Source: Oligoflexus sp. (GTDB taxonomy: Bacteria > Bdellovibrionota_B > Oligoflexia > Oligoflexales > Oligoflexaceae). Taken from it: a stretch of 64,000 nt of DNA. Positions within the stretch are counted from its first letter, which is position 1. The number at the start of each line of letters is the position of its first letter. Below, piece after piece: positions 1 to 64,000 of the stretch. The notes under the pieces are model-generated. The model was not told the origin of the DNA, did no database searches, and worked only from the letters and a program-made list of their open reading frames with translations. A program made the position numbers and the translations under genes. Location: positions 1-64,000 of the forward strand of contig JACMPP010000144.1 in the NCBI GenBank assembly GCA_014377445.1, in the 5' to 3' direction.

Positions 1-26
1 CGTTCGCACTTGGTTTTTTGCGTATT

Positions 27-47
27 CTATTCAGTTTTCAAAGAGCG
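27..47 (-). promoter_or_regulatory. rRNA-operon boxA-type antitermination element
   Basis: Read leftward this is GCTCTTTGAAAACTGAATAG, whose first part matches the boxA antitermination core (TGCTCTTT-type) found in rRNA operon leaders and spacers. It lies just downstream, in the leftward direction, of three tandem promoters. I infer that a 16S rRNA gene begins to the left of the window. No rRNA body sequence is visible here. Confidence 0.7.
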
Positions 48-70
48 TTTATTTCCGTTTCCGGAGGGCT

Positions 71-99
71 GTTGTAGTTCAGAGAGTTTTGTTTTTCAA
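71..99 (-). promoter_or_regulatory. Proximal rrn promoter
   Basis: On the minus strand the motif is TTGAAA, 17 bp, TACAAC, followed by the GC-rich discriminator AGCCCTCCGG. A/T-rich sequence lies upstream and could act as an UP element. The GC-rich discriminator is typical of stringently controlled stable-RNA promoters. This promoter is a near copy of the one at 169-197. Confidence 0.6.
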
Positions 100-168
100 G
101 AAGTTTTTTAATTATCTTCTTTACTTGAGTCCGTCTCTTTCACTTCGTCTGCCGTTCACCGGAGGGTT

Positions 169-197
169 GTTGTAGATCAGAGAGACTTTGTTTTCAA
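169..197 (-). promoter_or_regulatory. Middle rrn promoter, duplicate of the proximal one
   Basis: On the minus strand the motif is TTGAAA, 17 bp, TACAAC, followed by ACCCTCCGG. Boxes, spacing, discriminator and A/T-rich upstream tract all repeat those at 71-99, 98 bp away. This supports a duplicated promoter rather than chance. Confidence 0.6.
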
Positions 198-263
198 GAA
201 GTTTTTTGAATTATCTTCTTTACTTAGGTCCGACTGTTTTCTTCCATTCCGCCGAGAAATAGG

Positions 264-292
264 TTTATACGGATTCGACCCCGGATCGTCAA
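264..292 (-). promoter_or_regulatory. Distal rrn promoter, near-consensus sigma-70
   Basis: On the minus strand the motif is TTGACG, exactly 17 bp, TATAAA. It is the best sigma-70 match of the three leftward promoters and would read through the two duplicated ones toward boxA. Confidence 0.55.
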
Positions 293-441
293 CAGAGTTT
301 TTGCTAAAATTTATAATCGTTGGTGCACAAGGGTTTGACGGCACAGGATTGTGAAGATGATGTTCTTGGAAGGAAATTTGGGTCTGGTGTTTTTCGCGGA
401 AGGCTGAAGGCCTGCTGCATTATTGGCCTGATTTTAGAGTC

Positions 442-1110
442 TCAAACGGCTATCTTGCCAAAAATGGCGCGAAAGCGCTCCTTCTCTTCTTCAGCTGTGT
501 ATTGTTTGAAGGTGTAAGTGAGAATGCTTTTGACTACGCGCTCGATCTCTTCTGACCGGCAACGCTCTTCGTAGTCTATTAGTATGAAGCTCAGGCCTGT
601 TTGAAGGCTTTTAAGCGACAAAATAGCATGCTCAAGTCTTTGTGCGATCAAATCCTCTGACGACAGGGCTCCTACTATAGAGAAGACTGAAGTGCTTACA
701 CTGTCATCAAGCTTTGTCAGGCGCCCAATTGACTCATCCCTTTTTGTGTTGAGCTGACTCAATTCATTTTGCATTGCGACTTCGGACTTGCCCGAACTTG
801 CCTTCTCTTTTTCCTGGCCATCGCCAAATTGCTCAAAAGCGCTCGCGATCAAATCGTCTGCAACTCTTTGGACATCGTCCACGAGCCCTTCGGTTTCTTT
901 GTCAGGATGAAGGTAGGTAAACTCGAGAATGTTTTCCGCATCGAGTTTGTTCCGCTCGACGGTATTGCTGATGTCTTCAATACCCTGCATGACGGCTTCA
1001 ACGGTCGTCACCACACTCTCCCGAATCGAGAGAAGCTCTCGCTCGATGAGCAAAGTGAAATTCTTGAGAAAGCCTACGAGATAGGCCGTCGTATCATGAT
1101 CGTCGGACAT
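442..1110 (-). CDS. CheZ-like phosphatase candidate A
   Basis: A 222-residue, mostly helical, acidic protein. Residues 152-158 (EDLIAQR) align with the catalytic helix of E. coli CheZ (DLTGQ), giving D153 and Q157 in the same D-x-x-x-Q spacing. CheZ dephosphorylates CheY-P in the cytoplasm. The C-terminus, EEEKERFRAIFG, is shared with the paralogue at 1530-2198 and could be a CheY-docking helix. It is the last gene of a three-gene leftward operon, 43 bp after a cheY-like gene. The start has GGAG five bases upstream. Outside the active-site helix I see little identity to CheZ, so the assignment rests on the motif and the context. It could also be a chemotaxis scaffold. Confidence 0.55.
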   Translation of the reverse strand: MSDDHDTTAYLVGFLKNFTLLIERELLSIRESVVTTVEAVMQGIEDISNTVERNKLDAENILEFTYLHPDKETEGLVDDVQRVADDLIASAFEQFGDGQEKEKASSGKSEVAMQNELSQLNTKRDESIGRLTKLDDSVSTSVFSIVGALSSEDLIAQRLEHAILSLKSLQTGLSFILIDYEERCRSEEIERVVKSILTYTFKQYTAEEEKERFRAIFGKIAV

Positions 1111-1153
1111 GAATTCTCCAAAGACTCATTGAAAGTGAATCGCCAGAAATACA

Positions 1154-1516
1154 TCAACCCGCGATTTTTGTAACAGCTGCTACCAGTTGTTCGGGTTGAA
1201 AGGGTTTAACCAACCAACCTTTTGCACCGGCTGCTTTTGCTCTTTGGATAAGATCAGCGGCACCTTCTGTGGTGAGCATAATGACGGGAACTGTACTGCC
1301 GCTCGCCTTCATCTTCTCAACCATTTCGAGGCCGTTCATGTTAGGCATGTTTACATCGCTGATGATCATAGCGATATCTGCGTTCTCACCAAGTTTCACG
1401 ATGCCGTCAGCGCCGTCTTCAGCTTCAACGACGTCGTAGCCGCCTTTGGTCAAAGTGAAACGCACTTGTTGACGAATTGTTTTGGAGTCGTCGACGATCA
1501 TGATTTTCTTAGCCAT
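1154..1516 (-). CDS. CheY-like single-domain response regulator
   Basis: A 120-residue receiver domain with no output domain. The acidic pocket is D9-D10, the phosphoacceptor is D54 in IISDVNMPNMNG, the switch threonine lies in MLTTE near 82-83, and the conserved lysine is K104 in LVKPF. This is the pattern of CheY proteins that bind the flagellar switch or shuttle phosphate. It is flanked by two CheZ-like genes, 13 bp after one and 43 bp before the other, which suggests all three act on one phosphorylation circuit. AAGGA precedes the ATG. No histidine kinase is encoded nearby, so the kinase must act from elsewhere. Confidence 0.85.
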   Translation of the reverse strand: MAKKIMIVDDSKTIRQQVRFTLTKGGYDVVEAEDGADGIVKLGENADIAMIISDVNMPNMNGLEMVEKMKASGSTVPVIMLTTEGAADLIQRAKAAGAKGWLVKPFQPEQLVAAVTKIAG

Positions 1517-1529
1517 CTGTTTTCATCCT

Positions 1530-2198
1530 TCATTTCATTTTAGTTTGTGATGCTTTACTCTTCTGCCTTGGATATCCGAATATTTTATGGAAGACTTCTT
1601 TTTCCTCTTCTGAGCTGTAGCTCAGATAGACTTCCGTGAGGACTTTGTTGCGAAGTAGCTTCACCCGCTCAGGGCTGCACTCCGTTTTGTAGTCGAGGAG
1701 AAATTGCGCCAAAGCTCTTTGCAGAGTTTGTAAAGACTGAATCACATGTCCAAGTCTTTGCGCGATAATATCGTCGACCGACACAGAACCCATTACATCA
1801 GAAAGCACTTTCTGCAGATTTGTATCCAGCATCGAGATGGCTTCGAGATGTTTCGAGAGTACGCCGCTGCTTCGAAGCAACTTCGACCCGAGAATCACTT
1901 TGCGATTGTCAGCACGATCGGCGTCTGGTTGAGCTGCCTCTTTTTTCTCCACAGCACTGGCTGAGGAGGAGACAAAGGCCCCTGAGTTGAAGTCTTTGAT
2001 GAGAACTTCGCTGGCCTCTACTTTCTTGTGAGAGGATTCGTCGCTCATCTTCATCATCGACGCCATCACCTGGCTGACGACGCCTTCGAGCATATCTTTG
2101 GTCGACAGCAATTGCTGCTCACTTAAAGATGTAAAATCTCTAAGAAAGTCGATTAAGATCTTCGATGCTTGAAAAACATCTTTCCGTGCAAGACTCAC
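1530..2198 (-). CDS. CheZ-like phosphatase candidate B
   Basis: A 222-residue helical protein paralogous to the gene at 442-1110. I chose the GTG start because GAGGA lies six bases upstream; an in-frame TTG two codons earlier has no room for a ribosome site. From this start the motif DDIIAQRLGH places D143 and Q147, the same D-x-x-x-Q spacing as the catalytic pair of E. coli CheZ. The C-terminal EEEKEVFHKIFG matches paralogue A. The middle, about residues 70-105, is Ser/Ala/Lys-rich and looks like a linker. It is the first gene of the operon behind a sigma-28-like promoter. The phosphatase role is inferred from the motif and the adjacent cheY. Confidence 0.55.
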   Translation of the reverse strand: MSLARKDVFQASKILIDFLRDFTSLSEQQLLSTKDMLEGVVSQVMASMMKMSDESSHKKVEASEVLIKDFNSGAFVSSSASAVEKKEAAQPDADRADNRKVILGSKLLRSSGVLSKHLEAISMLDTNLQKVLSDVMGSVSVDDIIAQRLGHVIQSLQTLQRALAQFLLDYKTECSPERVKLLRNKVLTEVYLSYSSEEEKEVFHKIFGYPRQKSKASQTKMK

Positions 2199-2255
2199 TG
2201 CCAATCCTCGATCGCTACCAATTAAGCCGCTTTAAATCGAACCGCATTGGGGGAT

Positions 2256-2282
2256 CTATCGGTGAAGATGGTCCTGTCTTGA
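2256..2282 (-). promoter_or_regulatory. Sigma-28-like promoter of the cheZ-cheY-cheZ operon
   Basis: The minus strand reads TCAA, 15 bp, ACCGATAG. The sigma-28 (FliA) consensus is TAAA, 15 bp, GCCGATAA, so nine of twelve positions match with exact spacing. It lies about 60 bp upstream of the GTG start of the first che gene. This fits late flagellar-class control by the FlgM encoded near 32.5-32.8 kb. Confidence 0.5.
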
Positions 2283-2412
2283 GGACATTCTGGAGATAGG
2301 CCTATAAGCTCCTGATATTTTTTGATATATAATCATTTTGACGTCTAGGTCCTAGAATTCTTAGCCCTCAAACTTTCAGATTATTGGCATTTCCGCGCGT
2401 TGGTTCAGTCTG

Positions 2413-2421
2413 TGCTATACT
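2413..2421 (+). promoter_or_regulatory. Extended -10 promoter of the SNF2 gene
   Basis: TGCTATACT is an extended -10 (TG-N-TATACT) about 50 bp before the GTG start of the helicase gene. No good -35 is visible at normal spacing. A GGGGC/GCCCC hairpin follows in the predicted leader. Confidence 0.4.
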
Positions 2422-2468
2422 AGGGGCTGACGCGGCCCCAGCAGCACCTTCTTGGTAGGTCCTACACT

Positions 2469-5282
2469 GTGAAGAAAAATATCTTAGAATTCTTCTACGA
2501 TCATGTTGACGAAGAAGACTGGCTCTACGGACTCGATATTTATACCTCGGGTCGAGTGGAAGCCTTGCGTTCTATGCATGGTCTTGTGACTGCCAAGGTC
2601 TCTGCTGGCGGGCCACGTGGCGAAGAAGCTCGTCTAAAAATACACCCCAATGGCCATTGCATCCAATGGATCGAATGTACCTGCCGTAAAAACCGCACAA
2701 GCGGCGTTTACTGCGAACATCTTGCGGCGTTTATGATCTGTATCGATCGCGAGCGTTCGGAACTCCTCGCGAACCTCGACACCAAGATGCCTCTCAAGCA
2801 GCCTATTTCTCCAAAGAAGAAAAAAGCCGCCGCGGGTGAAGACGAAGCCAAAAAGAAGGAAAAATCCGACGGGGCCGCTCAGACCATTTTGAGCCACCTC
2901 AAAGGCAGCATTCAATACGTCCGTCTGATGGCCAATGGTCCGACGATGAAGGTTCGGCTGGAAATTAAAGCCGGGGAACACACGAATTATCATCTCGGTC
3001 TGGATGAGGCGGCAAAATTCTTACAAAGCCATCCCAAGCTTCCCATGGCTGATGAAGATGTTCGAAAGCTCAAGATCTTTCCCCAACTCGTTTCGCGAGG
3101 CACCCGCATCTACCAGGAAGGTGATGAAAAGCTCGTGGCGGAGCGCGTCATCGCGATTCCTCATACGGCTATGCAATTAGCGAAGTTGAAAGCGGAGTAT
3201 CCGGAAGGAGTCTCGAGCTTTCCCGAACTGCATCGAATGCTCTCGCGCACAGAGCCGGAAGGCAAAGAAGGCCATTTCGAATTTATTTCCTATAAGGCCG
3301 CTCAAAAATACATCGGTCGGGAATTCTTCTTTCTACCGGAACGGGGCTATTGGCCGATTGCCAGCCACGATGTCAGCGAGAGCTGGAACGACCTCGCCGT
3401 TCGCAAAGTCTTCAATGAAGATGCCTCGGCCCAACTGATTCAGGACGGATTCTCCGAATATCTCAGCCAAGGCCCGATCTTCCTCGATAACTCATTGAAG
3501 TCCGCTGTCATTGAGAACGCACCCAAGCTCAGTGAAATCCATATTCACAAGCAGGAAGACGGCTGGTTCTATCTCGACCCGCGCTATCAGAGTGCCGAGT
3601 CCTCGATCTCCATGCTCGACCTTGTGAGTCAGTTTAAAAAGCGTAAAAGAAACTACATCAAACAGGGCGAGAAATGGGTCAAGATCCCGGATTTCGTCAA
3701 GGAACATAACTGGCAGACTGATGAGTCAGGCCAATACCTCAAAGTTAACGCCATGGGCCTTCTGCGCCTTAAGGCGGCGGTTGGGGACTTCGATCAGTTC
3801 GTAGGCAGCAAAAAGCTCCTCAATCAGATTCGAAGCAAACTCGAATTCAATAACGATACGAAAGTTCCGAGTCTTTCGCACACCAAGCTTAAACTGCGCG
3901 AGTACCAGTACCACGGCGTACAATGGATGTGGTGGCTCTACGAGAACCAACTGCATGGCCTTCTTGCTGATGAGATGGGCCTTGGCAAGACTCACCAGGC
4001 GATGGGTCTTCTCTCTGCCATTCAAAAGAAAAAGCCAGGCGCCAAGTTCATCGCCATCGCACCGACGACAGTCTTGGATCACTGGGAAGACAAGGTCCGT
4101 GACTTCTGTCCGAACCTCAACGTCCTGAAGCACCACGGTCCCAAACGCAGTCAGAACATTAAGAAAATGATGGAAGATCATGACCTCATGATCACGAGCT
4201 ACGGCGTTATGTTGCGCGATATTCAGCAACTCTCCGCCATGCATTGGGACGCCGTGATCCTTGATGAAGCGCACTTTGTGAAGAACCAGGATACAGCGAC
4301 TTATCAAGCCGTCTGTATGATGCATGCTGATATTCGACTTTGTTTGACTGGTACTCCGATCGAGAACCATTTGGGCGAGATGAAGAACCTCTTTGACTTC
4401 CTGGTACCGGGTTTTCTTGGATCGGATGAATACTTCCGTAAGAACTTCATCACTCCGATCGGCAAAGGCGCCGAACCTGAGATTGAGCTGGCCTTGCAGA
4501 AGCTGATTCACCCTTTCAAAATGCGCCGGACCAAAGCCCTCGTTCTTCACGACCTTCCGGAAAAAGTGGAAGATATCCGCCACTGCGGATTGTCAGCAGC
4601 TCAAGTGAAGCTCTATAAGGAAGTTCTTGATCTCAAGGCCAAGCCTTTGGTTGAAACTCTGAAGAACAATGAATCACCTGTGCCTTTCCTTCATATCTTT
4701 GCGATTCTGACTCTGTTGAAACAGATCTGCAATCACCCTGCTTTGCTGAAGGATGGAGATTATACGACCCTTGAGAGTGGTAAGTTTGAATCTCTGAAAG
4801 AGATTTTGGCTGAAGCCCTCGAGTCAGGCCACAAGGTAGTCATCTACAGCCAGTATGTTGGGATGATCAAGATTATCAGCAGCTATCTCAAGACTCAAAA
4901 TGTAAACCATGAAGTGCTAACGGGTCAGACCAAGAATCGCGGTAAGGTCATCGAACGTTTCCAAACGGATCCTGAGTGCAAGATCTTCATCGCCTCACTC
5001 CTTGCGGGTGGTGTCGGTATCGATCTGACTGCGGCTTCGGTCGTGATTCATTACGATCGCTGGTGGAACGCGAGTAAGGAAAACCAGGCGACAGACCGTG
5101 TGTATCGTATCGGCCAGAATAAGAACGTTCAGGTTCTCAAAATGGTCACACGCGGAACATTGGAAGAAAAAATTGACCTCCTTATCGCCTCCAAACAACA
5201 ACTCTTTGAGAAGTTTATGGATCGCGATGAAGAGGTCTTCAAAGCATTTTCAAGAAATCAACTTATCGAACTTCTGCAGTAA
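2469..5282 (+). CDS. SWIM-SNF2 family DNA translocase/helicase
   Basis: A 937-residue Superfamily 2 ATPase. The N-terminus has a SWIM zinc motif C-x-C-x9-C-x-H (C70, C72, C82, H84), then a Lys-rich linker near 115-135. The Snf2 core follows: Walker A DEMGLGKT near 500, DEAH near 597, the LTGTP motif, and motif VI DRVYRIGQ near 875. Family members translocate on double-stranded DNA and displace proteins such as stalled RNA polymerase; in bacteria the role is often unknown. It is a single gene divergent from the che operon and convergent with gltX, which starts its stop codon 17 bp away. The GTG start has only a weak AGGT upstream. The family is clear; the cellular job is not. Confidence 0.9.
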   Translation: MKKNILEFFYDHVDEEDWLYGLDIYTSGRVEALRSMHGLVTAKVSAGGPRGEEARLKIHPNGHCIQWIECTCRKNRTSGVYCEHLAAFMICIDRERSELLANLDTKMPLKQPISPKKKKAAAGEDEAKKKEKSDGAAQTILSHLKGSIQYVRLMANGPTMKVRLEIKAGEHTNYHLGLDEAAKFLQSHPKLPMADEDVRKLKIFPQLVSRGTRIYQEGDEKLVAERVIAIPHTAMQLAKLKAEYPEGVSSFPELHRMLSRTEPEGKEGHFEFISYKAAQKYIGREFFFLPERGYWPIASHDVSESWNDLAVRKVFNEDASAQLIQDGFSEYLSQGPIFLDNSLKSAVIENAPKLSEIHIHKQEDGWFYLDPRYQSAESSISMLDLVSQFKKRKRNYIKQGEKWVKIPDFVKEHNWQTDESGQYLKVNAMGLLRLKAAVGDFDQFVGSKKLLNQIRSKLEFNNDTKVPSLSHTKLKLREYQYHGVQWMWWLYENQLHGLLADEMGLGKTHQAMGLLSAIQKKKPGAKFIAIAPTTVLDHWEDKVRDFCPNLNVLKHHGPKRSQNIKKMMEDHDLMITSYGVMLRDIQQLSAMHWDAVILDEAHFVKNQDTATYQAVCMMHADIRLCLTGTPIENHLGEMKNLFDFLVPGFLGSDEYFRKNFITPIGKGAEPEIELALQKLIHPFKMRRTKALVLHDLPEKVEDIRHCGLSAAQVKLYKEVLDLKAKPLVETLKNNESPVPFLHIFAILTLLKQICNHPALLKDGDYTTLESGKFESLKEILAEALESGHKVVIYSQYVGMIKIISSYLKTQNVNHEVLTGQTKNRGKVIERFQTDPECKIFIASLLAGGVGIDLTAASVVIHYDRWWNASKENQATDRVYRIGQNKNVQVLKMVTRGTLEEKIDLLIASKQQLFEKFMDRDEEVFKAFSRNQLIELLQ

Positions 5283-5298
5283 GATTGCCAACCGGCGA

Positions 5299-6735
5299 TC
5301 ATTTCCCGAGCGATGTATCCAGATAATTGCGAATTCTAAACCGCACCATCTCCCGACCGATCTGCTCCAGGGACTCGGCCAATGGCGGCGAGTCTTTGCG
5401 TCCGGTCGCAATTAAACGCACGCTCATGAAATAATCTTTTGGCTTCCAGCCGATCTTCTCGCGATGCGCATTGAGAAGGTCGTGAATCGCTGAATGATTC
5501 CAGTCGTAGAGTTCATCGAGCTGCTCAACCAATTCATTCAACATCAATTGCATGGACGCGACCTCTTTGCCTTTCGGCAGAATATCGATGCCCTGATAGT
5601 TGAGAGGACCGTTGAAGAAGAAGCTGAAATTGTCGACAAATTGCTCAAAACGCGACATGCGGTCCTGAAGCAAGGGCCTCAGAGCGAGCAAGTAGTGTTT
5701 GCTGAAGATCTCATCACGGATGTAATCCACGAAATGATCCGGCGAAAGCTTTTGGATATAATGTTGATTGAGCCAGGTGAGTTTGGCCAAATCGAAAACC
5801 GGTCCACCGAGCGAGATCTTTTTCAGATCGAAGACTTCGATCATCTCGTCGAGACTGAACATCTCTTTGTCGTCACCAAAGCTCCAGCCCATCATACCCA
5901 GGTAGTTCACCAGGGTTTGGGGCAGAATACCCGCGCGCTTGTAGTAGGACAGGGACACGGGGTTTTTGCGTTTGGAGATTTTTGATTTATCGGCATTGCG
6001 AAGCAGGGGAAGGTGACAGAACACCGGAGCTTCCCAACCAAAGGCTCGATAAAGCAAAACATGTTTCGGCGTCGAAGAAATCCATTCTTCAGCACGGATG
6101 ACATGCGAGATCTTCATAAGATAGTCATCGACGACATTCGCCAGATGGTAAGTCGGAAAACCGTCGGTTTTCATCAAAACCTGATCGTCGACACGATCGA
6201 CATCGAATTCAAGCTCGCCGCGCAAATGATCTTCGAACTTCACGGTTCCTGTGGTCGGAACTTTGAGTCGAATGACATTTTTTTCGCTAGCTGCGATTCT
6301 CTTTTTCACATCGTCTGCTGCCAGAGTCCGGCAATGACCGTCATAACGCGTGGTCAAACCTTCGGCTTTTTGCTGAGCTCTCACAGTATCGAGGCGCTCG
6401 GCGGTACAAAAGCAGTGGTAAGCCGTACCGTTGTCGATAAGCTTCTGTGAATACTCTTTATATATAGGGAGACGCTCGGACTGCTTGTAAGGGCCGAACT
6501 CTCCGCCAACATCAGGACCTTCATCCCATTTTAGACCAAGCCATTTGAGGCTGGTGAGAATCATGTCCTCACTGGATGACTTAGCTCGGGATTGATCCGT
6601 GTCTTCGATGCGAACAATAAACTTACCCTTGTTCTTCTTTGCGAAAACGTAGTTAAACAAGGCGGTATAAGCTGTCCCAACATGCGGATCACCGGTGGGA
6701 GAGGGGGCGATTCGTACACGTACCTCACGGCTCAT
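5299..6735 (-). CDS. gltX: Glutamyl-tRNA synthetase
   Basis: A 478-residue class I aminoacyl-tRNA synthetase that charges tRNA-Glu, or both tRNA-Glu and tRNA-Gln if the organism uses an amidotransferase. The HIGH-like motif is PTGDPHVGTAY near residues 13-23 and the KMSKS-like motif is KISKR near 253. The length is normal and the helical anticodon-binding half follows. AAAGGA precedes the ATG. It is transcribed alone, leftward, and its leader carries a 7-bp inverted repeat around a possible -10. Confidence 0.95.
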   Translation of the reverse strand: MSREVRVRIAPSPTGDPHVGTAYTALFNYVFAKKNKGKFIVRIEDTDQSRAKSSSEDMILTSLKWLGLKWDEGPDVGGEFGPYKQSERLPIYKEYSQKLIDNGTAYHCFCTAERLDTVRAQQKAEGLTTRYDGHCRTLAADDVKKRIAASEKNVIRLKVPTTGTVKFEDHLRGELEFDVDRVDDQVLMKTDGFPTYHLANVVDDYLMKISHVIRAEEWISSTPKHVLLYRAFGWEAPVFCHLPLLRNADKSKISKRKNPVSLSYYKRAGILPQTLVNYLGMMGWSFGDDKEMFSLDEMIEVFDLKKISLGGPVFDLAKLTWLNQHYIQKLSPDHFVDYIRDEIFSKHYLLALRPLLQDRMSRFEQFVDNFSFFFNGPLNYQGIDILPKGKEVASMQLMLNELVEQLDELYDWNHSAIHDLLNAHREKIGWKPKDYFMSVRLIATGRKDSPPLAESLEQIGREMVRFRIRNYLDTSLGK

Positions 6736-6767
6736 GGGATTTTTCCTTTAGTGATTCTTGAATTTCA

Positions 6768-6798
6768 GCGGGAGATTCTTTATACATGATGCTCCCGC
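6768..6798. promoter_or_regulatory. Inverted repeat in the gltX leader/promoter
   Basis: GCGGGAG (6768-6774) and CTCCCGC (6792-6798) are perfect 7-bp arms with 17 bases between them. Read toward gltX the spacer contains TATAAAGAAT, and TTGACG lies just upstream of the distal arm. The element could be an operator around the -10 region or a hairpin in the leader. Which one cannot be decided by eye. Confidence 0.4.
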
Positions 6799-6905
6799 GT
6801 CAAGGGTGCTTGAAGCAATTGTTATAGAGTGGAGAACCAAAGTCCGCAACCCCGTTTCTCCGTGTCTATAAATCGGTTTACTCCTATAAAATCTGGCGGT
6901 GTACT

Positions 6906-7850
6906 ATGGAAGACAAGGCTGCTCACCAAGAGAGCAAAGAACGCTACGGTCGACTCTTTATTAACGATATCGACAAGATCGATTGCGCGATTTTCGATCC
7001 GTCAGTCGGCGTTGTGGGTCAGTCGTGGTCCGTGGACATCACCGTTGCCGGTCTGTTGGATGCTAACGGTTTTGTATATGATTTTAGCCTCTTAAAGAAA
7101 CTCGTTAAGCAGGTTCTAAAATCGACCGTCGATCACACACTCGTTATTCCAGCCCAATCGAAGCTGGTTCACTATCAGGAGACTGAGCGTGGCGAACTTT
7201 GGCGCCTTCAGGCGAAGAGCCGCTTAACTGGCGTGAACTCGGACTGGTCTTACCTTTGTCCCAAAGGTGCCGTTTATCCTATGCGTGCCATGCAAGTGAC
7301 GCGCGAGATTATCGAAGCGGAATGCTCGCGCTTGATTCGTCACCGTTTGCCTGAGGAAATCAGCTCGGTTGAAGTTCACCTGCGCAAAGAAGAAGTCGTG
7401 AGTGGACAATCATTTTTTCGTTACAGCCACGGCATCACAGGTCACGAAGGCCTTTGCCAGCGTCTTTTTCACGGTCACCGAAGTCTTATAGAAGTTCAGG
7501 TTGCGGACGAACGTCGTCACGATCTTGAGCAATGGCTGGCCCACGAAGTGCTGGGTTCCGTCGTACATATCGCTTCCCTCACGCAATTAGTGAACCCTCC
7601 TGCTGGCATCAAGTCCGGTACCCGTGCGGATAACACGAATCCTTTGACGATCTCCTACAAAGCATCGCTAGGCGACTACGAAGCGACTGTTCCTGCCAAT
7701 CGAGTCTTCCTCGTTGAAGACGAAACCAGCATTGAGTCGATTGCTTACGAATTGGCGAAGTTGATTGCCAATGAAGGCATTGAAATCGGCGGTCCGATCA
7801 AAGTGAAATGCTTTGAAGGTATTGGCAAAGGCGCGATCGCGGAAATTTAG
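6906..7850 (+). CDS. Tandem 6-pyruvoyl-tetrahydropterin/6-carboxy-tetrahydropterin synthase-like protein
   Basis: A 314-residue protein, about twice the size of a normal PTPS/QueD subunit. The first half has the family pattern G-x-V-Y-D-F (near 55-60) and VDH (75-77), but GQSW stands where the zinc-binding HGH should be. The second half has H175, C184 and HGH (189-191), the usual zinc and cysteine residues, plus a late TSIES and CFE segment. Family enzymes act on dihydroneopterin triphosphate in the queuosine or biopterin pathways. No queuosine or folate genes lie beside it, so the substrate is open. It shares a strong bidirectional terminator with the convergent amidotransferase gene. Confidence 0.7.
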   Translation: MEDKAAHQESKERYGRLFINDIDKIDCAIFDPSVGVVGQSWSVDITVAGLLDANGFVYDFSLLKKLVKQVLKSTVDHTLVIPAQSKLVHYQETERGELWRLQAKSRLTGVNSDWSYLCPKGAVYPMRAMQVTREIIEAECSRLIRHRLPEEISSVEVHLRKEEVVSGQSFFRYSHGITGHEGLCQRLFHGHRSLIEVQVADERRHDLEQWLAHEVLGSVVHIASLTQLVNPPAGIKSGTRADNTNPLTISYKASLGDYEATVPANRVFLVEDETSIESIAYELAKLIANEGIEIGGPIKVKCFEGIGKGAIAEI

Positions 7851-7873
7851 GCCTTCAAAATACTCTGTATAAG

Positions 7874-7910
7874 AAAAACGCGATACCTGAGAAGGTGTCG
7901 CGTTTTCTTT
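7874..7910. terminator. Bidirectional intrinsic terminator
   Basis: AAAACGCGATACC, loop TGAGAA, GGTGTCGCGTTTT makes a 13-bp stem with one G-T wobble. T-rich tracts follow on both strands. It lies between two convergent genes that end at 7850 and 7914 and can stop transcription from both sides. Confidence 0.85.
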
Positions 7911-7913
7911 CGT

Positions 7914-8531
7914 TTAGACTTCCGTTTCGATTTCAAGATCCCCGTAGTAGCTGTGCACCAGCTCCCGCCAGAGTTGCCAAAGAGGTTCCTGCTTCTCCGA
8001 GAGGAAGGATTCGGGGTGATATTGGACACCGATTGCGGGCCAACGTCCCTCATGCCAGGCAATTCCTTCCACCTCGCCCCCTTCGCTGACCGCCCAAACC
8101 CATTCGCGGGGAAGACTGGCCCGCTCGACGATAAGTGAGTTGTAACGGGCGACGTTGAAGGTTGTGGAAAACCTGTGAATAATATTGTTTTCACCAACTG
8201 TATGAACCAGTTGAGTAGAGCCGTGGAAAGGGTTTATCGCTTTGCCGATCTTCCCGCCCAGAATATGTCCTAAACATTGATGACCGAGACAAACACCGAG
8301 TATGGGTGCCTTGCCGAGAAGTATGCGCATCAGGGAAAGCGTGTCAGGCAAGACTTCTGGCCTCTTTGGCCCCGGAGATACCACAAGAGGAAGAGGAGAG
8401 CGCATAAGATTTTGTACGGCATCCCTGTCGTCGAAAGGGATGTACACAAGCTCCATGTCAGCGTCAGAGAACAAGCGGTCTATCAGGTTAAAACTGAAGC
8501 TGTCATAATGATCTAGAAAAGCAACACGCAT
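7914..8531 (-). CDS. Class I glutamine amidotransferase (TrpG/PabA family)
   Basis: A 205-residue amidotransferase that releases ammonia from glutamine for a partner synthase. The nucleophile is C81 in LGVCLGHQ and the His-Glu pair is H171 and E173 in QYHPESF. The N-terminus DHYDSFSFNL is the classical TrpG/PabA start. No trpE or pabB partner is in the window. A class IV aminotransferase that could be PabC lies 20 kb away, so p-aminobenzoate synthesis is possible but unproven. No Shine-Dalgarno sequence is visible, and its start lies only 26 bp from a divergent gene. Confidence 0.8.
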   Translation of the reverse strand: MRVAFLDHYDSFSFNLIDRLFSDADMELVYIPFDDRDAVQNLMRSPLPLVVSPGPKRPEVLPDTLSLMRILLGKAPILGVCLGHQCLGHILGGKIGKAINPFHGSTQLVHTVGENNIIHRFSTTFNVARYNSLIVERASLPREWVWAVSEGGEVEGIAWHEGRWPAIGVQYHPESFLSEKQEPLWQLWRELVHSYYGDLEIETEV

Positions 8532-8557
8532 AAATTTTAGTACTTTGGAAAAAGTTT

Positions 8558-9307
8558 ATGGAATTCAGCACTAGAAAACTGCGGAAATTGACCCTAACCG
8601 GGTCGAGCGTCTTTATCGTCAGCTTGAGCAGCCTAGAATCGCTTGCCGCTGAGAAAAGTTCAAGCTTTGAACGTAAACAGGCTGCCTGGTCACAACTCAA
8701 TTATTATAGCCCTACTGAAGGTTTTCATTCCAAGGGTTCCTATGGTCTTCATTTGGGAATTGGGGCAATAGCACCCATTCCGACCCAGAAAGACGATAGC
8801 CAGGAATTCTCGGAATTGGAGCAACCAAAGGCTCGCATCTTCATCGGTAAGGGAACGCCTTGGCCTGTGGATTTTGGAGCATCCCTGTCGGTGTTAGAAG
8901 GCAAAAAATCCATGCAGGGTGGAGTTCATATGCAATGGACTCTCTTTGAAGGTTTTCAGATGCCTTCCATCGCGCTTCGCATCAGTCACAGCATGCTCAG
9001 CAATTATCATGAAGTGAAAGAACTGACGACCGATTCCGCTGAATTTGGTTTCAGCTACGGTATCATTCGTTACGTAATTCTCTCGGCAAGCGTGAGCGAA
9101 CAGTGGGAAAAGGGCAAAACTCAGGCGAAGGATGAATTCCTCACGCTGCTTGAAACCGACCTTCCCGAATGGAAGGAGAGACGGACAGTCTACTCATGGG
9201 GACTTAATATCAGCCCCTTTACGCCTTTCGTTCAGATCGGACTGGAGCAGAGCTATTGGGACCAGAAGATTCAAGTCTCTCTCGCGAAAGTCTCATTTCT
9301 TCTTTAG
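8558..9307 (+). CDS. Secreted or outer-membrane protein, unrecognised
   Basis: A 249-residue protein with an N-terminal hydrophobic stretch ending SLAA-EK, a likely signal peptide. The rest is rich in alternating polar and aromatic residues (GSYGLHLGIGA, EFGFSYGIIRYVIL) and ends in hydrophobic SFLL, which suggests a small beta-barrel. Its last 15 bases overlap the end of murG on the other strand. I do not recognise the family. It starts 26 bp from the divergent amidotransferase gene, so its promoter must overlap that gene or its leader. Confidence 0.6.
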   Translation: MEFSTRKLRKLTLTGSSVFIVSLSSLESLAAEKSSSFERKQAAWSQLNYYSPTEGFHSKGSYGLHLGIGAIAPIPTQKDDSQEFSELEQPKARIFIGKGTPWPVDFGASLSVLEGKKSMQGGVHMQWTLFEGFQMPSIALRISHSMLSNYHEVKELTTDSAEFGFSYGIIRYVILSASVSEQWEKGKTQAKDEFLTLLETDLPEWKERRTVYSWGLNISPFTPFVQIGLEQSYWDQKIQVSLAKVSFLL

Positions 9308-10354
9308 AAGGCCCTGCAGAGTCGAAATTATCCCTTCCCCGCCATCATCTTGAACTTGCGACTGAGACATCGTCTGGATTAATTGCCCCGAGTTTTCAGT
9401 CAAGAGTTTGAGATGACTCTTCAAAGTCTCCGCAGTCAAATCCTTCTCACTCAAAACCATCGCCCAACCCTGCTTGGCAAACGACCTTGCGTTATGCAAC
9501 TGATCGCCTCGACTGCCAATTTCAAGCGGTATGAGAAGCATAGGTTTGCGCAATGCTTTCAGTTCGAAAAGCGAGTTCGCTCCAGCGCGGCTGATCACAG
9601 CATCGCTGCAGGCAAAGATATCTTCCAGACCTTCGTTGACGTATTCGAAGGCTCGATAGCGGGGATGGTTGAAGCCGATGCTTTTACCTTTACCGGTCAG
9701 ATGCACGACCTGCCAATGCAAAAGAAGTTCTGGCAGGATCTCCTGCAGACCCTTATTGATTCTTTCCGCACCGAGACTCCCTCCCATTACAAGCAGAACC
9801 GGTATTCCATTTTTGAAATCCAGGCGCTGAAGGCCGCGAACACGATCCCCTTGAAAGAGGGAAGGGCGAACCGGAATACCTGCTTCAGCGCTCTCCTGGG
9901 CTTTAATATAGGCCTTGGTGTCGGGGAAGGCGTAAAAGAGAAACCGGCAGAAGGGCGCGATTAGGCGATTCGCCAGTCCGGGCGTAAGATCCGATTCATG
10001 GGATACGACCGGAATGCGTAGCAGCCAAGCGGCAAAAGCAACAGGCACGCTGACAAAACCGCCTTTGCTAAAGACCAGGTCAGGCTTGAGTTTGCCGAGG
10101 AGGTAGATCGATTGAACGAAGCCCCAGCCGATGCGAAACAGGTCCGTGAAATTTTGCAGAGAGAAGTACCGTCTGAGCTTGCCTGTTTGAATCGTATAAT
10201 AAGGCAGCTTTTCTTTTTCGATCAAAGATTTTTCGATGCCATGCGAACCGATATAGGAGAGATCCCAACCGAGTTTTCGGTAGGCAGGAAGCATTGCGAT
10301 ATGAGGCATCACGTGGCCGGCGGTACCGCCACCTGTCAAAACTATTTTGGTCAT
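9293..10354 (-). CDS. murG: UDP-GlcNAc:undecaprenyl-PP-MurNAc-pentapeptide GlcNAc transferase
   Basis: A 353-residue GT28 enzyme that converts lipid I to lipid II on the inner face of the cytoplasmic membrane during peptidoglycan synthesis. The N-terminal TGGGTAGHVMP loop, SKGGFVSVP and MGGSLGAERIN are characteristic, and SRAGANSLFE forms the donor site. The length is normal. It is not in a dcw cluster. Its start overlaps the stop of a small MshEN-domain gene by four bases, implying translational coupling in an operon with two lipoprotein genes. Confidence 0.95.
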   Translation of the reverse strand: MTKIVLTGGGTAGHVMPHIAMLPAYRKLGWDLSYIGSHGIEKSLIEKEKLPYYTIQTGKLRRYFSLQNFTDLFRIGWGFVQSIYLLGKLKPDLVFSKGGFVSVPVAFAAWLLRIPVVSHESDLTPGLANRLIAPFCRFLFYAFPDTKAYIKAQESAEAGIPVRPSLFQGDRVRGLQRLDFKNGIPVLLVMGGSLGAERINKGLQEILPELLLHWQVVHLTGKGKSIGFNHPRYRAFEYVNEGLEDIFACSDAVISRAGANSLFELKALRKPMLLIPLEIGSRGDQLHNARSFAKQGWAMVLSEKDLTAETLKSHLKLLTENSGQLIQTMSQSQVQDDGGEGIISTLQGLLKKK

Positions 10355-10818
10355 TTTATCCGAGCCTCGAGATTTTCGAGCGAAGGCAGCTGAAGCTCCA
10401 GCGGGTAGGCTTCTTCAATACTTCGCGAAATAAGCGTTAAATCGACAACGACGAGTCGAAAGCCATCCAGATTCTGTGCGAGAAAGGCCATCAGACTGGG
10501 ATTGGTCGGGTCGACGATATAAACGAGGTAGCTGCCTTTTTCGTCGCGATGCGGCGCGCAGCATTGATAACGCAGGGCATCCGCATAGGAAACCTTACGC
10601 AGAATCGAAAGGTCGATATCGTTTTTATCGAAGCTATACACGCGATCGATATTGTAGGTTTCGGCAATCGCATCGGCTAAATCATGTTCGGTCAGCATGT
10701 GAGTCTGCAGAAGGGCATGATAGGCGCTCACAGACCAGCGGCCGCAGTATTTTTCGATAATACGGACATTGGTCTGACTGATATATTCGTTCTTCTCAAG
10801 ATCAAGAAGCAAGTTCAC
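10351..10818 (-). CDS. Stand-alone MshEN/GspE-N-like domain protein
   Basis: A 155-residue protein starting at a GTG with AGAGGA six bases upstream; an earlier in-frame ATG lies inside the upstream gene and has no site. The sequence LADAIAETYNI ... LRKVSYADALRY ... YIVDPTNPSLMAFL ... ISRSIEEAYP follows the pattern of the type II secretion ATPase N-terminal domain (PF05157/MshEN), some of which bind cyclic di-GMP. No ATPase domain follows. It overlaps murG by four bases and immediately follows the stop of the lipoprotein gene upstream. It could be a signalling adaptor. The full cyclic di-GMP binding motif is not evident. Confidence 0.55.
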   Translation of the reverse strand: MNLLLDLEKNEYISQTNVRIIEKYCGRWSVSAYHALLQTHMLTEHDLADAIAETYNIDRVYSFDKNDIDLSILRKVSYADALRYQCCAPHRDEKGSYLVYIVDPTNPSLMAFLAQNLDGFRLVVVDLTLISRSIEEAYPLELQLPSLENLEARIK

Positions 10819-10820
10819 GG

Positions 10821-11525
10821 CTATTCCTCTTGAGATACAATGCGGCAATCAACTTTGTCGAATTGATCGGAATGGAGAACCAAAGCCTGCTCGCCCCGCA
10901 ACAGACGAACCGCAAGAGACATCTTCTTGAAGCCCCAATAGAGACTCCAGTTGATATCAGCCTTCCAATATTCCTCACTTCGATTGCCATGTTTATTCAG
11001 TGACAGCCTTATCGTTCGATCGCTATCGACCACGGTATATTGAATTTCGTTGGCAGTGACGGTTTCTGCCACAATTTTCTTGAGCCAGCGCTGGGGTATT
11101 TTATGATTGAGAAAGCATGCGACTTCGTCGCTGCGGAGGCCGATTTCGTGACCATCGAGACTCACGATCTTGTGTTTGCCGACAGCCAGTTTCTCCAAAG
11201 CCGGTAATGGTTTTCCCGATTGCTTAAAACTATCTTGCTTTTGTACGAAATCGATTTGAAAAAGAGTCTGGCCGAGAGGGGAATAACTCGCGAGTCCGAA
11301 GTCCCCGTTTGCATCCGATGTCCAATCGGCGTCAAAGATCTGCTGAACTTTACCTTCGGAAAACATTTCGATGGAAACACTCCCATCATTACCCGTGCAC
11401 TCGCTGAAATAAGCTCCGGCGAAAGCGGGCAGCTGCACCGGCTTGTACGACTGAGTCGTCGCACAGGCCGCTAAACTGAAAGAGATAAAAAGTGTTCCGC
11501 TATTCCGCAGACTTCGCCATTTCAT
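10821..11525 (-). CDS. Lipoprotein of unknown function
   Basis: A 234-residue protein with a signal peptide and lipobox LAAC near residue 21, so it is probably a lipid-anchored envelope protein. The mature part alternates strands and turns and contains two further cysteines. I do not recognise the family. Its start lies inside the end of the upstream TPR lipoprotein gene (26-bp overlap) and its stop almost touches the next gene, so the four genes from 13.3 to 9.3 kb look like one operon. Confidence 0.65.
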   Translation of the reverse strand: MKWRSLRNSGTLFISFSLAACATTQSYKPVQLPAFAGAYFSECTGNDGSVSIEMFSEGKVQQIFDADWTSDANGDFGLASYSPLGQTLFQIDFVQKQDSFKQSGKPLPALEKLAVGKHKIVSLDGHEIGLRSDEVACFLNHKIPQRWLKKIVAETVTANEIQYTVVDSDRTIRLSLNKHGNRSEEYWKADINWSLYWGFKKMSLAVRLLRGEQALVLHSDQFDKVDCRIVSQEE

Positions 11526-13263
11526 ATTTTACCTTAACCCTTTCCAGGTCTTTCGGTTCTTTTGAGGTGTCGAGCACGATTTTATAGGCTGCGAGGGCCT
11601 TTTGATTGTCACCCGATGCAGAATACGCATCACCCAAATGCTCGGAGATAGTGGGATCGCTATTGGTGATCTGAAAGGCTTTCTCGAGGATTACGATCGC
11701 TTCCTTATAGCGTTTTTGCTGATAGTAGACCCAGCCGAGCGAATCAAGATAGAAACCATTCTCTGGTTTCTCGTCGAGGGCCCGCTTGATGTATCCTTCC
11801 GCCTCTTCCAGATGAATATTGCGCTCAGCATACATGTATCCGAGGTAATTGAGAGCGCTCGCATGCTTGGGGTCCCTCTTCAGAACCTCTTTGAGCGTCG
11901 CGATACTTTCATCAAGCTTTTGGGCTTTCTCAAAGAAGACTGCTTTCAAAAACAAAAGTTCGACGTTCGCAGGGTCATCCACAAGGCCTTTATTGACCAG
12001 GGCGATGGCTTCATCATTTTTACCTTCGTTGCTCAACAGATTCGAGGCAAGCGAATAGAAGGCAACCGCCTGATCGCTTTTTGAATCGATGACTTCCATG
12101 GCCACCTTGATCGCTTCTTCATTGCGTCCCAGACGCTTGAGAAGGTCAAAGGCCCTGACGCGCGTGACGGCATAAAGATCCGCCTTCACATCGAATTTGA
12201 GGTAAGTGGCGAGGGCGTCATCCGCTTGGCCGTTCTTCTCCTGAGTCAGTCCGAGGAGGTAGGCCAGGCGCTCATTTTGTGGATAACGATTGGCCAGCTC
12301 TTTGAGAATTTGTGAGGAATCTTTGAAGTTCTGCTTACCCCATTCCAGGACCGCCAACTGAAAGCTCAGGCCATCGCTTTTTTTGCCCGTATCCTTATCC
12401 GCTTTTTGAAAAGCGCCAATAAAAGTTTTGTTCGCACCGATCTCTTCATAGAGCTTGAGCATCTTTTCGATAGAATCGTCCGAAAAATGTTCGGCTCTGA
12501 TCAGAGAGTCGAAGTAAACCAGAGAGGGTTTGACCTGTTTGCCAAGTAGGAGACTGACAGCGAGAAGATGGATTTTCTCAGCATCATTATTGTTCAAATC
12601 ATAGGCTTTGCGGGCAGGGGCGATCGCATTCTGCGGTTGGTTGTTCACGAGGTAGAGTCGCGCGAGCAGCGCCCAGCCTTCAACGAAGTCACCGTTGGTT
12701 TCAACCATCGATTTGGCGACGACGATCGCTTCCTTGTTTTTGTTTTGGGCCTGGAGGAGCTGGATGAGCAGAACGCTGCTTTCAAGATTTTCCGGACGCA
12801 TGCGCACGGCGTTTTTCAAATAGGTTTCGGCTTCTTTCAAATCGCCCTTAGCGGCTAGAAGTCTACCGTAGGACAATTGGATTTCGCTATTGTGCGGATA
12901 GAGCAGCGACATCTTTTTCGCCAACGCAAGCCCTTCGTCGAAATTGGATTGAGCCTTGGTTTCAATGAGTTTGGCACCGATGAAAGCATTTGGCTCCATC
13001 GCGTAAGCCGTTTCAAACAGCTTCGCAGCGCCAGCCGCATTGCGATTCATCAACTCATATTCACCTGCGAGATAATAAAATGACGCATTGGCTTTTTTTC
13101 GTTCAGGGGACCAAAACTCAGAAGGAACGTCGGAGTCGACTTTCTTGACTACTTCGCCGGTGGAGGGATTCGTCATTGAGGCCTTGTCAGACCCTTTGTG
13201 GGCACAGGCTACACTGACCAAAGAGACTAAAATAGACCCGATCACAAAACGGCTTGACCGCAT
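11500..13263 (-). CDS. TPR-repeat lipoprotein
   Basis: A 587-residue protein with signal peptide and lipobox SVAC at about residue 20. It then carries around a dozen tetratricopeptide repeats, for example AALNYLGYMYAERNIHLEEA and LGWVYYQQKRYKEAI. Such proteins sit in the periplasm or on the inner face of the outer membrane and act as scaffolds, often for envelope assembly. AGGGTG lies close before the ATG. The leader contains one arm of a 10-bp inverted repeat whose other arm overlaps the predicted promoter. Confidence 0.8.
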   Translation of the reverse strand: MRSSRFVIGSILVSLVSVACAHKGSDKASMTNPSTGEVVKKVDSDVPSEFWSPERKKANASFYYLAGEYELMNRNAAGAAKLFETAYAMEPNAFIGAKLIETKAQSNFDEGLALAKKMSLLYPHNSEIQLSYGRLLAAKGDLKEAETYLKNAVRMRPENLESSVLLIQLLQAQNKNKEAIVVAKSMVETNGDFVEGWALLARLYLVNNQPQNAIAPARKAYDLNNNDAEKIHLLAVSLLLGKQVKPSLVYFDSLIRAEHFSDDSIEKMLKLYEEIGANKTFIGAFQKADKDTGKKSDGLSFQLAVLEWGKQNFKDSSQILKELANRYPQNERLAYLLGLTQEKNGQADDALATYLKFDVKADLYAVTRVRAFDLLKRLGRNEEAIKVAMEVIDSKSDQAVAFYSLASNLLSNEGKNDEAIALVNKGLVDDPANVELLFLKAVFFEKAQKLDESIATLKEVLKRDPKHASALNYLGYMYAERNIHLEEAEGYIKRALDEKPENGFYLDSLGWVYYQQKRYKEAIVILEKAFQITNSDPTISEHLGDAYSASGDNQKALAAYKIVLDTSKEPKDLERVKVKYEMAKSAE

Positions 13264-13281
13264 AGATACACCCTATCTTTC

Positions 13282-13369
13282 CGCTCAGCATTCTTGAAGT
13301 TTTGCCAAATACCCCCAGAGCCGACCATGGACTTACGGGCTAGGAATCTTCGGTATTATATGCTGAGCG
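13282..13369. promoter_or_regulatory. Promoter and long inverted repeat before the TPR-lipoprotein gene
   Basis: CGCTCAGCAT (13282-13291) and ATGCTGAGCG (13360-13369) are perfect 10-bp arms, 68 bases apart. Nested inside are AATACC (13308-13313) and GGTATT (13352-13357). A perfect leftward -10, TATAAT, lies at 13355-13360. The distal arm therefore sits in the promoter spacer and the proximal arm in the transcribed leader, 18 bases before the start codon. This favours a protein-binding operator pair over a leader hairpin. Confidence 0.5.
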
Positions 13370-13410
13370 AATAAGGATAAACAGTCAAAATAAGATTGCG
13401 GTGCGGGGAA

Positions 13411-14274
13411 TCAAGTCGAAGGAAAGACAAAGGAAAATTCAGCATGCGTCGATAGAAAACGTGGATCGATCTCAGTCGTGGGTTCGTAATAGATTTTCAC
13501 CAAGCTTAATCCGCCTGCAGGTGCAGTCATACCAGCCGCTCGGCGATCTGCGGCCTTGAGAATTTCGGGCATATCCTCGGGCTTTCTTTTGCCTTGGCCG
13601 ACCTCGGCGAGAGTTCCGACGAGGTTTCTCACCATTTGTTTAAGAAAACCTTCGCCGAGTATGTAGAGCTCAAACAAGCCGTTGCCTTTATGAACCCATT
13701 TCATATCGAATATCGTGCGATCAAAAGTTTTGGAGCCGTTATCAATGGCAGCAAAACTTTTGAAATGATGCCGGCCGATAAAACGATCGCCTGCGAGCTT
13801 CATGGCATCGGTATCAAGGGCGTAGGGGATAGACCAGGAAAAGGGCCTGATAAAGGTGTTGGTGCCTGGTCCCAGCCAAATTCGATAACGATAAAGTTTC
13901 GCAAACGCGTGGACGATGGGATGGAAGTCGGTGGAAACAGGTGCAAGACTCAAAATGCCGATCGAGGGAGGTACGAGCGCCTGAAGGGAACGAAAGACCC
14001 GCGGGCAATCGATTTCTTCATCGACCCGAAAGGTTGCGACCTGGTGCTCCGCATGAACGCCTGTGTCGGTGCGCGATGCCCCCAGAACTCGAAGCTTTTT
14101 GCGTAAAGCAACGGCAAGTGCACGCTCAAGCGCGTCTTGAATCGTGTTGCCGCTTGGCTGACTTTGCCAGCCATTGAATTCTGTACCGATGAAATTAAGA
14201 TCGATTCGGTAGGTGTAAAATTTTGAGAGACTCTCGCTGTTAGCGGAGTCCTTCGAAGCTGAGATTGATTCCAT
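13411..14274 (-). CDS. truA: tRNA pseudouridine38-40 synthase
   Basis: A 287-residue TruA enzyme that isomerises uridines 38-40 in tRNA anticodon arms. The catalytic aspartate lies in GASRTDTGVHAEHQV near residue 68. YRIDLNFIGTEFNGWQ near the N-terminus is the family signature. About 20 poorly conserved residues precede it, but no alternative ATG, GTG or TTG start is available in frame. The gene begins 35 bp inside the end of the preceding outer-membrane protein gene, so the two are probably cotranscribed. Confidence 0.92.
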   Translation of the reverse strand: MESISASKDSANSESLSKFYTYRIDLNFIGTEFNGWQSQPSGNTIQDALERALAVALRKKLRVLGASRTDTGVHAEHQVATFRVDEEIDCPRVFRSLQALVPPSIGILSLAPVSTDFHPIVHAFAKLYRYRIWLGPGTNTFIRPFSWSIPYALDTDAMKLAGDRFIGRHHFKSFAAIDNGSKTFDRTIFDMKWVHKGNGLFELYILGEGFLKQMVRNLVGTLAEVGQGKRKPEDMPEILKAADRRAAGMTAPAGGLSLVKIYYEPTTEIDPRFLSTHAEFSFVFPST

Positions 14275-15244
14275 AGACTTTTCGATCGTAGTTACCCATT
14301 TTATCGTTAGTGGTCTTCACAATTTCTACGAAGGGACTGATATAAAGTCGATCCACGCCGATGGCTTTCAGTGCATAGTCCGAGCGCGACTCGATACCAT
14401 TGATGGAAATCGAAACCATCGCGCCTGTCACCATTCCCTGATTCCAACCTTTGGAGACCAGAGACGTCCCATCGGGTGCCGTTTGGTTGTCCGGAAGATT
14501 CGGCTTTAGGGCTTCCTGAACAAAGAGGAACTCAGGTCCTGTCCAGCCTCGAAACACGATTCTACGGCTGACTGGAAATGGACTATAAGCCAGTTCCAGA
14601 AGGGCTTGTACGGGAATCAGCGTAAGTTCGATATTTTGTTTGGGATCGATGACAGCCGTATCGGGGAGGTTTCCTTTCACTGGAACGTCCAGATTCGAAA
14701 GGGAGGTCAAGGGATGACCGTTGTCGTGGTAGTAACCAAACTTGGCACTAAAACCGATGTCCACCCCGTACGTATAGACGTAGTAACCTGTTTGCAGGTA
14801 ACCCATCTTTCCTTTAGCGCCATAAAGACGCTCATAGTGATTGTATTCGCCCATTTCTTGAACCTGGCCCAGACCGAAGGCAAAAATACTAGAAGGACGA
14901 CGGCGAACATAGCTCGTGTCTGACTCCAAAAGAGGTGACTCCGTTTTAGCCTCTGCCGCATTCGGTTCGGGACTTTCGGTGACCATTTCTTCTTTCTTCT
15001 CTTCGACTGATTCTGAGTCAGGAGTCGGATTCGGGGCGGGAGTATCTTGAGCCTCCAAGGTCGGGTTCGGCTCGTCCTGAATTTCGTCGCTCAAAGGAAG
15101 AGCTGACGTCGGAGGAGGCGCCTCGTCTCCCTGGTTAGTGTCTGCGTCTTGAGCAAGAGCGTAAGCTGGATGGGCGGAATTCGCTGCCATTCCAAACAGA
15201 GCAGCTACCAACAAAGACTTTCCTTTTCGCAGACCTAGCTTCAT
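14240..15244 (-). CDS. Predicted outer-membrane protein with Pro/Glu-rich linker
   Basis: A 334-residue protein with a signal peptide (cleavage near AYA-LAQ). Residues about 35-110 are a low-complexity acidic and proline-rich linker. From about 115 a domain with alternating aromatic and glycine residues (YLQTGYYVYTYGVDIGF) looks like an 8- to 10-strand barrel, ending GINLSFEGLR. The linker may span peptidoglycan or periplasm. No family was recognised. Confidence 0.6.
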   Translation of the reverse strand: MKLGLRKGKSLLVAALFGMAANSAHPAYALAQDADTNQGDEAPPPTSALPLSDEIQDEPNPTLEAQDTPAPNPTPDSESVEEKKEEMVTESPEPNAAEAKTESPLLESDTSYVRRRPSSIFAFGLGQVQEMGEYNHYERLYGAKGKMGYLQTGYYVYTYGVDIGFSAKFGYYHDNGHPLTSLSNLDVPVKGNLPDTAVIDPKQNIELTLIPVQALLELAYSPFPVSRRIVFRGWTGPEFLFVQEALKPNLPDNQTAPDGTSLVSKGWNQGMVTGAMVSISINGIESRSDYALKAIGVDRLYISPFVEIVKTTNDKMGNYDRKVYGINLSFEGLR

Positions 15245-15292
15245 GTCTTGCCCTTTTTTTGACCCGAGCTGTAGCGAACGACAGACTACGAG

Positions 15293-16123
15293 TCATGAAT
15301 CAATATTGTTGCCAGCAGCATCAGCTTCGAAGATGTCATCGTCATCCACGAGTTTGGTCCAGCCAAAGAGCCATTCGATTGGACCGCTCATCGCATATCC
15401 AAAGAATATCAGAAAACCAAACAACTGAGGTTGAATGGCGATCAATGCAACGATGAGGACACCCAAGACTAGCAGTCGAAATGGCTTAATTCCAGTAATT
15501 TTAAGAGTCTTGTGGGAACGATAGGAAACATTAGCGACCATGGCCACGGCCAAAAGGAAGCCTGTTATGGCAAAGAACCAAAGACGGAACTCTGGGTTCT
15601 TGAATACGTTTTCGATCCAATAGAGAATTTGGTATTCGTTGGTCGATTTCTCAAAATCCTGCCAAAGAGCGACAAAGCAGGCAACGACTGCGGCGGCCAT
15701 TGGAATGGGAAGGCCGGTAAAATCCCCGGAGGCTTTGCCGATTGAAGACTGAACGTTAAAACGGGCTAGGCGAAGGGCACCGGCGGCCAGAAACATAAAG
15801 CAGATAATCCATCCGAGTCGGCCTGCATCGTGGAGCCCTGCCTGGTACATAAGGAGCGCGGGAGCCAAACCAAAGGACATGAGATCGCAAAGCGAATCGT
15901 ACTGAACACCAAACTCACTCGTGCTCTTCGTCATTCTCGCCACGCGTCCGTCAAGGACATCAAAGATAGCTGCGAGAAGGATAGCGACAGAGGCCCAAGC
16001 AAAATCACCCTGCAAACTTTTAACAATAGAGAAAAAACCGAAAAACAGGTTTCCGGTCGTAATCAGGTTGGGAAGGATGTAAATGGCGCCACCTAAACGT
16101 CGTCTCGTTTCGATACTCTTCAT
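15293..16123 (-). CDS. pssA: CDP-diacylglycerol-serine O-phosphatidyltransferase
   Basis: A 276-residue membrane enzyme making phosphatidylserine, the precursor of phosphatidylethanolamine. The CDP-alcohol phosphotransferase motif D-G-x2-A-R-x8-G-x3-D-x3-D is read in DGRVARMTKSTSEFG and the following YDSLCD. Several hydrophobic segments follow. No psd (decarboxylase) gene is adjacent. TAGGA precedes the ATG. Confidence 0.9.
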   Translation of the reverse strand: MKSIETRRRLGGAIYILPNLITTGNLFFGFFSIVKSLQGDFAWASVAILLAAIFDVLDGRVARMTKSTSEFGVQYDSLCDLMSFGLAPALLMYQAGLHDAGRLGWIICFMFLAAGALRLARFNVQSSIGKASGDFTGLPIPMAAAVVACFVALWQDFEKSTNEYQILYWIENVFKNPEFRLWFFAITGFLLAVAMVANVSYRSHKTLKITGIKPFRLLVLGVLIVALIAIQPQLFGFLIFFGYAMSGPIEWLFGWTKLVDDDDIFEADAAGNNIDS

Positions 16124-16205
16124 GGTGTTTTTCCTAAATCTTGCGATAGATATCTATTGTGCGCTTAAGGATACCTGGGCCCTATACGTCAAATCCACCG
16201 AGGTT

Positions 16206-16940
16206 TCAGTTTTTTGCCTTCGCAGAATCCAACTTCTCTTCGGGGGCCGACTTTCTAAGATAAATAGGCACCAAATTACCTTCGCTTAGCTGGTCTGAAT
16301 TTGCAACGAAGTCCTCGACCATCGAAGAGACGATACTGTGATGAAGGCCCTCCGTATCAAGGGTATTCCACTTCGAACCCTGGGCACTTAGCCATTCCTC
16401 AACACGAGGCCAACGGCCAAGTATTGAAACCTGTCCAAGATCCTTGGGCTGCATGGGCGTCAGACCTTCGGTACCGGAATCGATAATCGAAATCACCGCC
16501 GAATGACTGAGGTCGAAGACACCAAATCGTGAGGACGAAGACGGTGAAATTTGGTCACGATGTGTGAAATAACCTGCCGTCTGAGTCGCAGGCAAAACCA
16601 GTGTATGGACATCGGGCAGCTGCTTGAGAAGCGCGCGAAATGAACTGACGCCCCAGATCTTAATGGGAGTGCCAGCCCGCTTCCAGCCTGAGGCGAAGCT
16701 CAGACCGATTTTGATGCCGGTAAATGATCCCGGCCCCTTGCTGATCAAGAGATCGGTAACTTCGCTCAATGATAATTTTTGTTTGCTTAACAGACCCTGA
16801 CACAGTTCCGGAAGCCTCGCTGCGGCTTCCTGTGGTTGATTGGAACCGTAGATTTCAAGGATATCGAAGGCTTTGCCATCCAACTGAACGAGACCAACCG
16901 TGAGGCCCTGGAGGCTGGTGTCGACGACTAAAAGAATCAA
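16206..16940 (-). CDS. tsaB: tRNA t6A biosynthesis protein TsaB
   Basis: A 244-residue ASKHA-fold protein that partners TsaD and TsaE to add threonylcarbamoyl to A37 of ANN-decoding tRNAs. Evidence is ILLVVDTSLQGLTVGLV at the start and LISKGPGSFTGIKIGLSFA, the family signature. The start is TTG with an AAGGGGTG site, ten bases after the rseP stop, so it is coupled to the uppS-cdsA-rseP operon. The C-terminal part beyond about residue 130 is poorly conserved, as usual. Confidence 0.88.
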   Translation of the reverse strand: MILLVVDTSLQGLTVGLVQLDGKAFDILEIYGSNQPQEAAARLPELCQGLLSKQKLSLSEVTDLLISKGPGSFTGIKIGLSFASGWKRAGTPIKIWGVSSFRALLKQLPDVHTLVLPATQTAGYFTHRDQISPSSSSRFGVFDLSHSAVISIIDSGTEGLTPMQPKDLGQVSILGRWPRVEEWLSAQGSKWNTLDTEGLHHSIVSSMVEDFVANSDQLSEGNLVPIYLRKSAPEEKLDSAKAKN

Positions 16941-16950
16941 TTCTCACCCC

Positions 16951-18642
16951 TTAGAACATTGATCCAACGCCCTTCATCATAGACGCCCAAAAGCGACCAA
17001 CATCGTTATAGGTAGCGATGACGATGAGTGCGAGAACCATAATAAATCCGACTTTTTGATAGTTTTCTATCGTCTTCTCACGAACGGGGCGGCGTACCAC
17101 CGCTTCGGAGGCGATCAATACGATCTGTCCACCATCCAGGATAGGAATCGGGACCAGATTGATCAGAGCCAGGTTGATACTGATGATGGCCAGAGCACTA
17201 AGGTAAGCTTGCCAGCCAATACGAACAGAATCGGACGCGGCTTTAGCAATCGCGATGGGGCCGCCCAAAGTCGTCAACGGCATCTCACCGGTGAAAAGGC
17301 CGATCAACGCGCTCCCGATATTCTTCACCATCTCATAGGTCTCTTTCGAGCCGTAAACCAGAGCCTGAAATGGATTGCTAAATTTTTCCTCCACCAGTTC
17401 CGGTTGGACGAAACCTCCGAGATATTCCACCGGCAGGGTGTAGATCGTGACTTTACCTTCAAGCTTTTGAACTTCGACGGCCTTCATCTTCACGGAAAGT
17501 GAAATTTTCTTGCCGTCCCTGAGCAGTTCCAGGCTGACGATTTCTTGTCTGTTGTCGCTTGAAACTTCACCGAGTTCGAAGAGACTGTTGATCGGTTTTT
17601 GGTTCCAGCTCAAGAGTTTGTCATTAACTTTTACGCTTTCTGCGACTTCAGGGCCGACCTTGGAGAAGGTCAACTGGCTTTGACTCAGGCCTGTGCTTTG
17701 GGCCTGTTCCGCTGGATTGAAGACCCAATCGGCAGGCAAGGCAACGGGCAAGACCCGGGTGGGGGCGGCAGAAACTTTTGCGTCATCTTTTTGCGGATCA
17801 AAATTTTGCAGCGTGAGCTCAAAGGTTTTGCTGCCGCTGCTGGCCGAAACATCAGCCAGGAATTGCAGCCACTGGCGCCAGAAGAGAAGGGGATATTCCT
17901 TGCCATCCCATTGGGCCTTCACCGCACGTTCCCCGGTTTTCACACCAAGTTTGGCGATAAAGCCCTCGGGATTCACGACCGTGAATACGGATGGGATAAT
18001 GTAGGGGGAAATGCCGATTCGTCCTTTTTTACCAGGCATTTCCTTTTCATCGACGGAATCCGTGGCGACGGTTTTTTCAACGATGCTGCCCTGACGATCG
18101 ACTTTGATTTTGAGTTCTTTGGAGGGCGCGTCACTGATGATGCGTTGAAGATCTTTCCAGGAAGCGATTTCTCTATCGTTGATGGCAATGACCTTGTCAC
18201 CAAAGAGCAAGCCGCCTTTTTCAGCCGGACTGCCAGGAATGAGTTCGCCGATCATCGCCGGGGCCTGCTTGATGCCATGCATGACCATCGCTGAAAACAC
18301 CAGGATTGCTAGAATGATATTTGCCGTGGGTCCAGCAAATATGGTGGCGAGACGAGCGGCAATGGGCGCACGGTAAAATTCACGGCCTTTGATGAAACTC
18401 GGGACCTCCTCGGACGGAAGGCTGCCATAGAACTTGACGAATCCACCGAGCGGGATAACGCTGATCCGATAGTGGGTCTCTTTCCGCTGGAAGCCAAAGA
18501 TGACCGGTCCGAAACCAATAGAAAAGATTTCGACCGGAATTCCACAGAGTTTGCCGATCAAGAAATGACCTGACTCATGGACAAAAACCAGGATTCCAAG
18601 CAACAGGACAACAGCAACGATCGGATGAGCTAGGAATTCCAT
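16951..18642 (-). CDS. rseP: Site-2 membrane metalloprotease RseP
   Basis: A 563-residue intramembrane zinc protease that cleaves anti-sigma factors and other membrane proteins. The zinc motif is H22-E23-x2-H26 in LVFVHESGHF. A PDZ domain follows at about 130-200 (GLLFGDKVIAINDREI), and NLVPIPILDGGQ near the C-terminus supplies the third metal ligand region. It is about 110 residues longer than the E. coli enzyme; the extra length lies in the periplasmic region and includes a second, degenerate PDZ-like segment (KVNDKLLSWNQKPI). It lies in the classical order uppS-cdsA-rseP. Confidence 0.93.
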   Translation of the reverse strand: MEFLAHPIVAVVLLLGILVFVHESGHFLIGKLCGIPVEIFSIGFGPVIFGFQRKETHYRISVIPLGGFVKFYGSLPSEEVPSFIKGREFYRAPIAARLATIFAGPTANIILAILVFSAMVMHGIKQAPAMIGELIPGSPAEKGGLLFGDKVIAINDREIASWKDLQRIISDAPSKELKIKVDRQGSIVEKTVATDSVDEKEMPGKKGRIGISPYIIPSVFTVVNPEGFIAKLGVKTGERAVKAQWDGKEYPLLFWRQWLQFLADVSASSGSKTFELTLQNFDPQKDDAKVSAAPTRVLPVALPADWVFNPAEQAQSTGLSQSQLTFSKVGPEVAESVKVNDKLLSWNQKPINSLFELGEVSSDNRQEIVSLELLRDGKKISLSVKMKAVEVQKLEGKVTIYTLPVEYLGGFVQPELVEEKFSNPFQALVYGSKETYEMVKNIGSALIGLFTGEMPLTTLGGPIAIAKAASDSVRIGWQAYLSALAIISINLALINLVPIPILDGGQIVLIASEAVVRRPVREKTIENYQKVGFIMVLALIVIATYNDVGRFWASMMKGVGSMF

Positions 18643-18660
18643 GTCATGCGTCTCCTCGGA

Positions 18661-19506
18661 CTAACTGCCAAATTGATACAATATAAACCAAATCACAGGG
18701 GCCGCAAAGAGCAAGCCATCAACACGATCGAGAAATCCACCATGTCCCGGAAAGATTTTTCCCGAGTCTTTTACTCCAGAAAAGCGTTTAAACGTCGATT
18801 CTGTGAGGTCACCCAGTTGACCAAAAACGCCTCCAAACACGCAGCATAGAACGACCACGGGCCAGCTCATAAAAGCTTCCCCGTAATAGATTCTCAAACA
18901 GGATCCGCCGATCAATGAAGCCATGATGCCTCCAATCGCACCTTCCCAAGTTTTATTGGGAGACATGCGCGGAGCCAGCTTATGCTTGCCGATCGCACGA
19001 CCTGTAAAGTACGCCCCGGTATCACCGCACCAGACAACCAGACACAAGAAGAACACATAGGTCGCGTTATTCGCCTTGAGATAAAGAGCAAGAATCGCGA
19101 TCCAGGGAAACACAGAATAAACGATGCCCATAAGAAAGCCGGACACATTAGCAAAGGCCAGGTCGACTGAAGGAGCTGAAAATACTCCGACCAGTATGGC
19201 TCCTAGCAGGGCAAGGCCTATGTAACCTATGACATGGCTTTCTGTGAAGACTAAGGAAGCATACAGGGAAACAGATAATAAAATGGTTACAATGCGGGGC
19301 CACTGGGGAGTTTGGGGCGGTACTGATCCATTTTTTTCACCAAAACGACTGTAGAGCCCCGGAAAGAGCATAGATGCCATTTCAAAAGCGCTGATGCCGA
19401 CGAGGACTGTGAAAAAAATGGTAATGACCTGAGCGTCACCTTTAAGGAAGATCCAGAGCGTGGGGATCAAAGCAAGAATAGCGGTAATCACGCGAGTCTT
19501 TAGCAT
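18661..19506 (-). CDS. cdsA: Phosphatidate cytidylyltransferase
   Basis: A 281-residue polytopic membrane enzyme that makes CDP-diacylglycerol from phosphatidic acid and CTP, feeding pssA encoded nearby. The signature is STFKRFSGVKDSGKIFPGHG followed by GFLDRVD, preceded by SPNKTWEGAIGG. Seven or so hydrophobic segments are visible. It starts 26 bp after uppS and is followed by rseP after 18 bp. Confidence 0.94.
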   Translation of the reverse strand: MLKTRVITAILALIPTLWIFLKGDAQVITIFFTVLVGISAFEMASMLFPGLYSRFGEKNGSVPPQTPQWPRIVTILLSVSLYASLVFTESHVIGYIGLALLGAILVGVFSAPSVDLAFANVSGFLMGIVYSVFPWIAILALYLKANNATYVFFLCLVVWCGDTGAYFTGRAIGKHKLAPRMSPNKTWEGAIGGIMASLIGGSCLRIYYGEAFMSWPVVVLCCVFGGVFGQLGDLTESTFKRFSGVKDSGKIFPGHGGFLDRVDGLLFAAPVIWFILYQFGS

Positions 19507-19532
19507 ACGCGCCTCATAGACGTTTAGGAGAA

Positions 19533-20306
19533 TTAGGGGGAAATGAGACCGCCAAAGCGTCTTTCGCGTTCGGAATAAACAGCCAGTGCTGCTGCGAAGT
19601 CATCTTTAGAAAAGTCAGGCCAATGGACGTTGGTAAAATGAAACTCAGTGTAGGCCATTTCCCAAAGTAGAAAATTGGAAAGCCGCTGTTCTCCGCTGGT
19701 TCGTATGAGTAGATCAGGCTCTGGTAAAATCGACGTACTAAGCCGACTTTGAATGAGTGCTTCGTCAATTTGACTTGGAATGATGAGTCCGCGCTGAACA
19801 TCCATTGCAATCGACTGACACGCTCTGACCATGTCCGAGCGCGCACCATAACTGAGGGCAAGAACCAGAGTAAGACCCTGATTGTCTGCCGTTCGAATTT
19901 CTACGTGTTTAAGCCATTCCTGGCAGTCGATTGGCAATCGGTCGATATTTCCGATGCTTTTCAGGCGGACGCCGTTTTCGTGAAGGCGTTCGACCTCTTC
20001 TTTCAGATAACTGATGAGAAGAGCAAAAAGAGCGTTCACCTCTTCATCGGGCCTTCGCCAGTTCTCTTCGCTAAACGCGTAGAGAGTGAGAAATTTAACG
20101 CCCATTTCGCCCGCAGTTTCTACAACTTCACGAACCCGAGTTGCTCCACTATGGTGCCCAAACGCTCGCGCTTCACCCTGACGCTCTGCCCAACGTCCGT
20201 TGCCATCCATAATAATTGCAACATGCCGGGGAACATTATGTTGTTTGAGCAAATTCATAGTCCTCGAAACAGCCTTATCTCGTGACGTCCGATGTTCTGC
20301 AAGCAT
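19533..20306 (-). CDS. uppS: Isoprenyl (undecaprenyl) diphosphate synthase
   Basis: A 257-residue cis-prenyltransferase making the undecaprenyl carrier lipid used by MurG and other envelope enzymes. AIIMDGNGRWA with the catalytic aspartate, GHHSGATRVR, YAFSEENWRRP and the C-terminal LLIRTSGEQRLSNFLLWE are all present. The start is uncertain: an internal ATG at 20258 would leave 11 residues before the conserved core and has a close GAGGA, while the longer start has a weak site. It opens the operon uppS-cdsA-rseP-tsaB. Confidence 0.93.
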   Translation of the reverse strand: MLAEHRTSRDKAVSRTMNLLKQHNVPRHVAIIMDGNGRWAERQGEARAFGHHSGATRVREVVETAGEMGVKFLTLYAFSEENWRRPDEEVNALFALLISYLKEEVERLHENGVRLKSIGNIDRLPIDCQEWLKHVEIRTADNQGLTLVLALSYGARSDMVRACQSIAMDVQRGLIIPSQIDEALIQSRLSTSILPEPDLLIRTSGEQRLSNFLLWEMAYTEFHFTNVHWPDFSKDDFAAALAVYSERERRFGGLISP

Positions 20307-20509
20307 TATACAGAGCCCGGAATGTTGTTAATCAACATGGACGGAAAGACTTCCATTAACATACTTCCCAAAGTTTCCCAAGGATAGATCCAGAAAGGGC
20401 TTCGATTGCCCGAGGAAAAGTCTTCGAACGACTTCGAGGCGAAGCGCGAATCACGCTGTCAGTTAGGCAGTGATTGGGGGAGGGAAATGTCGGATGAGTT
20501 TGCGCGGAT

Positions 20510-21604
20510 TCAGTCGATATTGCGGAAAAAGTAGCTTTGACTTAGGTAGGGCCAGCTAAGCTTCAGAACGACGACCGTAGCCGCCACTACAGGAACAGCA
20601 AGTAAGACACCGAGCAACCCAAACTGGCTGCCAAACGCATACACCGAGGCAATGACGGCGATAGGATGCAGTCCCGCCCGGTCGCCGATAATCCGTGGAG
20701 TCACGATCATTCCATCGAGAGCCTGAACGATTCCTATCACGATTATCGCAGCGATAAAGATCGCAAGGCCAATGCCCTGGGTTAGGATGACGACAGTACA
20801 AAGAAGGAGAGCTACGAAAATATCGAGATAGGGAACGATTCGACACACGCCCGCCAAAGCCCCAATCGCGATTCCGGACGGGACGCCGATCACGGTGAAG
20901 CCGAACATATAAAGCGCACTTAAACAAAACGCGACGATGAACTGGCCCTTCACGACCGCTCGCAAAACTGTGTTTACCTGGAAAATAAAAGTTCGGCCCA
21001 AAGGCTGGAGTTCACCGGGAATGCATTTCTTTATGAGAAATTTAATACGATCGAGTTCGGCCAGAAGAATGTAGCTGAAGGCCGGAATCATGGCCATGTT
21101 GAAGACCAACTCAATTACAACCGGTGTGCGCATGAAAATCTGCTGCATGGCGCGGGAGTCTGAGAGGAATTCAGGGAGTGCTGTGAGTCGCCGCAAACCT
21201 GCCTGGACAGCCTCTTCCGGGACGAGACGCGTGCTGGCGAGCCGGCTCGCGAAAGGTTTCAACAGAGTTTCCAGATAAGCGATTGCATCCGGGACCATGC
21301 GCAGGATGTGAAGTGTTTCTTCGTAGATAAATGGCAAAATCAAAATCGCAGCGGCACTGATGAGTGCCACCGAAAGGATGATTATAAGAGCGACCGTTTT
21401 TTTGCGGGAGATGGGTGAACGCGCGCAAACGCTATCGACAAAGGGATTGGCGATATAAGCGATGATGAGACTTGTCACCACTCCGAGTAGAACAGGGCGG
21501 TAGAGATAAGCGACGCATGCAACACCCAGAAACATCATCGCTACGATTTTAACGAGTTGTTTAAAGGCTTCCCAATCATGCGATCTTTGCAGCGAATCGG
21601 GCAT
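20510..21604 (-). CDS. AI-2E family transporter
   Basis: A 364-residue polytopic inner-membrane protein of the AI-2E/PerM family. Hydrophobic segments occur in the order typical of the family, and the C-terminal GDRAGLHPIAVIASVYAFG with GLLGVLLAVPVVA is its best-conserved region. Members export diverse small solutes or act in Na/H exchange; the name reflects one E. coli member and does not establish autoinducer export here. It follows the prfA-prmC genes in the same direction, 19 bp after prmC in genome order. Confidence 0.85.
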   Translation of the reverse strand: MPDSLQRSHDWEAFKQLVKIVAMMFLGVACVAYLYRPVLLGVVTSLIIAYIANPFVDSVCARSPISRKKTVALIIILSVALISAAAILILPFIYEETLHILRMVPDAIAYLETLLKPFASRLASTRLVPEEAVQAGLRRLTALPEFLSDSRAMQQIFMRTPVVIELVFNMAMIPAFSYILLAELDRIKFLIKKCIPGELQPLGRTFIFQVNTVLRAVVKGQFIVAFCLSALYMFGFTVIGVPSGIAIGALAGVCRIVPYLDIFVALLLCTVVILTQGIGLAIFIAAIIVIGIVQALDGMIVTPRIIGDRAGLHPIAVIASVYAFGSQFGLLGVLLAVPVVAATVVVLKLSWPYLSQSYFFRNID

Positions 21605-21623
21605 TAATTTTTCCCTGGCATTC

Positions 21624-22496
21624 CTAGGGTCGAGTAGCTACGACGACGCGATCATGACCCGACAAATCTTTGTGACAAAGACAATCGGACCATCCTGCTT
21701 CTTCTAATAAAGAGAATACTTCAGCTCGCTGCTGATAGCCTATTTCAAGGTAAACTTTGCCGTTCGCTTGCATAATTTCGGGAAGATGAGCGGCGAAGGT
21801 CGCATAAAACGCGAGGCCATTTTTCTCAGCAAATAGAGCGCTATGCGGTTCAAACTTGATAGCGGACGGGGACATCACTTCGGTTTCATTCGAAGCGATA
21901 TAGGGAGGGTTAGACACGACAATGTCAAATTTTTGACGACCGGTTCCCCAAGCCTTTGGATCCAAAGCGTCGACATCTCGAAATTCTATTTCAACATTAT
22001 TCTTAGCCGCATTCGATTGCGCAATCAGCAGCGCATCCGAACTGATATCCCAGGCTTCGACCGTCCAATTCGGGCGGTGATGCTTGAGTGTGATGGCAAG
22101 ACAGCCGGTTCCCGTCCCGATGTCGAGCACCTTCAAGGCCTGGTTTTTGTCCCGGCTCGTGGATTCGAGGATGTGTTCGATCAGATGTTCCGTTTCCGGA
22201 CGAGGAATGAGGGTCGATGCTGAGACGTTAAAGCTTAGGCCAAAGAAATCTCGCCGTCCCGTAATATAGGCCACAGGCTCGCCTTGAGCCCGGCGCCGAA
22301 TCATATCCTTGTAGCGATCACGCTCGGTCTGTTCGAGCGGTTTAGAGTATTCGAGGTAGAGATCCAGTCGCCGGCACTCCAGCGCTTCAGCCAATAAGAG
22401 TTCTGCATCGAGCCTTGGGCTCTCGCTGCCGGACTTTTGGAGAAACCCGATCGACCATGCGAGAACGTCTTTAATTGTCCAAATTTCCTGGCTCAT
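21624..22496 (-). CDS. prmC: Peptide chain release factor glutamine methyltransferase
   Basis: A 290-residue SAM-dependent enzyme that methylates the GGQ glutamine of release factors. The SAM loop is LDIGTGTGCLAI and the catalytic NPPY lies in IVVSNPPYIAS. The ATG at 22496 is preferred over the TTG one codon earlier because GAGGATATAATTG gives normal spacing. The ribosome site lies inside the last codons of prfA, its substrate gene, so the pair is translationally coupled. Confidence 0.94.
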   Translation of the reverse strand: MSQEIWTIKDVLAWSIGFLQKSGSESPRLDAELLLAEALECRRLDLYLEYSKPLEQTERDRYKDMIRRRAQGEPVAYITGRRDFFGLSFNVSASTLIPRPETEHLIEHILESTSRDKNQALKVLDIGTGTGCLAITLKHHRPNWTVEAWDISSDALLIAQSNAAKNNVEIEFRDVDALDPKAWGTGRQKFDIVVSNPPYIASNETEVMSPSAIKFEPHSALFAEKNGLAFYATFAAHLPEIMQANGKVYLEIGYQQRAEVFSLLEEAGWSDCLCHKDLSGHDRVVVATRP

Positions 22497-22499
22497 CAA

Positions 22500-23582
22500 T
22501 TATATCCTCTGAGTTTTCTCCAACTCGCTCTTGAGCAGTTCGGTCTGATGCGCAGTCGCCAGTCCATCGAGAACTTCGTCCAAATCACCTTCCATAACCG
22601 CCGCCAGCTTGTAGATGGTGAGGTTGATTCGATGATCCGTCAAGCGTCCTTGTGGATAATTGTAGGTCCGGATGCGTTCGCTTCGATCGCCGCTTCCAAC
22701 CTGGCTTTTTCGATCGGCACTGATGGCGTCCTGCTGCTCACGCTGTGCTCGCTCAAGAAGCCTGCTGCTCAAGACTTTCATGGCCCGCTCTTTGTTCTTG
22801 ATCTGCGAGCGTTCGTCCTGACATTCAACCACGACACCGGTCGGTTTATGCACAATGCGCACCGCGGAGTCGGTGGTGTTTACGTGCTGTCCCCCCGCCC
22901 CCGACGATCGACAGAGTGTAATCTCAAGATCCTTGGGATCGATATGGACTTCATCAATATCTTCAACTTCAAGTAGTACGGCAACGGTACAGGCTGAGGT
23001 ATGTATGCGGCCCTGGGCTTCCGTGGCGGGCACACGCTGGACTCGGTGTACGCCCGATTCGAACTTCATGCGGCGATAGACACTTTCACCACTGATGAGC
23101 ACAATTGCCTCGCGATAGCCTCCCGTAGAAGACTCGGTCGAGGACATAAGTTCGACTTTCCAGCGATGATCTTCGGCGTAGCGCATATACATGCGAAGGA
23201 GATCAGCCGCGAAAAGAGAGGCTTCCTCCCCGCCTGTGCCAGCCCGGACTTCAAGCATGATGTTACGGTCGTCGTTGGGATCTTTGGGAAGGGTAAGAAC
23301 CTGCATGCGCTTTTCAAGCTCGATCACCTGTTCTTCCAGAAAATCCAGCTCTTCTTTAGCCATCGTGCGCATGTCTTGATCGGGTTCTTCACTGAGCATG
23401 ACTTTGGCCTGGTCCCGTTCAGACCTGGTCTTCTTGTAGAGCTGGTATGCCTCGACAATATCAGCATAACTAGCGCGCTCTCGGGAGAGCTTCGTCAGCT
23501 CCGCGCCACTCAGACCTTGCCTTGACATGATGCTATCTATTTCACCAAATCGTAACTCAATCGACTCTAGTTTATCGTACAT
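22500..23582 (-). CDS. prfA: Peptide chain release factor 1
   Basis: A 360-residue RF1 recognising UAA and UAG. The catalytic GGQ is in SSGAGGQHVNTTDSAVR. The codon-recognition tripeptide is P-A-T (RVPATEAQGR), which marks RF1 rather than RF2. It is directly upstream of prmC and downstream of rpmE and rho in a commonly conserved order. Confidence 0.95.
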   Translation of the reverse strand: MYDKLESIELRFGEIDSIMSRQGLSGAELTKLSRERASYADIVEAYQLYKKTRSERDQAKVMLSEEPDQDMRTMAKEELDFLEEQVIELEKRMQVLTLPKDPNDDRNIMLEVRAGTGGEEASLFAADLLRMYMRYAEDHRWKVELMSSTESSTGGYREAIVLISGESVYRRMKFESGVHRVQRVPATEAQGRIHTSACTVAVLLEVEDIDEVHIDPKDLEITLCRSSGAGGQHVNTTDSAVRIVHKPTGVVVECQDERSQIKNKERAMKVLSSRLLERAQREQQDAISADRKSQVGSGDRSERIRTYNYPQGRLTDHRINLTIYKLAAVMEGDLDEVLDGLATAHQTELLKSELEKTQRI

Positions 23583-23628
23583 ATTGTCCTGCTTTCTTCG
23601 GCATTATGCGATCGCCCAAAAGAAGAAT

Positions 23629-23661
23629 GCCCAAATCCACCTTTATAAAGGGAATTCGGGC
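23629..23661. other. Possible hairpin between rpmE and prfA
   Basis: GCCCAAATCC and GGAATTCGGGC can pair imperfectly over a short loop. No strong T tract follows on either strand. It may be an attenuator or mRNA-processing site in the rpmE-prfA spacer; the evidence is weak. Confidence 0.25.
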
Positions 23662-23739
23662 AATCGTGCTCGACTTTTACCAACTCTGCGACCTCACCTT
23701 AATGGCAGTGATCCTCAGACTCAGCCAGCGCAGCTTATT

Positions 23740-23940
23740 TCACTTCTGCGCGTATTTCTTCTTGAATTTCTCGATACGACCAGCTGTATCCATCAGTTTT
23801 TGCTTACCAGTAAAGAACGGGTGGCATTGGCTGCAGATCTCAACCATGATCTCACTCTTAACAGAACGAGTTACGAATTTGCTTCCGCAAGCACACTGTA
23901 CGTGGGATTCAACATACTTAGGGTGAATGTTCTCTTTCAT
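23740..23940 (-). CDS. rpmE: 50S ribosomal protein L31, zinc form
   Basis: A 66-residue L31. Four cysteines (C16, C18, C36, C39) in QCACGS and [11 protein letters not shown] make the zinc-binding C+ type. KENIHPKYV at the start and [10 protein letters not shown] are diagnostic. AAGGA lies seven bases before the ATG. It is placed between rho and prfA. Confidence 0.95.
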
Positions 23941-24007
23941 CTCATTATCCTTATCAGATCACGTGCCCTAGATACCACGCCAATCGCGACATCCCCTGGG
24001 CTATGTT

Positions 24008-25414
24008 TTAGCCATTCATTGATTCTAAGAACTCTACGTTGGTCTGAGTTTTCTCTAGTTTGGTAACCAGAAATTCCATCGCATCGACCGTGTTCAAAGG
24101 CTGCAGCAATTTGCGCAGTATCCACATACGGTTCAGGACATCTTTTGGCAAGAGCAACTCTTCTTTTCGAGTGCCTGACTTGTTAATGTCCATTGCCGGG
24201 AAGACGCGTTTCTCAGACAACTTACGGTCGAGAACGAGCTCCATGTTACCGGTACCTTTGAATTCTTCGAAGATAACCTCGTCCATTCTCGAGCCGGTGT
24301 CGACCAACGCTGTCGCGATAATGGTCAAAGAGCCGCCATCTTCAATGTTACGAGCCGCGCCAAAGAATCTCTTGGGTTTGTGCAACGCGTTTGAATCCAC
24401 ACCACCGGAAAGGATTTTTCCAGACGGAGGAACAACGGAGTTGTAAGCACGGGCCAAACGGGTGATGGAGTCGAGCAGAATGACAACGTCGTGTTTATGC
24501 TCAACGAGGCGTTTTGCTTTCTCAATAACCATTTCTGCAACTTGAACGTGACGTTGAGCGGGCTCATCGAAAGTCGACGAGATAACTTCACCGCGTACCG
24601 AACGCTCCATGTCTGTTACTTCTTCAGGACGTTCGTCGATTAGAAGTACGATCAGGATCGCTTCGGGATGGTTCTTCTCGATCGAGTGAGCGATGTTTTG
24701 AAGAAGAACGGTTTTACCCGTACGAGGAGGAGCGACGATCAGGGCGCGCTGGCCTTTGCCGATCGGGCACATAATATCGATTATACGTGTGGAATAGTTA
24801 TAAGCGGATACTTCCATCTTAAACTTTTCCATCGGATAAAGCGGGGTCAAATTGTCGAAGAGGATCTTGTCGAATCCTGGATCAGGTGCTGCGCCATTGA
24901 CCGACTCAACTTTGAGCAAAGCAAAGTAGCGCTCGCTGTCTTTGGGAGGGCGAATCTGTCCGGAAACCGTATCACCGGTACGTAGATTGAATCGACGTAT
25001 TTGGGATGGTGACACGTATATATCATCTGGGCCTGGGAGATAGTTGTAGTCAGGGGCACGGAGGAAGCCAAAACCGTCCGGTAGAGTCTCAAGGACGCCT
25101 TCACCGTAGATCACACCGCCACGTTCGGACTGACCCTGCAGGAGGGCAAAAATCAAGTCCTGCTTTCTCATGCTGCTCGAGCCTTCGATACCGAAGTCAC
25201 GGGCCAGTTTGTTGAGGTCAGAAATCTTTCTTTCCTTCAACTCTTTCAAATTGATATCGACGGGGCCGCCAGTGCTGTTAAGAGCCGGAACGTTGACGCT
25301 GGCTTCGATGATTGCAGGCTGAGCAATAACATCCGAATCGACTTTCTCGATTTTGGTAATCGCTGCCTTCTTGCCACGTGTAGTCAACGTTGCTGGCTTT
25401 TCCTTGTCTGACAT
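24008..25414 (-). CDS. rho: Transcription termination factor Rho
   Basis: A 468-residue hexameric RNA-dependent ATPase. The N-terminal Rho-N and cold-shock-like RNA-binding parts ([25 protein letters not shown]) follow a roughly 50-residue variable lead with Thr/Lys. Walker A is [12 protein letters not shown] near residue 235, with [13 protein letters not shown] and the Q-loop following. The leader of about 150 bases may serve autoregulation, as known for rho genes. Confidence 0.96.
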
Positions 25415-25573
25415 GATTAGCTCTCTTCGGTGGGTAATTTAACAATGGGTTGGCTGAAAATATAAATCGCCGTTTATGGCGTTCGAAAACTTTTACTGAA
25501 AACGTAAGTGAAATCTAGTGCTAACGGTAGGAACGCGTTGCGTAGGTGCATATTAACTTATTCCTCGTTAGGT

Positions 25574-25602
25574 TGCATAGGGGATTATTTCCGGCTTGTC
25601 AA
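25574..25602 (-). promoter_or_regulatory. Promoter of rho
   Basis: The minus strand shows a perfect -35 TTGACA, 17 bp, and TATGCA as -10, giving an untranslated leader of about 150 bases. This non-coding stretch, 25415-25753, also holds the divergent start region of the small membrane-protein gene. I see no other feature in it. Confidence 0.5.
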
Positions 25603-25753
25603 TCCCCAACGCCCGCAGATTCGACCTCACCAAAAACCCAGAATAATTGATGAATCACTCTTCGTGACCGGCTTTCTAGGCAAAAACACTCTGGCTTGGT
25701 AAACTTAAATTATAGCTTCCTTTAGAAATTTCAAAGGAAAAGGTAACCCACCT

Positions 25754-26161
25754 ATGAAGCGCGCTCTACTTTTAGTCGGTCTCTCGTTAAGTTCTACTTT
25801 TATGTCAAGTACTTGCCACGCTCAAATGATCACGACTGAAGAGCGCTTTCAAGATTTATTCGTGACCGCTGGTTATGGCGCAGCTTTTGGTGCAGCCTTT
25901 GGAGCCGCACTCCTAAGCTTTCAGCCGAAACCAGACAAGAATTTGAAGTTTGTGGCAATCGGTGCGTCGGTCGGATTCATAGCGGGTAGCCTGATGGGGA
26001 CCTACATGATCTTCTCGCCAGTCGCTGGCACCTTCGAAGATGCGCAGACCTACGCATTCAATGATGCAGACAAAGCTCCGCTCCGCATCAGCCCGGTCTT
26101 TGATCCTGCGACGCATACCTTCGCTGGCGTGACCGGACAATGGACGATGGCTCGTTTTTAA
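25754..26161 (+). CDS. Small exported or membrane protein, unrecognised
   Basis: A 135-residue protein with a signal peptide ending CHA-Q near residue 23, then a Gly/Ala-rich pair of hydrophobic segments (YGAAFGAAFGAALLSF and AIGASVGFIAGSLMGTY) that resemble glycine-zipper membrane segments. The C-terminal third is soluble. AAAGG precedes the ATG at a long distance. It stands alone between rho and rimO, convergent with rimO (22-bp gap). No family was recognised. Confidence 0.55.
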   Translation: MKRALLLVGLSLSSTFMSSTCHAQMITTEERFQDLFVTAGYGAAFGAAFGAALLSFQPKPDKNLKFVAIGASVGFIAGSLMGTYMIFSPVAGTFEDAQTYAFNDADKAPLRISPVFDPATHTFAGVTGQWTMARF

Positions 26162-26183
26162 TCCGAGCAATCGCACCCATCTC

Positions 26184-27527
26184 TCAGTCGACCACTCGCC
26201 CCACTAGATCGTAGTCATGCGAATCTGTGATCAGAACGTTTTGAATGGTACCGGTTTTGAAATCGCCATCGTTGATATAAACAACACCGTCGACTTCAGG
26301 AGCTTGGGTCGAAAGTCGGCCTTCAGCGAGAAGGTCGGATTCATCGGACAGTCCTTTGATGAGGACCTGTACGGTCTTGCCAACGTAATCGATCAAACGA
26401 TCCGCTGAGATTCCACGTTGAACCGCCATGATCTCTGCCTGGCGGTCGAGCTTGATGTCTTCTTCGATCTGATCCTTCATGCGACCCGCGACCGTTCCCT
26501 CTTCCTGGGAATAGGTAAAACAGCCAAGATGATCAAAGCGTTGTTCTACGACAAAGTCTTTGAGCTCGAGGAAATCTTCATCAGTTTCGCCTGGAAATCC
26601 AACCATCACCGAAGTTCGGATCGCCAGACCCGGAACGGATGCGCGGAGCTTTCCGAAAATTGTGCGAAGACCATCCCGTGATATATCGCGATTCATCTTT
26701 TGCAGCAGCGTGTCGCTCGCATGCTGAACGGGAATGTCGAGATATTTTACGATTTTTGGATGCGACGCAAAGAACTCGATGAATTCATCGCTGATATTTT
26801 CTGGATAAACATAGAGCAGACGAATCCACTCGATGCCTTCAACCTTCACCAGAGCTTTCAACAGCTCGAGAAGATCGGAGGACCCCCAATCGCGTCCGTA
26901 GGCGGCGAGGTCTTGCGCGATCAGGTTAAGTTCCTTCACGCCTTCCTTAGCCAAAGCTTCGGCTTCCTGAACCACGTTCGCAATGGGACGTGAACGCAGT
27001 TGACCGCGAATCGCCGGAATAATACAGAACGAACAGTTATGCTGACAGCCTTCGGCCACTTTCACGTAAGCGGAAGATGAGGTCAGTGTATTTTTCTTGG
27101 GGAGACTGCCGTCGTAGAGGTAGTGCGTGCGTTGGGCGCGAACCGATCCTTTGGGGAGATCCTGTTCAAGGAATTCCGCGATCTTAGGAAATTCATCCGT
27201 GCCGATGAAAAGGTCGACTTCCGGCAGACCTTCCACGAGTTGGCCTTTGTAACGCTGAGTCAGGCAACCCGCGACAACGACCTTGAGATTGGGGTTCAAT
27301 TTTTTAAGTTCAGCCGCTTCCAGAATCGTTTGAACGCTTTCAGCCTTCGCGGATTCGATAAAGCCACAGGTGTTGATCACGACCGTATCCGCTTGTTCTG
27401 CATCATCGGTGATCGAATAATTGTTCGACATCAGTGAACCCAACATAACTTCAGAGTCGGCTCGGTTCCGAGCGCAGCCTAAAGAAATCAAATGGACTTT
27501 GCGGGTTGGGGAAGCTAAAACTTCCAT
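26184..27527 (-). CDS. rimO: Ribosomal protein S12 methylthiotransferase
   Basis: A 447-residue radical-SAM enzyme that adds a methylthio group to Asp88 of S12. The N-terminal cluster cysteines are in SLGCARNRADSE, VINTCGF and VVAGCLTQR; the radical-SAM C-x3-C-x2-C is CQHNCSFC; a TRAM domain ends the protein. The ATG at 27527 is chosen because AGGAG is ten bases upstream, while the ATG three codons earlier has only one base of spacing. RimO rather than MiaB is indicated by CARNRADSE and SFCIIPAIRG. Confidence 0.92.
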   Translation of the reverse strand: MEVLASPTRKVHLISLGCARNRADSEVMLGSLMSNNYSITDDAEQADTVVINTCGFIESAKAESVQTILEAAELKKLNPNLKVVVAGCLTQRYKGQLVEGLPEVDLFIGTDEFPKIAEFLEQDLPKGSVRAQRTHYLYDGSLPKKNTLTSSSAYVKVAEGCQHNCSFCIIPAIRGQLRSRPIANVVQEAEALAKEGVKELNLIAQDLAAYGRDWGSSDLLELLKALVKVEGIEWIRLLYVYPENISDEFIEFFASHPKIVKYLDIPVQHASDTLLQKMNRDISRDGLRTIFGKLRASVPGLAIRTSVMVGFPGETDEDFLELKDFVVEQRFDHLGCFTYSQEEGTVAGRMKDQIEEDIKLDRQAEIMAVQRGISADRLIDYVGKTVQVLIKGLSDESDLLAEGRLSTQAPEVDGVVYINDGDFKTGTIQNVLITDSHDYDLVGRVVD

Positions 27528-27626
27528 ACTATTCATACTCCTATTGGCGGGCAGCCCATCACTAAGTCAATAAGTGAGAGGACTGCCTTGACTAGCACTC
27601 TCACCCTTAAATCGCAAGGACTAACT

Positions 27627-28520
27627 ATGTCGTCCTATGTCATGATTAACGGGCATATCCACCCAGAACTGCAGGCAGTAATCCCGGCTCTTGACCGTGG
27701 TTTCCTCTATGGCGACTGCATTTATGAGGTTTTTGCCGCTAAGGCTGGAGTGCTGATCGACTTTGAACGCCACCTGGAAAGATTGCGTCGCAGCGCTCAG
27801 ATTCACGAAATCCCAGTTCCATGGTCCGATGAACTTCTACGTTTTGACATCGACCACATGCTCAGTCTTGAGCCTGCGGAATACGCCCAGATCCGCCTCG
27901 TCGTCTCCCGCGGGATCGGTGGCCCTCTGATCCCCACTGGCCCGATGAAGCCAGAACGCTATCTCTATTACAAATCCATGCCTTTTCCTCAATACGTCCC
28001 CGATGCCGAGGGATTGAAGCTTAAAACCAGACGTCACCCCGCCCATCAGCGCGAGGACGTGGCGAAGACCAACAACTACTTGTCAGCCATCAGTCTGTCG
28101 ATGGAAGCGGCTAAGGAAGGTTACGACGATCTGCTCTGGCTAAGCCCAGAGGGCGAACTGATCGAATCAGCCGCGGCGAACATCTTCTTTCTAAGCCGGG
28201 AAGGCGACCTCGTGGAGATCGCGACCGCACCGATAAGCAGCGGCATCCTTCCGGGCGTGACAAGGGCCCGAATCATCGAACTGCTGACTCTCGCCAAGAT
28301 TCCTGTGACCGAACGGGTCGTGACGATTGAAGAACTGCCTCGCTTCGATGAAGCCTTCGTCTGCTCCAGCATTCGACTTCTAAGGCCCGTGAGCTTGATC
28401 GATAAACATCGCCTGCATAGCTGCCGTAAGAACGCCGTCTTCTGGCACATTCACCGACTCTACAACAGTTGGCTGACGAAACTTGTGAGCGATGCGTCTG
28501 ACGCGAGCGACCAACATTAA
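27627..28520 (+). CDS. Class IV PLP aminotransferase (BCAT/D-Ala/ADC-lyase family)
   Basis: A 297-residue fold-type IV PLP enzyme. The start at ATG 27627 has AAGGA six bases upstream; a TTG 13 codons earlier lacks a site. LDRGFLYGDCIYEVF at the start, the likely PLP lysine in EDVAKTNNYLSAI near residue 150, and the family E-x-N region in LIESAAANIFFL are seen. Members include branched-chain aminotransferase, D-amino-acid aminotransferase and aminodeoxychorismate lyase (PabC). The substrate cannot be assigned by eye. A PabA-like amidotransferase elsewhere in the window makes PabC one option. Confidence 0.82.
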   Translation: MSSYVMINGHIHPELQAVIPALDRGFLYGDCIYEVFAAKAGVLIDFERHLERLRRSAQIHEIPVPWSDELLRFDIDHMLSLEPAEYAQIRLVVSRGIGGPLIPTGPMKPERYLYYKSMPFPQYVPDAEGLKLKTRRHPAHQREDVAKTNNYLSAISLSMEAAKEGYDDLLWLSPEGELIESAAANIFFLSREGDLVEIATAPISSGILPGVTRARIIELLTLAKIPVTERVVTIEELPRFDEAFVCSSIRLLRPVSLIDKHRLHSCRKNAVFWHIHRLYNSWLTKLVSDASDASDQH

Positions 28521-28546
28521 AGGGAAGCCCCTCTCGGAACTTCCCT
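28521..28546. terminator. Hairpin between convergent genes
   Basis: AGGGAAG, 12 bases, CTTCCCT lies immediately after the aminotransferase stop codon. A second small repeat, TCATGA-N5-TCATGA, follows at 28552-28568. T tracts are poor, so it may be a weak or Rho-assisted terminator for the convergent flagellar operon and the aminotransferase gene. Confidence 0.35.
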
Positions 28547-28605
28547 CTAAATCATGAATCAATCATGACACAGCACGGAACCTGAACAGAGCTGCAAAGT
28601 CGGGA

Positions 28606-29139
28606 TTAGCCCTTCTTTTCAGCCTTTTTGTTCTTCTCGGCCATTTGCTCTTTGGCCTGCTCGATCGTTGCTTCGAGTTCGCCAGACTTGGGGGAAGCCG
28701 TATACTTACGCATTTCTTCCATAATATTGTGACGAGTCGTGTATTCGGAAGTATTCAAGATGATCTGACGACCCTTGTGATTCTTCAGGTTAAAGATCAC
28801 AGGCGCCTTAAGATTCGCGGTCATTTTCTGCGGATCACTTGGCATAGTGATGATAACGGAAACGACAGCATCTTCTTCATTCTCGATTTCCAAATCCCCA
28901 ACTTCACCTTCATTGACCTCGACGAGGTAATCCGGCTTGAAAAGTAAAGGATTGATCAAAACGAACGCAATCGCGCCGTCTTCCAATGCCTGCAACCATT
29001 TGAAGGGGGAATCCTGATCGTGATCAAGCAGCACATACTGCTTCAACTCTGGAAACCCAATGATGCCAGCAGGGAGGGTGATCACATCTTTTTCGTCGAT
29101 ATCAATCTCGCCGAAGCGCGTTGTTTTCACCTTTATCAA
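28606..29139 (-). CDS. fliW: Flagellar assembly factor FliW
   Basis: A 177-residue protein that binds CsrA and flagellin in a partner switch: free FliW inactivates CsrA until flagellin titrates FliW away. The FliW core is seen in FGEIDIDEKDVITLPAGIIGF and in FVLINPLLFKPDY near residues 60-75. A Lys/Glu-rich tail follows the usual end. The start is TTG with AAGGAG seven or eight bases upstream. It is the last gene of the flagellar operon, directly after csrA. Confidence 0.93.
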   Translation of the reverse strand: MIKVKTTRFGEIDIDEKDVITLPAGIIGFPELKQYVLLDHDQDSPFKWLQALEDGAIAFVLINPLLFKPDYLVEVNEGEVGDLEIENEEDAVVSVIITMPSDPQKMTANLKAPVIFNLKNHKGRQIILNTSEYTTRHNIMEEMRKYTASPKSGELEATIEQAKEQMAEKNKKAEKKG

Positions 29140-29233
29140 GGCCCTACTCCTTGGAATTTTCAGTCGATGTTGGGGAACCTGTCACTAGTCTAACCTAAGT
29201 TCCAAAGGGCAACAAGAATAGACTAAGATGTCT

Positions 29234-29533
29234 TTATGAATCGGCCTTTTTCGAGGCTCGAACAACTTTTTTGAAAGGCGAGCCGGTAGGCATCGGAATT
29301 CCTTCATTTTCCTCCATAATATCGGTAGCTTGATCTACGCTTGCTACCTGCGAGTAGGATGCTTGACGGTTCTCGTCCTGGATCCTTTGATAAACTTCTT
29401 CGCGGTGAACCACGGTGCTTGCACTCGCTTTGATGCCGAGCCTTACTTGTTTACCTTTTATTTGCATCACAACGATCTTGATATCGTCGCCGATGGCGAT
29501 CCCTTCTCCCACTTTTCTAGTTAATACAAGCAC
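29234..29533 (-). CDS. csrA: Carbon storage/translation regulator CsrA with extended C-terminus
   Basis: The first 60 residues are a standard Csr[21 protein letters not shown], then [19 protein letters not shown] with the RNA-contacting Arg at residue 44. The total is 99 residues, about 35 longer than common CsrA proteins, with a Ser/Gln and Glu-rich tail. CsrA dimers bind ANGGA sites near start codons and, in FliW-containing bacteria, repress flagellin translation. The start is GTG with GGGAGGG eight bases away. It lies between flgL and fliW, as in many FliW-dependent species. Confidence 0.94.
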
Positions 29534-29572
29534 CTTTTTACCCTCCCTGGCAGTTGGCGCTAGTCTCTGGAG

Positions 29573-30472
29573 TCACTGCAAGAAGTTTAGCAGTGACGGC
29601 TGAAGCAACTTATTGGATGCCATCAGCGTACTTTGTAAAACAGCTTCAGATTTCTTAAAGTCAGTCGTAGCCTTGTAGACGTCCGCGTCTTCCAGACGAG
29701 AGAGGTCTTCATGGGTAAGCTCGTTATTAAGCTCGAGACGCTTGGACGTCTCGTCAACTGCGTTGTAGGTGGCTCCAAGGACGGACTGACTTGATGTCGT
29801 CTTATCCATCTGGAAATCCAGTTCGTCCATCGCCTTTCGAATGCCATGAATGTCATTATCCTTAAGCGAGTCGCGCAGAAGGGCAAGGGTTTCAACCATT
29901 CCGAAATGACCCTTAGCGCGTTCATCCGCGTTCGGCTCAAAGAGGCCACGGGCCTGCAGATTAATTTGGCGAAAATTGCCCGTTTCCACCTGAAGGAATA
30001 CGGCGCCGTCATCACCCGTGAATTGTCCGTCCCCTGTTACTGGAGGCGTCTGGGTGCGAAAACCACCGAACACATATCGATTATTGTACTGTGAGTTGGC
30101 GAGTGATACGACCCCCTGCACAATTTCGCCGACCTCAAGTCCTGCGGCTTCCCGGCTGTTTTGAGCGTAGGTTCCGTTGGAAAGGTTAACGGCAAGTTCC
30201 TTAGCGCGAATCAGATAGTCGTGAATACCCTGAAGAGAGGATTCCGTACGATCGATGTAGCCTTTGGTAAACTCGATATTTTTGGTGTACTGATCGATAT
30301 TGCTGAGCTGATTGCGCCGGCGGAGGATTTGGCCCACGGCCACGGGATCGTCTGACACTCGTGTCACACGCTTTTGAGTCGACAATTGTTCAAGGTTATT
30401 CGCATTCTCAGTCTTCGCTTCATTCATGCGATGATTGGCTTGGTCATAACGTTGTTTGTCAGAAACTCTCAT
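29573..30472 (-). CDS. flgL: Flagellar hook-associated protein 3
   Basis: A 299-residue flagellin-like junction protein linking hook and filament. The N-terminal MRVSDKQRYDQANHRMNEAK and TQKRVTRVSDDPVAVGQIL are the family signature, and the helical C-terminus completes the D0/D1 domains. It sits ten bases after flgK. AAGGG precedes the ATG. Confidence 0.93.
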   Translation of the reverse strand: MRVSDKQRYDQANHRMNEAKTENANNLEQLSTQKRVTRVSDDPVAVGQILRRRNQLSNIDQYTKNIEFTKGYIDRTESSLQGIHDYLIRAKELAVNLSNGTYAQNSREAAGLEVGEIVQGVVSLANSQYNNRYVFGGFRTQTPPVTGDGQFTGDDGAVFLQVETGNFRQINLQARGLFEPNADERAKGHFGMVETLALLRDSLKDNDIHGIRKAMDELDFQMDKTTSSQSVLGATYNAVDETSKRLELNNELTHEDLSRLEDADVYKATTDFKKSEAVLQSTLMASNKLLQPSLLNFLQ

Positions 30473-30481
30473 TTATATCCC

Positions 30482-31897
30482 TTATCGTTTCATCTGAAGA
30501 ACGGTTTCGATCATCTCATCGACGGTCGTAATCACCTTGGAAGAGGCCGTGAAATTTGCCTGCCACTTCAAGAGGTTCGTTGCTTCTTCATCCATGGAAA
30601 CGCCCGCAACCGAGTCGCGGCGGGAATTGAGATTGCGAATCAGCGTGTCATCGGCATCTTTAGTCTGTTGCGAGCGTACCAGATCCAGACCAAAAACCCC
30701 GACATAGTTAGCGTAGTAGTCGTTGAGCGTCGAGTCGCCCATGACTTTCTGCTCTTTCAAGCGAAGCATGTTGTTGACTCCAACGTTATCACCCGGTGCG
30801 TTAGGGGACGCAGCGACTGAGATCGCATTGGTGGATTCGACGATGCGGTCATCCAACCCAAGGCTGCTGACTGCCTGACTGGGATCATCGCTGATTTTAA
30901 AGAAATCTCGGCCTGTGGTCTCTTTGTAATCCTTGAGCCCGAAACCCTGACGATGAACCTCATTGATGCTGTTCGCAAAAGAACCAGCCATCTTGTTGTT
31001 GCTATCCAAAAGATTGGGAATCACACGGTCGCGAACTTCGATCATGCCTGCGATACGTCCGCGTTTGTTGCTGTGCGTGACGACGGTAGGCTTAAAGGAG
31101 GCGCCGTCCTGAACGACAACGTCGTACAGTCCGTCCTGGCCATTCTTTTGAACATCAAGTTTCGCGGACGCTCCCCGGTCAACGAGAAGTGTTTCCGATG
31201 GACCACGGACCACGACCATGTTCTGGTCACCGCGGTAGTAAGAAATATCCATCTTCTGGGTCAATTCGCGTAGAATCTTGTCCTGTTGATCGAGAAGGTC
31301 GTTGACTTCCTTGCTCGAACTGGTCTCCGCGCCTTTGATTTGAATGTTGAGCTTGCCGATCTGATCGATCATCTCTGAGGCTTCCGACACTTCGCCGGCA
31401 ATGCGATTATTGATGTCTTCTCTTTGAGTCTTGAGACTCTCGTCGACATGCTTGAACGCGGAAATCACGCTCTGGGCGTTTTCCTTGACCGATGTTCGGA
31501 TGGGAAGTTCTTCCGGAAAGTTCGAAAGATCCTGGAGCGAGTTGAAGAATTTATCAAGCTCGGTGGGAACGCCATTGCCCAATTCGGGACTATAAATAGC
31601 TTCCAAAGGCTTCATCGTATCGAAGCGGGCCTGGGATTGGCCTGCCTCCTGATGGGTGTCGTTGATTTGTTTTTCCAGGAATTGGTCGTGGGCACGCGTG
31701 ATGTTTTTTACAAAAACACCGTTACCAATGACGACACCGCGGGTCTCCGACGGAGTCCGCGCTTCCAGGTTAATTCTTTGCCTGGAGAAGCCTTCGGTCT
31801 GAGCGTTTGCAATGTTGTGCCCGGCCGTATCCACACCTTGCCGGGAGGCAAAGAGTGACTCGGAACCAATATTCAGCGAGTGAAAAAGGCCGGACAT
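30482..31897 (-). CDS. flgK: Flagellar hook-associated protein 1
   Basis: A 471-residue junction protein. The N-terminus SLFASRQGVDTAGHNIANA and RQRINLEA are characteristic; the C-terminus GVSMDEEATNLLKWQANFTA with TTVDEMIETVLQMKR closes the D0 helix pair. It follows flgN with a three-base gap and precedes flgL, the standard order. Confidence 0.94.
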   Translation of the reverse strand: MSGLFHSLNIGSESLFASRQGVDTAGHNIANAQTEGFSRQRINLEARTPSETRGVVIGNGVFVKNITRAHDQFLEKQINDTHQEAGQSQARFDTMKPLEAIYSPELGNGVPTELDKFFNSLQDLSNFPEELPIRTSVKENAQSVISAFKHVDESLKTQREDINNRIAGEVSEASEMIDQIGKLNIQIKGAETSSSKEVNDLLDQQDKILRELTQKMDISYYRGDQNMVVVRGPSETLLVDRGASAKLDVQKNGQDGLYDVVVQDGASFKPTVVTHSNKRGRIAGMIEVRDRVIPNLLDSNNKMAGSFANSINEVHRQGFGLKDYKETTGRDFFKISDDPSQAVSSLGLDDRIVESTNAISVAASPNAPGDNVGVNNMLRLKEQKVMGDSTLNDYYANYVGVFGLDLVRSQQTKDADDTLIRNLNSRRDSVAGVSMDEEATNLLKWQANFTASSKVITTVDEMIETVLQMKR

Positions 31898-31900
31898 AAA

Positions 31901-32470
31901 TTAGGTCCTAACGTTGAGAATGGACTTCTGCGACGAGCCATTCCCATACTTAGTTTTTCCGGTCTGACCGTAGACCGCTTCGGACTCGCGTGCAACCGCT
32001 TGCCAGAAGGCATAGGTTTCACGATGGTATTCGAGGAGTTTTTTGACCAGATAAGCATTCGTTTCAACTTTGGCGAAAATCTGGAGTCTGAAGTTTTTCA
32101 ACTTCAAAGACCACTCTTCCAAGCGCTTGAGCTCAGTCTCGAGACCGGGATGCTCCTTGAGAAGCTGCTCGCGCACCGTAGAAACAAAGTGTGTTAGCTG
32201 ACGATCGTCGTCGGAATCGACTTCGACACCACCGACCTCAATAGCAAGATCTTCCATCGCTTCTTTCAAAGTGCGGATCTGTTTCTTAACTTTTTCGCCA
32301 AAAATGATTTTATCGTCTGTGATGGCTTCGAGTTCAGCGAGGTCTGAGCGACCGATCGCTGCATTCTCTTTCGTGATCACGACTTCAAATTCTTGCAAAA
32401 CGAGATAGAGGGAGCTACAAAGTTCAGTCACTTTATTGAGTCGATTGCCGATACTCGGATTCCCTGCCAT
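31901..32470 (-). CDS. flgN: FlgN-like flagellar export chaperone
   Basis: A 189-residue, highly helical protein in the position of FlgN, the cytoplasmic chaperone for FlgK and FlgL, whose genes follow directly. Coiled-coil segments run through residues 20-150. The last 30 residues are polar and look disordered. Sequence conservation in this family is low, so the call depends on helical character and gene order. Confidence 0.72.
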   Translation of the reverse strand: MAGNPSIGNRLNKVTELCSSLYLVLQEFEVVITKENAAIGRSDLAELEAITDDKIIFGEKVKKQIRTLKEAMEDLAIEVGGVEVDSDDDRQLTHFVSTVREQLLKEHPGLETELKRLEEWSLKLKNFRLQIFAKVETNAYLVKKLLEYHRETYAFWQAVARESEAVYGQTGKTKYGNGSSQKSILNVRT

Positions 32471-32489
32471 ACATGAGCCTCATCTGGTA

Positions 32490-32837
32490 TTAGAGCTCAG
32501 GTTCGCCTTTGGAAAGTTCGTCTTTTACAGCTTCGCGAAGGATGCCGTCAGCGATGTTTTCCGAGCTAACCTTATAGTCACCTGATTCGATTTTTCTCTT
32601 TAGTTCAGAGACTTTATCTTCGCGAACGTCAGGAGTGTTGCGGGCGATGTCGAGAGCTTTGGCGCGCGCCTCCTGCATCTCCTTCGATTTGCCCGAAAGG
32701 TTGACGTTGTAATCACCTTCCCCGGCCTTGGCCTTGATTTTTTTTGCATCAGCTTCGGCTTGCGCACCCTTGGCTTTTTGAACTGTGGTGTTACCCGTCA
32801 ATGCCTGTGAAACATTTGGCCCGATCTTAGTATCCAT
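32490..32837 (-). CDS. flgM: Anti-sigma-28 factor FlgM
   Basis: A 115-residue, charged, largely disordered protein. The conserved part is at the C-terminus: REDKVSELKRKIESGDYKVS then ENIADGILREAV, the sigma-28-binding helices. FlgM blocks FliA until it is secreted through the finished hook. AGGAGG lies nine bases before the ATG. Its presence supports the sigma-28-like promoters predicted before the che operon and flagellin. Confidence 0.9.
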   Translation of the reverse strand: MDTKIGPNVSQALTGNTTVQKAKGAQAEADAKKIKAKAGEGDYNVNLSGKSKEMQEARAKALDIARNTPDVREDKVSELKRKIESGDYKVSSENIADGILREAVKDELSKGEPEL

Positions 32838-32878
32838 ACGTCACGCCCTCCTCGGCCCTAAGGCACTTGAGTAACCGT

Positions 32879-33277
32879 TCATCGTTCTTCATTGTTCAGG
32901 ATCTGCTTATTGTATTTTGCCCGGCCTGCAGATTTCTGCACCTCATCAATCTTACCACCACCTTCCATAAGACGGGTTAAGTGGCCCTCAATAGATGAAG
33001 AAAGTCCGGTCATGTCTTGGTTCGCAAGGTTTTTAGCATATTCTGTGTCGAGCATGGACTGAAAAATTTGCTCGCCATTGCCGCCGTCGATGAATTTGGA
33101 CTTGTCAACGGTCTCTCGCATTGATTTTAGCACAATCTCCATGAAGATTGATTCGAACTCCTTGGATAATTTTTTGACCTCCTCGGAGTCCTGCGGAGTC
33201 TTCTGATTAACCTGCTTTAATCGCTCAGCATTCATGTCATTTACGGAGACATTCGAAAGGGCATTTATTTCCCCCAT
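32879..33277 (-). CDS. flgJ: FlgJ-type rod-binding protein without muramidase domain
   Basis: A 132-residue protein that corresponds to the N-terminal rod-capping half of FlgJ: LSKEFESIFMEIVLKSMRET followed by GNGEQIFQSMLDTEYAKNLA. The peptidoglycan hydrolase half is absent, as in many alpha- and deltaproteobacteria, so wall opening for the rod needs another enzyme. It lies between flgI and flgM. Confidence 0.85.
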   Translation of the reverse strand: MGEINALSNVSVNDMNAERLKQVNQKTPQDSEEVKKLSKEFESIFMEIVLKSMRETVDKSKFIDGGNGEQIFQSMLDTEYAKNLANQDMTGLSSSIEGHLTRLMEGGGKIDEVQKSAGRAKYNKQILNNEER

Positions 33278-33284
33278 AAAAACC

Positions 33285-34301
33285 TCACATGAGCTTGATC
33301 TCAGCCCTTAGCGCGCCAGTGGCATGGATGGATTGCAAAATACTTATAAGATCTTCAGGCTTGACGCCCATTTGATTCAGACTCTTGACCAAATCGTTGA
33401 TAGTCGTTCCATTCAAAGGCATGATCGATTCTGATTTCAGAGACTTGCCGCTTCCGACCTGGATGCTAACACCATTATGAGAAATCACGACCTCCGAGAC
33501 CTTGACCTCGCCACCCATCACGATCGTACCGGTTCGTTCATTGATTATAACCACAGCTTTTTGATCAGCCAGGACCTCCAGACTTTCCATTTCCGCAATG
33601 AATCCCGTGACATTTGACCAGCTCTGCTCTGGAACGCGTACTTTGACCCGGGCTGGATCCACCGCTGTCGCGATCTCGTTATGAAAGTGTTTGTTGATTG
33701 CGAGTGCGATGCGATTCGAAGTCGAAAAATCGGCGTTCATGAGGTTAAGGTCGATCGCCTGGTTCTGCACGAGGCTCGGGATAAAGTCCCGCTCAATCAT
33801 TCCTCCGTCAGCTATGACGGCCACGGTCTGCACCTTAGCGCCCGCTCCGTTGGCCTGACCGATGATGATCGAGCCTGACGCCATACTATAAATTTGCCCG
33901 TCCCCGGCTTTAAGAGGCGTCATGAGCAGGGTTCCGCCGGCAAGGCTCTTCGCGTCGCCGATGACGGAAATCTTCACATCGATACGATCGCCAATGCGTG
34001 CAAAGGCCGGAAGATCGGCGGTAACGATGACCGCAGCGGCGGCAAGGGTAAGCAAAGGGGTGGCGTCCGGCGCCATTCCCAGGCGGGTCAGGACGTTTAC
34101 CACGGCTTTATTTTTGGCAAAGGACACAGCACTGTCACCCGTTTTGTTCAAACCGATGACGAGACCGAAGCCGATGAGACTGTTGGTCCGATCCCCACGC
34201 AAATGCGCCAGCTCCTTAATGCGCACGGACTGGCTAAAGCCAGTTGTCGCGGCCAAGAGGCAAGTCATTGTAAGGATGAAGATCGAGAGCGAGCGTAACA
34301 T
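33285..34301 (-). CDS. flgI: Flagellar P-ring protein
   Basis: A 338-residue periplasmic protein with a signal peptide (cleavage near GFS-QSV). SVRIKELAHLRGDRTNSLIG and GLVIGLNKTGDS are the family signature, and ENRTGTIVMGG-type sequence appears as NERTGTIVMGGEVKVSEV. Subunits polymerise around the rod in the peptidoglycan layer. The ATG at 34301 is preferred over the TTG one codon before. Confidence 0.95.
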   Translation of the reverse strand: MLRSLSIFILTMTCLLAATTGFSQSVRIKELAHLRGDRTNSLIGFGLVIGLNKTGDSAVSFAKNKAVVNVLTRLGMAPDATPLLTLAAAAVIVTADLPAFARIGDRIDVKISVIGDAKSLAGGTLLMTPLKAGDGQIYSMASGSIIIGQANGAGAKVQTVAVIADGGMIERDFIPSLVQNQAIDLNLMNADFSTSNRIALAINKHFHNEIATAVDPARVKVRVPEQSWSNVTGFIAEMESLEVLADQKAVVIINERTGTIVMGGEVKVSEVVISHNGVSIQVGSGKSLKSESIMPLNGTTINDLVKSLNQMGVKPEDLISILQSIHATGALRAEIKLM

Positions 34302-34316
34302 CAAATGATCCGCCTA

Positions 34317-35384
34317 TTATTGCTGCGGCTGAGCCTTGGGGTCTTTGGCTTTAGGATCGAGCGGCGCTTTAGTTTCGGGAGCTACCAGATTGGCAGGAGG
34401 TTTCTTCGATTCTTCGATAATCTGTTCTTGTTTCTTGATTATATCTTTTTGCTGCTCAATAAGGGCATCTTGCTGAGTATTTTTCTGGGATAGCTCGTTA
34501 AGCTTGTCTTCCGCTTCGCGTCTCAGGACATCGACTTTGTCTTTCTCTGCCGCGAGTTTATTTCGTTCGCGACCAACGTTGACAATCTTATCCTTCAGGC
34601 GATCCTTAACTTTTTCGAGATCTTTTCGTTTACTTTCAAGGTCGAGTGCCACCTTCGAACGGGCTTCGTCAAAGCCGGCCCAACGCATGCTGTACTCGTC
34701 TTCCCAGGTGTTGGATTCGCGCTCGGTCATCGAACCATTCACGGATTCGGACCAATGAACATCGGCAAGGTCAGCCGTCGTGATGTCGCCCGGGTTGGAT
34801 ACCTTCGCGTAAGGGACGCGCGCGGTCGCTCTTTGGCTGTTGGCTTCCCACTCGTTTTGAGAGGCGCGGGCCGCTTCGACGATGACATCGCCATTATCAA
34901 GCTTTCGCACGACTTTCATTTTGATTAAACCTGGCATCTTTGCTTCCGCAGTGCCCGGCTCGAGCTTGGGCAAAGCTGCGATCAGCTCGTCCTGCACGGC
35001 TTTGCCTTTGGCGGCTGGATCGGTCGCGGCGGCGGGCGTTGTAGCCGGTGTCGCCGGCTTTTCCTTACGATTCACCTGGACAAAAACATCCAGGAAATCA
35101 CCCAATTTTCCACGCGGAGTATCCGTGAATAGAAAAGTGTCGGGATTTTCTAGTGCAAGGAGGGAACCGCTGTAGTTTTTACCCTCTTGAGGAACAATTT
35201 CAATATTTTGTCTCTTGAGGTAGACTTCCGACCCTGCAGTGGTGCGCTCTTCAATAGGTCTTCGATGACCGAGATTGGCGGATTTGCCTTCCTTTTCATA
35301 CATATTCCTTTGAGAAATGGGGACAAACCCCGTTTGGCAACCGTTCAGAATGAAAGCCATCACTATGAGGGAAAATCTTTTCAT
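34317..35384 (-). CDS. flgH: Flagellar L-ring lipoprotein with coiled-coil C-terminal extension
   Basis: A 355-residue lipoprotein with lipobox ILNGC (Cys16), forming the outer-membrane ring. FlgH core features are the LGDFLDVFVQVNRKE region and MKVVRKLDNGDVIVEAAR. Typical FlgH is near 230 residues. Here about 110 extra residues (from about 245) form a Lys/Glu-rich coiled coil and a Pro/Lys-rich end. The conserved post-core strand that usually ends the protein is replaced by GDITTADLADVHWSES. The start codon overlaps the flgA stop (ATGA). Confidence 0.85.
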   Translation of the reverse strand: MKRFSLIVMAFILNGCQTGFVPISQRNMYEKEGKSANLGHRRPIEERTTAGSEVYLKRQNIEIVPQEGKNYSGSLLALENPDTFLFTDTPRGKLGDFLDVFVQVNRKEKPATPATTPAAATDPAAKGKAVQDELIAALPKLEPGTAEAKMPGLIKMKVVRKLDNGDVIVEAARASQNEWEANSQRATARVPYAKVSNPGDITTADLADVHWSESVNGSMTERESNTWEDEYSMRWAGFDEARSKVALDLESKRKDLEKVKDRLKDKIVNVGRERNKLAAEKDKVDVLRREAEDKLNELSQKNTQQDALIEQQKDIIKKQEQIIEESKKPPANLVAPETKAPLDPKAKDPKAQPQQ

Positions 35385-36490
35385 AGAGAAGGCACCTCAA
35401 CCTGAGAACGGGCGATGACGACAGCAAGAATATTTTTCTTGGTCGCTTCCAATCGTATCCGGATTTTTTGTCCTATAAAACCAGGCTCGAGAGCCTGAGC
35501 TACGCTATTGAGCTTGATGCCGTTGCTATTGATGACTGCCTCGATGCGATCGCCTCGCTGGACTTCGGGTTCGCGTGTAAGATCCCAGCTGCGAATGGCC
35601 TGATTGGCCATGATGCGGGAGCGAAGCAGTTTACCAACTAAAAGTTTATCGTCCATGACGACCTGATCCTGATAGGCAATCCATTGCAGTTCGATGGATT
35701 CAGCCGTGAGGCGCTCGCCTCTTTCCTTGGCCTGGATGACAACCAGGGCCTGAATTTCAACACGCAGATTGACCTGGGCTACGAACTCCACCGTTGCCTG
35801 TGACGAGGGATCCAGGTCGACGGCAAGAATTTTGACCTGTGCAAAGCGTGATCTTGGATTACTGAAGACTCGTGAGATCTGATCGCCATAGCTCGCGATG
35901 CGGTAACTATAGTTGTTGTGACGAAGGACCTGCATGGATGGCAATCGAATCGATTGAACGACGACGCGCATACCTTTTGGAGCCGCTTGAAATTCATGCT
36001 CCAGCACGCGTACAACCGATTCTTCATTCACCGGGCTGGAAAGCGCTGTGACCAGGCAATGATCGGCACCGTCCCACACGACTGTAGCGGCACTGAATTC
36101 TTTTTGAACAGTGGCTTCAACCTGTTGACGGGCGATACGATCCTGCCGCATGGGTTTCGGTGCGGCTCCCAGATCGACCCCTTGAAGCTCATCGCAGAAT
36201 TTCTTGGATCCACGGCAGCTAGCGAGATCGGAAAGGAACATGCGTTCGCGGGCAACGGTAAAGCTATCGCGTAGGGTGAGTGTCACCGTTTCGCTTACAA
36301 GAGGTGGAATATCCGAAGAGGAGGACGGACGATGAGGCGCCTGAGCAGAGCCCGGCACCTCGTTACCATTACCACTTCCCGTTCCACTTGCTGCAGAAGG
36401 CTTGCCGTAGAGCTGCTGGAGCAAATCCACAGGTTGCGCGCAAAGGTCGAGGGAATAACTGAGAAAGAGACTCAGAAACCAATATTTCAT
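35381..36490 (-). CDS. flgA: Flagellar P-ring assembly chaperone FlgA
   Basis: A 369-residue secreted protein with signal peptide (ending near LCA-QPV). The C-terminal SAF-type domain, with MANQAIRSWDLTREPEVQRG and INSNGIKLNSVAQAL, matches FlgA, which helps assemble FlgI in the periplasm. The N-terminal half is longer than in enterobacterial FlgA (about 220 residues). A Ser/Gly/Pro linker spans residues 32-60. It overlaps flgH by four bases. Confidence 0.88.
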   Translation of the reverse strand: MKYWFLSLFLSYSLDLCAQPVDLLQQLYGKPSAASGTGSGNGNEVPGSAQAPHRPSSSSDIPPLVSETVTLTLRDSFTVARERMFLSDLASCRGSKKFCDELQGVDLGAAPKPMRQDRIARQQVEATVQKEFSAATVVWDGADHCLVTALSSPVNEESVVRVLEHEFQAAPKGMRVVVQSIRLPSMQVLRHNNYSYRIASYGDQISRVFSNPRSRFAQVKILAVDLDPSSQATVEFVAQVNLRVEIQALVVIQAKERGERLTAESIELQWIAYQDQVVMDDKLLVGKLLRSRIMANQAIRSWDLTREPEVQRGDRIEAVINSNGIKLNSVAQALEPGFIGQKIRIRLEATKKNILAVVIARSQVEVPSL

Positions 36491-36510
36491 GTTAAGTCTC
36501 TCAATTCATC

Positions 36511-37296
36511 TTAGCGGATGTTATTGGTCTGCTGAAGCATCTGGTCACCGGTTTGAATAACCTTGGAGTTGATCTCGTAGGCGCGCTGGCCAGAAATCAT
36601 GTTAACCATTTCTTCTACGATGTTGACGTTGGATGCTTCGAGTTCGCCTTGGCCGATACGACCGAAACCGGTGGTATTCGCCTGGCCCACGATTGCAGGA
36701 CCGCTGGCTGCAGTGTCGGAATAGAGGTTTCTGCCGAGAGATTCCAGGCCGGTTGGGTTGACGAAGTTAGCCACTTGGATTTGACCAATTTCTTGAGTTT
36801 CCTGACCAACTTTGACGGTTACTGTTCCATCGAGACCGACGTGAATCTTGTCGAAGGTCACATTTTCAGGGATGACGATTTCAGGGACGAGGGGAAGGCC
36901 TTCGCCTGTAACGAGACGACCGGTATTATCAACTTTAAAGCCACCATCCCGAGTAAACGCGATGCTACCGTCGTCTTTTTGTACGCGGAAGAAGCCTTGG
37001 CCTTCGATCATCAAGTCCGTTGATTTATTGGTGATGCGGATAGCGCCTTCGGTGAACATCTTCTCGACGCTTGAGACTTTCGAACCGCCACCGATCTGGA
37101 TACCAGTGGGGGCGACGGTACCGGCTGTTGAATTTTGGCCGGGCGCTTTGAGCGTTTGATAGAGAAGGTCATGAAAATTCGCACGCGAACCTTTAAAGGC
37201 GGTCGTGTTAACGTTGGCGAGGTTGTTAGAGATTGTATCAATTGTTACCTGCTGAGCTTCCATGCCTGTCGCAGCTGTAAAAAGTGAACGCATCAT
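36511..37296 (-). CDS. flgG: Flagellar distal rod protein
   Basis: A 261-residue rod protein. The N-terminus MMRSLFTAATGMEAQQ with TISNNLANVNTTAFKGSRA and the C-terminus NVNIVEEMVNMISGQRAYE are diagnostic, and the total length equals that of typical FlgG. It follows flgF with a 39-base gap. Confidence 0.95.
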   Translation of the reverse strand: MMRSLFTAATGMEAQQVTIDTISNNLANVNTTAFKGSRANFHDLLYQTLKAPGQNSTAGTVAPTGIQIGGGSKVSSVEKMFTEGAIRITNKSTDLMIEGQGFFRVQKDDGSIAFTRDGGFKVDNTGRLVTGEGLPLVPEIVIPENVTFDKIHVGLDGTVTVKVGQETQEIGQIQVANFVNPTGLESLGRNLYSDTAASGPAIVGQANTTGFGRIGQGELEASNVNIVEEMVNMISGQRAYEINSKVIQTGDQMLQQTNNIR

Positions 37297-37335
37297 ATAA
37301 GAACTCCAATCGTCAATTAAGGTCTGGCACTAAAC

Positions 37336-38124
37336 TTAAGCTCTGACTTCACCGATTACGTTCGAGGACTTTTCCATCATCTTGTCGTAGTTCGAAACCG
37401 CTTTTTGATAAGCTTCGTAAGATCGGTGAGCCACTATCATTGAAGTCATGCTTTTAACCGCATTGACATTCGATCCTTCAAGAAAACCTTGTTCGATGCG
37501 ACAGTTAGCGGCCGGCTTGATCGTCTTTTCATCGCCACCGAAGTGGTAGTAGTTGTTGCCAACTTTTTCGAGCTCTTTCTTGTTATCGAAAGTCACGACT
37601 TTCAAACGGTCGACCATTTGTCCGTCTTGAAAGATTTCGCCTTGAGCGTTGATCTTAAAATCCGTACTGCGGACATAGACCAGGCCTTTTTCTCCCATGA
37701 TGGGATCACCCATCTTGCTCGAAAGGACGCCGTCATTCGTCAAAGAAAGATCGCCGGCTCTTGTGTAGCGGACGCCTTCAGGCGTTTGGACGGAGAGAAA
37801 GCCATCACCCTGAAGCATCACGTCGTGGGCATTCTGAGTGTGGATCGCTGGTCCTTGCGAGAAGTCGCGCTCGACAGTGGCAACACCAACTGAATTCATT
37901 TCGTTGCCGCGCAGAGGAAAGACCGAAGACATATCTTCTTTGAAGTTTGCTGGGGGAATCGCACTCGGGTAGTTCTTGTTGGGCTCAGGGTTGAGAAGAG
38001 TAAATGCGACTGCATCTCCCTTGAAGCCAACTGTGTTGACGTTTGCTAAGTTGTTACTGATAGCTTCCAGGGCTCGTTCTTGTGCGAGCGCTCCTGCTAC
38101 CGGTACATAGATGTTATTTAGCAT
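37336..38124 (-). CDS. flgF: Flagellar proximal rod protein FlgF
   Basis: A 262-residue rod protein starting MLNNIYVPVAGALAQE, with SNNLANVNTVGFKGDAVAF and the C-terminal GSNVNAVKSMTSMIVAHRSYE. An in-frame ATG 42 codons upstream has no ribosome site, and the predicted sigma-54 promoter would lie inside that extension, so I reject it. It is the first gene of the flagellar operon. FlgF and FlgG are closely related; order and length support FlgF. Confidence 0.9.
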   Translation of the reverse strand: MLNNIYVPVAGALAQERALEAISNNLANVNTVGFKGDAVAFTLLNPEPNKNYPSAIPPANFKEDMSSVFPLRGNEMNSVGVATVERDFSQGPAIHTQNAHDVMLQGDGFLSVQTPEGVRYTRAGDLSLTNDGVLSSKMGDPIMGEKGLVYVRSTDFKINAQGEIFQDGQMVDRLKVVTFDNKKELEKVGNNYYHFGGDEKTIKPAANCRIEQGFLEGSNVNAVKSMTSMIVAHRSYEAYQKAVSNYDKMMEKSSNVIGEVRA

Positions 38125-38157
38125 TGTCTTGTCCCTCTGCGAGTTCCTTAGATACTT

Positions 38158-38173
38158 TGCAAAGAGTAGGCCA
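38158..38173 (-). promoter_or_regulatory. Sigma-54-type promoter of the flgF-fliW operon
   Basis: The minus strand reads TGGCCTACTCTTTGCA. The consensus is TGGCAC-N5-TTGC; the invariant GG and GC are exactly ten bases apart, and only the fifth and sixth bases differ. The predicted start would leave a short leader of about 23 bases before flgF. Sigma-54 control of rod, ring and hook genes is common in polar flagellates. No enhancer-binding regulator gene is in the window. Confidence 0.65.
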
Positions 38174-38239
38174 GAACGGAAAGAAAAGATTTGTACGTGG
38201 GGATGATTTGATTTAAAGACGATTTTTTTGGATTTACCA

Positions 38240-38278
38240 TCAGTCTTCATCTATCTCGTCAGAAAATTGACTCTCCAT
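38240..38278 (-). CDS. Possible 12-residue peptide ORF
   Basis: An ATG with a perfect AGGAGG five bases upstream opens the acidic ORF MESQFSDEIDED, then TGA. It lies between the ketosynthase stop and the flgF promoter, in a different frame from the flgF extension. It may be a translated leader or small protein at the end of the ketosynthase transcript. Only the ribosome site supports it. Confidence 0.3.
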   Translation of the reverse strand: MESQFSDEIDED

Positions 38279-38319
38279 ATTTTCCTCCTGTCAAAAACCA
38301 AGCGCAGAACTCCTGACGG

Positions 38320-39474
38320 TTATAGCAAATTTTTGACGAGGAGCGCGCAGGCACTGCCACCGAAACCCATGGATGTAATCAAAGCGATTTTTGGGCTCTT
38401 CATTTCGATCGGAAGTCTCATGGGGTGACCTTCGGGAAAATAAGGGTGAGGCGGTAGTTTTCCGCTCTTGAGATGTTCGCAGGCGAGCATCACACTAAGA
38501 GCAGCCGAGGCGCCAAGCATATGACCTGTGCACCACTTGTGCCAAATGAGGGCCGGCATCTCTAGGAACATTGTTCGGTAAGCTTCGAGTTCGGCATTGT
38601 CGCCCTTCCTCGTCCCCGCTCCGTGTCCGACGATAATATCGATGGCGGAGGAGTCGATATCCGCGATCGCCAGCGCCCGACTGATCGCGAGTTGCAGCGC
38701 TTTGCCCTCATCCGAGACACCGGTGAGTGTGCCGCTCTCCGTGGCGGTCCCCCAACCGACGATCTCAAATTGACTTTCGCCCCGGTGCCGTTCCAGGCGC
38801 AAGAGAGCCGCCCCTTCACTCAATACCATTCCGGATCGCTCCGGATGACCGGGCCGACAGGGAAAGTCATCCACAACTTTGCTGTTAAGGACTTTTGCGG
38901 CCCGAAGCATTTCAAACGTAAATTCCGTATTGGATGCTTCCACACCCCCGACCAGAACGGATTCACAAAGATGAGAAATCAAGCTGCTCACGCCTTGAAT
39001 CAAAGCATAGAGCCCCGTCGAACATGCGGCTGACAGGGAAAAGCTTGGCCCTTCAAAGGCCAGTTCACGTGCAAGACTTGCGGGGAGTGAGCTGGCTGTT
39101 GTCGTAGGGCTCGTGACCGGGCTGAGGCGCTGGCCTGCTTCGAAGCACTTCCAGGATTTTTCAAGTGTTTCCGTTGGCCCTCGAGAGGATCCAACGATGA
39201 CTCCTGAACTTTCTTTGGCGGTCGAAAAACCCGGCTGCATTTGCCTTGCGAGAAAGAGCCCCATGCGGCTGGTCTTATCTTGATCTTTAAGGGATTTTTC
39301 AGATGACATGAGGGATAGAAGGTCGTGGATCTCATCGGGCAAAAGCCCCTGAGGAAAGGTCGGATGATGGAGCTGGGTGCGCGAGGCGAACAGACTTTCC
39401 AAAAGCACCGTGACGCCATGTCCAGCTGGGCTTAGGCAGTCATAGTCAGCGATGTAGATTGGCGGGAAATGCAT
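38320..39474 (-). CDS. Beta-ketoacyl-ACP synthase family protein (KAS II-like)
   Basis: A 384-residue thiolase-fold condensing enzyme. The catalytic set is complete: C151 in SAACSTG, H284 in VGHGAGT, K313 and H318 in HKWCTGHMLGAS. This fits an active C-C bond-forming enzyme extending an acyl-ACP, rather than a chain-length factor lacking Cys. It has no other fatty-acid or polyketide genes beside it and sits between flagellin and flgF. It may make a special acyl chain; a link to motility is only positional. Confidence 0.82.
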   Translation of the reverse strand: MHFPPIYIADYDCLSPAGHGVTVLLESLFASRTQLHHPTFPQGLLPDEIHDLLSLMSSEKSLKDQDKTSRMGLFLARQMQPGFSTAKESSGVIVGSSRGPTETLEKSWKCFEAGQRLSPVTSPTTTASSLPASLARELAFEGPSFSLSAACSTGLYALIQGVSSLISHLCESVLVGGVEASNTEFTFEMLRAAKVLNSKVVDDFPCRPGHPERSGMVLSEGAALLRLERHRGESQFEIVGWGTATESGTLTGVSDEGKALQLAISRALAIADIDSSAIDIIVGHGAGTRKGDNAELEAYRTMFLEMPALIWHKWCTGHMLGASAALSVMLACEHLKSGKLPPHPYFPEGHPMRLPIEMKSPKIALITSMGFGGSACALLVKNLL

Positions 39475-39541
39475 CGATTTAGTCCTCAGCCTCGGTCTTA
39501 GTCGATTCCATCGAAAGACTCAAGAACAGTTGGACTCAGAA

Positions 39542-40477
39542 TTAACCGCCAATCGCGGAAAGAAGTTTGAGGGCCACATTGGGCATTTGATTGGCCTGAG
39601 ACAGCACTGCGGCTCCAGCCTGGAGTAGGATGTTACCCTGTGTAAAGTCAGCTGTTTCTTGGGCGTAGTCGGAGTCAATAATACGGGATCTTGCAGCCGT
39701 GAGGTTTTCGATGCTTACGCCAAGGTTTCGCTCGGTACTGACCAGACGGTTTTGGACCGAACCAATGGTGGAACGGTATCCAGCGATTCTCTCCAGTGCG
39801 CTGTCGACGACAGACATGGAATTTTGGGCGCTCTGTTTCGAATCGATGCGGGTACCCGCTTCGTTTGCGCTGCTTCCAAGGTTTAGGGAATTGGGGCCTT
39901 CTGTACTCGCATTCAGCTCATTGAAATCGATTCGGATAATATCGACTGGATTTCTTGCATCGAGTGAGTCGGACGGCAGGAGATAGTCTTTACTGATCTG
40001 CATTTCCAAAGGGGAAATGTTGTGATTCTTGAGAAGTTCGGGGGAGACCTGTTGCGATCCGATGAGGAGCCTGGTGCCGTTAAAGTCTGTGCTCAGGGCA
40101 ATTCGATCGATCTCGTCTTTGAGAGCCATGAATTCCTGATTGAGATAACCACGCTCCCTTTGACCAATCGTATCCGAAGCCGCCTGCACGGAGACTTCCT
40201 TCAATCGCGTGACGATATTGGTGATCTCCTCAAGGCTGCCTTCGGCCACCTGAAGCATCGATACCGCATCCTGCGAGTTTCGACGAGCCTGACCGAGCGA
40301 GCGAACATCGGATTCAAGCGAGGTTGCAATCGCGAGACCGGCAGCATCGTCCGCTGCTTTATTGATTCTTTTGCCGGAAGATAGCTTTTCCATGGTGGAC
40401 GAGACGCGCGCATTGGTCAGCCCCATTTGTCTTTGGGCTGTCAACGATTGCGTGTTTGTCCTGATCCGAAGACCCAT
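39542..40477 (-). CDS. fliC: Flagellin
   Basis: A 311-residue flagellin with conserved ends: LRIRTNTQSLTAQRQM at the start, MEKLSSGKRINKAADDAAGL, and the C-terminal ETADFTQGNILLQAGAAVL with LSQANQMPNVALKLL. The short variable centre (about residues 150-210) means a small D2/D3 or none. It is exported as filament subunit and, through FliW, feeds the CsrA switch encoded in the window. CTGGAG precedes the ATG, and the gene starts 35 bp after the reductase gene. Confidence 0.96.
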   Translation of the reverse strand: MGLRIRTNTQSLTAQRQMGLTNARVSSTMEKLSSGKRINKAADDAAGLAIATSLESDVRSLGQARRNSQDAVSMLQVAEGSLEEITNIVTRLKEVSVQAASDTIGQRERGYLNQEFMALKDEIDRIALSTDFNGTRLLIGSQQVSPELLKNHNISPLEMQISKDYLLPSDSLDARNPVDIIRIDFNELNASTEGPNSLNLGSSANEAGTRIDSKQSAQNSMSVVDSALERIAGYRSTIGSVQNRLVSTERNLGVSIENLTAARSRIIDSDYAQETADFTQGNILLQAGAAVLSQANQMPNVALKLLSAIGG

Positions 40478-40512
40478 AGAAACTCCAGGTAACGCATAGA
40501 ACTGAGAAGCGC

Positions 40513-41145
40513 TTACTTATAGATAACGCTATAGCTCAAGAATACGAAACTTTCTGAAGCGTGGGAAGAATCGAGCAAAAATTGCACGGCTTGTGTGAGT
40601 TCGGGGGCAACGAGGTAGGGGGCGTTGGCTTTGCCAATCATCATCGGCGCCAGGGTCAGCTCCAGATGATCAACAAGTTTTTGATTATAGAACCAGCTAT
40701 TTACGACACCACCACCAAAGAGCAGGGCCCGGTCAAAGTTGTGGATTTTGAGGTAAAGAGCGAGAAACATCCCGGGATTCGCTGAGCCGTAGATCAGATT
40801 CTCGACCCCACTGCCTTCCACGATGGGTAGAGGCGAAGCAGAGACAAGGACACGGCGTATATGCTTTTGGGCCCAAAAGGCAAAAGACTCAGGCAAGGGA
40901 GTCTGAGCGAAGATAAACCACACAGGGGGTTGTTTGTTTTTTCCGGGATGATCAAGACAAGAACCATTGGCGCGGACAGAGCTGGCGCCGACGATGATGG
41001 CATCACATGATTCGATTTGCTGGCGGAGATGCTGCTGGTCGCTGGGATTGGACATCCCAACGTTTAAGCGTTCCACATCCCCTTCTCTATCGTGGACCCC
41101 AATTCTACCATCGAGACTTGAGGCCATGACATTGACTATCTTCAT
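40513..41145 (-). CDS. RibD C-terminal/dihydrofolate reductase-like protein
   Basis: A 210-residue protein of the RibD C-terminal family (pyrimidine reductase/DHFR fold), with MASSLDGRIGVHDREGDV at the start, DAIIVGASSVRANGSCL and LLFGGGVVNSWFYNQKLVDHLELTLAPMMIG parts of the NADPH site. The family reduces the ribosyl-aminopyrimidine of riboflavin synthesis, but stand-alone members have varied or unknown substrates. The ATG at 41145 has GGAAG nine bases upstream and is preferred over one three codons earlier. Confidence 0.78.
   Translation of the reverse strand: MKIVNVMASSLDGRIGVHDREGDVERLNVGMSNPSDQQHLRQQIESCDAIIVGASSVRANGSCLDHPGKNKQPPVWFIFAQTPLPESFAFWAQKHIRRVLVSASPLPIVEGSGVENLIYGSANPGMFLALYLKIHNFDRALLFGGGVVNSWFYNQKLVDHLELTLAPMMIGKANAPYLVAPELTQAVQFLLDSSHASESFVFLSYSVIYK
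40529..40554 (-). promoter_or_regulatory. Possible sigma-28-like promoter of flagellin
   Basis: The minus strand carries GAAAGTTT (seven of eight against TAAAGTTT) and, ten bases later, AGCTATAG, which only partly resembles GCCGATAA. Leader length would be about 45 bases. The -35 is good, the -10 poor. It lies within the last codons of the upstream reductase gene. Confidence 0.3.
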
Positions 41146-41204
41146 GAGAAGCATCTTCCTGCAGAAGTGAATCTCTTAGTTTTACACGCTTAAGCCTATT
41201 CGCA

Positions 41205-41699
41205 TCAAGAGCTGGCTTGCTCGAGATAGGCAAGTGCGTCGTCGATGAGACCTTCGATAGTGACCACATCGGCTTGTTTTGCTTCTACGATTTCACTAAT
41301 CAATCGAGCGCGGGCGCGTTCGATCATTTCTCTTTCGCCGAAAGATGGCAGACGCAATTTATCTTTGCCAACTAAGTCACGAAGGACTTCTGCTATTTCA
41401 AAAAGGGAGCCCGAACGGATTTTGTCCGAGAATTCCTTCTTACGGCGGTTCCAGATCGTAGAATATGTTTTGGGAGAACTGCGGAGAATAGTGAGGATAT
41501 TGCTGATATCGTCATCGTTGACGAGTTCGCGTATGAGACCTTGGCTGGTCTTGGGAAAACGGACCATGAGGCCGCTTTCAAGGATCTTTAGTATATAGTA
41601 GTCCTGCGGTGATCCGCCAAGAGAGAGCACTTCAGTGCCTTCGATAACGCCGACTCCATGGGTCTTATGAACTACCTTATGACCGGATGGAAAACTCAT
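41205..41699 (-). CDS. CarD/CdnL-family transcription regulator
   Basis: A 164-residue protein starting MSFPSGHKVVHKTHGVGVIEG, an RNA-polymerase-interacting Tudor-like domain, followed by a helical domain that contacts promoter DNA (FGEREMIERARARLISEI). CarD-family proteins stabilise open complexes, especially at rRNA promoters, which fits the three-promoter rrn leader at the left end. The start was chosen for the perfect AGGAGGT seven bases upstream; the longer ORF adds 47 residues that resemble a random hydrophobic stretch. Confidence 0.9.
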   Translation of the reverse strand: MSFPSGHKVVHKTHGVGVIEGTEVLSLGGSPQDYYILKILESGLMVRFPKTSQGLIRELVNDDDISNILTILRSSPKTYSTIWNRRKKEFSDKIRSGSLFEIAEVLRDLVGKDKLRLPSFGEREMIERARARLISEIVEAKQADVVTIEGLIDDALAYLEQASS

Positions 41700-41833
41700 C
41701 AAAGTACCTCCTGAATTGAGACTCTCGAAAGAGAAGTTGGGCCCGAGGAAGTAAATCATGGGGAACAACAGCGGAAACAACAAGGCCAACATAACTGCGC
41801 AGCTGTGACGTTTAATGGCAAACCAACTTAGTT

Positions 41834-41864
41834 TTGTCAATATTTAAAACAAAACCCCTATAAT
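41834..41864 (+). promoter_or_regulatory. rpsO promoter sharing its -35 with the carD promoter
   Basis: TTGTCA, 19 bp, TATAAT drives rpsO rightward. The same heptamer TTGTCAA reads TTGACAA on the minus strand, a perfect -35 for carD with a weak ATTAAA near-10. The two divergent promoters therefore overlap at the -35. The untranslated stretch 41700-42049 (350 bp) between the genes holds this pair and the rpsO leader hairpin. Confidence 0.5.
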
Positions 41865-41907
41865 TTCACAAAGCAGGGGCCAGCCGTGCACCTCAACTGG
41901 CAAAGCG

Positions 41908-41929
41908 CTCTTCTTACTTCAGTGAAGAG
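41908..41929 (+). promoter_or_regulatory. rpsO leader hairpin
   Basis: CTCTTC, ten bases, GAAGAG lies in the predicted leader of about 180 bases before the S15 gene. S15 represses its own translation in several bacteria by binding structured leader RNA, so this hairpin is a candidate site. The structure has not been tested. Confidence 0.3.
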
Positions 41930-42049
41930 GACTTGCATTCCAAGGAGCATTTGGTTACTTTGCCTGCTTACGAAGCCCGAAAACCAGGGGCAGCAGCCGA
42001 AGTTCGCGCGCTTGAAACGATTAGAAAGTTTTTTAGGAAGGATCTAATA

Positions 42050-42319
42050 ATGGCTTTGAACGAAACTCAAACCAGCGAGATTATTACAAAGTTCGGCAAG
42101 AAGCCAGGCGACTCAGGCTCGCCCGAAGTTCAAGTTGCATTGATGACAAAACGTCTTCAGCAACTGAACGAGCATTTCAAGACACACACTAAAGACCACC
42201 ATTCCCGTCTTGGTCTTTTGAAACTCGTTGGCCAACGTAAGCGCCTCCTGACTTACTTGAAAAGCAAAGACACCTCTGCTTACAAGAATTTGATCGGCGA
42301 ACTCGGCCTTCGTAAATAA
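42050..42319 (+). CDS. rpsO: 30S ribosomal protein S15
   Basis: An 89-residue S15 that binds 16S rRNA helix 22. [20 protein letters not shown] and the [20 protein letters not shown] helix are diagnostic. The start at 42050 has AGGAAGGA just upstream; a longer ORF begins 39 codons before, in the leader. It is followed by a strong hairpin and pnp, the E. coli order. Confidence 0.97.
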
Positions 42320-42337
42320 ATTTTACACATCCCAAAG

Positions 42338-42398
42338 CGTCTTTATCTCTCGCCAATATCTTGATAGTGTTGGCAGGAATAAAGACGTTTTTAATTTT
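42338..42398 (+). terminator. rpsO-pnp intergenic terminator/RNase III-type hairpin
   Basis: CGTCTTTAT (42338-42346) pairs with ATAAAGACG (42379-42387), enclosing an inner CCAA/TTGG stem, followed by TTTTTAATTTT. It would end some transcripts after S15 while letting others read into pnp. Confidence 0.75.
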
Positions 42399-42413
42399 GG
42401 CTGTTTTTGCCAA
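42397..42413 (+). promoter_or_regulatory. Hairpin in the pnp leader
   Basis: TTGGC, seven bases, GCCAA stands ten bases before the GGAG ribosome site of pnp. In E. coli PNPase limits its own synthesis through a leader hairpin processed by RNase III. This smaller stem is a candidate for similar control. Confidence 0.35.
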
Positions 42414-42436
42414 ACTCATTTTGGAGTAACCGCACG

Positions 42437-44524
42437 ATGTCTGTCATCAAGGAAGCCATAGTCGGCGACAAGACCATCCGCTTTGAATTCAATAAATTTG
42501 CTAAGCAAGCAAATGGTTCCGTTATGGTTAGCTGTGGAGACACCCAAGTCCTTGTGACAGTGTGTGCCGCTGAAGCGCCTAAAGAGGGTCAAGACTTCTT
42601 CCCCCTCAGCGTTGATTATATTGAAAAGTATTATGCCGCCGGTCGTATACCCGGCGGTTTTGTTAAGCGCGAAGGAAGATTGAGTGAGCTTGAAACTCTG
42701 ACTTCTCGCCTTATTGACCGTCCTCTACGCCCTTGCTTCCCAGAAGGTTACCTGAACGATACCCAAGTTATCGCCACAGTCATGTCCCTCGATCCCCTTC
42801 ATCATCCATCCACTCTCGCTATGGCCGGTGCCAGCGTTGCTTTGATGATCAGCGACATTCCATTTAACGGTCCAGTCGCTTCCCTTCGTATCGGCCGCAA
42901 AGATGGTAAATTTATCATCGATTCCGTGCCTGGCGATGATTCGGATCTTGAACTCGTCGTTGCAGCCACTCCTGATGCTGTTTTGATGGTTGAAGCGGCC
43001 GCCAAGTTCCTGTCTGAAGCTGAGATGATCGAAGCTATCGTTTTCGCTCAGAAATCGATGAAGCCCCTTCATGATCTTCAGCTCGAAATTCAAAAAGAAA
43101 TCGGCAAGACGAAAAAAGAACTCGTTCGCGATGCGGGCGCCGACGCTCTTTACGCTAAAGCGCAAGGCGTTGCTGGCGATCTCGTCAAAACCGCTCTCGT
43201 CATCAAAGAAAAACAAACTCGTCAAAAAGCTTTCCGCGATATCAAAGCCAAGCTCGCTGCTGAATTGAACCCTGAAAACAGCGGTTCAGTTGGCAAAGCT
43301 CTTTACGTAGCGCTCGAAAGACTTCAATACGACATCATGCGCGCCATGATCCTCGATGACAAAAAACGTATCGATGGTCGTTCGTTCACGGATATCCGCA
43401 AAATCACTTGCGAAACCAAGGTTCTTAAGAGAACTCACGGTTCGGCTTTGTTCACCCGCGGTGAAACACAAGCTCTCGCGACGATTACTCTCGGGTCTGG
43501 TGATGACGAGCAGCGTATGGACTCGATCACTCAACCTAACGCGACCAAGCAATTCATGCTGCACTACAACTTCCCTCCGTTCTCGGTTGGTGAAGCTCGT
43601 CCCCTCCGCGGTATCGGCCGTCGTGAGATCGGTCACGGTGCACTTGCTGAAAAAGCTCTTACCGCTGTTTTGCCCGCACCAGGAACCTTCAACTACACCA
43701 TTCGTTTGGTATCTGAAGTTCTTGAGTCGAACGGCTCGTCTTCGATGGCAACTGTTTGTGCCGGAACTATGGCTCTACTCGACGCCGGTGTGCCGATCAA
43801 ACAACCAGTCGCTGGTATCGCAATGGGCTTGATCATGGAAGGCAGCAAGTATGCGGTCCTTTCTGATATCCTCGGCGACGAAGATCATCTTGGCGATATG
43901 GACTTTAAAGTAACCGGTGGACAAGAAGGTATTACAGCTCTTCAAATGGACATCAAAATTGGTGGAATCTCGGCGAAGATCTTGGGCGAAGCCCTTGAGC
44001 AAGCTCGTCAAGGACGTCAATTCATTCTTCAAAAACTCATAGCAGCGATCAACGCTCCTGCTGAAATCAGTGAGTACGCTCCTCAGATCTTCCAAATGAA
44101 GATCAAAGAAGAGAAAATTCGTGACCTCATCGGACCAGGCGGCAAGACGATCAAAAAACTCGTGGCTGAACTCGGCGTAAAAATCGATATCAACGACGAC
44201 GGTATCGTCAACATCATCGCTCAAGATGGTGCGACGGCTGAACGCGCGAAACAAGCGATTCGCGGCATCACTTCTGATCCAGAAGTTGGCGCTATCTACC
44301 TTGGACTCATCAAGAAAATCGTCGACTTCGGCGCGTTTGTTGAGATCCGTCCAGGCCTAGAGGGTCTTCTGCATATTTCTCAGCTTGAGAACCGTAAAGT
44401 TGATCGCGTGACTGACATCATTCAGGAAGGCGAGCAAGTGCTCGTTAAGATCATCGATGTCGATCGCCAGGGTAAGATCAAGTTGAGCCGTAAAGAAGCT
44501 CTCGGTCAAAAACCTACTGTTTAA
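42437..44524 (+). CDS. pnp: Polynucleotide phosphorylase
   Basis: A 695-residue 3'-5' phosphorolytic exoribonuclease. Two RNase PH domains (GGFVKREGR near 85; FPPFSVGEARPLRGIGRREIGHG near 390) with the catalytic site in the second, then KH (IGPGGKTIKKL near 560) and S1 (ARGITSDPEVG to DFGAFVEIRPGLEGLLH near 620-665) RNA-binding domains. The start at 42437 follows a GGAG site; the ORF could run ten codons earlier but loses the site. Confidence 0.97.
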   Translation: MSVIKEAIVGDKTIRFEFNKFAKQANGSVMVSCGDTQVLVTVCAAEAPKEGQDFFPLSVDYIEKYYAAGRIPGGFVKREGRLSELETLTSRLIDRPLRPCFPEGYLNDTQVIATVMSLDPLHHPSTLAMAGASVALMISDIPFNGPVASLRIGRKDGKFIIDSVPGDDSDLELVVAATPDAVLMVEAAAKFLSEAEMIEAIVFAQKSMKPLHDLQLEIQKEIGKTKKELVRDAGADALYAKAQGVAGDLVKTALVIKEKQTRQKAFRDIKAKLAAELNPENSGSVGKALYVALERLQYDIMRAMILDDKKRIDGRSFTDIRKITCETKVLKRTHGSALFTRGETQALATITLGSGDDEQRMDSITQPNATKQFMLHYNFPPFSVGEARPLRGIGRREIGHGALAEKALTAVLPAPGTFNYTIRLVSEVLESNGSSSMATVCAGTMALLDAGVPIKQPVAGIAMGLIMEGSKYAVLSDILGDEDHLGDMDFKVTGGQEGITALQMDIKIGGISAKILGEALEQARQGRQFILQKLIAAINAPAEISEYAPQIFQMKIKEEKIRDLIGPGGKTIKKLVAELGVKIDINDDGIVNIIAQDGATAERAKQAIRGITSDPEVGAIYLGLIKKIVDFGAFVEIRPGLEGLLHISQLENRKVDRVTDIIQEGEQVLVKIIDVDRQGKIKLSRKEALGQKPTV

Positions 44525-44559
44525 GCTTAACTTTTGAACAGAGAGAGAAGGATTTTTTG

Positions 44560-45030
44560 ATGTTCAAACTTCGATACGCAGAAGGCTGTCAGCCAGCATA
44601 CATGACCGAGCACTCCGCAGCTGCCGACTTGGTAGCGCGTGAAGCGGCTCTTGTGCCTCCGGGCAAGGTTGTGCTCGTTCCAGCCGGCGTGTGGATCGAC
44701 AGTGTGGAGTGGGATAACGTACCCGCTGGTTTTATTCCGGAATTGCAAGTGCGCGCACGATCGGGCCTGGCCCGCAAGTCGAGCATTTCACTCGCCAACG
44801 GTATCGGTACTATCGATGCGGATTATCGGGATGAAGTCGGGGTGCTTTTGATCAATCACGGCGAGGAGGCTTTCATCATCCAACGGGGCGACCGGCTGGC
44901 TCAGATGACACTTAACCTCGTGGCCCGCATCCCTGGTCTACCGGTTGGTGGATTGAGAAGGGGTGGGTTTGGCTCCACCGCAGTTTCGAGTGCCACGTCT
45001 CCTGTTTCAGCCGCACCTCAAACTGTTTGA
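44560..45030 (+). CDS. dut: Deoxyuridine 5'-triphosphate nucleotidohydrolase
   Basis: A 156-residue trimeric dUTPase that hydrolyses dUTP to dUMP, limiting uracil in DNA. Motifs include MTEHSAAADLVA (motif 1), VRARSGLARKSSISLANGIG (motifs 2 and 3 region), DYRDEVGVLLINHG and the C-terminal GGLRRGGFGSTA P-loop-like arm. AAGGA precedes the ATG. It follows pnp by 35 bases and is probably cotranscribed. A 17-base palindrome overlaps its stop. Confidence 0.95.
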   Translation: MFKLRYAEGCQPAYMTEHSAAADLVAREAALVPPGKVVLVPAGVWIDSVEWDNVPAGFIPELQVRARSGLARKSSISLANGIGTIDADYRDEVGVLLINHGEEAFIIQRGDRLAQMTLNLVARIPGLPVGGLRRGGFGSTAVSSATSPVSAAPQTV

Positions 45031-45032
45031 GG
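45016..45032. repeat. 17-base palindrome across the dut stop codon
   Basis: CCTCAAAC-T-GTTTGAGG reads as an odd-length perfect palindrome spanning the TGA of dut. It could form an mRNA hairpin with the ends unpaired or be a protein site. No T tract follows, so it is not a usual terminator. Similar CAGTTTGAGG occurs once more at about 45129-45138. Confidence 0.4.
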
Positions 45033-45155
45033 CTAGGCAGCTCGCAGTAAGGCGACGGAGTTGACATTATTCAATCCCACAAGGGGACACATGTGAGTAA
45101 GCCGAGCGAGAATGCAACGACGCCTGAAGCAGTTTGAGGCATGGCTTGGCCCCCT

Positions 45156-46925
45156 TTAAGCTGCTGAGCTCGGGAGTAGCATGAGCTTTCCTCCCGCAGT
45201 CAGATCCAGAGCCAAGTCTACCAGCTCCTTCCCTTTCTGATTATTCCCTACTTTAAAGTACAACTGGCCCAAACACATCACGAGTGATGGTTTGTTGCCC
45301 AGTAGTACCTTTAATTGTTCGAGAAGCGAAATCGAACGATCGAAGTCTTCACTCTCATTGCAGGCTTGCGTCAAGGCTATGAGATAGCGCGAATTCTCGA
45401 CATCGACGGAAATGCTTTTTCCCAGCCAGTAAACGGCTTCGTCTGCCATTCCAATCTTGCGATAGACACTTCCAATTCCACCCATGGCTTCCGCATCATT
45501 AGGCTTCAGAGCGAGCGCCTTGCGATAGAAGGACAGGGCTTCTTCATTGGAATGTGTAAAGAGCGCGATACGAGCGAGTCCAAGATAGGCTTCGCGCTGA
45601 ACGCTTACTTCGGCTGTGCAGAGTTCAAAACAGGACATGGCATCATCGAGCAGGCTGTTTTGGAGAAGGGTTTGTCCCTTCAGGACCAGCAATCGACCGC
45701 GGTAATCACTGTGACTGCCCCAGCGGCCCATTTCCACTTCGTGAGCGACGTAGAAATCATCGATATCAAGCTTCGCCTTGGCGGTGAGGGTGGCCATCAC
45801 ATGTGCAAAATCACCGGCCAGTGGCAACTGAATCGGTTTCTCAGAAATACGGACTTTCAGGAAGTCTGAAAGACGCAGAGAGGCGTGGTTCTGAGTGTAA
45901 TTCTTTTCGACCAGGTCAATAATCTCTGTGCGATCGATCGGGTTCATCAGCACATCGCGCAGGGAAAGAGCCAGAGTATTCGGATTGGCGACTACGAATT
46001 GAGAATTGACCACAGAGGCCAGAGGATGCTTCTCGTCGACGAGAACCTTCACCCCGCAAGCCATGCCTTCCAGAATTGTAAACAGGCGTTCCGTAGCATC
46101 CTGGCCATCGCTGAGGGATACAAATAGATCGGCGGCCGACATCAAATCGATAAAGAAGGGACGGATGTCCTGCGCGACAAACATAATGGACTTGGTCATG
46201 CCGAGATCGACAGCGCGATACTTGACAGAATCTTTGTTGGCAGCGTTGCCTATGAAGAGCAGTTTTGCCCGTTCAAAAAGTGTTACGTCCAAGGCTTCGA
46301 GCATTTTAAAGGCTGCCATCAATTCAAAAGGAGCCAGATCGTCACTGAGTGGACTGACCACGAGCAGATCTTCCTGTCCAACCTTTAAATAATCACGAAA
46401 CTTGAGGCGAAGCTTGTCGTGGAAGCCAAATTTCTTAGCTTGAATCTCAGCCTGAAGTACCAGGATTTTCTCCGGGGTACAGCCCATGAACTCAAGAGTT
46501 TCGCCCACGGTTTCATCAAAAATCAAAAAGCCGCTGGCATTGTTGATGCAGTCTTGGAAGTCTTCGGATTTTTCTAAAATCGCCTGCTTCAACTCTTCTT
46601 CTTTTTGACAGAAGAGAAGGAACGGCTTCTGATGATGATAGGCGTAACGGAAAGCCTGATAAGTCGAAGCATCGAGAAGACCCGAAGCGACGATGACATC
46701 CGCCTTGGAGAGCTCATCTTCCACGCCAAGCATATAGCCTGGGAGATGATGATCCTCTATGAAGGTCTGCAAGGGAATCTCCGTGAGATAGCTTTCCGGG
46801 CTGATCCCATCGAGAAGACCGAGACCCTTGATGTCGAAATTTTCGCTAAGCGGACCGAAGACCTCTAGCAAACGAATGCTATGTTTCGCACCCATAATCA
46901 ACGCAATACTCAATTTTCTTTCCAT
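45156..46925 (-). CDS. Glycosyltransferase-like protein with C-terminal TPR repeats
   Basis: A 589-residue protein. Residues 1-370 resemble a GT4-type Rossmann pair: LFIGNAANKDSVKYRAVDLG, IMFVAQDIRPFFIDLMSAADLFVSLSD and EGMACGVKVLVDE match the C-terminal nucleotide-sugar fold (E-x7-E region degenerate). From about 400, TPR units (EALSFYRKALALKPNDAEAM, GGIGSVYRKIGMADEAVYWL) follow. Its start overlaps the end of the S41 peptidase gene by 16 bases, implying an operon. Sugar donor and acceptor are unknown; a scaffolding role is equally possible. Confidence 0.68.
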   Translation of the reverse strand: MERKLSIALIMGAKHSIRLLEVFGPLSENFDIKGLGLLDGISPESYLTEIPLQTFIEDHHLPGYMLGVEDELSKADVIVASGLLDASTYQAFRYAYHHQKPFLLFCQKEEELKQAILEKSEDFQDCINNASGFLIFDETVGETLEFMGCTPEKILVLQAEIQAKKFGFHDKLRLKFRDYLKVGQEDLLVVSPLSDDLAPFELMAAFKMLEALDVTLFERAKLLFIGNAANKDSVKYRAVDLGMTKSIMFVAQDIRPFFIDLMSAADLFVSLSDGQDATERLFTILEGMACGVKVLVDEKHPLASVVNSQFVVANPNTLALSLRDVLMNPIDRTEIIDLVEKNYTQNHASLRLSDFLKVRISEKPIQLPLAGDFAHVMATLTAKAKLDIDDFYVAHEVEMGRWGSHSDYRGRLLVLKGQTLLQNSLLDDAMSCFELCTAEVSVQREAYLGLARIALFTHSNEEALSFYRKALALKPNDAEAMGGIGSVYRKIGMADEAVYWLGKSISVDVENSRYLIALTQACNESEDFDRSISLLEQLKVLLGNKPSLVMCLGQLYFKVGNNQKGKELVDLALDLTAGGKLMLLPSSAA

Positions 46926-49450
46926 GGCCCCGTCCCTGTTAGAACATCCGACTTCGACATCCGAGCCTTTGGCGAGCTGGGAAGAGCGAAATGAGTCTTG
47001 CTTGGAAGCACATATTCGTCGCTCTCGATGAGAGCACCAAACTTGAATTCATCAGAAACAATGCTGTTGCCCGCATGTACAGCGACCAGGGCAACTTTGG
47101 ACTCGCCTGGCTTAAGATCTCCCAGGGCAACGGCTTTCGTATCAACCGTGATCTGGCGGCCGGCAAGGCTGACCAGTTTGAGTTCGACCTTATGGGCGAC
47201 GATCGCTGAGTTGTTGCGAACATTGACGCGGATTTTCGCGTTCTCGGATGGCTCCAGGATTCCGGCCTGATTCCCGCCTTCTTCGCTGACAAGACTCATG
47301 TTCATCGTGATGTCAGGCTTCTTCGTTTCGGTCAGCTCCACATAGAATTCTTTTTCGCGATTGGGGACCGGCCATCCGCTGCGGCCGAGGCCAGCACGCA
47401 TACGAACCGAACCTTCTTTGGCGCTGACCTTCATTTCAAATTTCATCGTTCCCTGAAGGGTTTGACCCGGCTCGATTTTACCGATCAAGGCCTCATTGGT
47501 ACCGAGGCTCGATTGAATCGAACTCAGGTAGACCGACAGCCGATAGATAGGCTTTTTCGAGAGATTCTTCAGTTGATAGGAAACTTCCAGCGTTTTGCCT
47601 TCTTGCATAGACATTCGCTTAGGCATTTGAACGATGAATTGAACATTCCTGTCGTCATCGGAATTCTCATTGGCTTCGCTCCAGTTGATCTTCTGATCCT
47701 TGGCGAGCCAATCCACGGCAGCTTTGTCAAAGTCGACAAGACTCTTCTTCACGAAAGCGTCGGCACTGGCTTTCCAATAGGTTGCTCTCAGACGTTCCAC
47801 CGGGAAAGGGACGCCATCACGCTTGGCGAGTTCACCGAGAAATTTGGTGGCGAATATCAGAGGGACATCAGGATCGCTGTCTTTTTTATCGGCTGGCAGA
47901 AGGTAATAGGCTTTTTGCGAACGCGATGCGCTCATGACCGTCTTGGCTTTTTCCGCATCGAGACTGTGATCGAGGAAACGCTCAGACTTGTAACGATATT
48001 CACCCAGGAGATTGAGGTTTGTTTTGTTTTTTTGTAAAGGCTGGAGCCAGATATCGGGGCTGATGCCGATATTTTGAATCGAAATACCCTTTGGCGTAAA
48101 ATAGCGGGCAATTGTGAGTTTGAGAGCTTGTTCACCTGGCAATTCAAAGACGGTCTGGACCGATCCTTTGCCAAAGCTGGGCTCACCGATCACGACCGCA
48201 CGGCCTTGATCCTTCAATGCGCCGGCTACGATTTCGCTCGCCGAGGCGGTGTCGCCGTTGGTGAGGATCGCAATGGGATAATCAAAGTGATAGAGGTTCT
48301 TCTTGGCCATATCGAATTCACGGGAGCGGCCTTGAGTGGTCAGGATTTTGCCTTCGTCGAGAAACAAATCGGCGACCTTGACCGCTTGATCGAGGAGCCC
48401 GCCTGGATTCGATCGCATGTCGAGGATGATCCCGATGATCGGTTCTTTCTTTTGCTGGGCCTTGATGAGGGCTTCGCGGAGTTCGGCAGCCGTTCGCGAG
48501 GAAAAGCTATCGATGAAGGCATAAAAGACATTGCCTTTGACCGCTGGGATCAGCTTGGATTCAACAGAATCCACCTGGATGATTTCACGAGTGAGCTGCA
48601 CATTACGAGGGGCGAGATCGCCTTCTCTGAGGAGTGAAAGTCGAACCTTTGTGCCAGGTTCGCCGCGCATGTATTGAATCAAATCGTCGAGAGTCGTCCC
48701 AAAGGTGTTTTTATCATCGATCTGCATGATGCGATCAAGCTTGGCGACACCGGCTCGTGAGGCAGGGCTTTTGGGTAAGGGCTTAACGACAGTCAGCACA
48801 TCGTCTTGCATACCGACCACAACACCGAGTCCACCGAAAGAGCCTTCGGTACCTTGACGAAGGTCCCTATATTCTTCGGAATCCAGAAGATTGCTATGAG
48901 GATCCAATCCAGCCAGCATCGCATTTACAACGAGATGAGAACCATTTTTTTCGATCTTTTTGCCTTTGGCCGAGGGCTCTGGATGGCGATCCAGAAGACG
49001 GGCAAGCTTGAGGGAGTCACGCACAAGTTCGTCAAAAGCATATTTATCGCTCAGGCGGAAACTGACAGTTTCGCCAGCTTTCGTTACGGCCCAGGTGTCC
49101 GGGTTGGGAAAACTAAGACGGACAAAGTCGCCGATTTCAAGAGCTTTAAGGGTCTCTTCCATCAACTTACGATTGCCTACACGGTCCTCGTCCACATAGT
49201 AGTTCTGGACGATGGTGAGGATCGAATCGATAAGGAGCGAATCGGAAAGCCCTGTGCTGGCTTTGCCAAGCTCGGCCCGGCGGCGTTCGCCACGTGGTCT
49301 GAGCGCAAGGTCTTTCACCGTTCCAATCGCGGAAAGCTCCGCTTTTGAGTCGATTTTCGGCACAACCCAAGCTTGAGTCGCTGCCAACAGGATGACGGAG
49401 GCGAAAGCTAATAGGATGGTTCTGAAAGTGGCTGGTTTCCAGTGCTGCAT
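46910..49450 (-). CDS. S41 C-terminal processing peptidase with PDZ and Ig-like domains
   Basis: An 846-residue exported protease. An N-terminal signal anchor (LLAFASVILLAATQAWVV) is followed by a PDZ domain near 195-270 (ASRAGVAKLDRIMQIDDKN), the S41 core with the catalytic Ser in NGDTASASE near 402 and Lys in GKGS near 427, and about 200 extra residues after the core with two beta-sandwich regions (one CARDB-like, LEPSENAKIRVNVRNNS). E. coli Prc is 682 residues. It may trim envelope proteins or lipoproteins. It overlaps the glycosyltransferase gene downstream. Confidence 0.88.
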   Translation of the reverse strand: MQHWKPATFRTILLAFASVILLAATQAWVVPKIDSKAELSAIGTVKDLALRPRGERRRAELGKASTGLSDSLLIDSILTIVQNYYVDEDRVGNRKLMEETLKALEIGDFVRLSFPNPDTWAVTKAGETVSFRLSDKYAFDELVRDSLKLARLLDRHPEPSAKGKKIEKNGSHLVVNAMLAGLDPHSNLLDSEEYRDLRQGTEGSFGGLGVVVGMQDDVLTVVKPLPKSPASRAGVAKLDRIMQIDDKNTFGTTLDDLIQYMRGEPGTKVRLSLLREGDLAPRNVQLTREIIQVDSVESKLIPAVKGNVFYAFIDSFSSRTAAELREALIKAQQKKEPIIGIILDMRSNPGGLLDQAVKVADLFLDEGKILTTQGRSREFDMAKKNLYHFDYPIAILTNGDTASASEIVAGALKDQGRAVVIGEPSFGKGSVQTVFELPGEQALKLTIARYFTPKGISIQNIGISPDIWLQPLQKNKTNLNLLGEYRYKSERFLDHSLDAEKAKTVMSASRSQKAYYLLPADKKDSDPDVPLIFATKFLGELAKRDGVPFPVERLRATYWKASADAFVKKSLVDFDKAAVDWLAKDQKINWSEANENSDDDRNVQFIVQMPKRMSMQEGKTLEVSYQLKNLSKKPIYRLSVYLSSIQSSLGTNEALIGKIEPGQTLQGTMKFEMKVSAKEGSVRMRAGLGRSGWPVPNREKEFYVELTETKKPDITMNMSLVSEEGGNQAGILEPSENAKIRVNVRNNSAIVAHKVELKLVSLAGRQITVDTKAVALGDLKPGESKVALVAVHAGNSIVSDEFKFGALIESDEYVLPSKTHFALPSSPKARMSKSDVLTGTGPWKEN

Positions 49451-49548
49451 GGTTTGTTCTCCCTACAGCCCTATCGACAACTAGGAAATTTTGTTTAGGT
49501 TCCGAGAAAATACTGCCCAGTTGGCCAGTTTTTTGGGTTAAGACAAGG

Positions 49549-49568
49549 TCTTACAATTCACTGTAAGA
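49549..49568. promoter_or_regulatory. Overlapping inverted repeats in the divergent S41/TPR promoter region
   Basis: TCTTACA-N6-TGTAAGA is a perfect 7-bp repeat; CAATTC-N7-GAATTG overlaps it. The two hairpins are mutually exclusive. They lie between the divergently transcribed S41 gene and the TPR gene, where a shared operator is possible. Confidence 0.35.
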
Positions 49569-49672
49569 ATTGCACTTTCGGAGCCCGATGCCGAAAAACC
49601 AAAATATTTCTTAACAATTTTACAAGGCCGCCGATGAGGAGCTTGAAGCCAGAGAACAGCCTCGGAGGATTT

Positions 49673-51160
49673 ATGGTCAAGGATGCCAAAAAGAAGCAAG
49701 CCGCTGATAAAACAGTTTTAACTGGGAAATTTCTACCTAGGAGAGCTGTTTTCACGGCCACTTTACTCGCTGGATTGACGTTTGGAACGGCCGCACATGC
49801 TGCGCCGAAGTCCCAAATCCTTGAAAATCAGATCTGGACGTCGAATTTGGATGACTATGAAGCACTCGAACGCTCTGCGGTTCGCATGCTCCAACTCAAT
49901 CCTGGCGCTTATGAGCACTATCTTATCGCCGAACTCTCGCTTCGCATGTTCAAACACAATCCGGCCGAGCTTCGTTATCTGAAACAAGCATCAGATATGA
50001 GCCAGCAGGCGATCGAACTCTCACCAAACAAAGAATTTGGTTATCTCGTGGCCGCCCAGGTCTTGGATTTGATGGGATACAAACAGGAAGCGACGGAGAT
50101 GCTTGCAGAGCGCCCCACCTTTAGTCAAGGTTGGCGAACCAGCTTTGTACGAGGCGTTCTCGCTTCGTCTCAGGAAGTGGATAAAGACAGCTTCAATGAT
50201 TTTGAGAAGAGTCTGAAAGCGGATCCTGCATCCGGAGAATTGGTCGGCGTCTATGTGGCGAATGGTCTTGAAGCATCGTACTCAGGCCAGGAACTCGTCA
50301 ACGCCTTGCAGAACTGGCAAAAACTCATCAACAGCAACGCAATCCAACTCAGCCTGGCCCGCGCTCTTGTTGAAGTCGGCCGAAGTGAAGAAGCCCATCA
50401 AATACTCGCAAGCGTCAACAAAAGGGAGCCCAGCTTTGATGTGAAGTATTCCGATGCTGTCCTTCTGTACTCCAAGTTGAAGAGAAGCAAAGACGCCGAG
50501 AAACTGTTCCTCGATGTCGCTGCGAATGCACCGTCCGAAGAACTCAAATTCTCTGCAAAATCTCACCTAGGCAAACTCGCTCTGCTCAAGGGTGATGGCA
50601 AACTTGCTGCGAAGTACTTTAAAGAAGTGATCGTCGGCTCGAACGAGCAATTGAAATGGATATCCTTCAGCCATAGGGCCTATAGCGAAAGCAAACAGAT
50701 GTTGGACTTCGCGATCCTGCTTGAGACTCTATCGGGAAGCCTTCCCGGGACCAGCTACCTCTATGCCTTGAAAGGCGAGGTCCTATCCGAATCTCTGGCC
50801 CTCCACGAAAAAGCTGTTGAATCCTTTGCCGCTGCGATCACTCTCGATCCAAAGCGCAGCGAATTCTACAATGGCATGGGTTTGGCTTACTATCGCATGC
50901 ATCAAAACGAAAAGGCGCTCTCGACCTTCAATCAAGCCCTCAGCATTGATCCGAAGGATGCGACAGCTCGCTACAATGAAGCCTGTGTATTGGCTTTGAT
51001 GGGTCGTGGGGATGAGGCGGTAGGCTCTCTGAAACAAGCGATTTCACTGGACGGTCGTCTGCAAACGGTCGCCTTGAAGGACAAGGATTTCGAAGGCATT
51101 CGTTCGAACGCCCAGTTCCAAACCCTCGTTCAAGACTCCAAAATCACCAAGGTGCCCTGA
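49673..51160 (+). CDS. Exported TPR-repeat protein
   Basis: A 495-residue protein with a signal peptide cleaved near AHA-AP. At least eight TPR-like helical pairs follow (YNGMGLAYYRMHQNEKALST, TFNQALSIDPKDATARYNEA). The C-terminus ends in a non-TPR tail. The start was chosen at 49673 because GGAGG is close; an upstream ATG at 49634 has a weaker site and would add 13 residues. Periplasmic TPR proteins usually scaffold envelope complexes. The function is not known. Confidence 0.72.
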   Translation: MVKDAKKKQAADKTVLTGKFLPRRAVFTATLLAGLTFGTAAHAAPKSQILENQIWTSNLDDYEALERSAVRMLQLNPGAYEHYLIAELSLRMFKHNPAELRYLKQASDMSQQAIELSPNKEFGYLVAAQVLDLMGYKQEATEMLAERPTFSQGWRTSFVRGVLASSQEVDKDSFNDFEKSLKADPASGELVGVYVANGLEASYSGQELVNALQNWQKLINSNAIQLSLARALVEVGRSEEAHQILASVNKREPSFDVKYSDAVLLYSKLKRSKDAEKLFLDVAANAPSEELKFSAKSHLGKLALLKGDGKLAAKYFKEVIVGSNEQLKWISFSHRAYSESKQMLDFAILLETLSGSLPGTSYLYALKGEVLSESLALHEKAVESFAAAITLDPKRSEFYNGMGLAYYRMHQNEKALSTFNQALSIDPKDATARYNEACVLALMGRGDEAVGSLKQAISLDGRLQTVALKDKDFEGIRSNAQFQTLVQDSKITKVP

Positions 51161-52337
51161 CCAATTTCCTCGGATAGATCAAGACCTCACTGAGACGCTC
51201 GGCAAAAGTGGAAAGCCCGGCCGACCAGTAGGGGTCTTTTATATCTAGCCCTGCTTCTAGCTTCTTATGAGCGTTCAGCTCACCTAGAATCAAATCGATC
51301 GGTAAATCCGTATAATTGTATTCATAGCCAGGCTGCTTCCACTGGAAGGCGTCGCCGCCCAAGTCCATGGCTGCGCGCATAACGGCGAGGCCCAGCGAGA
51401 AGGTTTCGATGCGTTTGGCATCGACGACGTGGATATGTACGCCCCGGCAGGTCTCGCCTTGCCATTTCTGCGAAGTGGGTTGGAATTCTGCAGGTCGTAG
51501 AAACACAGCATCGCTTTTGATGTAATGCTGAATCTGTTTCGCATAAGCTTCCGGATCGCGGATATAAGGAGCACCCACAAATTGGAAGGGAAGTCCCGTG
51601 CCGCGTCCCTCAGAGAGATTACAGCCTTCCAGCATAACCGTTGCTGGATAAACATAGATGGAATCAATCGTCGGCAGGTTGGGAGAAGTCAAAATCCAGT
51701 GCTTATAGATATCCGACCAGTATTCTTTGCCAGACCAACCCTCCATCTTCACGATTTCCATGTTCGCGTTGATAGATTGATTGAAGAGCAAGGCAGCTTC
51801 CGCAGAGGTCAATGCGTGACGCATCGGGATCTCGTATTCGCCGACAAAAGATTTGGCCTTGAGATCGAGAATGCGACCTTCAATCTGCCTTCCACCCATA
51901 GGGTTGGGACGATCGAGGATCACTACGCGTTTACCAAGTCTCTGCGCCGCGCGAAGACAAGCCGCAACGGTGTATTTGAAGGTGTAGACCCGACAACCGG
52001 TAATCTGCAGATCGACCACGATGGTATCCACGTTCTCAAGCATCGAGTCTTTCGGCTCGCGTGTTTCAGAATAGAGGCTGTACACCGGCAGGCCGAAAGG
52101 CCCTGCATTGTGAGCGGTTTCGATCATATTGTCTTGAACGGTCGCGTGGAATCCATGCTGGGGGCCGAAAAAGGCAACAAGCCTTTCGCCCAGTAACTCA
52201 CGAAGGAGGACCCACGACGGTTTGAACTCAGGCGTGAGAGACGCCTGATTCCCTAGAAAAGCGCAACGTCCCCACTCTTTGGCCAGATGAGGATTCAATG
52301 CGAGTCGTTCAATTCCAAGCTTCACGGGTTGCCTCAC
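51144..52337 (-). CDS. DUF1343/NamZ-family exo-beta-N-acetylmuramidase
   Basis: A 397-residue protein of the DUF1343 family, some members of which (NamZ) release MurNAc from the non-reducing end of peptidoglycan fragments. VAFFGPQHGFHATVQDNM, DLQITGCRVYTFKYT and the late GRGTGLPFQFVGAP are family motifs. No lipobox or clear signal peptide is seen, so it may act in the cytoplasm or the start may be longer. It is coupled (4-base overlap) to a small gene upstream and its end overlaps the convergent TPR gene by 17 bases. Confidence 0.82.
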   Translation of the reverse strand: MRQPVKLGIERLALNPHLAKEWGRCAFLGNQASLTPEFKPSWVLLRELLGERLVAFFGPQHGFHATVQDNMIETAHNAGPFGLPVYSLYSETREPKDSMLENVDTIVVDLQITGCRVYTFKYTVAACLRAAQRLGKRVVILDRPNPMGGRQIEGRILDLKAKSFVGEYEIPMRHALTSAEAALLFNQSINANMEIVKMEGWSGKEYWSDIYKHWILTSPNLPTIDSIYVYPATVMLEGCNLSEGRGTGLPFQFVGAPYIRDPEAYAKQIQHYIKSDAVFLRPAEFQPTSQKWQGETCRGVHIHVVDAKRIETFSLGLAVMRAAMDLGGDAFQWKQPGYEYNYTDLPIDLILGELNAHKKLEAGLDIKDPYWSAGLSTFAERLSEVLIYPRKLVRAPW

Positions 52338-52573
52338 GCTTGACGCTTGTTGATTCGGTCGATGAGTTTGTTCAAGCAGTCTTCCAGCGTGTTGCCGTTG
52401 ACCGATTGGATCACAATATTTTGATCGGTTGCCTGCTCACCGTGACCCACCCAAACGGCAGGACCATGCTCATTGATTTCAAGCAGGAAGTTCACACCCT
52501 GGTGAATCAGGTTGAACCGATGAATTTTGAAGAGCTGACTGCCTTCAGGTATTTTTAGGGTCTTCCAATCCAT
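52334..52573 (-). CDS. Small conserved-looking protein upstream of namZ-like gene
   Basis: A 79-residue acidic protein, MDWKTLKIPEGSQLFKIHRF at the start, with no signal peptide or membrane segment. AGAGGT precedes the ATG at six bases. Its stop overlaps the start of the muramidase gene by four bases, suggesting translational coupling and a joint role. The family is not recognised. Confidence 0.6.
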   Translation of the reverse strand: MDWKTLKIPEGSQLFKIHRFNLIHQGVNFLLEINEHGPAVWVGHGEQATDQNIVIQSVNGNTLEDCLNKLIDRINKRQA

Positions 52574-52770
52574 GAGGGACCTCTTAGATATTGATGAAAA
52601 TGATATTTTCTACTGTAATCAATTCCATATCCCACGTCTAGCGAAACACTTTTAGAAGCGTCGGGAGGGGAGTTTTAGGCAGGAAAAGAAGCGACCCCGG
52701 AGCATTACACCCACGGGGACGATTTGGTAAATTGCAAAAAATCCAGGCATGAGACTGTACTTACTTCTAC

Positions 52771-53169
52771 TTAAGCCACGTCTTCTCGGGCCGAGCCGTC
52801 GGCGAGTTTACTTGCGATAAAGTCGAAGAGAATCTTTTCGTTTTCTTTGTCAATCTGAACAATTTTGATCGCAATGCCTGCGCCGGTTTCACTAACAACA
52901 GCATTGTCCTTAGGAACCACTCTCGCCATCTTACCGTTAAAAAAGACTGCGCGACCGGTTTCAAGCTCAGCCCATACCTCAAGAATACTTGAGTGGTTGA
53001 ACGGGAAGCGGTTTGGATTCTCAAAGTCGAGGAAAAAACCGCTATGAGAAATATCACGCGAGCTTACTTCGTAACGGACTTGAGCCCCAATTGAGGAAAT
53101 GATGACTCGGAGAGGCCTATCGAGTGCCACCCGTTTAACTTTTCGATTTTCACGTCCTTGTGAAGACAT
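52771..53169 (-). CDS. PilZ-domain protein
   Basis: A 132-residue PilZ domain. The cyclic di-GMP motif is present: R-x3-R region in ENRKVKRVALDRPL and D/N-x-S-x2-G as RDISHSGFFLDF near residues 40-51. PilZ proteins bind c-di-GMP and act on motility or polysaccharide export. The ATG at 53169 is preferred over a GTG two codons earlier, which would have only three bases to the GGG site. It is monocistronic, after an intrinsic terminator. The 52574-52770 spacer holds only a weak CCCCG/CGGGG hairpin. Confidence 0.85.
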   Translation of the reverse strand: MSSQGRENRKVKRVALDRPLRVIISSIGAQVRYEVSSRDISHSGFFLDFENPNRFPFNHSSILEVWAELETGRAVFFNGKMARVVPKDNAVVSETGAGIAIKIVQIDKENEKILFDFIASKLADGSAREDVA

Positions 53170-53240
53170 CGTCACACGCCCTTTTGTGAGTTTTCATAGG
53201 GCCTATCGGTGGAAGAGAGCCGAACTTAAACGAAAAATAG

Positions 53241-53277
53241 AAAAACCCTATCTGAAATTTCCAGATAGGGCCTTTTT
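53241..53277. terminator. Bidirectional intrinsic terminator after the DsbA-like gene
   Basis: CCCTATCTG (53246-53254) and CAGATAGGG (53262-53270) form a 9-bp stem. A/T-rich tails follow on both sides (TTTTTCTATTT on the minus strand). It ends the DsbA-like transcript, 25 bases after its stop, and separates it from the PilZ gene. Confidence 0.85.
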
Positions 53278-53301
53278 ATCTTTAAGCATCAGAACCTTAG
53301 A

Positions 53302-54375
53302 TTATTTTGCAGCGAGTTCGCTGTCGATCACTTTCTTGAATTCTTCGTAAGGAAGTGCTCCGGAGAGGCGACGACCGTTGATAAAGAAGGCCGGAGTTCC
53401 AGTCACACCGAGCTTCTCACCCGACTTCATGTTCGCCTCAATTACTTCTACGATTTTATTCGGCTTGGCTACGCACTCGTCCCATTTTTTAACATCGAGT
53501 TTGATCTCTTTTGCGTACTTCTTGAAGTCAGCATCACCCAGAGCTTTTTGGTTCTTGAACATCTCTTCGTACATTTCCCAGTACTTACCCTGTTCCTTCG
53601 CACATCGCGCGGCGATGGCAGCCGGGCGGGCCCGGTTGTGGAAGCCGAGAGGGAAGTCGCGGACGATCCAGCGGATCTTGCCTTGGTATTCTTTGAGGAT
53701 GCGTTTGGCAGCAGGCTGAACGCGTTCACAGAAGGGGCACTGGAATTCAGAGTATTCGATGATAGTGATCTTGCAATCATTACCCGAACAACCGACTGGC
53801 TTGACGTCTTTGGCGTCTGGACCGTATTTGACTGGGTCAGTATCGATTACTGAAACTTTGTAAACGGGTTCTTTAGGCTCGGGATATTGAATCTCAAGAT
53901 TCTTCTTGGCCACGCCTTCGGCAATGATGTTTTCAAAGACTTCTTGAGCCTTGGTCTTCTGCAGGTAGTCTTGAATCATCTTCTTTTTATCTGTATCAGA
54001 GCGATCTTTGAGCTGAGGATAATCTTTGAATTTATCGAGATTTTCCTTAACTTCCGAATCAGAAACTTTGGTCTTGGCGTCGAGGTAATCCGCTTTCGCT
54101 TTTTCGACCGGAACCTTGTCTTTTTCGGCTATTTTTACGAAAAACTCCTGAAGATAACGATCACGCGCGAGGTTAGATATCAACTCGTATTTTTTCACTT
54201 CGACGTCGAAAAACTGGCCTTGGTTTTCTTTGGCCAGATCTTCAACCGTATAAGGTTTGCCGTAAATTTTGAACGCCTGCTCGGCGTGCAAAATGCTGGT
54301 GGTTCCAAAAGCAGCGAGAAGGCCGCCCAATACTAAAGTTTTTCCGACTTGGGCCATTCTTATGATCATCGTCAT
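53302..54375 (-). CDS. Exported DsbA-family thiol-disulfide protein with SurA-like N-terminal helices
   Basis: A 357-residue protein starting at ATG 54375; an N-terminal hydrophobic stretch ending SILHA-EQ is the signal peptide. Residues about 35-165 are a charged helical segment resembling the lid of peptidyl-prolyl chaperones. The thioredoxin-fold domain follows: EYSEFQCPFCERVQP with CPFC at 214-217 and cis-Pro in TGTPAFFING. Family members oxidise or isomerise periplasmic disulfides. The extended helical domain is uncommon and could hold substrate. GGAG is 12 bases from the chosen start, a long spacing, so the start is uncertain. Confidence 0.82.
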   Translation of the reverse strand: MTMIIRMAQVGKTLVLGGLLAAFGTTSILHAEQAFKIYGKPYTVEDLAKENQGQFFDVEVKKYELISNLARDRYLQEFFVKIAEKDKVPVEKAKADYLDAKTKVSDSEVKENLDKFKDYPQLKDRSDTDKKKMIQDYLQKTKAQEVFENIIAEGVAKKNLEIQYPEPKEPVYKVSVIDTDPVKYGPDAKDVKPVGCSGNDCKITIIEYSEFQCPFCERVQPAAKRILKEYQGKIRWIVRDFPLGFHNRARPAAIAARCAKEQGKYWEMYEEMFKNQKALGDADFKKYAKEIKLDVKKWDECVAKPNKIVEVIEANMKSGEKLGVTGTPAFFINGRRLSGALPYEEFKKVIDSELAAK

Positions 54376-54638
54376 AGAAATTTCGATCTCCTCGAGAATA
54401 GTAAATGGTGAGGTCAAAAGTGCAAAATACCTAATAGGTTCTTATAATAAGTGCTAGACCATGATAAATCGATAAAAAATCGAGAATTAAGTCGGAGCCC
54501 GCTTTTGAGAGATCTTTTACATGCTGGAGAGAAGCCATTTTGGCCAAATTCCCAGCTAAAAATCCTTATAACTTGTGGCAATTTCAATAGATCGTTAGGA
54601 TCTAAGCTGTTCAGTATCTTTGGAGGCTCTGAGAGTTT

Positions 54639-55190
54639 ATGGCAAAGTCGAAAGATAACCTAGTATGGATCGACATGGAAATGTCTGGCCTCAACCCTGA
54701 TACGGATGTGGTTCTAGAGGTCGCGCTGATTCTGACCAATAGTGCTCTTGAGATCGTCGCCGAGGGCCCTGACCTCATCGTCCATCAAGATGCATCGCTT
54801 TTTGAGAAAATGGACAATTGGAATCAGGAACACCACACGAAATCGGGGCTATGGAAATCCGTACTCGATTCCAAGGTGAGCCTGGAAGAAGTTGAGGATC
54901 AGGTGATGGCATTTCTTGAAGCCAATCTCTTCGCCAAGACTTCGCCTCTTTGCGGCAATTCGATCGCACAAGATCGCCTCTTTTTGCGCAAATATATGCC
55001 CCGGGTCGATCAGTTTCTGCATTACCGGATGATCGACGTAAGCACGATTAAAGAGCTGGTGAAACGATGGTATCCCAAAGGGACTTCCTCGCCATCCAAG
55101 CTGAGTGCGCACCGTGCCCTCGATGACATTCGAGAAAGCATCACCGAGCTGAAATTCTATCAGGACAATTATTTCATTAAATTATCTTAA
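54639..55190 (+). CDS. orn: Oligoribonuclease
   Basis: A 183-residue DEDDh exonuclease that degrades 2-5-nt RNAs, including pGpG from c-di-GMP turnover, which fits the PilZ protein encoded nearby. WIDMEMSGLNPDTDVVLEVA gives D and E of motif I; SAHRALDDIRES gives H and D of motif III. The length is normal. TGGAGG precedes the ATG. Confidence 0.95.
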   Translation: MAKSKDNLVWIDMEMSGLNPDTDVVLEVALILTNSALEIVAEGPDLIVHQDASLFEKMDNWNQEHHTKSGLWKSVLDSKVSLEEVEDQVMAFLEANLFAKTSPLCGNSIAQDRLFLRKYMPRVDQFLHYRMIDVSTIKELVKRWYPKGTSSPSKLSAHRALDDIRESITELKFYQDNYFIKLS

Positions 55191-55222
55191 GAATTCCCTC
55201 TAGGAACGGCTGAATCTAAACG

Positions 55223-55257
55223 CAGGCCTTGCGAGGCCTGAGACAGACGACTTTTTT
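55223..55257 (+). terminator. Terminator after orn
   Basis: CAGGCCT-TGCG-AGGCCTG is a perfect 7-bp stem with a tetraloop. A T6 tract follows after 11 bases, a loose spacing. It lies 33 bases after the orn stop and separates it from the orphan transcript. Confidence 0.55.
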
Positions 55258-55390
55258 AAGGTCCCCAAATAAGACTTCTTCCGCTGGGTTTTCTTTAATG
55301 CTAAAATGTTTGCAGGACCCTCTGGCCAGCGGATATGCCGTGGTATTAAGGTCCCATAAGCTAAAGGCTTAGGAAAGGAGGTGGTGCTTG

Positions 55391-55435
55391 GTGTGTTCTA
55401 ATTGCACTAGTAGCACGGAGGTGATCGTCTGTTAA
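55391..55435 (+). CDS. Possible 14-residue Cys-rich peptide
   Basis: A GTG start, nine bases after the end of GGAGG in AAAGGAGGTG, opens MCSNCTSSTEVIVC, then TAA. Cysteines at 2, 5 and 14 include a C-x2-C pair. It lies inside the candidate structured transcript; a second perfect ribosome-like site, GGAGGTGATC, overlaps its own codons near the end. Whether it is translated is unknown. I know no family with this sequence. Confidence 0.35.
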   Translation: MCSNCTSSTEVIVC

Positions 55436-55456
55436 GACGACACTTTCACTACTAAA

Positions 55457-55502
55457 ACCGGCTCCGCCCCAATCTAAAGGCTGGGAGCCGGTCCCATTTT
55501 TC
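55457..55502. terminator. Bidirectional terminator between orphan RNA and speE
   Basis: ACCGGCTCC (55457-55465) pairs with GGAGCCGGT (55484-55492), a perfect 9-bp stem. ATTTTTC follows on the plus strand and TTTTAGT on the minus strand. It serves the convergent orphan transcript and speE, whose stop lies at the end of this element. Confidence 0.8.
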
Positions 55503-56358
55503 AAAACTTCAATTTGGCTTTGAAGAAATTCGGTAGAGCAAATACGCCCGTCATCAGATCTTCATTCAAATACTTCAAATTTGTAGCCTCAATCTTTTTC
55601 AATCGAGCTTTATCAAATTTTTTGACATCGATCGCATTCTTCGATGCCATCGTCCAGGACCATGTGCCCTTCGGGTAGGTCGGGATACTGGCGATGTAAG
55701 GATAAACGTGAGCAAATCCAGCCGAAACGTTTTTGTGAATGCGTTGGAGGACTGCCGGCGGATGCCAGAGGCCTTCCGATTGGCAAACCATGAGTCCGTC
55801 TGATTTCAAAGCCTTTGCAACACTATTATAAAAAGCGCCGCTGAAGAGACCTTCGCCAGGACCAATGGGATCGGTAGAGTCGACGACAACCAGGTCGAGC
55901 GAATTCGCTTCATGCTCAGCCATGTATGCGATGCCATCGCCAATATTAAGCTTCACGCGAGGGTCGCGGATGCCTTTGGCGATCTCCGGAAAATATTTTT
56001 CGCAGACTTCGACAACCATTCCATCGATTTCACAAAGAACGATTTCTTTGATCTCCGGGTGTTTGAGAAGTTCGCGAACAGTTCCGCCGTCGCCGCCACC
56101 GATAACCACAACGCGCTCGGGCTTCTTGTGATTCAATGCGGGAACGTGAGAAATAAGTTCGTGATAAACGAATTCATCTTTATCGGTCGTCATGACCAGA
56201 CCATCGAGCAACAGCATGCGGCCGTAGGCTTCGGTTTCAATAACGTCAACGGTTTGAAAGTCCGACTTGTCACGGAACAAAACTTCTTTAGCAGCAAGTC
56301 CGAGCTTCACACCGTCTTCATAATCTTCGTAGTACCAAAGTTGCATAACCAGTTTCAT
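55501..56358 (-). CDS. speE: Spermidine synthase (polyamine aminopropyltransferase)
   Basis: A 285-residue enzyme transferring aminopropyl from decarboxylated SAM to putrescine. GGGDGGTVREL near residue 85 binds dcSAM; DSTDPIGPGEGLF holds the catalytic aspartate. The start is uncertain: the first ATG abuts AGGA, while the ATG four codons later is at the usual LWYYED start. It is followed in the opposite direction by the orphan RNA. No speD is in the window. Confidence 0.93.
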   Translation of the reverse strand: MKLVMQLWYYEDYEDGVKLGLAAKEVLFRDKSDFQTVDVIETEAYGRMLLLDGLVMTTDKDEFVYHELISHVPALNHKKPERVVVIGGGDGGTVRELLKHPEIKEIVLCEIDGMVVEVCEKYFPEIAKGIRDPRVKLNIGDGIAYMAEHEANSLDLVVVDSTDPIGPGEGLFSGAFYNSVAKALKSDGLMVCQSEGLWHPPAVLQRIHKNVSAGFAHVYPYIASIPTYPKGTWSWTMASKNAIDVKKFDKARLKKIEATNLKYLNEDLMTGVFALPNFFKAKLKF

Positions 56359-56369
56359 TCCTATTAATA

Positions 56370-57212
56370 TTAGCGACGCGTTTTTTCTTGGCTACGGACA
56401 TATTCCAAGAAAGTCGCTTTGTCATCCATAATGGTTTGGTAGCGAACATGGCTCATGCCGCGATGACCTTTGTTGCCTTGATTTTGATTTTGGCCTTGCT
56501 GACGTTGTCCGCCGCGATTACCGCCACCTTGGTTGCTATTGTTATCACGCGTGGGTCGTCCGCCTGAATTGGGTCCCTGAGGTTGGTGACCTTTCATCGC
56601 GTTTTTACGCTCGACGATTTCCCAGGCGCGCAGAACTACGCTTTCCGCGAGCAGTTCACCGACAAATTCTTCCAGAGAAATTCCTTCGTCAGCTGCCTGC
56701 TCTTTGAGCTTCTTCGTCAAAGACTGAGACAGGCGAAGGTGAAGACCATCGTTTGTCACTTCGGGTTTGCGGGATTCTTGACGATGATGTTCGCGAGGGG
56801 GCTGATTCTGTGCTTGGGCCTGTGCTTGGGCCTGTGCTTGAGCTTGTTCCAGACGGGGCGCTTCAGGCTTGTTTACAACAACTCGGGGTTGAATCGGAGC
56901 GATGATTTCGGGGGTTGTCTGAGCTTTAATCTTTTTCTCCTCACGAACAACGATGGTCGATTTTACTTTGTTGGTATCCGATGCAGCTGCCGCTTCTTTA
57001 TCAGAGCGAGCATGAACTGTTAGGTCGATGGGTGCTGATTTTTCAGCGGGGGGGGCTTTGCCTCTGAGGGAGCGTTTGGGTATTTCTTCGGCCTCAAGCT
57101 GAAGGACTTCAGGCAGCTCAATGTCCTTTTCTTTCTCGTCCCGCTTTTTTGATTTTACGGAAGTTTTCTTCGACAAAGTTTTTGCCTTTTTTGCTTTCGC
57201 TTTTTCGGCCAT
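56370..57212 (-). CDS. RHH-motif protein with low-complexity regions
   Basis: A 280-residue basic protein. Residues 1-130 are Lys/Ala/Pro-rich; an AQ repeat lies at about 124-135; a ribbon-helix-helix-like segment, HLRLSQSLTKKLKEQAADEG followed by ISLEEFVGELLAES, lies near 153-187; the tail is Asn/Gly/Gln/Arg-rich (RGGQRQQGQNQNQGNKG). It resembles an RNA- or DNA-binding protein with disordered ends. It lies 11 bases upstream of speE in the same direction and may be cotranscribed. Function unknown. Confidence 0.65.
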   Translation of the reverse strand: MAEKAKAKKAKTLSKKTSVKSKKRDEKEKDIELPEVLQLEAEEIPKRSLRGKAPPAEKSAPIDLTVHARSDKEAAAASDTNKVKSTIVVREEKKIKAQTTPEIIAPIQPRVVVNKPEAPRLEQAQAQAQAQAQAQNQPPREHHRQESRKPEVTNDGLHLRLSQSLTKKLKEQAADEGISLEEFVGELLAESVVLRAWEIVERKNAMKGHQPQGPNSGGRPTRDNNSNQGGGNRGGQRQQGQNQNQGNKGHRGMSHVRYQTIMDDKATFLEYVRSQEKTRR

Positions 57213-57480
57213 TCGAATTCATCTCCAGAGGATATTGGGATCGCGCCAAGTCTTGGCTCGATTAAAGAAAGCTTTAACATGACGACGCTGCAAACTTCAG
57301 TTTGCGCCGTGGAACATGTCTAATCTGTATTCTTAATTGCGAATTGACACTGTACTCGTTATGAAATGAGCAATCAACGGAACCGAAGTAAATTAGACAG
57401 GATTGTAAAGCTCATACAATCATCACTCTAAAAGCCGATCGATTAGATAAATCATGCGGATTGGCTCAAGGTCTGTCAAC

Positions 57481-57543
57481 ACACGAAAGGCTTACATCAC
57501 GGTTCGAGGGAACCGGCAATCGAGGCAGCGGCAAGCCTTGTGT
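57481..57543. other. Structured element in the 580-bp spacer before the ABC importer genes
   Basis: ACAC and AAGGCTT (57487-57493) pair with AAGCCTT and GTGT (57533-57543), with a two-base bulge; inside is a CGGTTC-GAGG-GAACCG hairpin (57500-57515). The rest of 57213-57795 shows only a TTGACA box at 57344 without a partner -10 and A/T-rich runs before the importer gene. No tRNA or known riboswitch was recognised. Confidence 0.4.
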
Positions 57544-57795
57544 CCTATATCCTCTGCCCTAGTCAGGAAATCTCGTCAAGCGTATTTAGCTCGACATCCT
57601 TCCCAGATTCTTCGCTCTTTCGGAACCTGCCGGCCTGAAAAAATAATTTTTCTTTATTTTCAAAGTCTTATAGAGTTCTGAGGAGCGAAATCCAAGTCCA
57701 ACGCAAGTCTTAAACGCCCAGGCCGAATAGCTATTTCTTAGGCCTGCCGAAATTATGTAAAATGAAGTATTCACACACAAAAAAACAGGGACATC

Positions 57796-59343
57796 ATGCG
57801 TCATATCACCTTTCAACACGCATTCAGATTACCGTCACCGTGGTCGCTTCTGGCGACTTTAATATGCGCTTCCACCTTCGTTACACCCCGGTTGTCGAGC
57901 GCCCCCAAAACCACCCTCAGCATAGCTTTCGAAGACAATATTCGAAGTTTCGACCCACGCCAAAGTGTGGATGCAAACAGTCAGTACATTGAAGATCTTG
58001 TGCATTGCTCACTTATGGGTTTTGATCCCGATGGCAAAGCCATTCCCATCGCACTCGAGGCTGATCCAACGTGGGTTTCTCCAAAAATCCTGGAAATGCA
58101 ATTGCGCAAGAACCTGAAGTTCAGCGACGGTACCGCGGTTCGTGCCGAAGATGTTGCTGCCACTTACAATTCTCTTGTGAAGAATAAAGAGTTGCGTCGA
58201 TCCTCAGCATTCGAAGGTGTTGAGAAAATTGAAAGCCTGAGTGATGGACGACTACGCTTCACCTTAAAAAGACCTGATGCTAGTTTCCCAACAAATTTGG
58301 TTGTCGGTATTTTAAAAGAAGACGAGATCAAGGCTGCGGGCATCGATCCAAGCACTTTGAAAGGCTGTGGATCGTATAAACTCAAATCGACTGGCATAAA
58401 CGAAATTATACTTGAATCAAACAGTTTCTCAAGCATTTTGCCAAAGCTAAGCTTGATCGCAATCAAAATTGTTCGCAATGAAAAAACGCGCTATGCGAAG
58501 CTTAGAGCTGGTGAAATCGATATTGTTCAGAATGGAATCAGTCGCGATACTCTGCGAACTCTTGAGCGACGAAATCCCAACTTAAAGGTATTGAAACGAC
58601 CCAGCCTCAAGACTACCTATGTCGGCTTCAATATGAAAGACAGTTTAGTCAGCAATCCGGCGATACGGGAGGCTATAAGTCTTGCTATCAATCGCCAGGA
58701 GATTATAAACATCATTTTGAACGGCATGGCGGTTCCGGCTAGGACCATACTACCACCGACCTCTGCATATTTCAGCGAAAAGCTTCCAAAGGAAACCTAC
58801 GATCCACAAAACGCGGAAAGGATCTTGGACAAGGCTGGATTCGTGAAAAAGGATAAGTTCCGCTTTGAAGTCAGTTTGAAGACGACAACGGATGTCACGC
58901 GCATCAGTGTCGCCAAAGCCATTGCCAGTCAACTGAAGCGAATCGGCATCAAGGTTATTGTCGAGCCAATGGAATGGGGCCGTTTCAAGCTGGATATCGA
59001 TCAAGGACGCGTGCAGCTCTGGACTCTCACCTGGGTCGGCTTTAAAGATCCCGATATCTATCGCTATGCTTTCGCGACCGAAAACTTTCCTCCCAACGGC
59101 GCAAACCGAGGATGGTACTCCAACCCCACTCTCGACACCCTCTTGGAAAGTGGTCGTGAAAAAAATGATTTTTCAGACCGCAAAAAGATCTATGATCAGA
59201 TCCAAGACATCGTGGAACACGACAAACCCTATATCTTCCTCTGGCATGAGGAAAACTTTGCTGTCGTAAATAAGGATCTGGCTGGCTTCGATCTCTATGC
59301 GGATGGACGTTATTCCGCTTTGCAGCATAGCTATTTCCAGTAA
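57796..59343 (+). CDS. ABC transporter substrate-binding protein, family 5 (peptide/nickel)
   Basis: A 515-residue SBP_bac_5 protein with a signal region of about 35 residues ending SSA-PK. LSIAFEDNIRSFDPRQSVDA at the mature start, KFSDGTAVRAEDVAATYNSL and the LWTLTWVGFKDPDIY region are family hallmarks. It would bind short peptides or similar ligands in the periplasm and deliver them to the two permeases that follow. It has no lipobox. Confidence 0.9.
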   Translation: MRHITFQHAFRLPSPWSLLATLICASTFVTPRLSSAPKTTLSIAFEDNIRSFDPRQSVDANSQYIEDLVHCSLMGFDPDGKAIPIALEADPTWVSPKILEMQLRKNLKFSDGTAVRAEDVAATYNSLVKNKELRRSSAFEGVEKIESLSDGRLRFTLKRPDASFPTNLVVGILKEDEIKAAGIDPSTLKGCGSYKLKSTGINEIILESNSFSSILPKLSLIAIKIVRNEKTRYAKLRAGEIDIVQNGISRDTLRTLERRNPNLKVLKRPSLKTTYVGFNMKDSLVSNPAIREAISLAINRQEIINIILNGMAVPARTILPPTSAYFSEKLPKETYDPQNAERILDKAGFVKKDKFRFEVSLKTTTDVTRISVAKAIASQLKRIGIKVIVEPMEWGRFKLDIDQGRVQLWTLTWVGFKDPDIYRYAFATENFPPNGANRGWYSNPTLDTLLESGREKNDFSDRKKIYDQIQDIVEHDKPYIFLWHEENFAVVNKDLAGFDLYADGRYSALQHSYFQ

Positions 59344-59379
59344 GTCCATTGCGATGCAACGCCATCGGAAGGAGCCTTT

Positions 59380-60303
59380 TTGTTAAGCTTCATCGTCAAA
59401 CGTATCGGCAGCCTCATCCCCGTTTGCCTGGGCGTGCTCCTCATCGTGGTGGGCATGATCCACTTCGTCCCCGGTGATCCAGTCGATATCATCCTCGGGG
59501 ACTACGCAACACTCGAAGACAAGAATGCCCTTCGTCATGAACTCGGTCTGGATCAATCGGTAATCAAACAGACAGTCGCTTACATCGGTCACGCCGCGAA
59601 AGGGGATCTGGGCCACAGCCTAATCTACCAAAAATCAGTGAATGTGCTGATTATGGAGCGACTGCCTGCGACGATGCGCCTTGCCATCGCTTCGCTGATC
59701 GTCGCGCTCCTCATCAGCGTGCCCCTCGGAATCATCGCCTCGATCAGCGCAGGGTCGAAGCTGGATTTCGCAGCCATGAGCTTTGCTGTTTCGGGCGTGG
59801 CGATTCCAACCTTTTGGCTAGGCCCTCTGCTTATCCTGCTCTTTTCGGTCGAACTGGGCTGGTTACCCGTCTCAGAGATGGGCAGTTGGAAGAGTTATAT
59901 TCTTCCCGCACTAACCATGGGAACGCCTCTCGCAGCAGCGTTGAGTCGGATCACCCGCAACTCCATGCTCGATACCCTGAAAGAGGATTTTGTCCGTACC
60001 GCACGGGCCAAAGGCTGTTCCGAATCACGGGTCATCCTCAGCCATACCTTTCGAAATGCATCCCTTCCACTCGTAACGGTTATAGGCCTGCAATTTGGCG
60101 TTTTGATGACCGGCGCGATCATCACCGAGAAGGTCTTCGACTGGCCGGGACTTGGAAGCCTTCTCGTGGAAGGGATCAACACCCGCGATTATCCAGTCGT
60201 TCAAGGCTGTGTACTCTTCTTCTCGGGCTCCTATTTGCTCGTAAATCTCCTGACGGATATTGCTTATTCATTGGTCGACCCTAGAATCCGGCTCTCAACT
60301 TAA
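59380..60303 (+). CDS. Peptide-type ABC transporter permease (DppB/OppB family)
   Basis: A 307-residue inner-membrane permease. The first hydrophobic segment (RIGSLIPVCLGVLLIVVGMI) and the FVPGDPVD motif mark the DppB/OppB family, and the EAA loop is DFVRTARAKGCSESRVIL near 205-222. The start is TTG with AAGGAG six bases upstream. It follows the substrate-binding gene by 36 bases. Confidence 0.92.
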   Translation: MLSFIVKRIGSLIPVCLGVLLIVVGMIHFVPGDPVDIILGDYATLEDKNALRHELGLDQSVIKQTVAYIGHAAKGDLGHSLIYQKSVNVLIMERLPATMRLAIASLIVALLISVPLGIIASISAGSKLDFAAMSFAVSGVAIPTFWLGPLLILLFSVELGWLPVSEMGSWKSYILPALTMGTPLAAALSRITRNSMLDTLKEDFVRTARAKGCSESRVILSHTFRNASLPLVTVIGLQFGVLMTGAIITEKVFDWPGLGSLLVEGINTRDYPVVQGCVLFFSGSYLLVNLLTDIAYSLVDPRIRLST

Positions 60304-60311
60304 GGTGTCCT

Positions 60312-61163
60312 ATGACCCAGATCGCCCAATCTCCCAGCGAACGCGTAAGACAGAAGCTCATGGGAAATGCCCGCTTCTGGATAGGGGCCAGTATCCTGGC
60401 GACCACCTTTATCATCGCTGTTCTTGCTCCCTGGCTCGCTCCCTATGAACTGGGTAACGCGGATCTCCTCGAACGTCTTTGCTCTCCCCATCCAGGCCAT
60501 CTCCTCGGTTGCGATCTGGAGGGCGAAGACGTTTTAAGTATCATGTTTTACGGGACACGCATTTCACTCTACGTCGCCTTCCTCACAGTGACGATCTCGA
60601 TGACGATCGGCACCGTCGTAGGCCTCATATCCGGTTACTGGCGCGGCTGGGTCGACCTCGTTATCATGCGAGTCGTCGATATTTTCATGGCTTTTCCCGG
60701 TATTCTCCTTGCGCTGACTCTGACGGCCATCATGGGGCCAAGCCTTTATACGATTATCTTTGCCATCTCGGTCAGCGGCTGGACCAGTACGGCGCGACTG
60801 GTCCGTGGCCAGGTACTGTCGATACGCGAACGAGAGTTTGTGCAGGCGAGCCGAGCCCTTGGCGCTCAAAGCAGCCGTCTTATTCGCAAACACATTTTCC
60901 CAAGCATCCTCACACCACTCATCGTTCATGCCAGCTTTTCGCTTTCGAGTGTTATTATCGTCGAAGCAGGACTCAGTTTTCTGGGCTTCGGCGCGAGGGA
61001 TTCAGTTTTGACTTGGGGTGGGTTGCTCGGCCAGGCGAGTCAGGTTGAAGTTGATCTAGCCCCTCACCTTGCCCTCATCCCGGGCATCGCAATATTCATA
61101 CTCGTGGTTGGACTGAATTTCCTGGGAGATGCCCTAAGGGACGCTCTCGATCCTAAGAGTTGA
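60312..61163 (+). CDS. Peptide-type ABC transporter permease (DppC/OppC family)
   Basis: A 283-residue permease partner of the preceding one. It has an N-terminal cytoplasmic stretch, LLGCDLEGEDVLSIMFYGTRISL, the EAA loop REFVQASRALGAQSSRLI near 175-192, and GLSFLGFGARDSVLTWGGLL. It starts eight bases after the first permease. No ATPase genes (DppD/F or OppD/F) follow; the next gene is a response regulator, so nucleotide-binding subunits must be encoded elsewhere. Confidence 0.92.
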   Translation: MTQIAQSPSERVRQKLMGNARFWIGASILATTFIIAVLAPWLAPYELGNADLLERLCSPHPGHLLGCDLEGEDVLSIMFYGTRISLYVAFLTVTISMTIGTVVGLISGYWRGWVDLVIMRVVDIFMAFPGILLALTLTAIMGPSLYTIIFAISVSGWTSTARLVRGQVLSIREREFVQASRALGAQSSRLIRKHIFPSILTPLIVHASFSLSSVIIVEAGLSFLGFGARDSVLTWGGLLGQASQVEVDLAPHLALIPGIAIFILVVGLNFLGDALRDALDPKS

Positions 61164-61194
61164 AACTCAAATTTTGCACGGAGTGGAGCCTTCA

Positions 61195-61572
61195 ATGAGC
61201 GGCAAGAAGATTTTAGTCATCGACGATTCAACGACAGCCAGGCAACTGATCCTCAATCACCTTGAGGGATTAAAGCATAATATTATTGAAGCTGTGGACG
61301 GCGACGAAGGTCTGCAAAAGGCCCTCGATGAAGGGGATGTCGACCTGATCTTCTCTGACATCAACATGCCTCAGATGAACGGCCTGGAGATGGTGGAGCG
61401 GCTCAAGAAGAACCCGAAAACAGCGTCGATTCCCATATGCATGCTCACGACGGAAACCGGTTCCGAAGAGCTGATGCGGGCGAAGAGTTTGGGGGTGAGC
61501 GCTTTTTTGGTGAAGCCGATCAAGAAAGAGCAGATTTTGGCCGTAGTGAACGGTCTATTGGCCGCTCGCTGA
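61195..61572 (+). CDS. CheY-like response regulator after the importer
   Basis: A 125-residue receiver-only protein. Acidic residues D10-D11, phosphoacceptor D55 in IFSDINMPQMNG, Thr in MLTTE near 85-86, and K107 in LVKPI are intact. The ATG at 61195 has GGAG six bases upstream; an in-frame TTG seven codons earlier is less likely. It is 31 bases after the permease and may be cotranscribed. It resembles the CheY at 1154-1516 but is a distinct copy. Confidence 0.82.
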   Translation: MSGKKILVIDDSTTARQLILNHLEGLKHNIIEAVDGDEGLQKALDEGDVDLIFSDINMPQMNGLEMVERLKKNPKTASIPICMLTTETGSEELMRAKSLGVSAFLVKPIKKEQILAVVNGLLAAR

Positions 61573-61573
61573 C

Positions 61574-63295
61574 TTAAGGGAAATTGCGTTCTTCGGTCTG
61601 CCAGAGACGGGGATTATCGACCATGTATTTGACCAGACTGTACTTAAGATGATCGTCAAAAGCGTGTGGCTGCATACGCTCTTTCATCTCAAAGATGATC
61701 TGCTTTTTCTCCATCTCCAGGTCTTCAAGATACTTCTGCTTTAAGCTTTGATAGCGCTTGGGCTCCCGCTCGCGCATCTTCTGCAGCTCTTCGCTCGCCT
61801 GTTTTCTCAACTCAGGATCAGGGCCTTTTTGCAAGCTACTGACCGGCTTCATCGTCGATTGAGCCACAGCGACGGTCGTCGCCTGTTTATCTTTGCGTGC
61901 CTGCGCAGACTGAGACGCCATCGTTTTCGATATAGCCGATGCAGAACTTGCGGCCGTCGCGAGTCGCTCGAGAACATCCGCCTGACGCAAGGTCAGTGGC
62001 GCCGCAAGCGAGGCCCGGGGCAGGTGCTCGATGTCTTTTTGATATTCCGGCTGACTCTTGATCATCGCCGCGAAACCGCTGAGCCTTTCGGCCAAAGGGA
62101 GAGTCGTGTTGCTGATCAACTTGAGCGCCGGGCTATCTTTCAGCCAACCCGGCATTTGGAAGATATCCGTGTTCTTGGCGCGAAGACTCCATTCGAAAAA
62201 GAGTCCTGCGATGGAAAGGAGCATGTTCCCTTCCAGCTTGAGGTGACCGGAGGACTCGATTTTTTCGCGCTCCTCGATCTCTTTCCAAAGGGCAAAAGCC
62301 TCCTCGGGCTTCGCGCTAGGGCTTATGATGGGCACGAGTTTTTTGAGTGCCGCCTCGAGGTGGTTGTCCCGGAAATAGCGTGCAACTTCCGTTTCGAAGA
62401 CTTTCCTCTCCTGGTTCTGAGCTTCTCTTTCATGAAGCTGCCAGATTACGGTCAGAGGATCGCCATCCGAGTCGATCGCCAAATAGTCGATATTTTGTGC
62501 GGATTTAATCACACCGTGGTCGATAAGTTTCCGACCCACTCGTTTTAATAAGCGTATTTTTTGCCTGAAGGGACTGAGTTCAATGCCATCCTTCGCGCGC
62601 ACCTTTGGGAGCGTGAGATTGGCGAAAAACTCATCGAAACCACGTCCGAAGACCGAGTCCCAACGATAGCTGCTCGCTTCCCACATGCTCGCTTTGCGGA
62701 GCTGAAGGAAAATGAATTGTTCAAGATAGGAGAGATCCAGCCAGACGGAGGGTCTGAGCGAGAGCGGCTCATGGGTTCCGAGATAACGATGGGCCCGGGC
62801 TTTCCCTTCGACCAATCGATAGACCTCGGAGTAAGGCTCTGCGTAACCGAGGAGCAGTTCGGAGGCAAGGTTAGAAAGGCGATACATGGTTTTCGGACTT
62901 CCGTCCGTGTCGCGCCGACGTTCTTCCCGTTCGAAGAAGAAGAGCGTTTCCTTCTGATCGGGTTGGCTGTGCGGCAGAACCTGAAGGCTCCGTAGCATCT
63001 GCACGAGCCGCAGAAAGAGGAAACTCTTGGTTCGGCCCATAGCCGGATGATTCTTCAGCAAGAGGTCAGGTTCGAATTGCAACCATTTTTGACCGCTGAG
63101 AATCTGCTGCTGACTACTTTGGATTATGACGAGAAAGGCGTTGAGCTCGGCATCTGTGAGAGCGGGCGAGAGTCCACCACTGTCGCTCATTTCGAAGGGG
63201 TCCGTATCGAGTGATCGAAGCTGCAATGCAACTTCAAAAGCCCTAATCCACCAGAGCGGGACTATGAATGACGCTGCTGAAATGGGTTCGGACAT
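61574..63295 (-). CDS. Large protein of unknown family
   Basis: A 573-residue soluble protein without signal peptide. Residues 1-420 are helical with basic patches (RQKIRLLKRVGRKLIDHGVI near 245-265, like a winged helix). Residues 420-520 contain a Ser/Ala-rich linker and a long Lys/Glu-rich coiled coil (EELQKMREREPKRYQSLKQK), ending YSLVKYMVDNPRLWQ. Its stop abuts the stop of the convergent response regulator (one-base gap). No homologue was recognised; replication initiators with winged helices were considered but not supported. Confidence 0.5.
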   Translation of the reverse strand: MSEPISAASFIVPLWWIRAFEVALQLRSLDTDPFEMSDSGGLSPALTDAELNAFLVIIQSSQQQILSGQKWLQFEPDLLLKNHPAMGRTKSFLFLRLVQMLRSLQVLPHSQPDQKETLFFFEREERRRDTDGSPKTMYRLSNLASELLLGYAEPYSEVYRLVEGKARAHRYLGTHEPLSLRPSVWLDLSYLEQFIFLQLRKASMWEASSYRWDSVFGRGFDEFFANLTLPKVRAKDGIELSPFRQKIRLLKRVGRKLIDHGVIKSAQNIDYLAIDSDGDPLTVIWQLHEREAQNQERKVFETEVARYFRDNHLEAALKKLVPIISPSAKPEEAFALWKEIEEREKIESSGHLKLEGNMLLSIAGLFFEWSLRAKNTDIFQMPGWLKDSPALKLISNTTLPLAERLSGFAAMIKSQPEYQKDIEHLPRASLAAPLTLRQADVLERLATAASSASAISKTMASQSAQARKDKQATTVAVAQSTMKPVSSLQKGPDPELRKQASEELQKMREREPKRYQSLKQKYLEDLEMEKKQIIFEMKERMQPHAFDDHLKYSLVKYMVDNPRLWQTEERNFP

Positions 63296-63475
63296 GTTCG
63301 CTACTAAGGCTCCGCCATAATATATGCACATTCGTCGTAGTTTGGGACGAGAGGCTCACATTGTGCAGAGACCTAAGGGGAAAGGCAAGCCGATAAAACC
63401 CAAGTCTAAAAAGGCTTACAGCGATTTTTCAGAGATAAAATTGTGACGTGCAATTGAATTGAGAGCGGAAGCTGT

Positions 63476-64000
63476 TCATCGAGCCGATGACTTCAAATAA
63501 GACTTTACTGCCGTAGTAATCGTGGCACGCTGCTTGGCGTCAACATGAGCATAGGCGTAAATTCGGTAGTGCTCCGGGATGAGTCCATTTTCCGCGAGGG
63601 GAAGCGACACCTTATCAAAATAGAAGTCTTTGAGATTTGAGGGGGTCAACTCTTTATCGAGGATCTTGCTAATCGCCTGATGGAGATCACGGGTCGATTT
63701 AGGACTTGAACCTGCGCCTTCGACGTTGCTCATTACCAACTGATACATTTGGAATTTGAGGTTGTACAGGGCGCTTGCTTCGGCCTGAACGAGACCAAGG
63801 GGCAGATCGAGGACTTTGTCCTTACAGATCACATAATCGACACCCTCAGGCGTCGGTTTGAGGCCAAGACCGGAAGCCATCCAGGACGGCTCTACCTGTC
63901 GACTCTTTTCGAGGACACGCATTTCATCCGGCACAGATTCACAAGCACCTAAGAAAAGGAGTATTGAAGAATAATTTCCAAATCTTAGCAGTGATTTCAT
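63476..64000 (-). CDS. Lipoprotein of unknown function
   Basis: A 174-residue protein with signal peptide and lipobox LGAC (Cys20), so probably membrane-anchored. The mature part is alpha/beta with YVICKDKVLDLPLG near residue 56 and a basic C-terminus. The ATG lies exactly at the right edge, so upstream sequence and the ribosome site are not visible, and an earlier start is possible. No family recognised. Confidence 0.6.
   Translation of the reverse strand: MKSLLRFGNYSSILLFLGACESVPDEMRVLEKSRQVEPSWMASGLGLKPTPEGVDYVICKDKVLDLPLGLVQAEASALYNLKFQMYQLVMSNVEGAGSSPKSTRDLHQAISKILDKELTPSNLKDFYFDKVSLPLAENGLIPEHYRIYAYAHVDAKQRATITTAVKSYLKSSAR

Follow-up and report, generated by a model that had tools for sequence, protein, structure and literature searches.

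What is encoded between orn and speE in the window, the 64,000-nucleotide stretch of Oligoflexus sp. DNA analysed here? A preliminary description of the sequence had noticed there a short, bounded plus-strand unit with two motifs complementary to the 16S rRNA 3' tail and a tiny ORF with Cys codons. It had proposed that this unit is a small-protein mRNA, a ribosome-binding or CsrA-titrating RNA, or a dual-function RNA. The features that proved relevant are collected in Table 1.

The locus between orn and speE

The orn gene is on the same strand as the RNA gene and ends at 55190. The speE gene (55501-56358, minus strand) is convergent to it and, as the preliminary description had said, no same-strand gene is found 3' of the RNA. 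The two SD-like motifs, the GTG ORF and the hairpin over the second motif are likewise all where they had been placed. The first motif, SD1 (AAAGGAGGTG, plus strand), precedes the ORF. The second (GGAGGTGATC, 55417-55426, also plus strand) lies inside the ORF MCSNCTSSTEVIVC and is covered by the hairpin. The reading of both as exact complements of the 16S 3' tail stands as far as the motifs and their coordinates are concerned, the match itself having been judged solely against the universal tail GGAUCACCUCCUU, which may not be the tail of this genome. The window segment folds more stably than 200 of 200 shuffled sequences (z -4.3), and ARAGORN and Rfam find no tRNA or tmRNA in it. The window also carries csrA (29378-29530, minus strand), about 26 kb from the RNA gene.

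An element resembling TGnTARAAT is seen by eye 5' of the first helix in most Oligoflexales members of the family described below; a generic promoter scan of the window segment detected no -35/-10 pair. If the transcription start of the Bdellovibrio bacteriovorus HD100 member is taken as a guide, transcription in the window would begin at G55315, with the first base of hairpin P0. At the other end, the strong terminator noted earlier corresponds to a terminator-like hairpin (55458-55491) followed, a few bases after the stem, by five T residues at 55497-55501. An own promoter and terminator recur across the family and, together with its conservation, support the view of a bounded and independent plus-strand transcript unit.

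Table 1. Features of the RNA gene, in coordinates of the window.
Feature	Position	Strand	Basis
Extended -10 element TGCTAAAAT, TGC-TAAAAT	55299-55307	+	Sequence; 7 nt 5' of the first helix
Predicted transcript, about 187 nt	55315-55501	+	5' end modelled on the HD100 TSS, 3' end set by the terminator
P0, 5' hairpin, GGACC (55315-55319) with GGTCC (55350-55354)	55315-55354	+	MFE fold
P1 hairpin TAAGC-TAAAG-GCTTA, directly 5' of SD1	55357-55371	+	Compensatory changes, arm-swap test
SD1 AAAGGAGGTG	55374-55383	+	Core GGAGGTG(G/A)TGC conserved across the family
P2 helix over the start region, GTGCT (55384-55388) with AGCAC (55412-55416)	55384-55416	+	Arm-swap covariation, fold
Mini-ORF MCSNCTSSTEVIVC, GTG start at 55391, TAA stop at 55433-55435	55391-55435	+	Frame kept in the family
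SD2 core GGAGGT (codons GAG GTG), 10 nt before the stop	55417-55422	+	Conserved position and spacing
P3 hairpin masking SD2, stop codon in loop or upper stem	55417-55449	+	Fold models, arm-swap test
Terminator hairpin and T run	55458-55501	+	Sequence, terminator prediction

Distribution of the family and its relation to APsRNA2

Blastn searches of relatives, a check that had been recommended, show that the segment is kept widely and not by chance. Matches at E<=1 occur in 31 of 38 relatives and in 20 of 23 genera, with E values of 1e-69 to 1e-6 for the best relatives, those weaker than about 1e-3 being mostly noise. The 20 loci taken from this set all have a common core. A strict pattern (SD1, 15-45 nt, SD2, 10 nt, TAA/TAG) matches 25 of the 58 genomes of the class and its reversed control matches none. 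In the window's phylum, a sequence-only model finds the RNA in 27 of 56 genomes, with no copy in families f4, f6, f11, f12 and f13 of this sample; copies went undetected in several Oligoflexales families and in one other family of the class. Among 144 Bdellovibrionota genomes the model matches 44, with exactly one copy in each, the matches with E above about 1e-4 being the weakest and uncertain. Genome G005 is the only one seen with two copies. Its second copy (C18:72453-72509; L040, L066) has the ORF MTSFDNSSMEVRTS and is located upstream of a PntA-like gene.

A pattern scan of 84,980 species genomes gave, among the matches listed, the same architecture in Bdellovibrionales, including B. bacteriovorus, and look-alikes in Chloroflexota (Tepidiforma, Dehalococcoidia and Thermomicrobiales). 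Many matches from groups other than Bdellovibrionota and Chloroflexota fall within protein genes or have no ORF and were set aside. The collection of distinct members that have the ORF comes to at least 77. A model built without Chloroflexota sequences assigns 13-31 bits to the Chloroflexota loci, most of them above the false pattern matches (at most 17 bits), for loci that were preselected by the pattern and whose SD motifs are under constraint from 16S rRNA. For these two reasons, common descent of the members from both groups is plausible, not proven.

The family reaches a transcript that is already known. APsRNA2 of B. bacteriovorus HD100 is an attack-phase sRNA of 134 nt, mapped by RNA-seq to 535,188-535,321 of the plus strand (Karunker et al. 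2013; PMC3627812). It was reported to have no homologs outside B. bacteriovorus and to reach 8,869 RPKM in the attack phase and 204 RPKM in the growth phase (PMC3627812), values that put the non-replicating attack phase 43-fold above the growth phase. A family member of genome G139, at 535210-535270 of the plus strand with SD1 at 535210, falls within the published APsRNA2 coordinates. G139 is in the HD100 coordinate frame: its c-di-GMP riboswitch falls within the coordinates published for merRNA, on the correct strand. The HD100 locus is recovered by the same pattern and model as the rest of the family. Transcription of APsRNA2, as published, starts exactly with the first nucleotide of P1, 7 nt downstream of a -10-like TATCAT, and the transcript ends near its own terminator. 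On these grounds the window RNA is homologous to APsRNA2. The latter was published as an attack-phase sRNA only, its ORF, two SDs and family not being described (PMC3627812). Table 2 of that paper lists further attack-phase RNAs, such as APsRNA5 (388,842 RPKM).

The open-access literature holds no description of the family beyond the 2013 paper and names APsRNA2 in no other paper. Rfam 15 gives no gathering-score match for the window or its relatives, and none at E<=10 for a 341-base segment. Judged by its conservation, the window RNA is a stand-alone gene that belongs to a new RNA family with a published member.

RNA structure, mini-ORF and the second SD

The architecture shared by the family is, from 5' to 3', P1, SD1, P2 over the start codon, an ORF of 14-19 codons, SD2 within P3 and the terminator. 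RNAalifold finds no pair in a two-lineage MAFFT alignment because P2 and P3 shift register. An alignment-free arm-swap test was therefore used instead, which asks whether the helix arms of a member pair better with each other than with those of other members. P1, P2 and P3 all covary by this test, a positive outcome for the covariation check that had been suggested. Three pairs of P1 show compensatory changes (in 4-6 of 19 sequences), and the helix has p<0.0002 in Oligoflexales and Bdellovibrionales; it failed the test in Chloroflexota. P2, to which the fold adds inner pairs across the start codon, has p<0.0002 in all three lineages (Oligoflexales, Bdellovibrionales and Chloroflexota). For P3, p<0.001 is obtained in Oligoflexales and Bdellovibrionales and the result in Chloroflexota is marginal. 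The P0 region gives no arm-swap signal, and a control pairing of upstream sequence shows no effect; helices equivalent to P0, with altered sequence, are seen by eye in relatives.

Fold models predict SD2 to be paired downstream in nearly all Oligoflexales and most Bdellovibrionales. P3 is perfect in L261, L269 and L271, where CACCUCC faces SD2. SD1 is also masked in many Oligoflexales folds, paired with an anti-SD motif of the terminator region, a result that is partly artefactual since these folds ended 65 nt after the stop and cut some terminators. Terminator hairpins of several Oligoflexales families (L006, L012, L014, L016-L019) carry CACCTCCTTTC or close variants; this sequence is a perfect mimic of the 16S tail, complementary to SD1.

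The ORF is real in a comparative sense. In all 18 distinct blast-defined members a start codon stands at a workable distance from SD1 and its frame runs uninterrupted to the stop. When the variable stretch is shuffled, such an ORF arises with a mean chance of 0.12 per member, a probability that is too optimistic since the members are phylogenetically related. Indels between SD1 and SD2 preserve the frame. Members found only by the model keep both the ORF and the 10-nt spacing from SD2 to the stop, also in cases in which SD1 or SD2 has diverged to GGGGGTG. The encoded peptides are unusually rich in Ser (23-29% in two lineages), Asp, Thr, Cys, His and Tyr, with few hydrophobic residues. The Cys codons, whose conservation had been proposed as a sign of a peptide, are not conserved and vary even within the window's genus. 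TAG is usually a rare stop codon. Among the Chloroflexota members collected, with a search pattern that excluded TGA, 30 of 32 end in TAG. A later search gave one TGA member from this group (G272), contradicting the idea that the stop is never UGA.

These properties bear directly on the possibility that the RNA is a small-protein mRNA, whose product would be the peptide of 14-19 residues and whose RNA features would ensure its strong and controlled translation. We consider this unlikely. Selection on the peptide would agree with a frame kept everywhere, but pN/pS is about 1 in Oligoflexales (1.03) and Bdellovibrionales (1.11), and neither third-position excess nor codon periodicity is found in any length class, Chloroflexota included. 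The residues that are conserved overlap SD2 and the P2 arm; in one Chloroflexota member SD2 stands in another frame and GGLTS replaces the Glu-Val pair. What speaks for a peptide is that in Chloroflexota pN/pS is about 0.5-0.64 and Dehalococcoidia peptides resemble one another (MDxHSRS...EVTSS), and that the last residue is often Ser. As far as substitutions can tell, the frame and the stop are conserved and the peptide sequence is not, the weaker constraint in Chloroflexota leaving some doubt there.

Nearly every member has SD2 in frame, as the codons GAG GTG for Glu-Val. The stop codon begins 10 nt after GGAGGT across the family, the spacing being 7 or 9 in three Chloroflexota members. Depending on the species, the stop is found in the loop or in the stem of P3, at a constant distance from SD2, so this spacing does not simply follow from the hairpin. 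An ATG, GTG or TTG is present 4-11 nt after SD2 in 1 of 77 members, when 14.1 of 74 would be expected from shuffling the bases between SD2 and the stop and after the stop. The site therefore looks selected against initiation, suggesting that SD2 is not an initiation site. For a ribosome with the stop in its A site, the distance from GGAGG to the P-site codon is 8 nt, which is the usual initiation spacing. It is because of this geometry that holding of the ribosome at the stop is proposed.

Proposed mode of action and alternatives

Our preferred hypothesis, on which our confidence is evenly balanced, is that the RNA is a translation-operated regulatory RNA in which the act of translating, not the peptide, is the function. 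We infer translation, holding at the stop and the switch from sequence comparison and geometry. A 30S subunit would bind the exposed, near-perfect SD1, open P2 and reach the start codon. The ribosome would then read the 14-19 codons and come to the stop, its anti-SD facing SD2 in an open P3, and SD2 would probably hold the terminating ribosome there. This would create a switch between a state with P3 closed, in the absence of a ribosome, and a state with a ribosome present and the anti-SD-like 3' strand of P3 free. The freed strand, or the anti-SD motif of the terminator in some families, could close SD1 or pair elsewhere. A constrained fold with a ribosome parked at the stop, computed on sequences with some terminators cut off, did not pair SD1 downstream and so gives no support to closure of SD1 by the freed strand. 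More tentatively, and with doubts outweighing our confidence, we put forward that the family stands for a deeply conserved class of stand-alone RNAs, ribosome-operated switches whose active state is an RNA with a ribosome held at the stop by a second, non-initiating SD, and which work with neither a conserved peptide nor a downstream gene. Such a switch may sense, for example, free or intact 30S subunits, or termination and recycling.

A trans-acting antisense RNA, whose anti-SD-like strands (in the 3' arm of P3 and the terminator loop) or SD stretch would pair with other RNAs and in which translation would only gate access to them, is also improbable in our estimate. The perfect CACCUCC strand of P3 in the three loci named above and the presence of CACCUCCUUUC in terminators of several Oligoflexales families lend themselves to such a role. 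However, a generic anti-SD seed confers no target specificity, and pairing within the RNA already accounts for the anti-SD-like strands. The SD1 complement is longer than in shuffled sequences in Oligoflexales (7.3 vs 5.2 nt), an excess that is little in Bdellovibrionales and nil in Chloroflexota.

Two near-perfect SDs with a short ORF, the second without a start codon, could instead sequester 30S subunits in non-growing cells, and the rise of APsRNA2 in the HD100 attack phase is in line with such ribosome storage. Its abundance is not. The attack-phase level of merRNA is 2,038,479 RPKM, stated to be twice that of tmRNA (PMC3627812); by these figures APsRNA2 reaches about 1% of the tmRNA level, an amount that would not store ribosomes stoichiometrically. 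Masking of SD2 in P3, as predicted by the folds, would also counteract sequestration, and we regard a role as a sponge as quite unlikely. The ribosome-binding RNA of the preliminary description thus fits best of its three options when understood as a translated RNA, not as a bulk ribosome sponge.

The gene orn is upstream of the RNA in most Oligoflexales. Downstream are found, in this order of bacteria, an M14 peptidase (several cases), a DUF2459 protein, an aminopeptidase, an antiporter or FabF. The downstream gene codes for a CheA-like protein in Bdellovibrio and for a BirA-like protein in Dehalococcoidia (recognised from sequence motifs); in the window's genus it is missing or points towards the RNA. 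Since the neighbours are lineage-specific, the RNA gene appears to be independent of them, and their turnover argues for action in trans or on the RNA itself. The same observations make it very doubtful that the RNA is a leader-peptide attenuator of the downstream gene that has decayed in the window. A same-strand gene does follow in many relatives (M14 peptidase, BirA, CheA-like), but which gene it is depends on the lineage, the RNA's own terminator intervenes and the HD100 transcript ends near it. Titration of CsrA by the several GGA motifs is hardly credible and fails as a general function. The csrA gene is present in the window and, phylum-wide, in 47 of 56 genomes, but CsrA is missing from 9 of 10 Chloroflexota carriers of the RNA. 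Within the phylum the occurrence of one does not follow that of the other, CsrA being present both with and without the RNA: no CsrA is detected in the RNA carrier G008, and many genomes with CsrA are without the RNA. SD1 and SD2 account for the GGA motifs, and conservation of the ORF frame would be needless.

The translation-operated RNA that we favour can be compared with several known systems. Dual-function sRNAs (SgrS/SgrT, Vibrio VcdRP, RNAIII) are also stand-alone small RNAs holding a translated ORF, but their peptides are functional and conserved in sequence, whereas the window family keeps the frame only. Attenuators of the tnaC/ermC type share with it a short ORF whose translation would remodel hairpins and a hairpin-masked SD opened by the ribosome; unlike them, the family has no conserved downstream gene and its SD2 serves no start codon. 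Of each of these two kinds the family lacks what defines it: it resembles a leader peptide with no gene to go with it, or a dual-function RNA lacking a functional peptide. Translated minigenes, among them the lambda bar type and axe-txe (PMC8708949), are alike in having an SD, a very short ORF and a stop, and in that translation acts and not the peptide. Minigenes have a few codons, however, and the family has 14-19, with its own promoter and terminator, a second SD before the stop, covarying structure and conservation across orders. Translational coupling sites have an SD just 5' of a stop codon as well, within the end of the upstream ORF, but in the family no second start codon or ORF follows and start codons are depleted after SD2.

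The window RNA would add a new RNA family to a large and poorly studied group that includes predatory bacteria, one with a published but unexplained transcript in the model predator HD100. If the proposed mechanism is true, an SD would be used here at termination, not at initiation, and the cell would read the state of its ribosomes by means of a mini-ORF.
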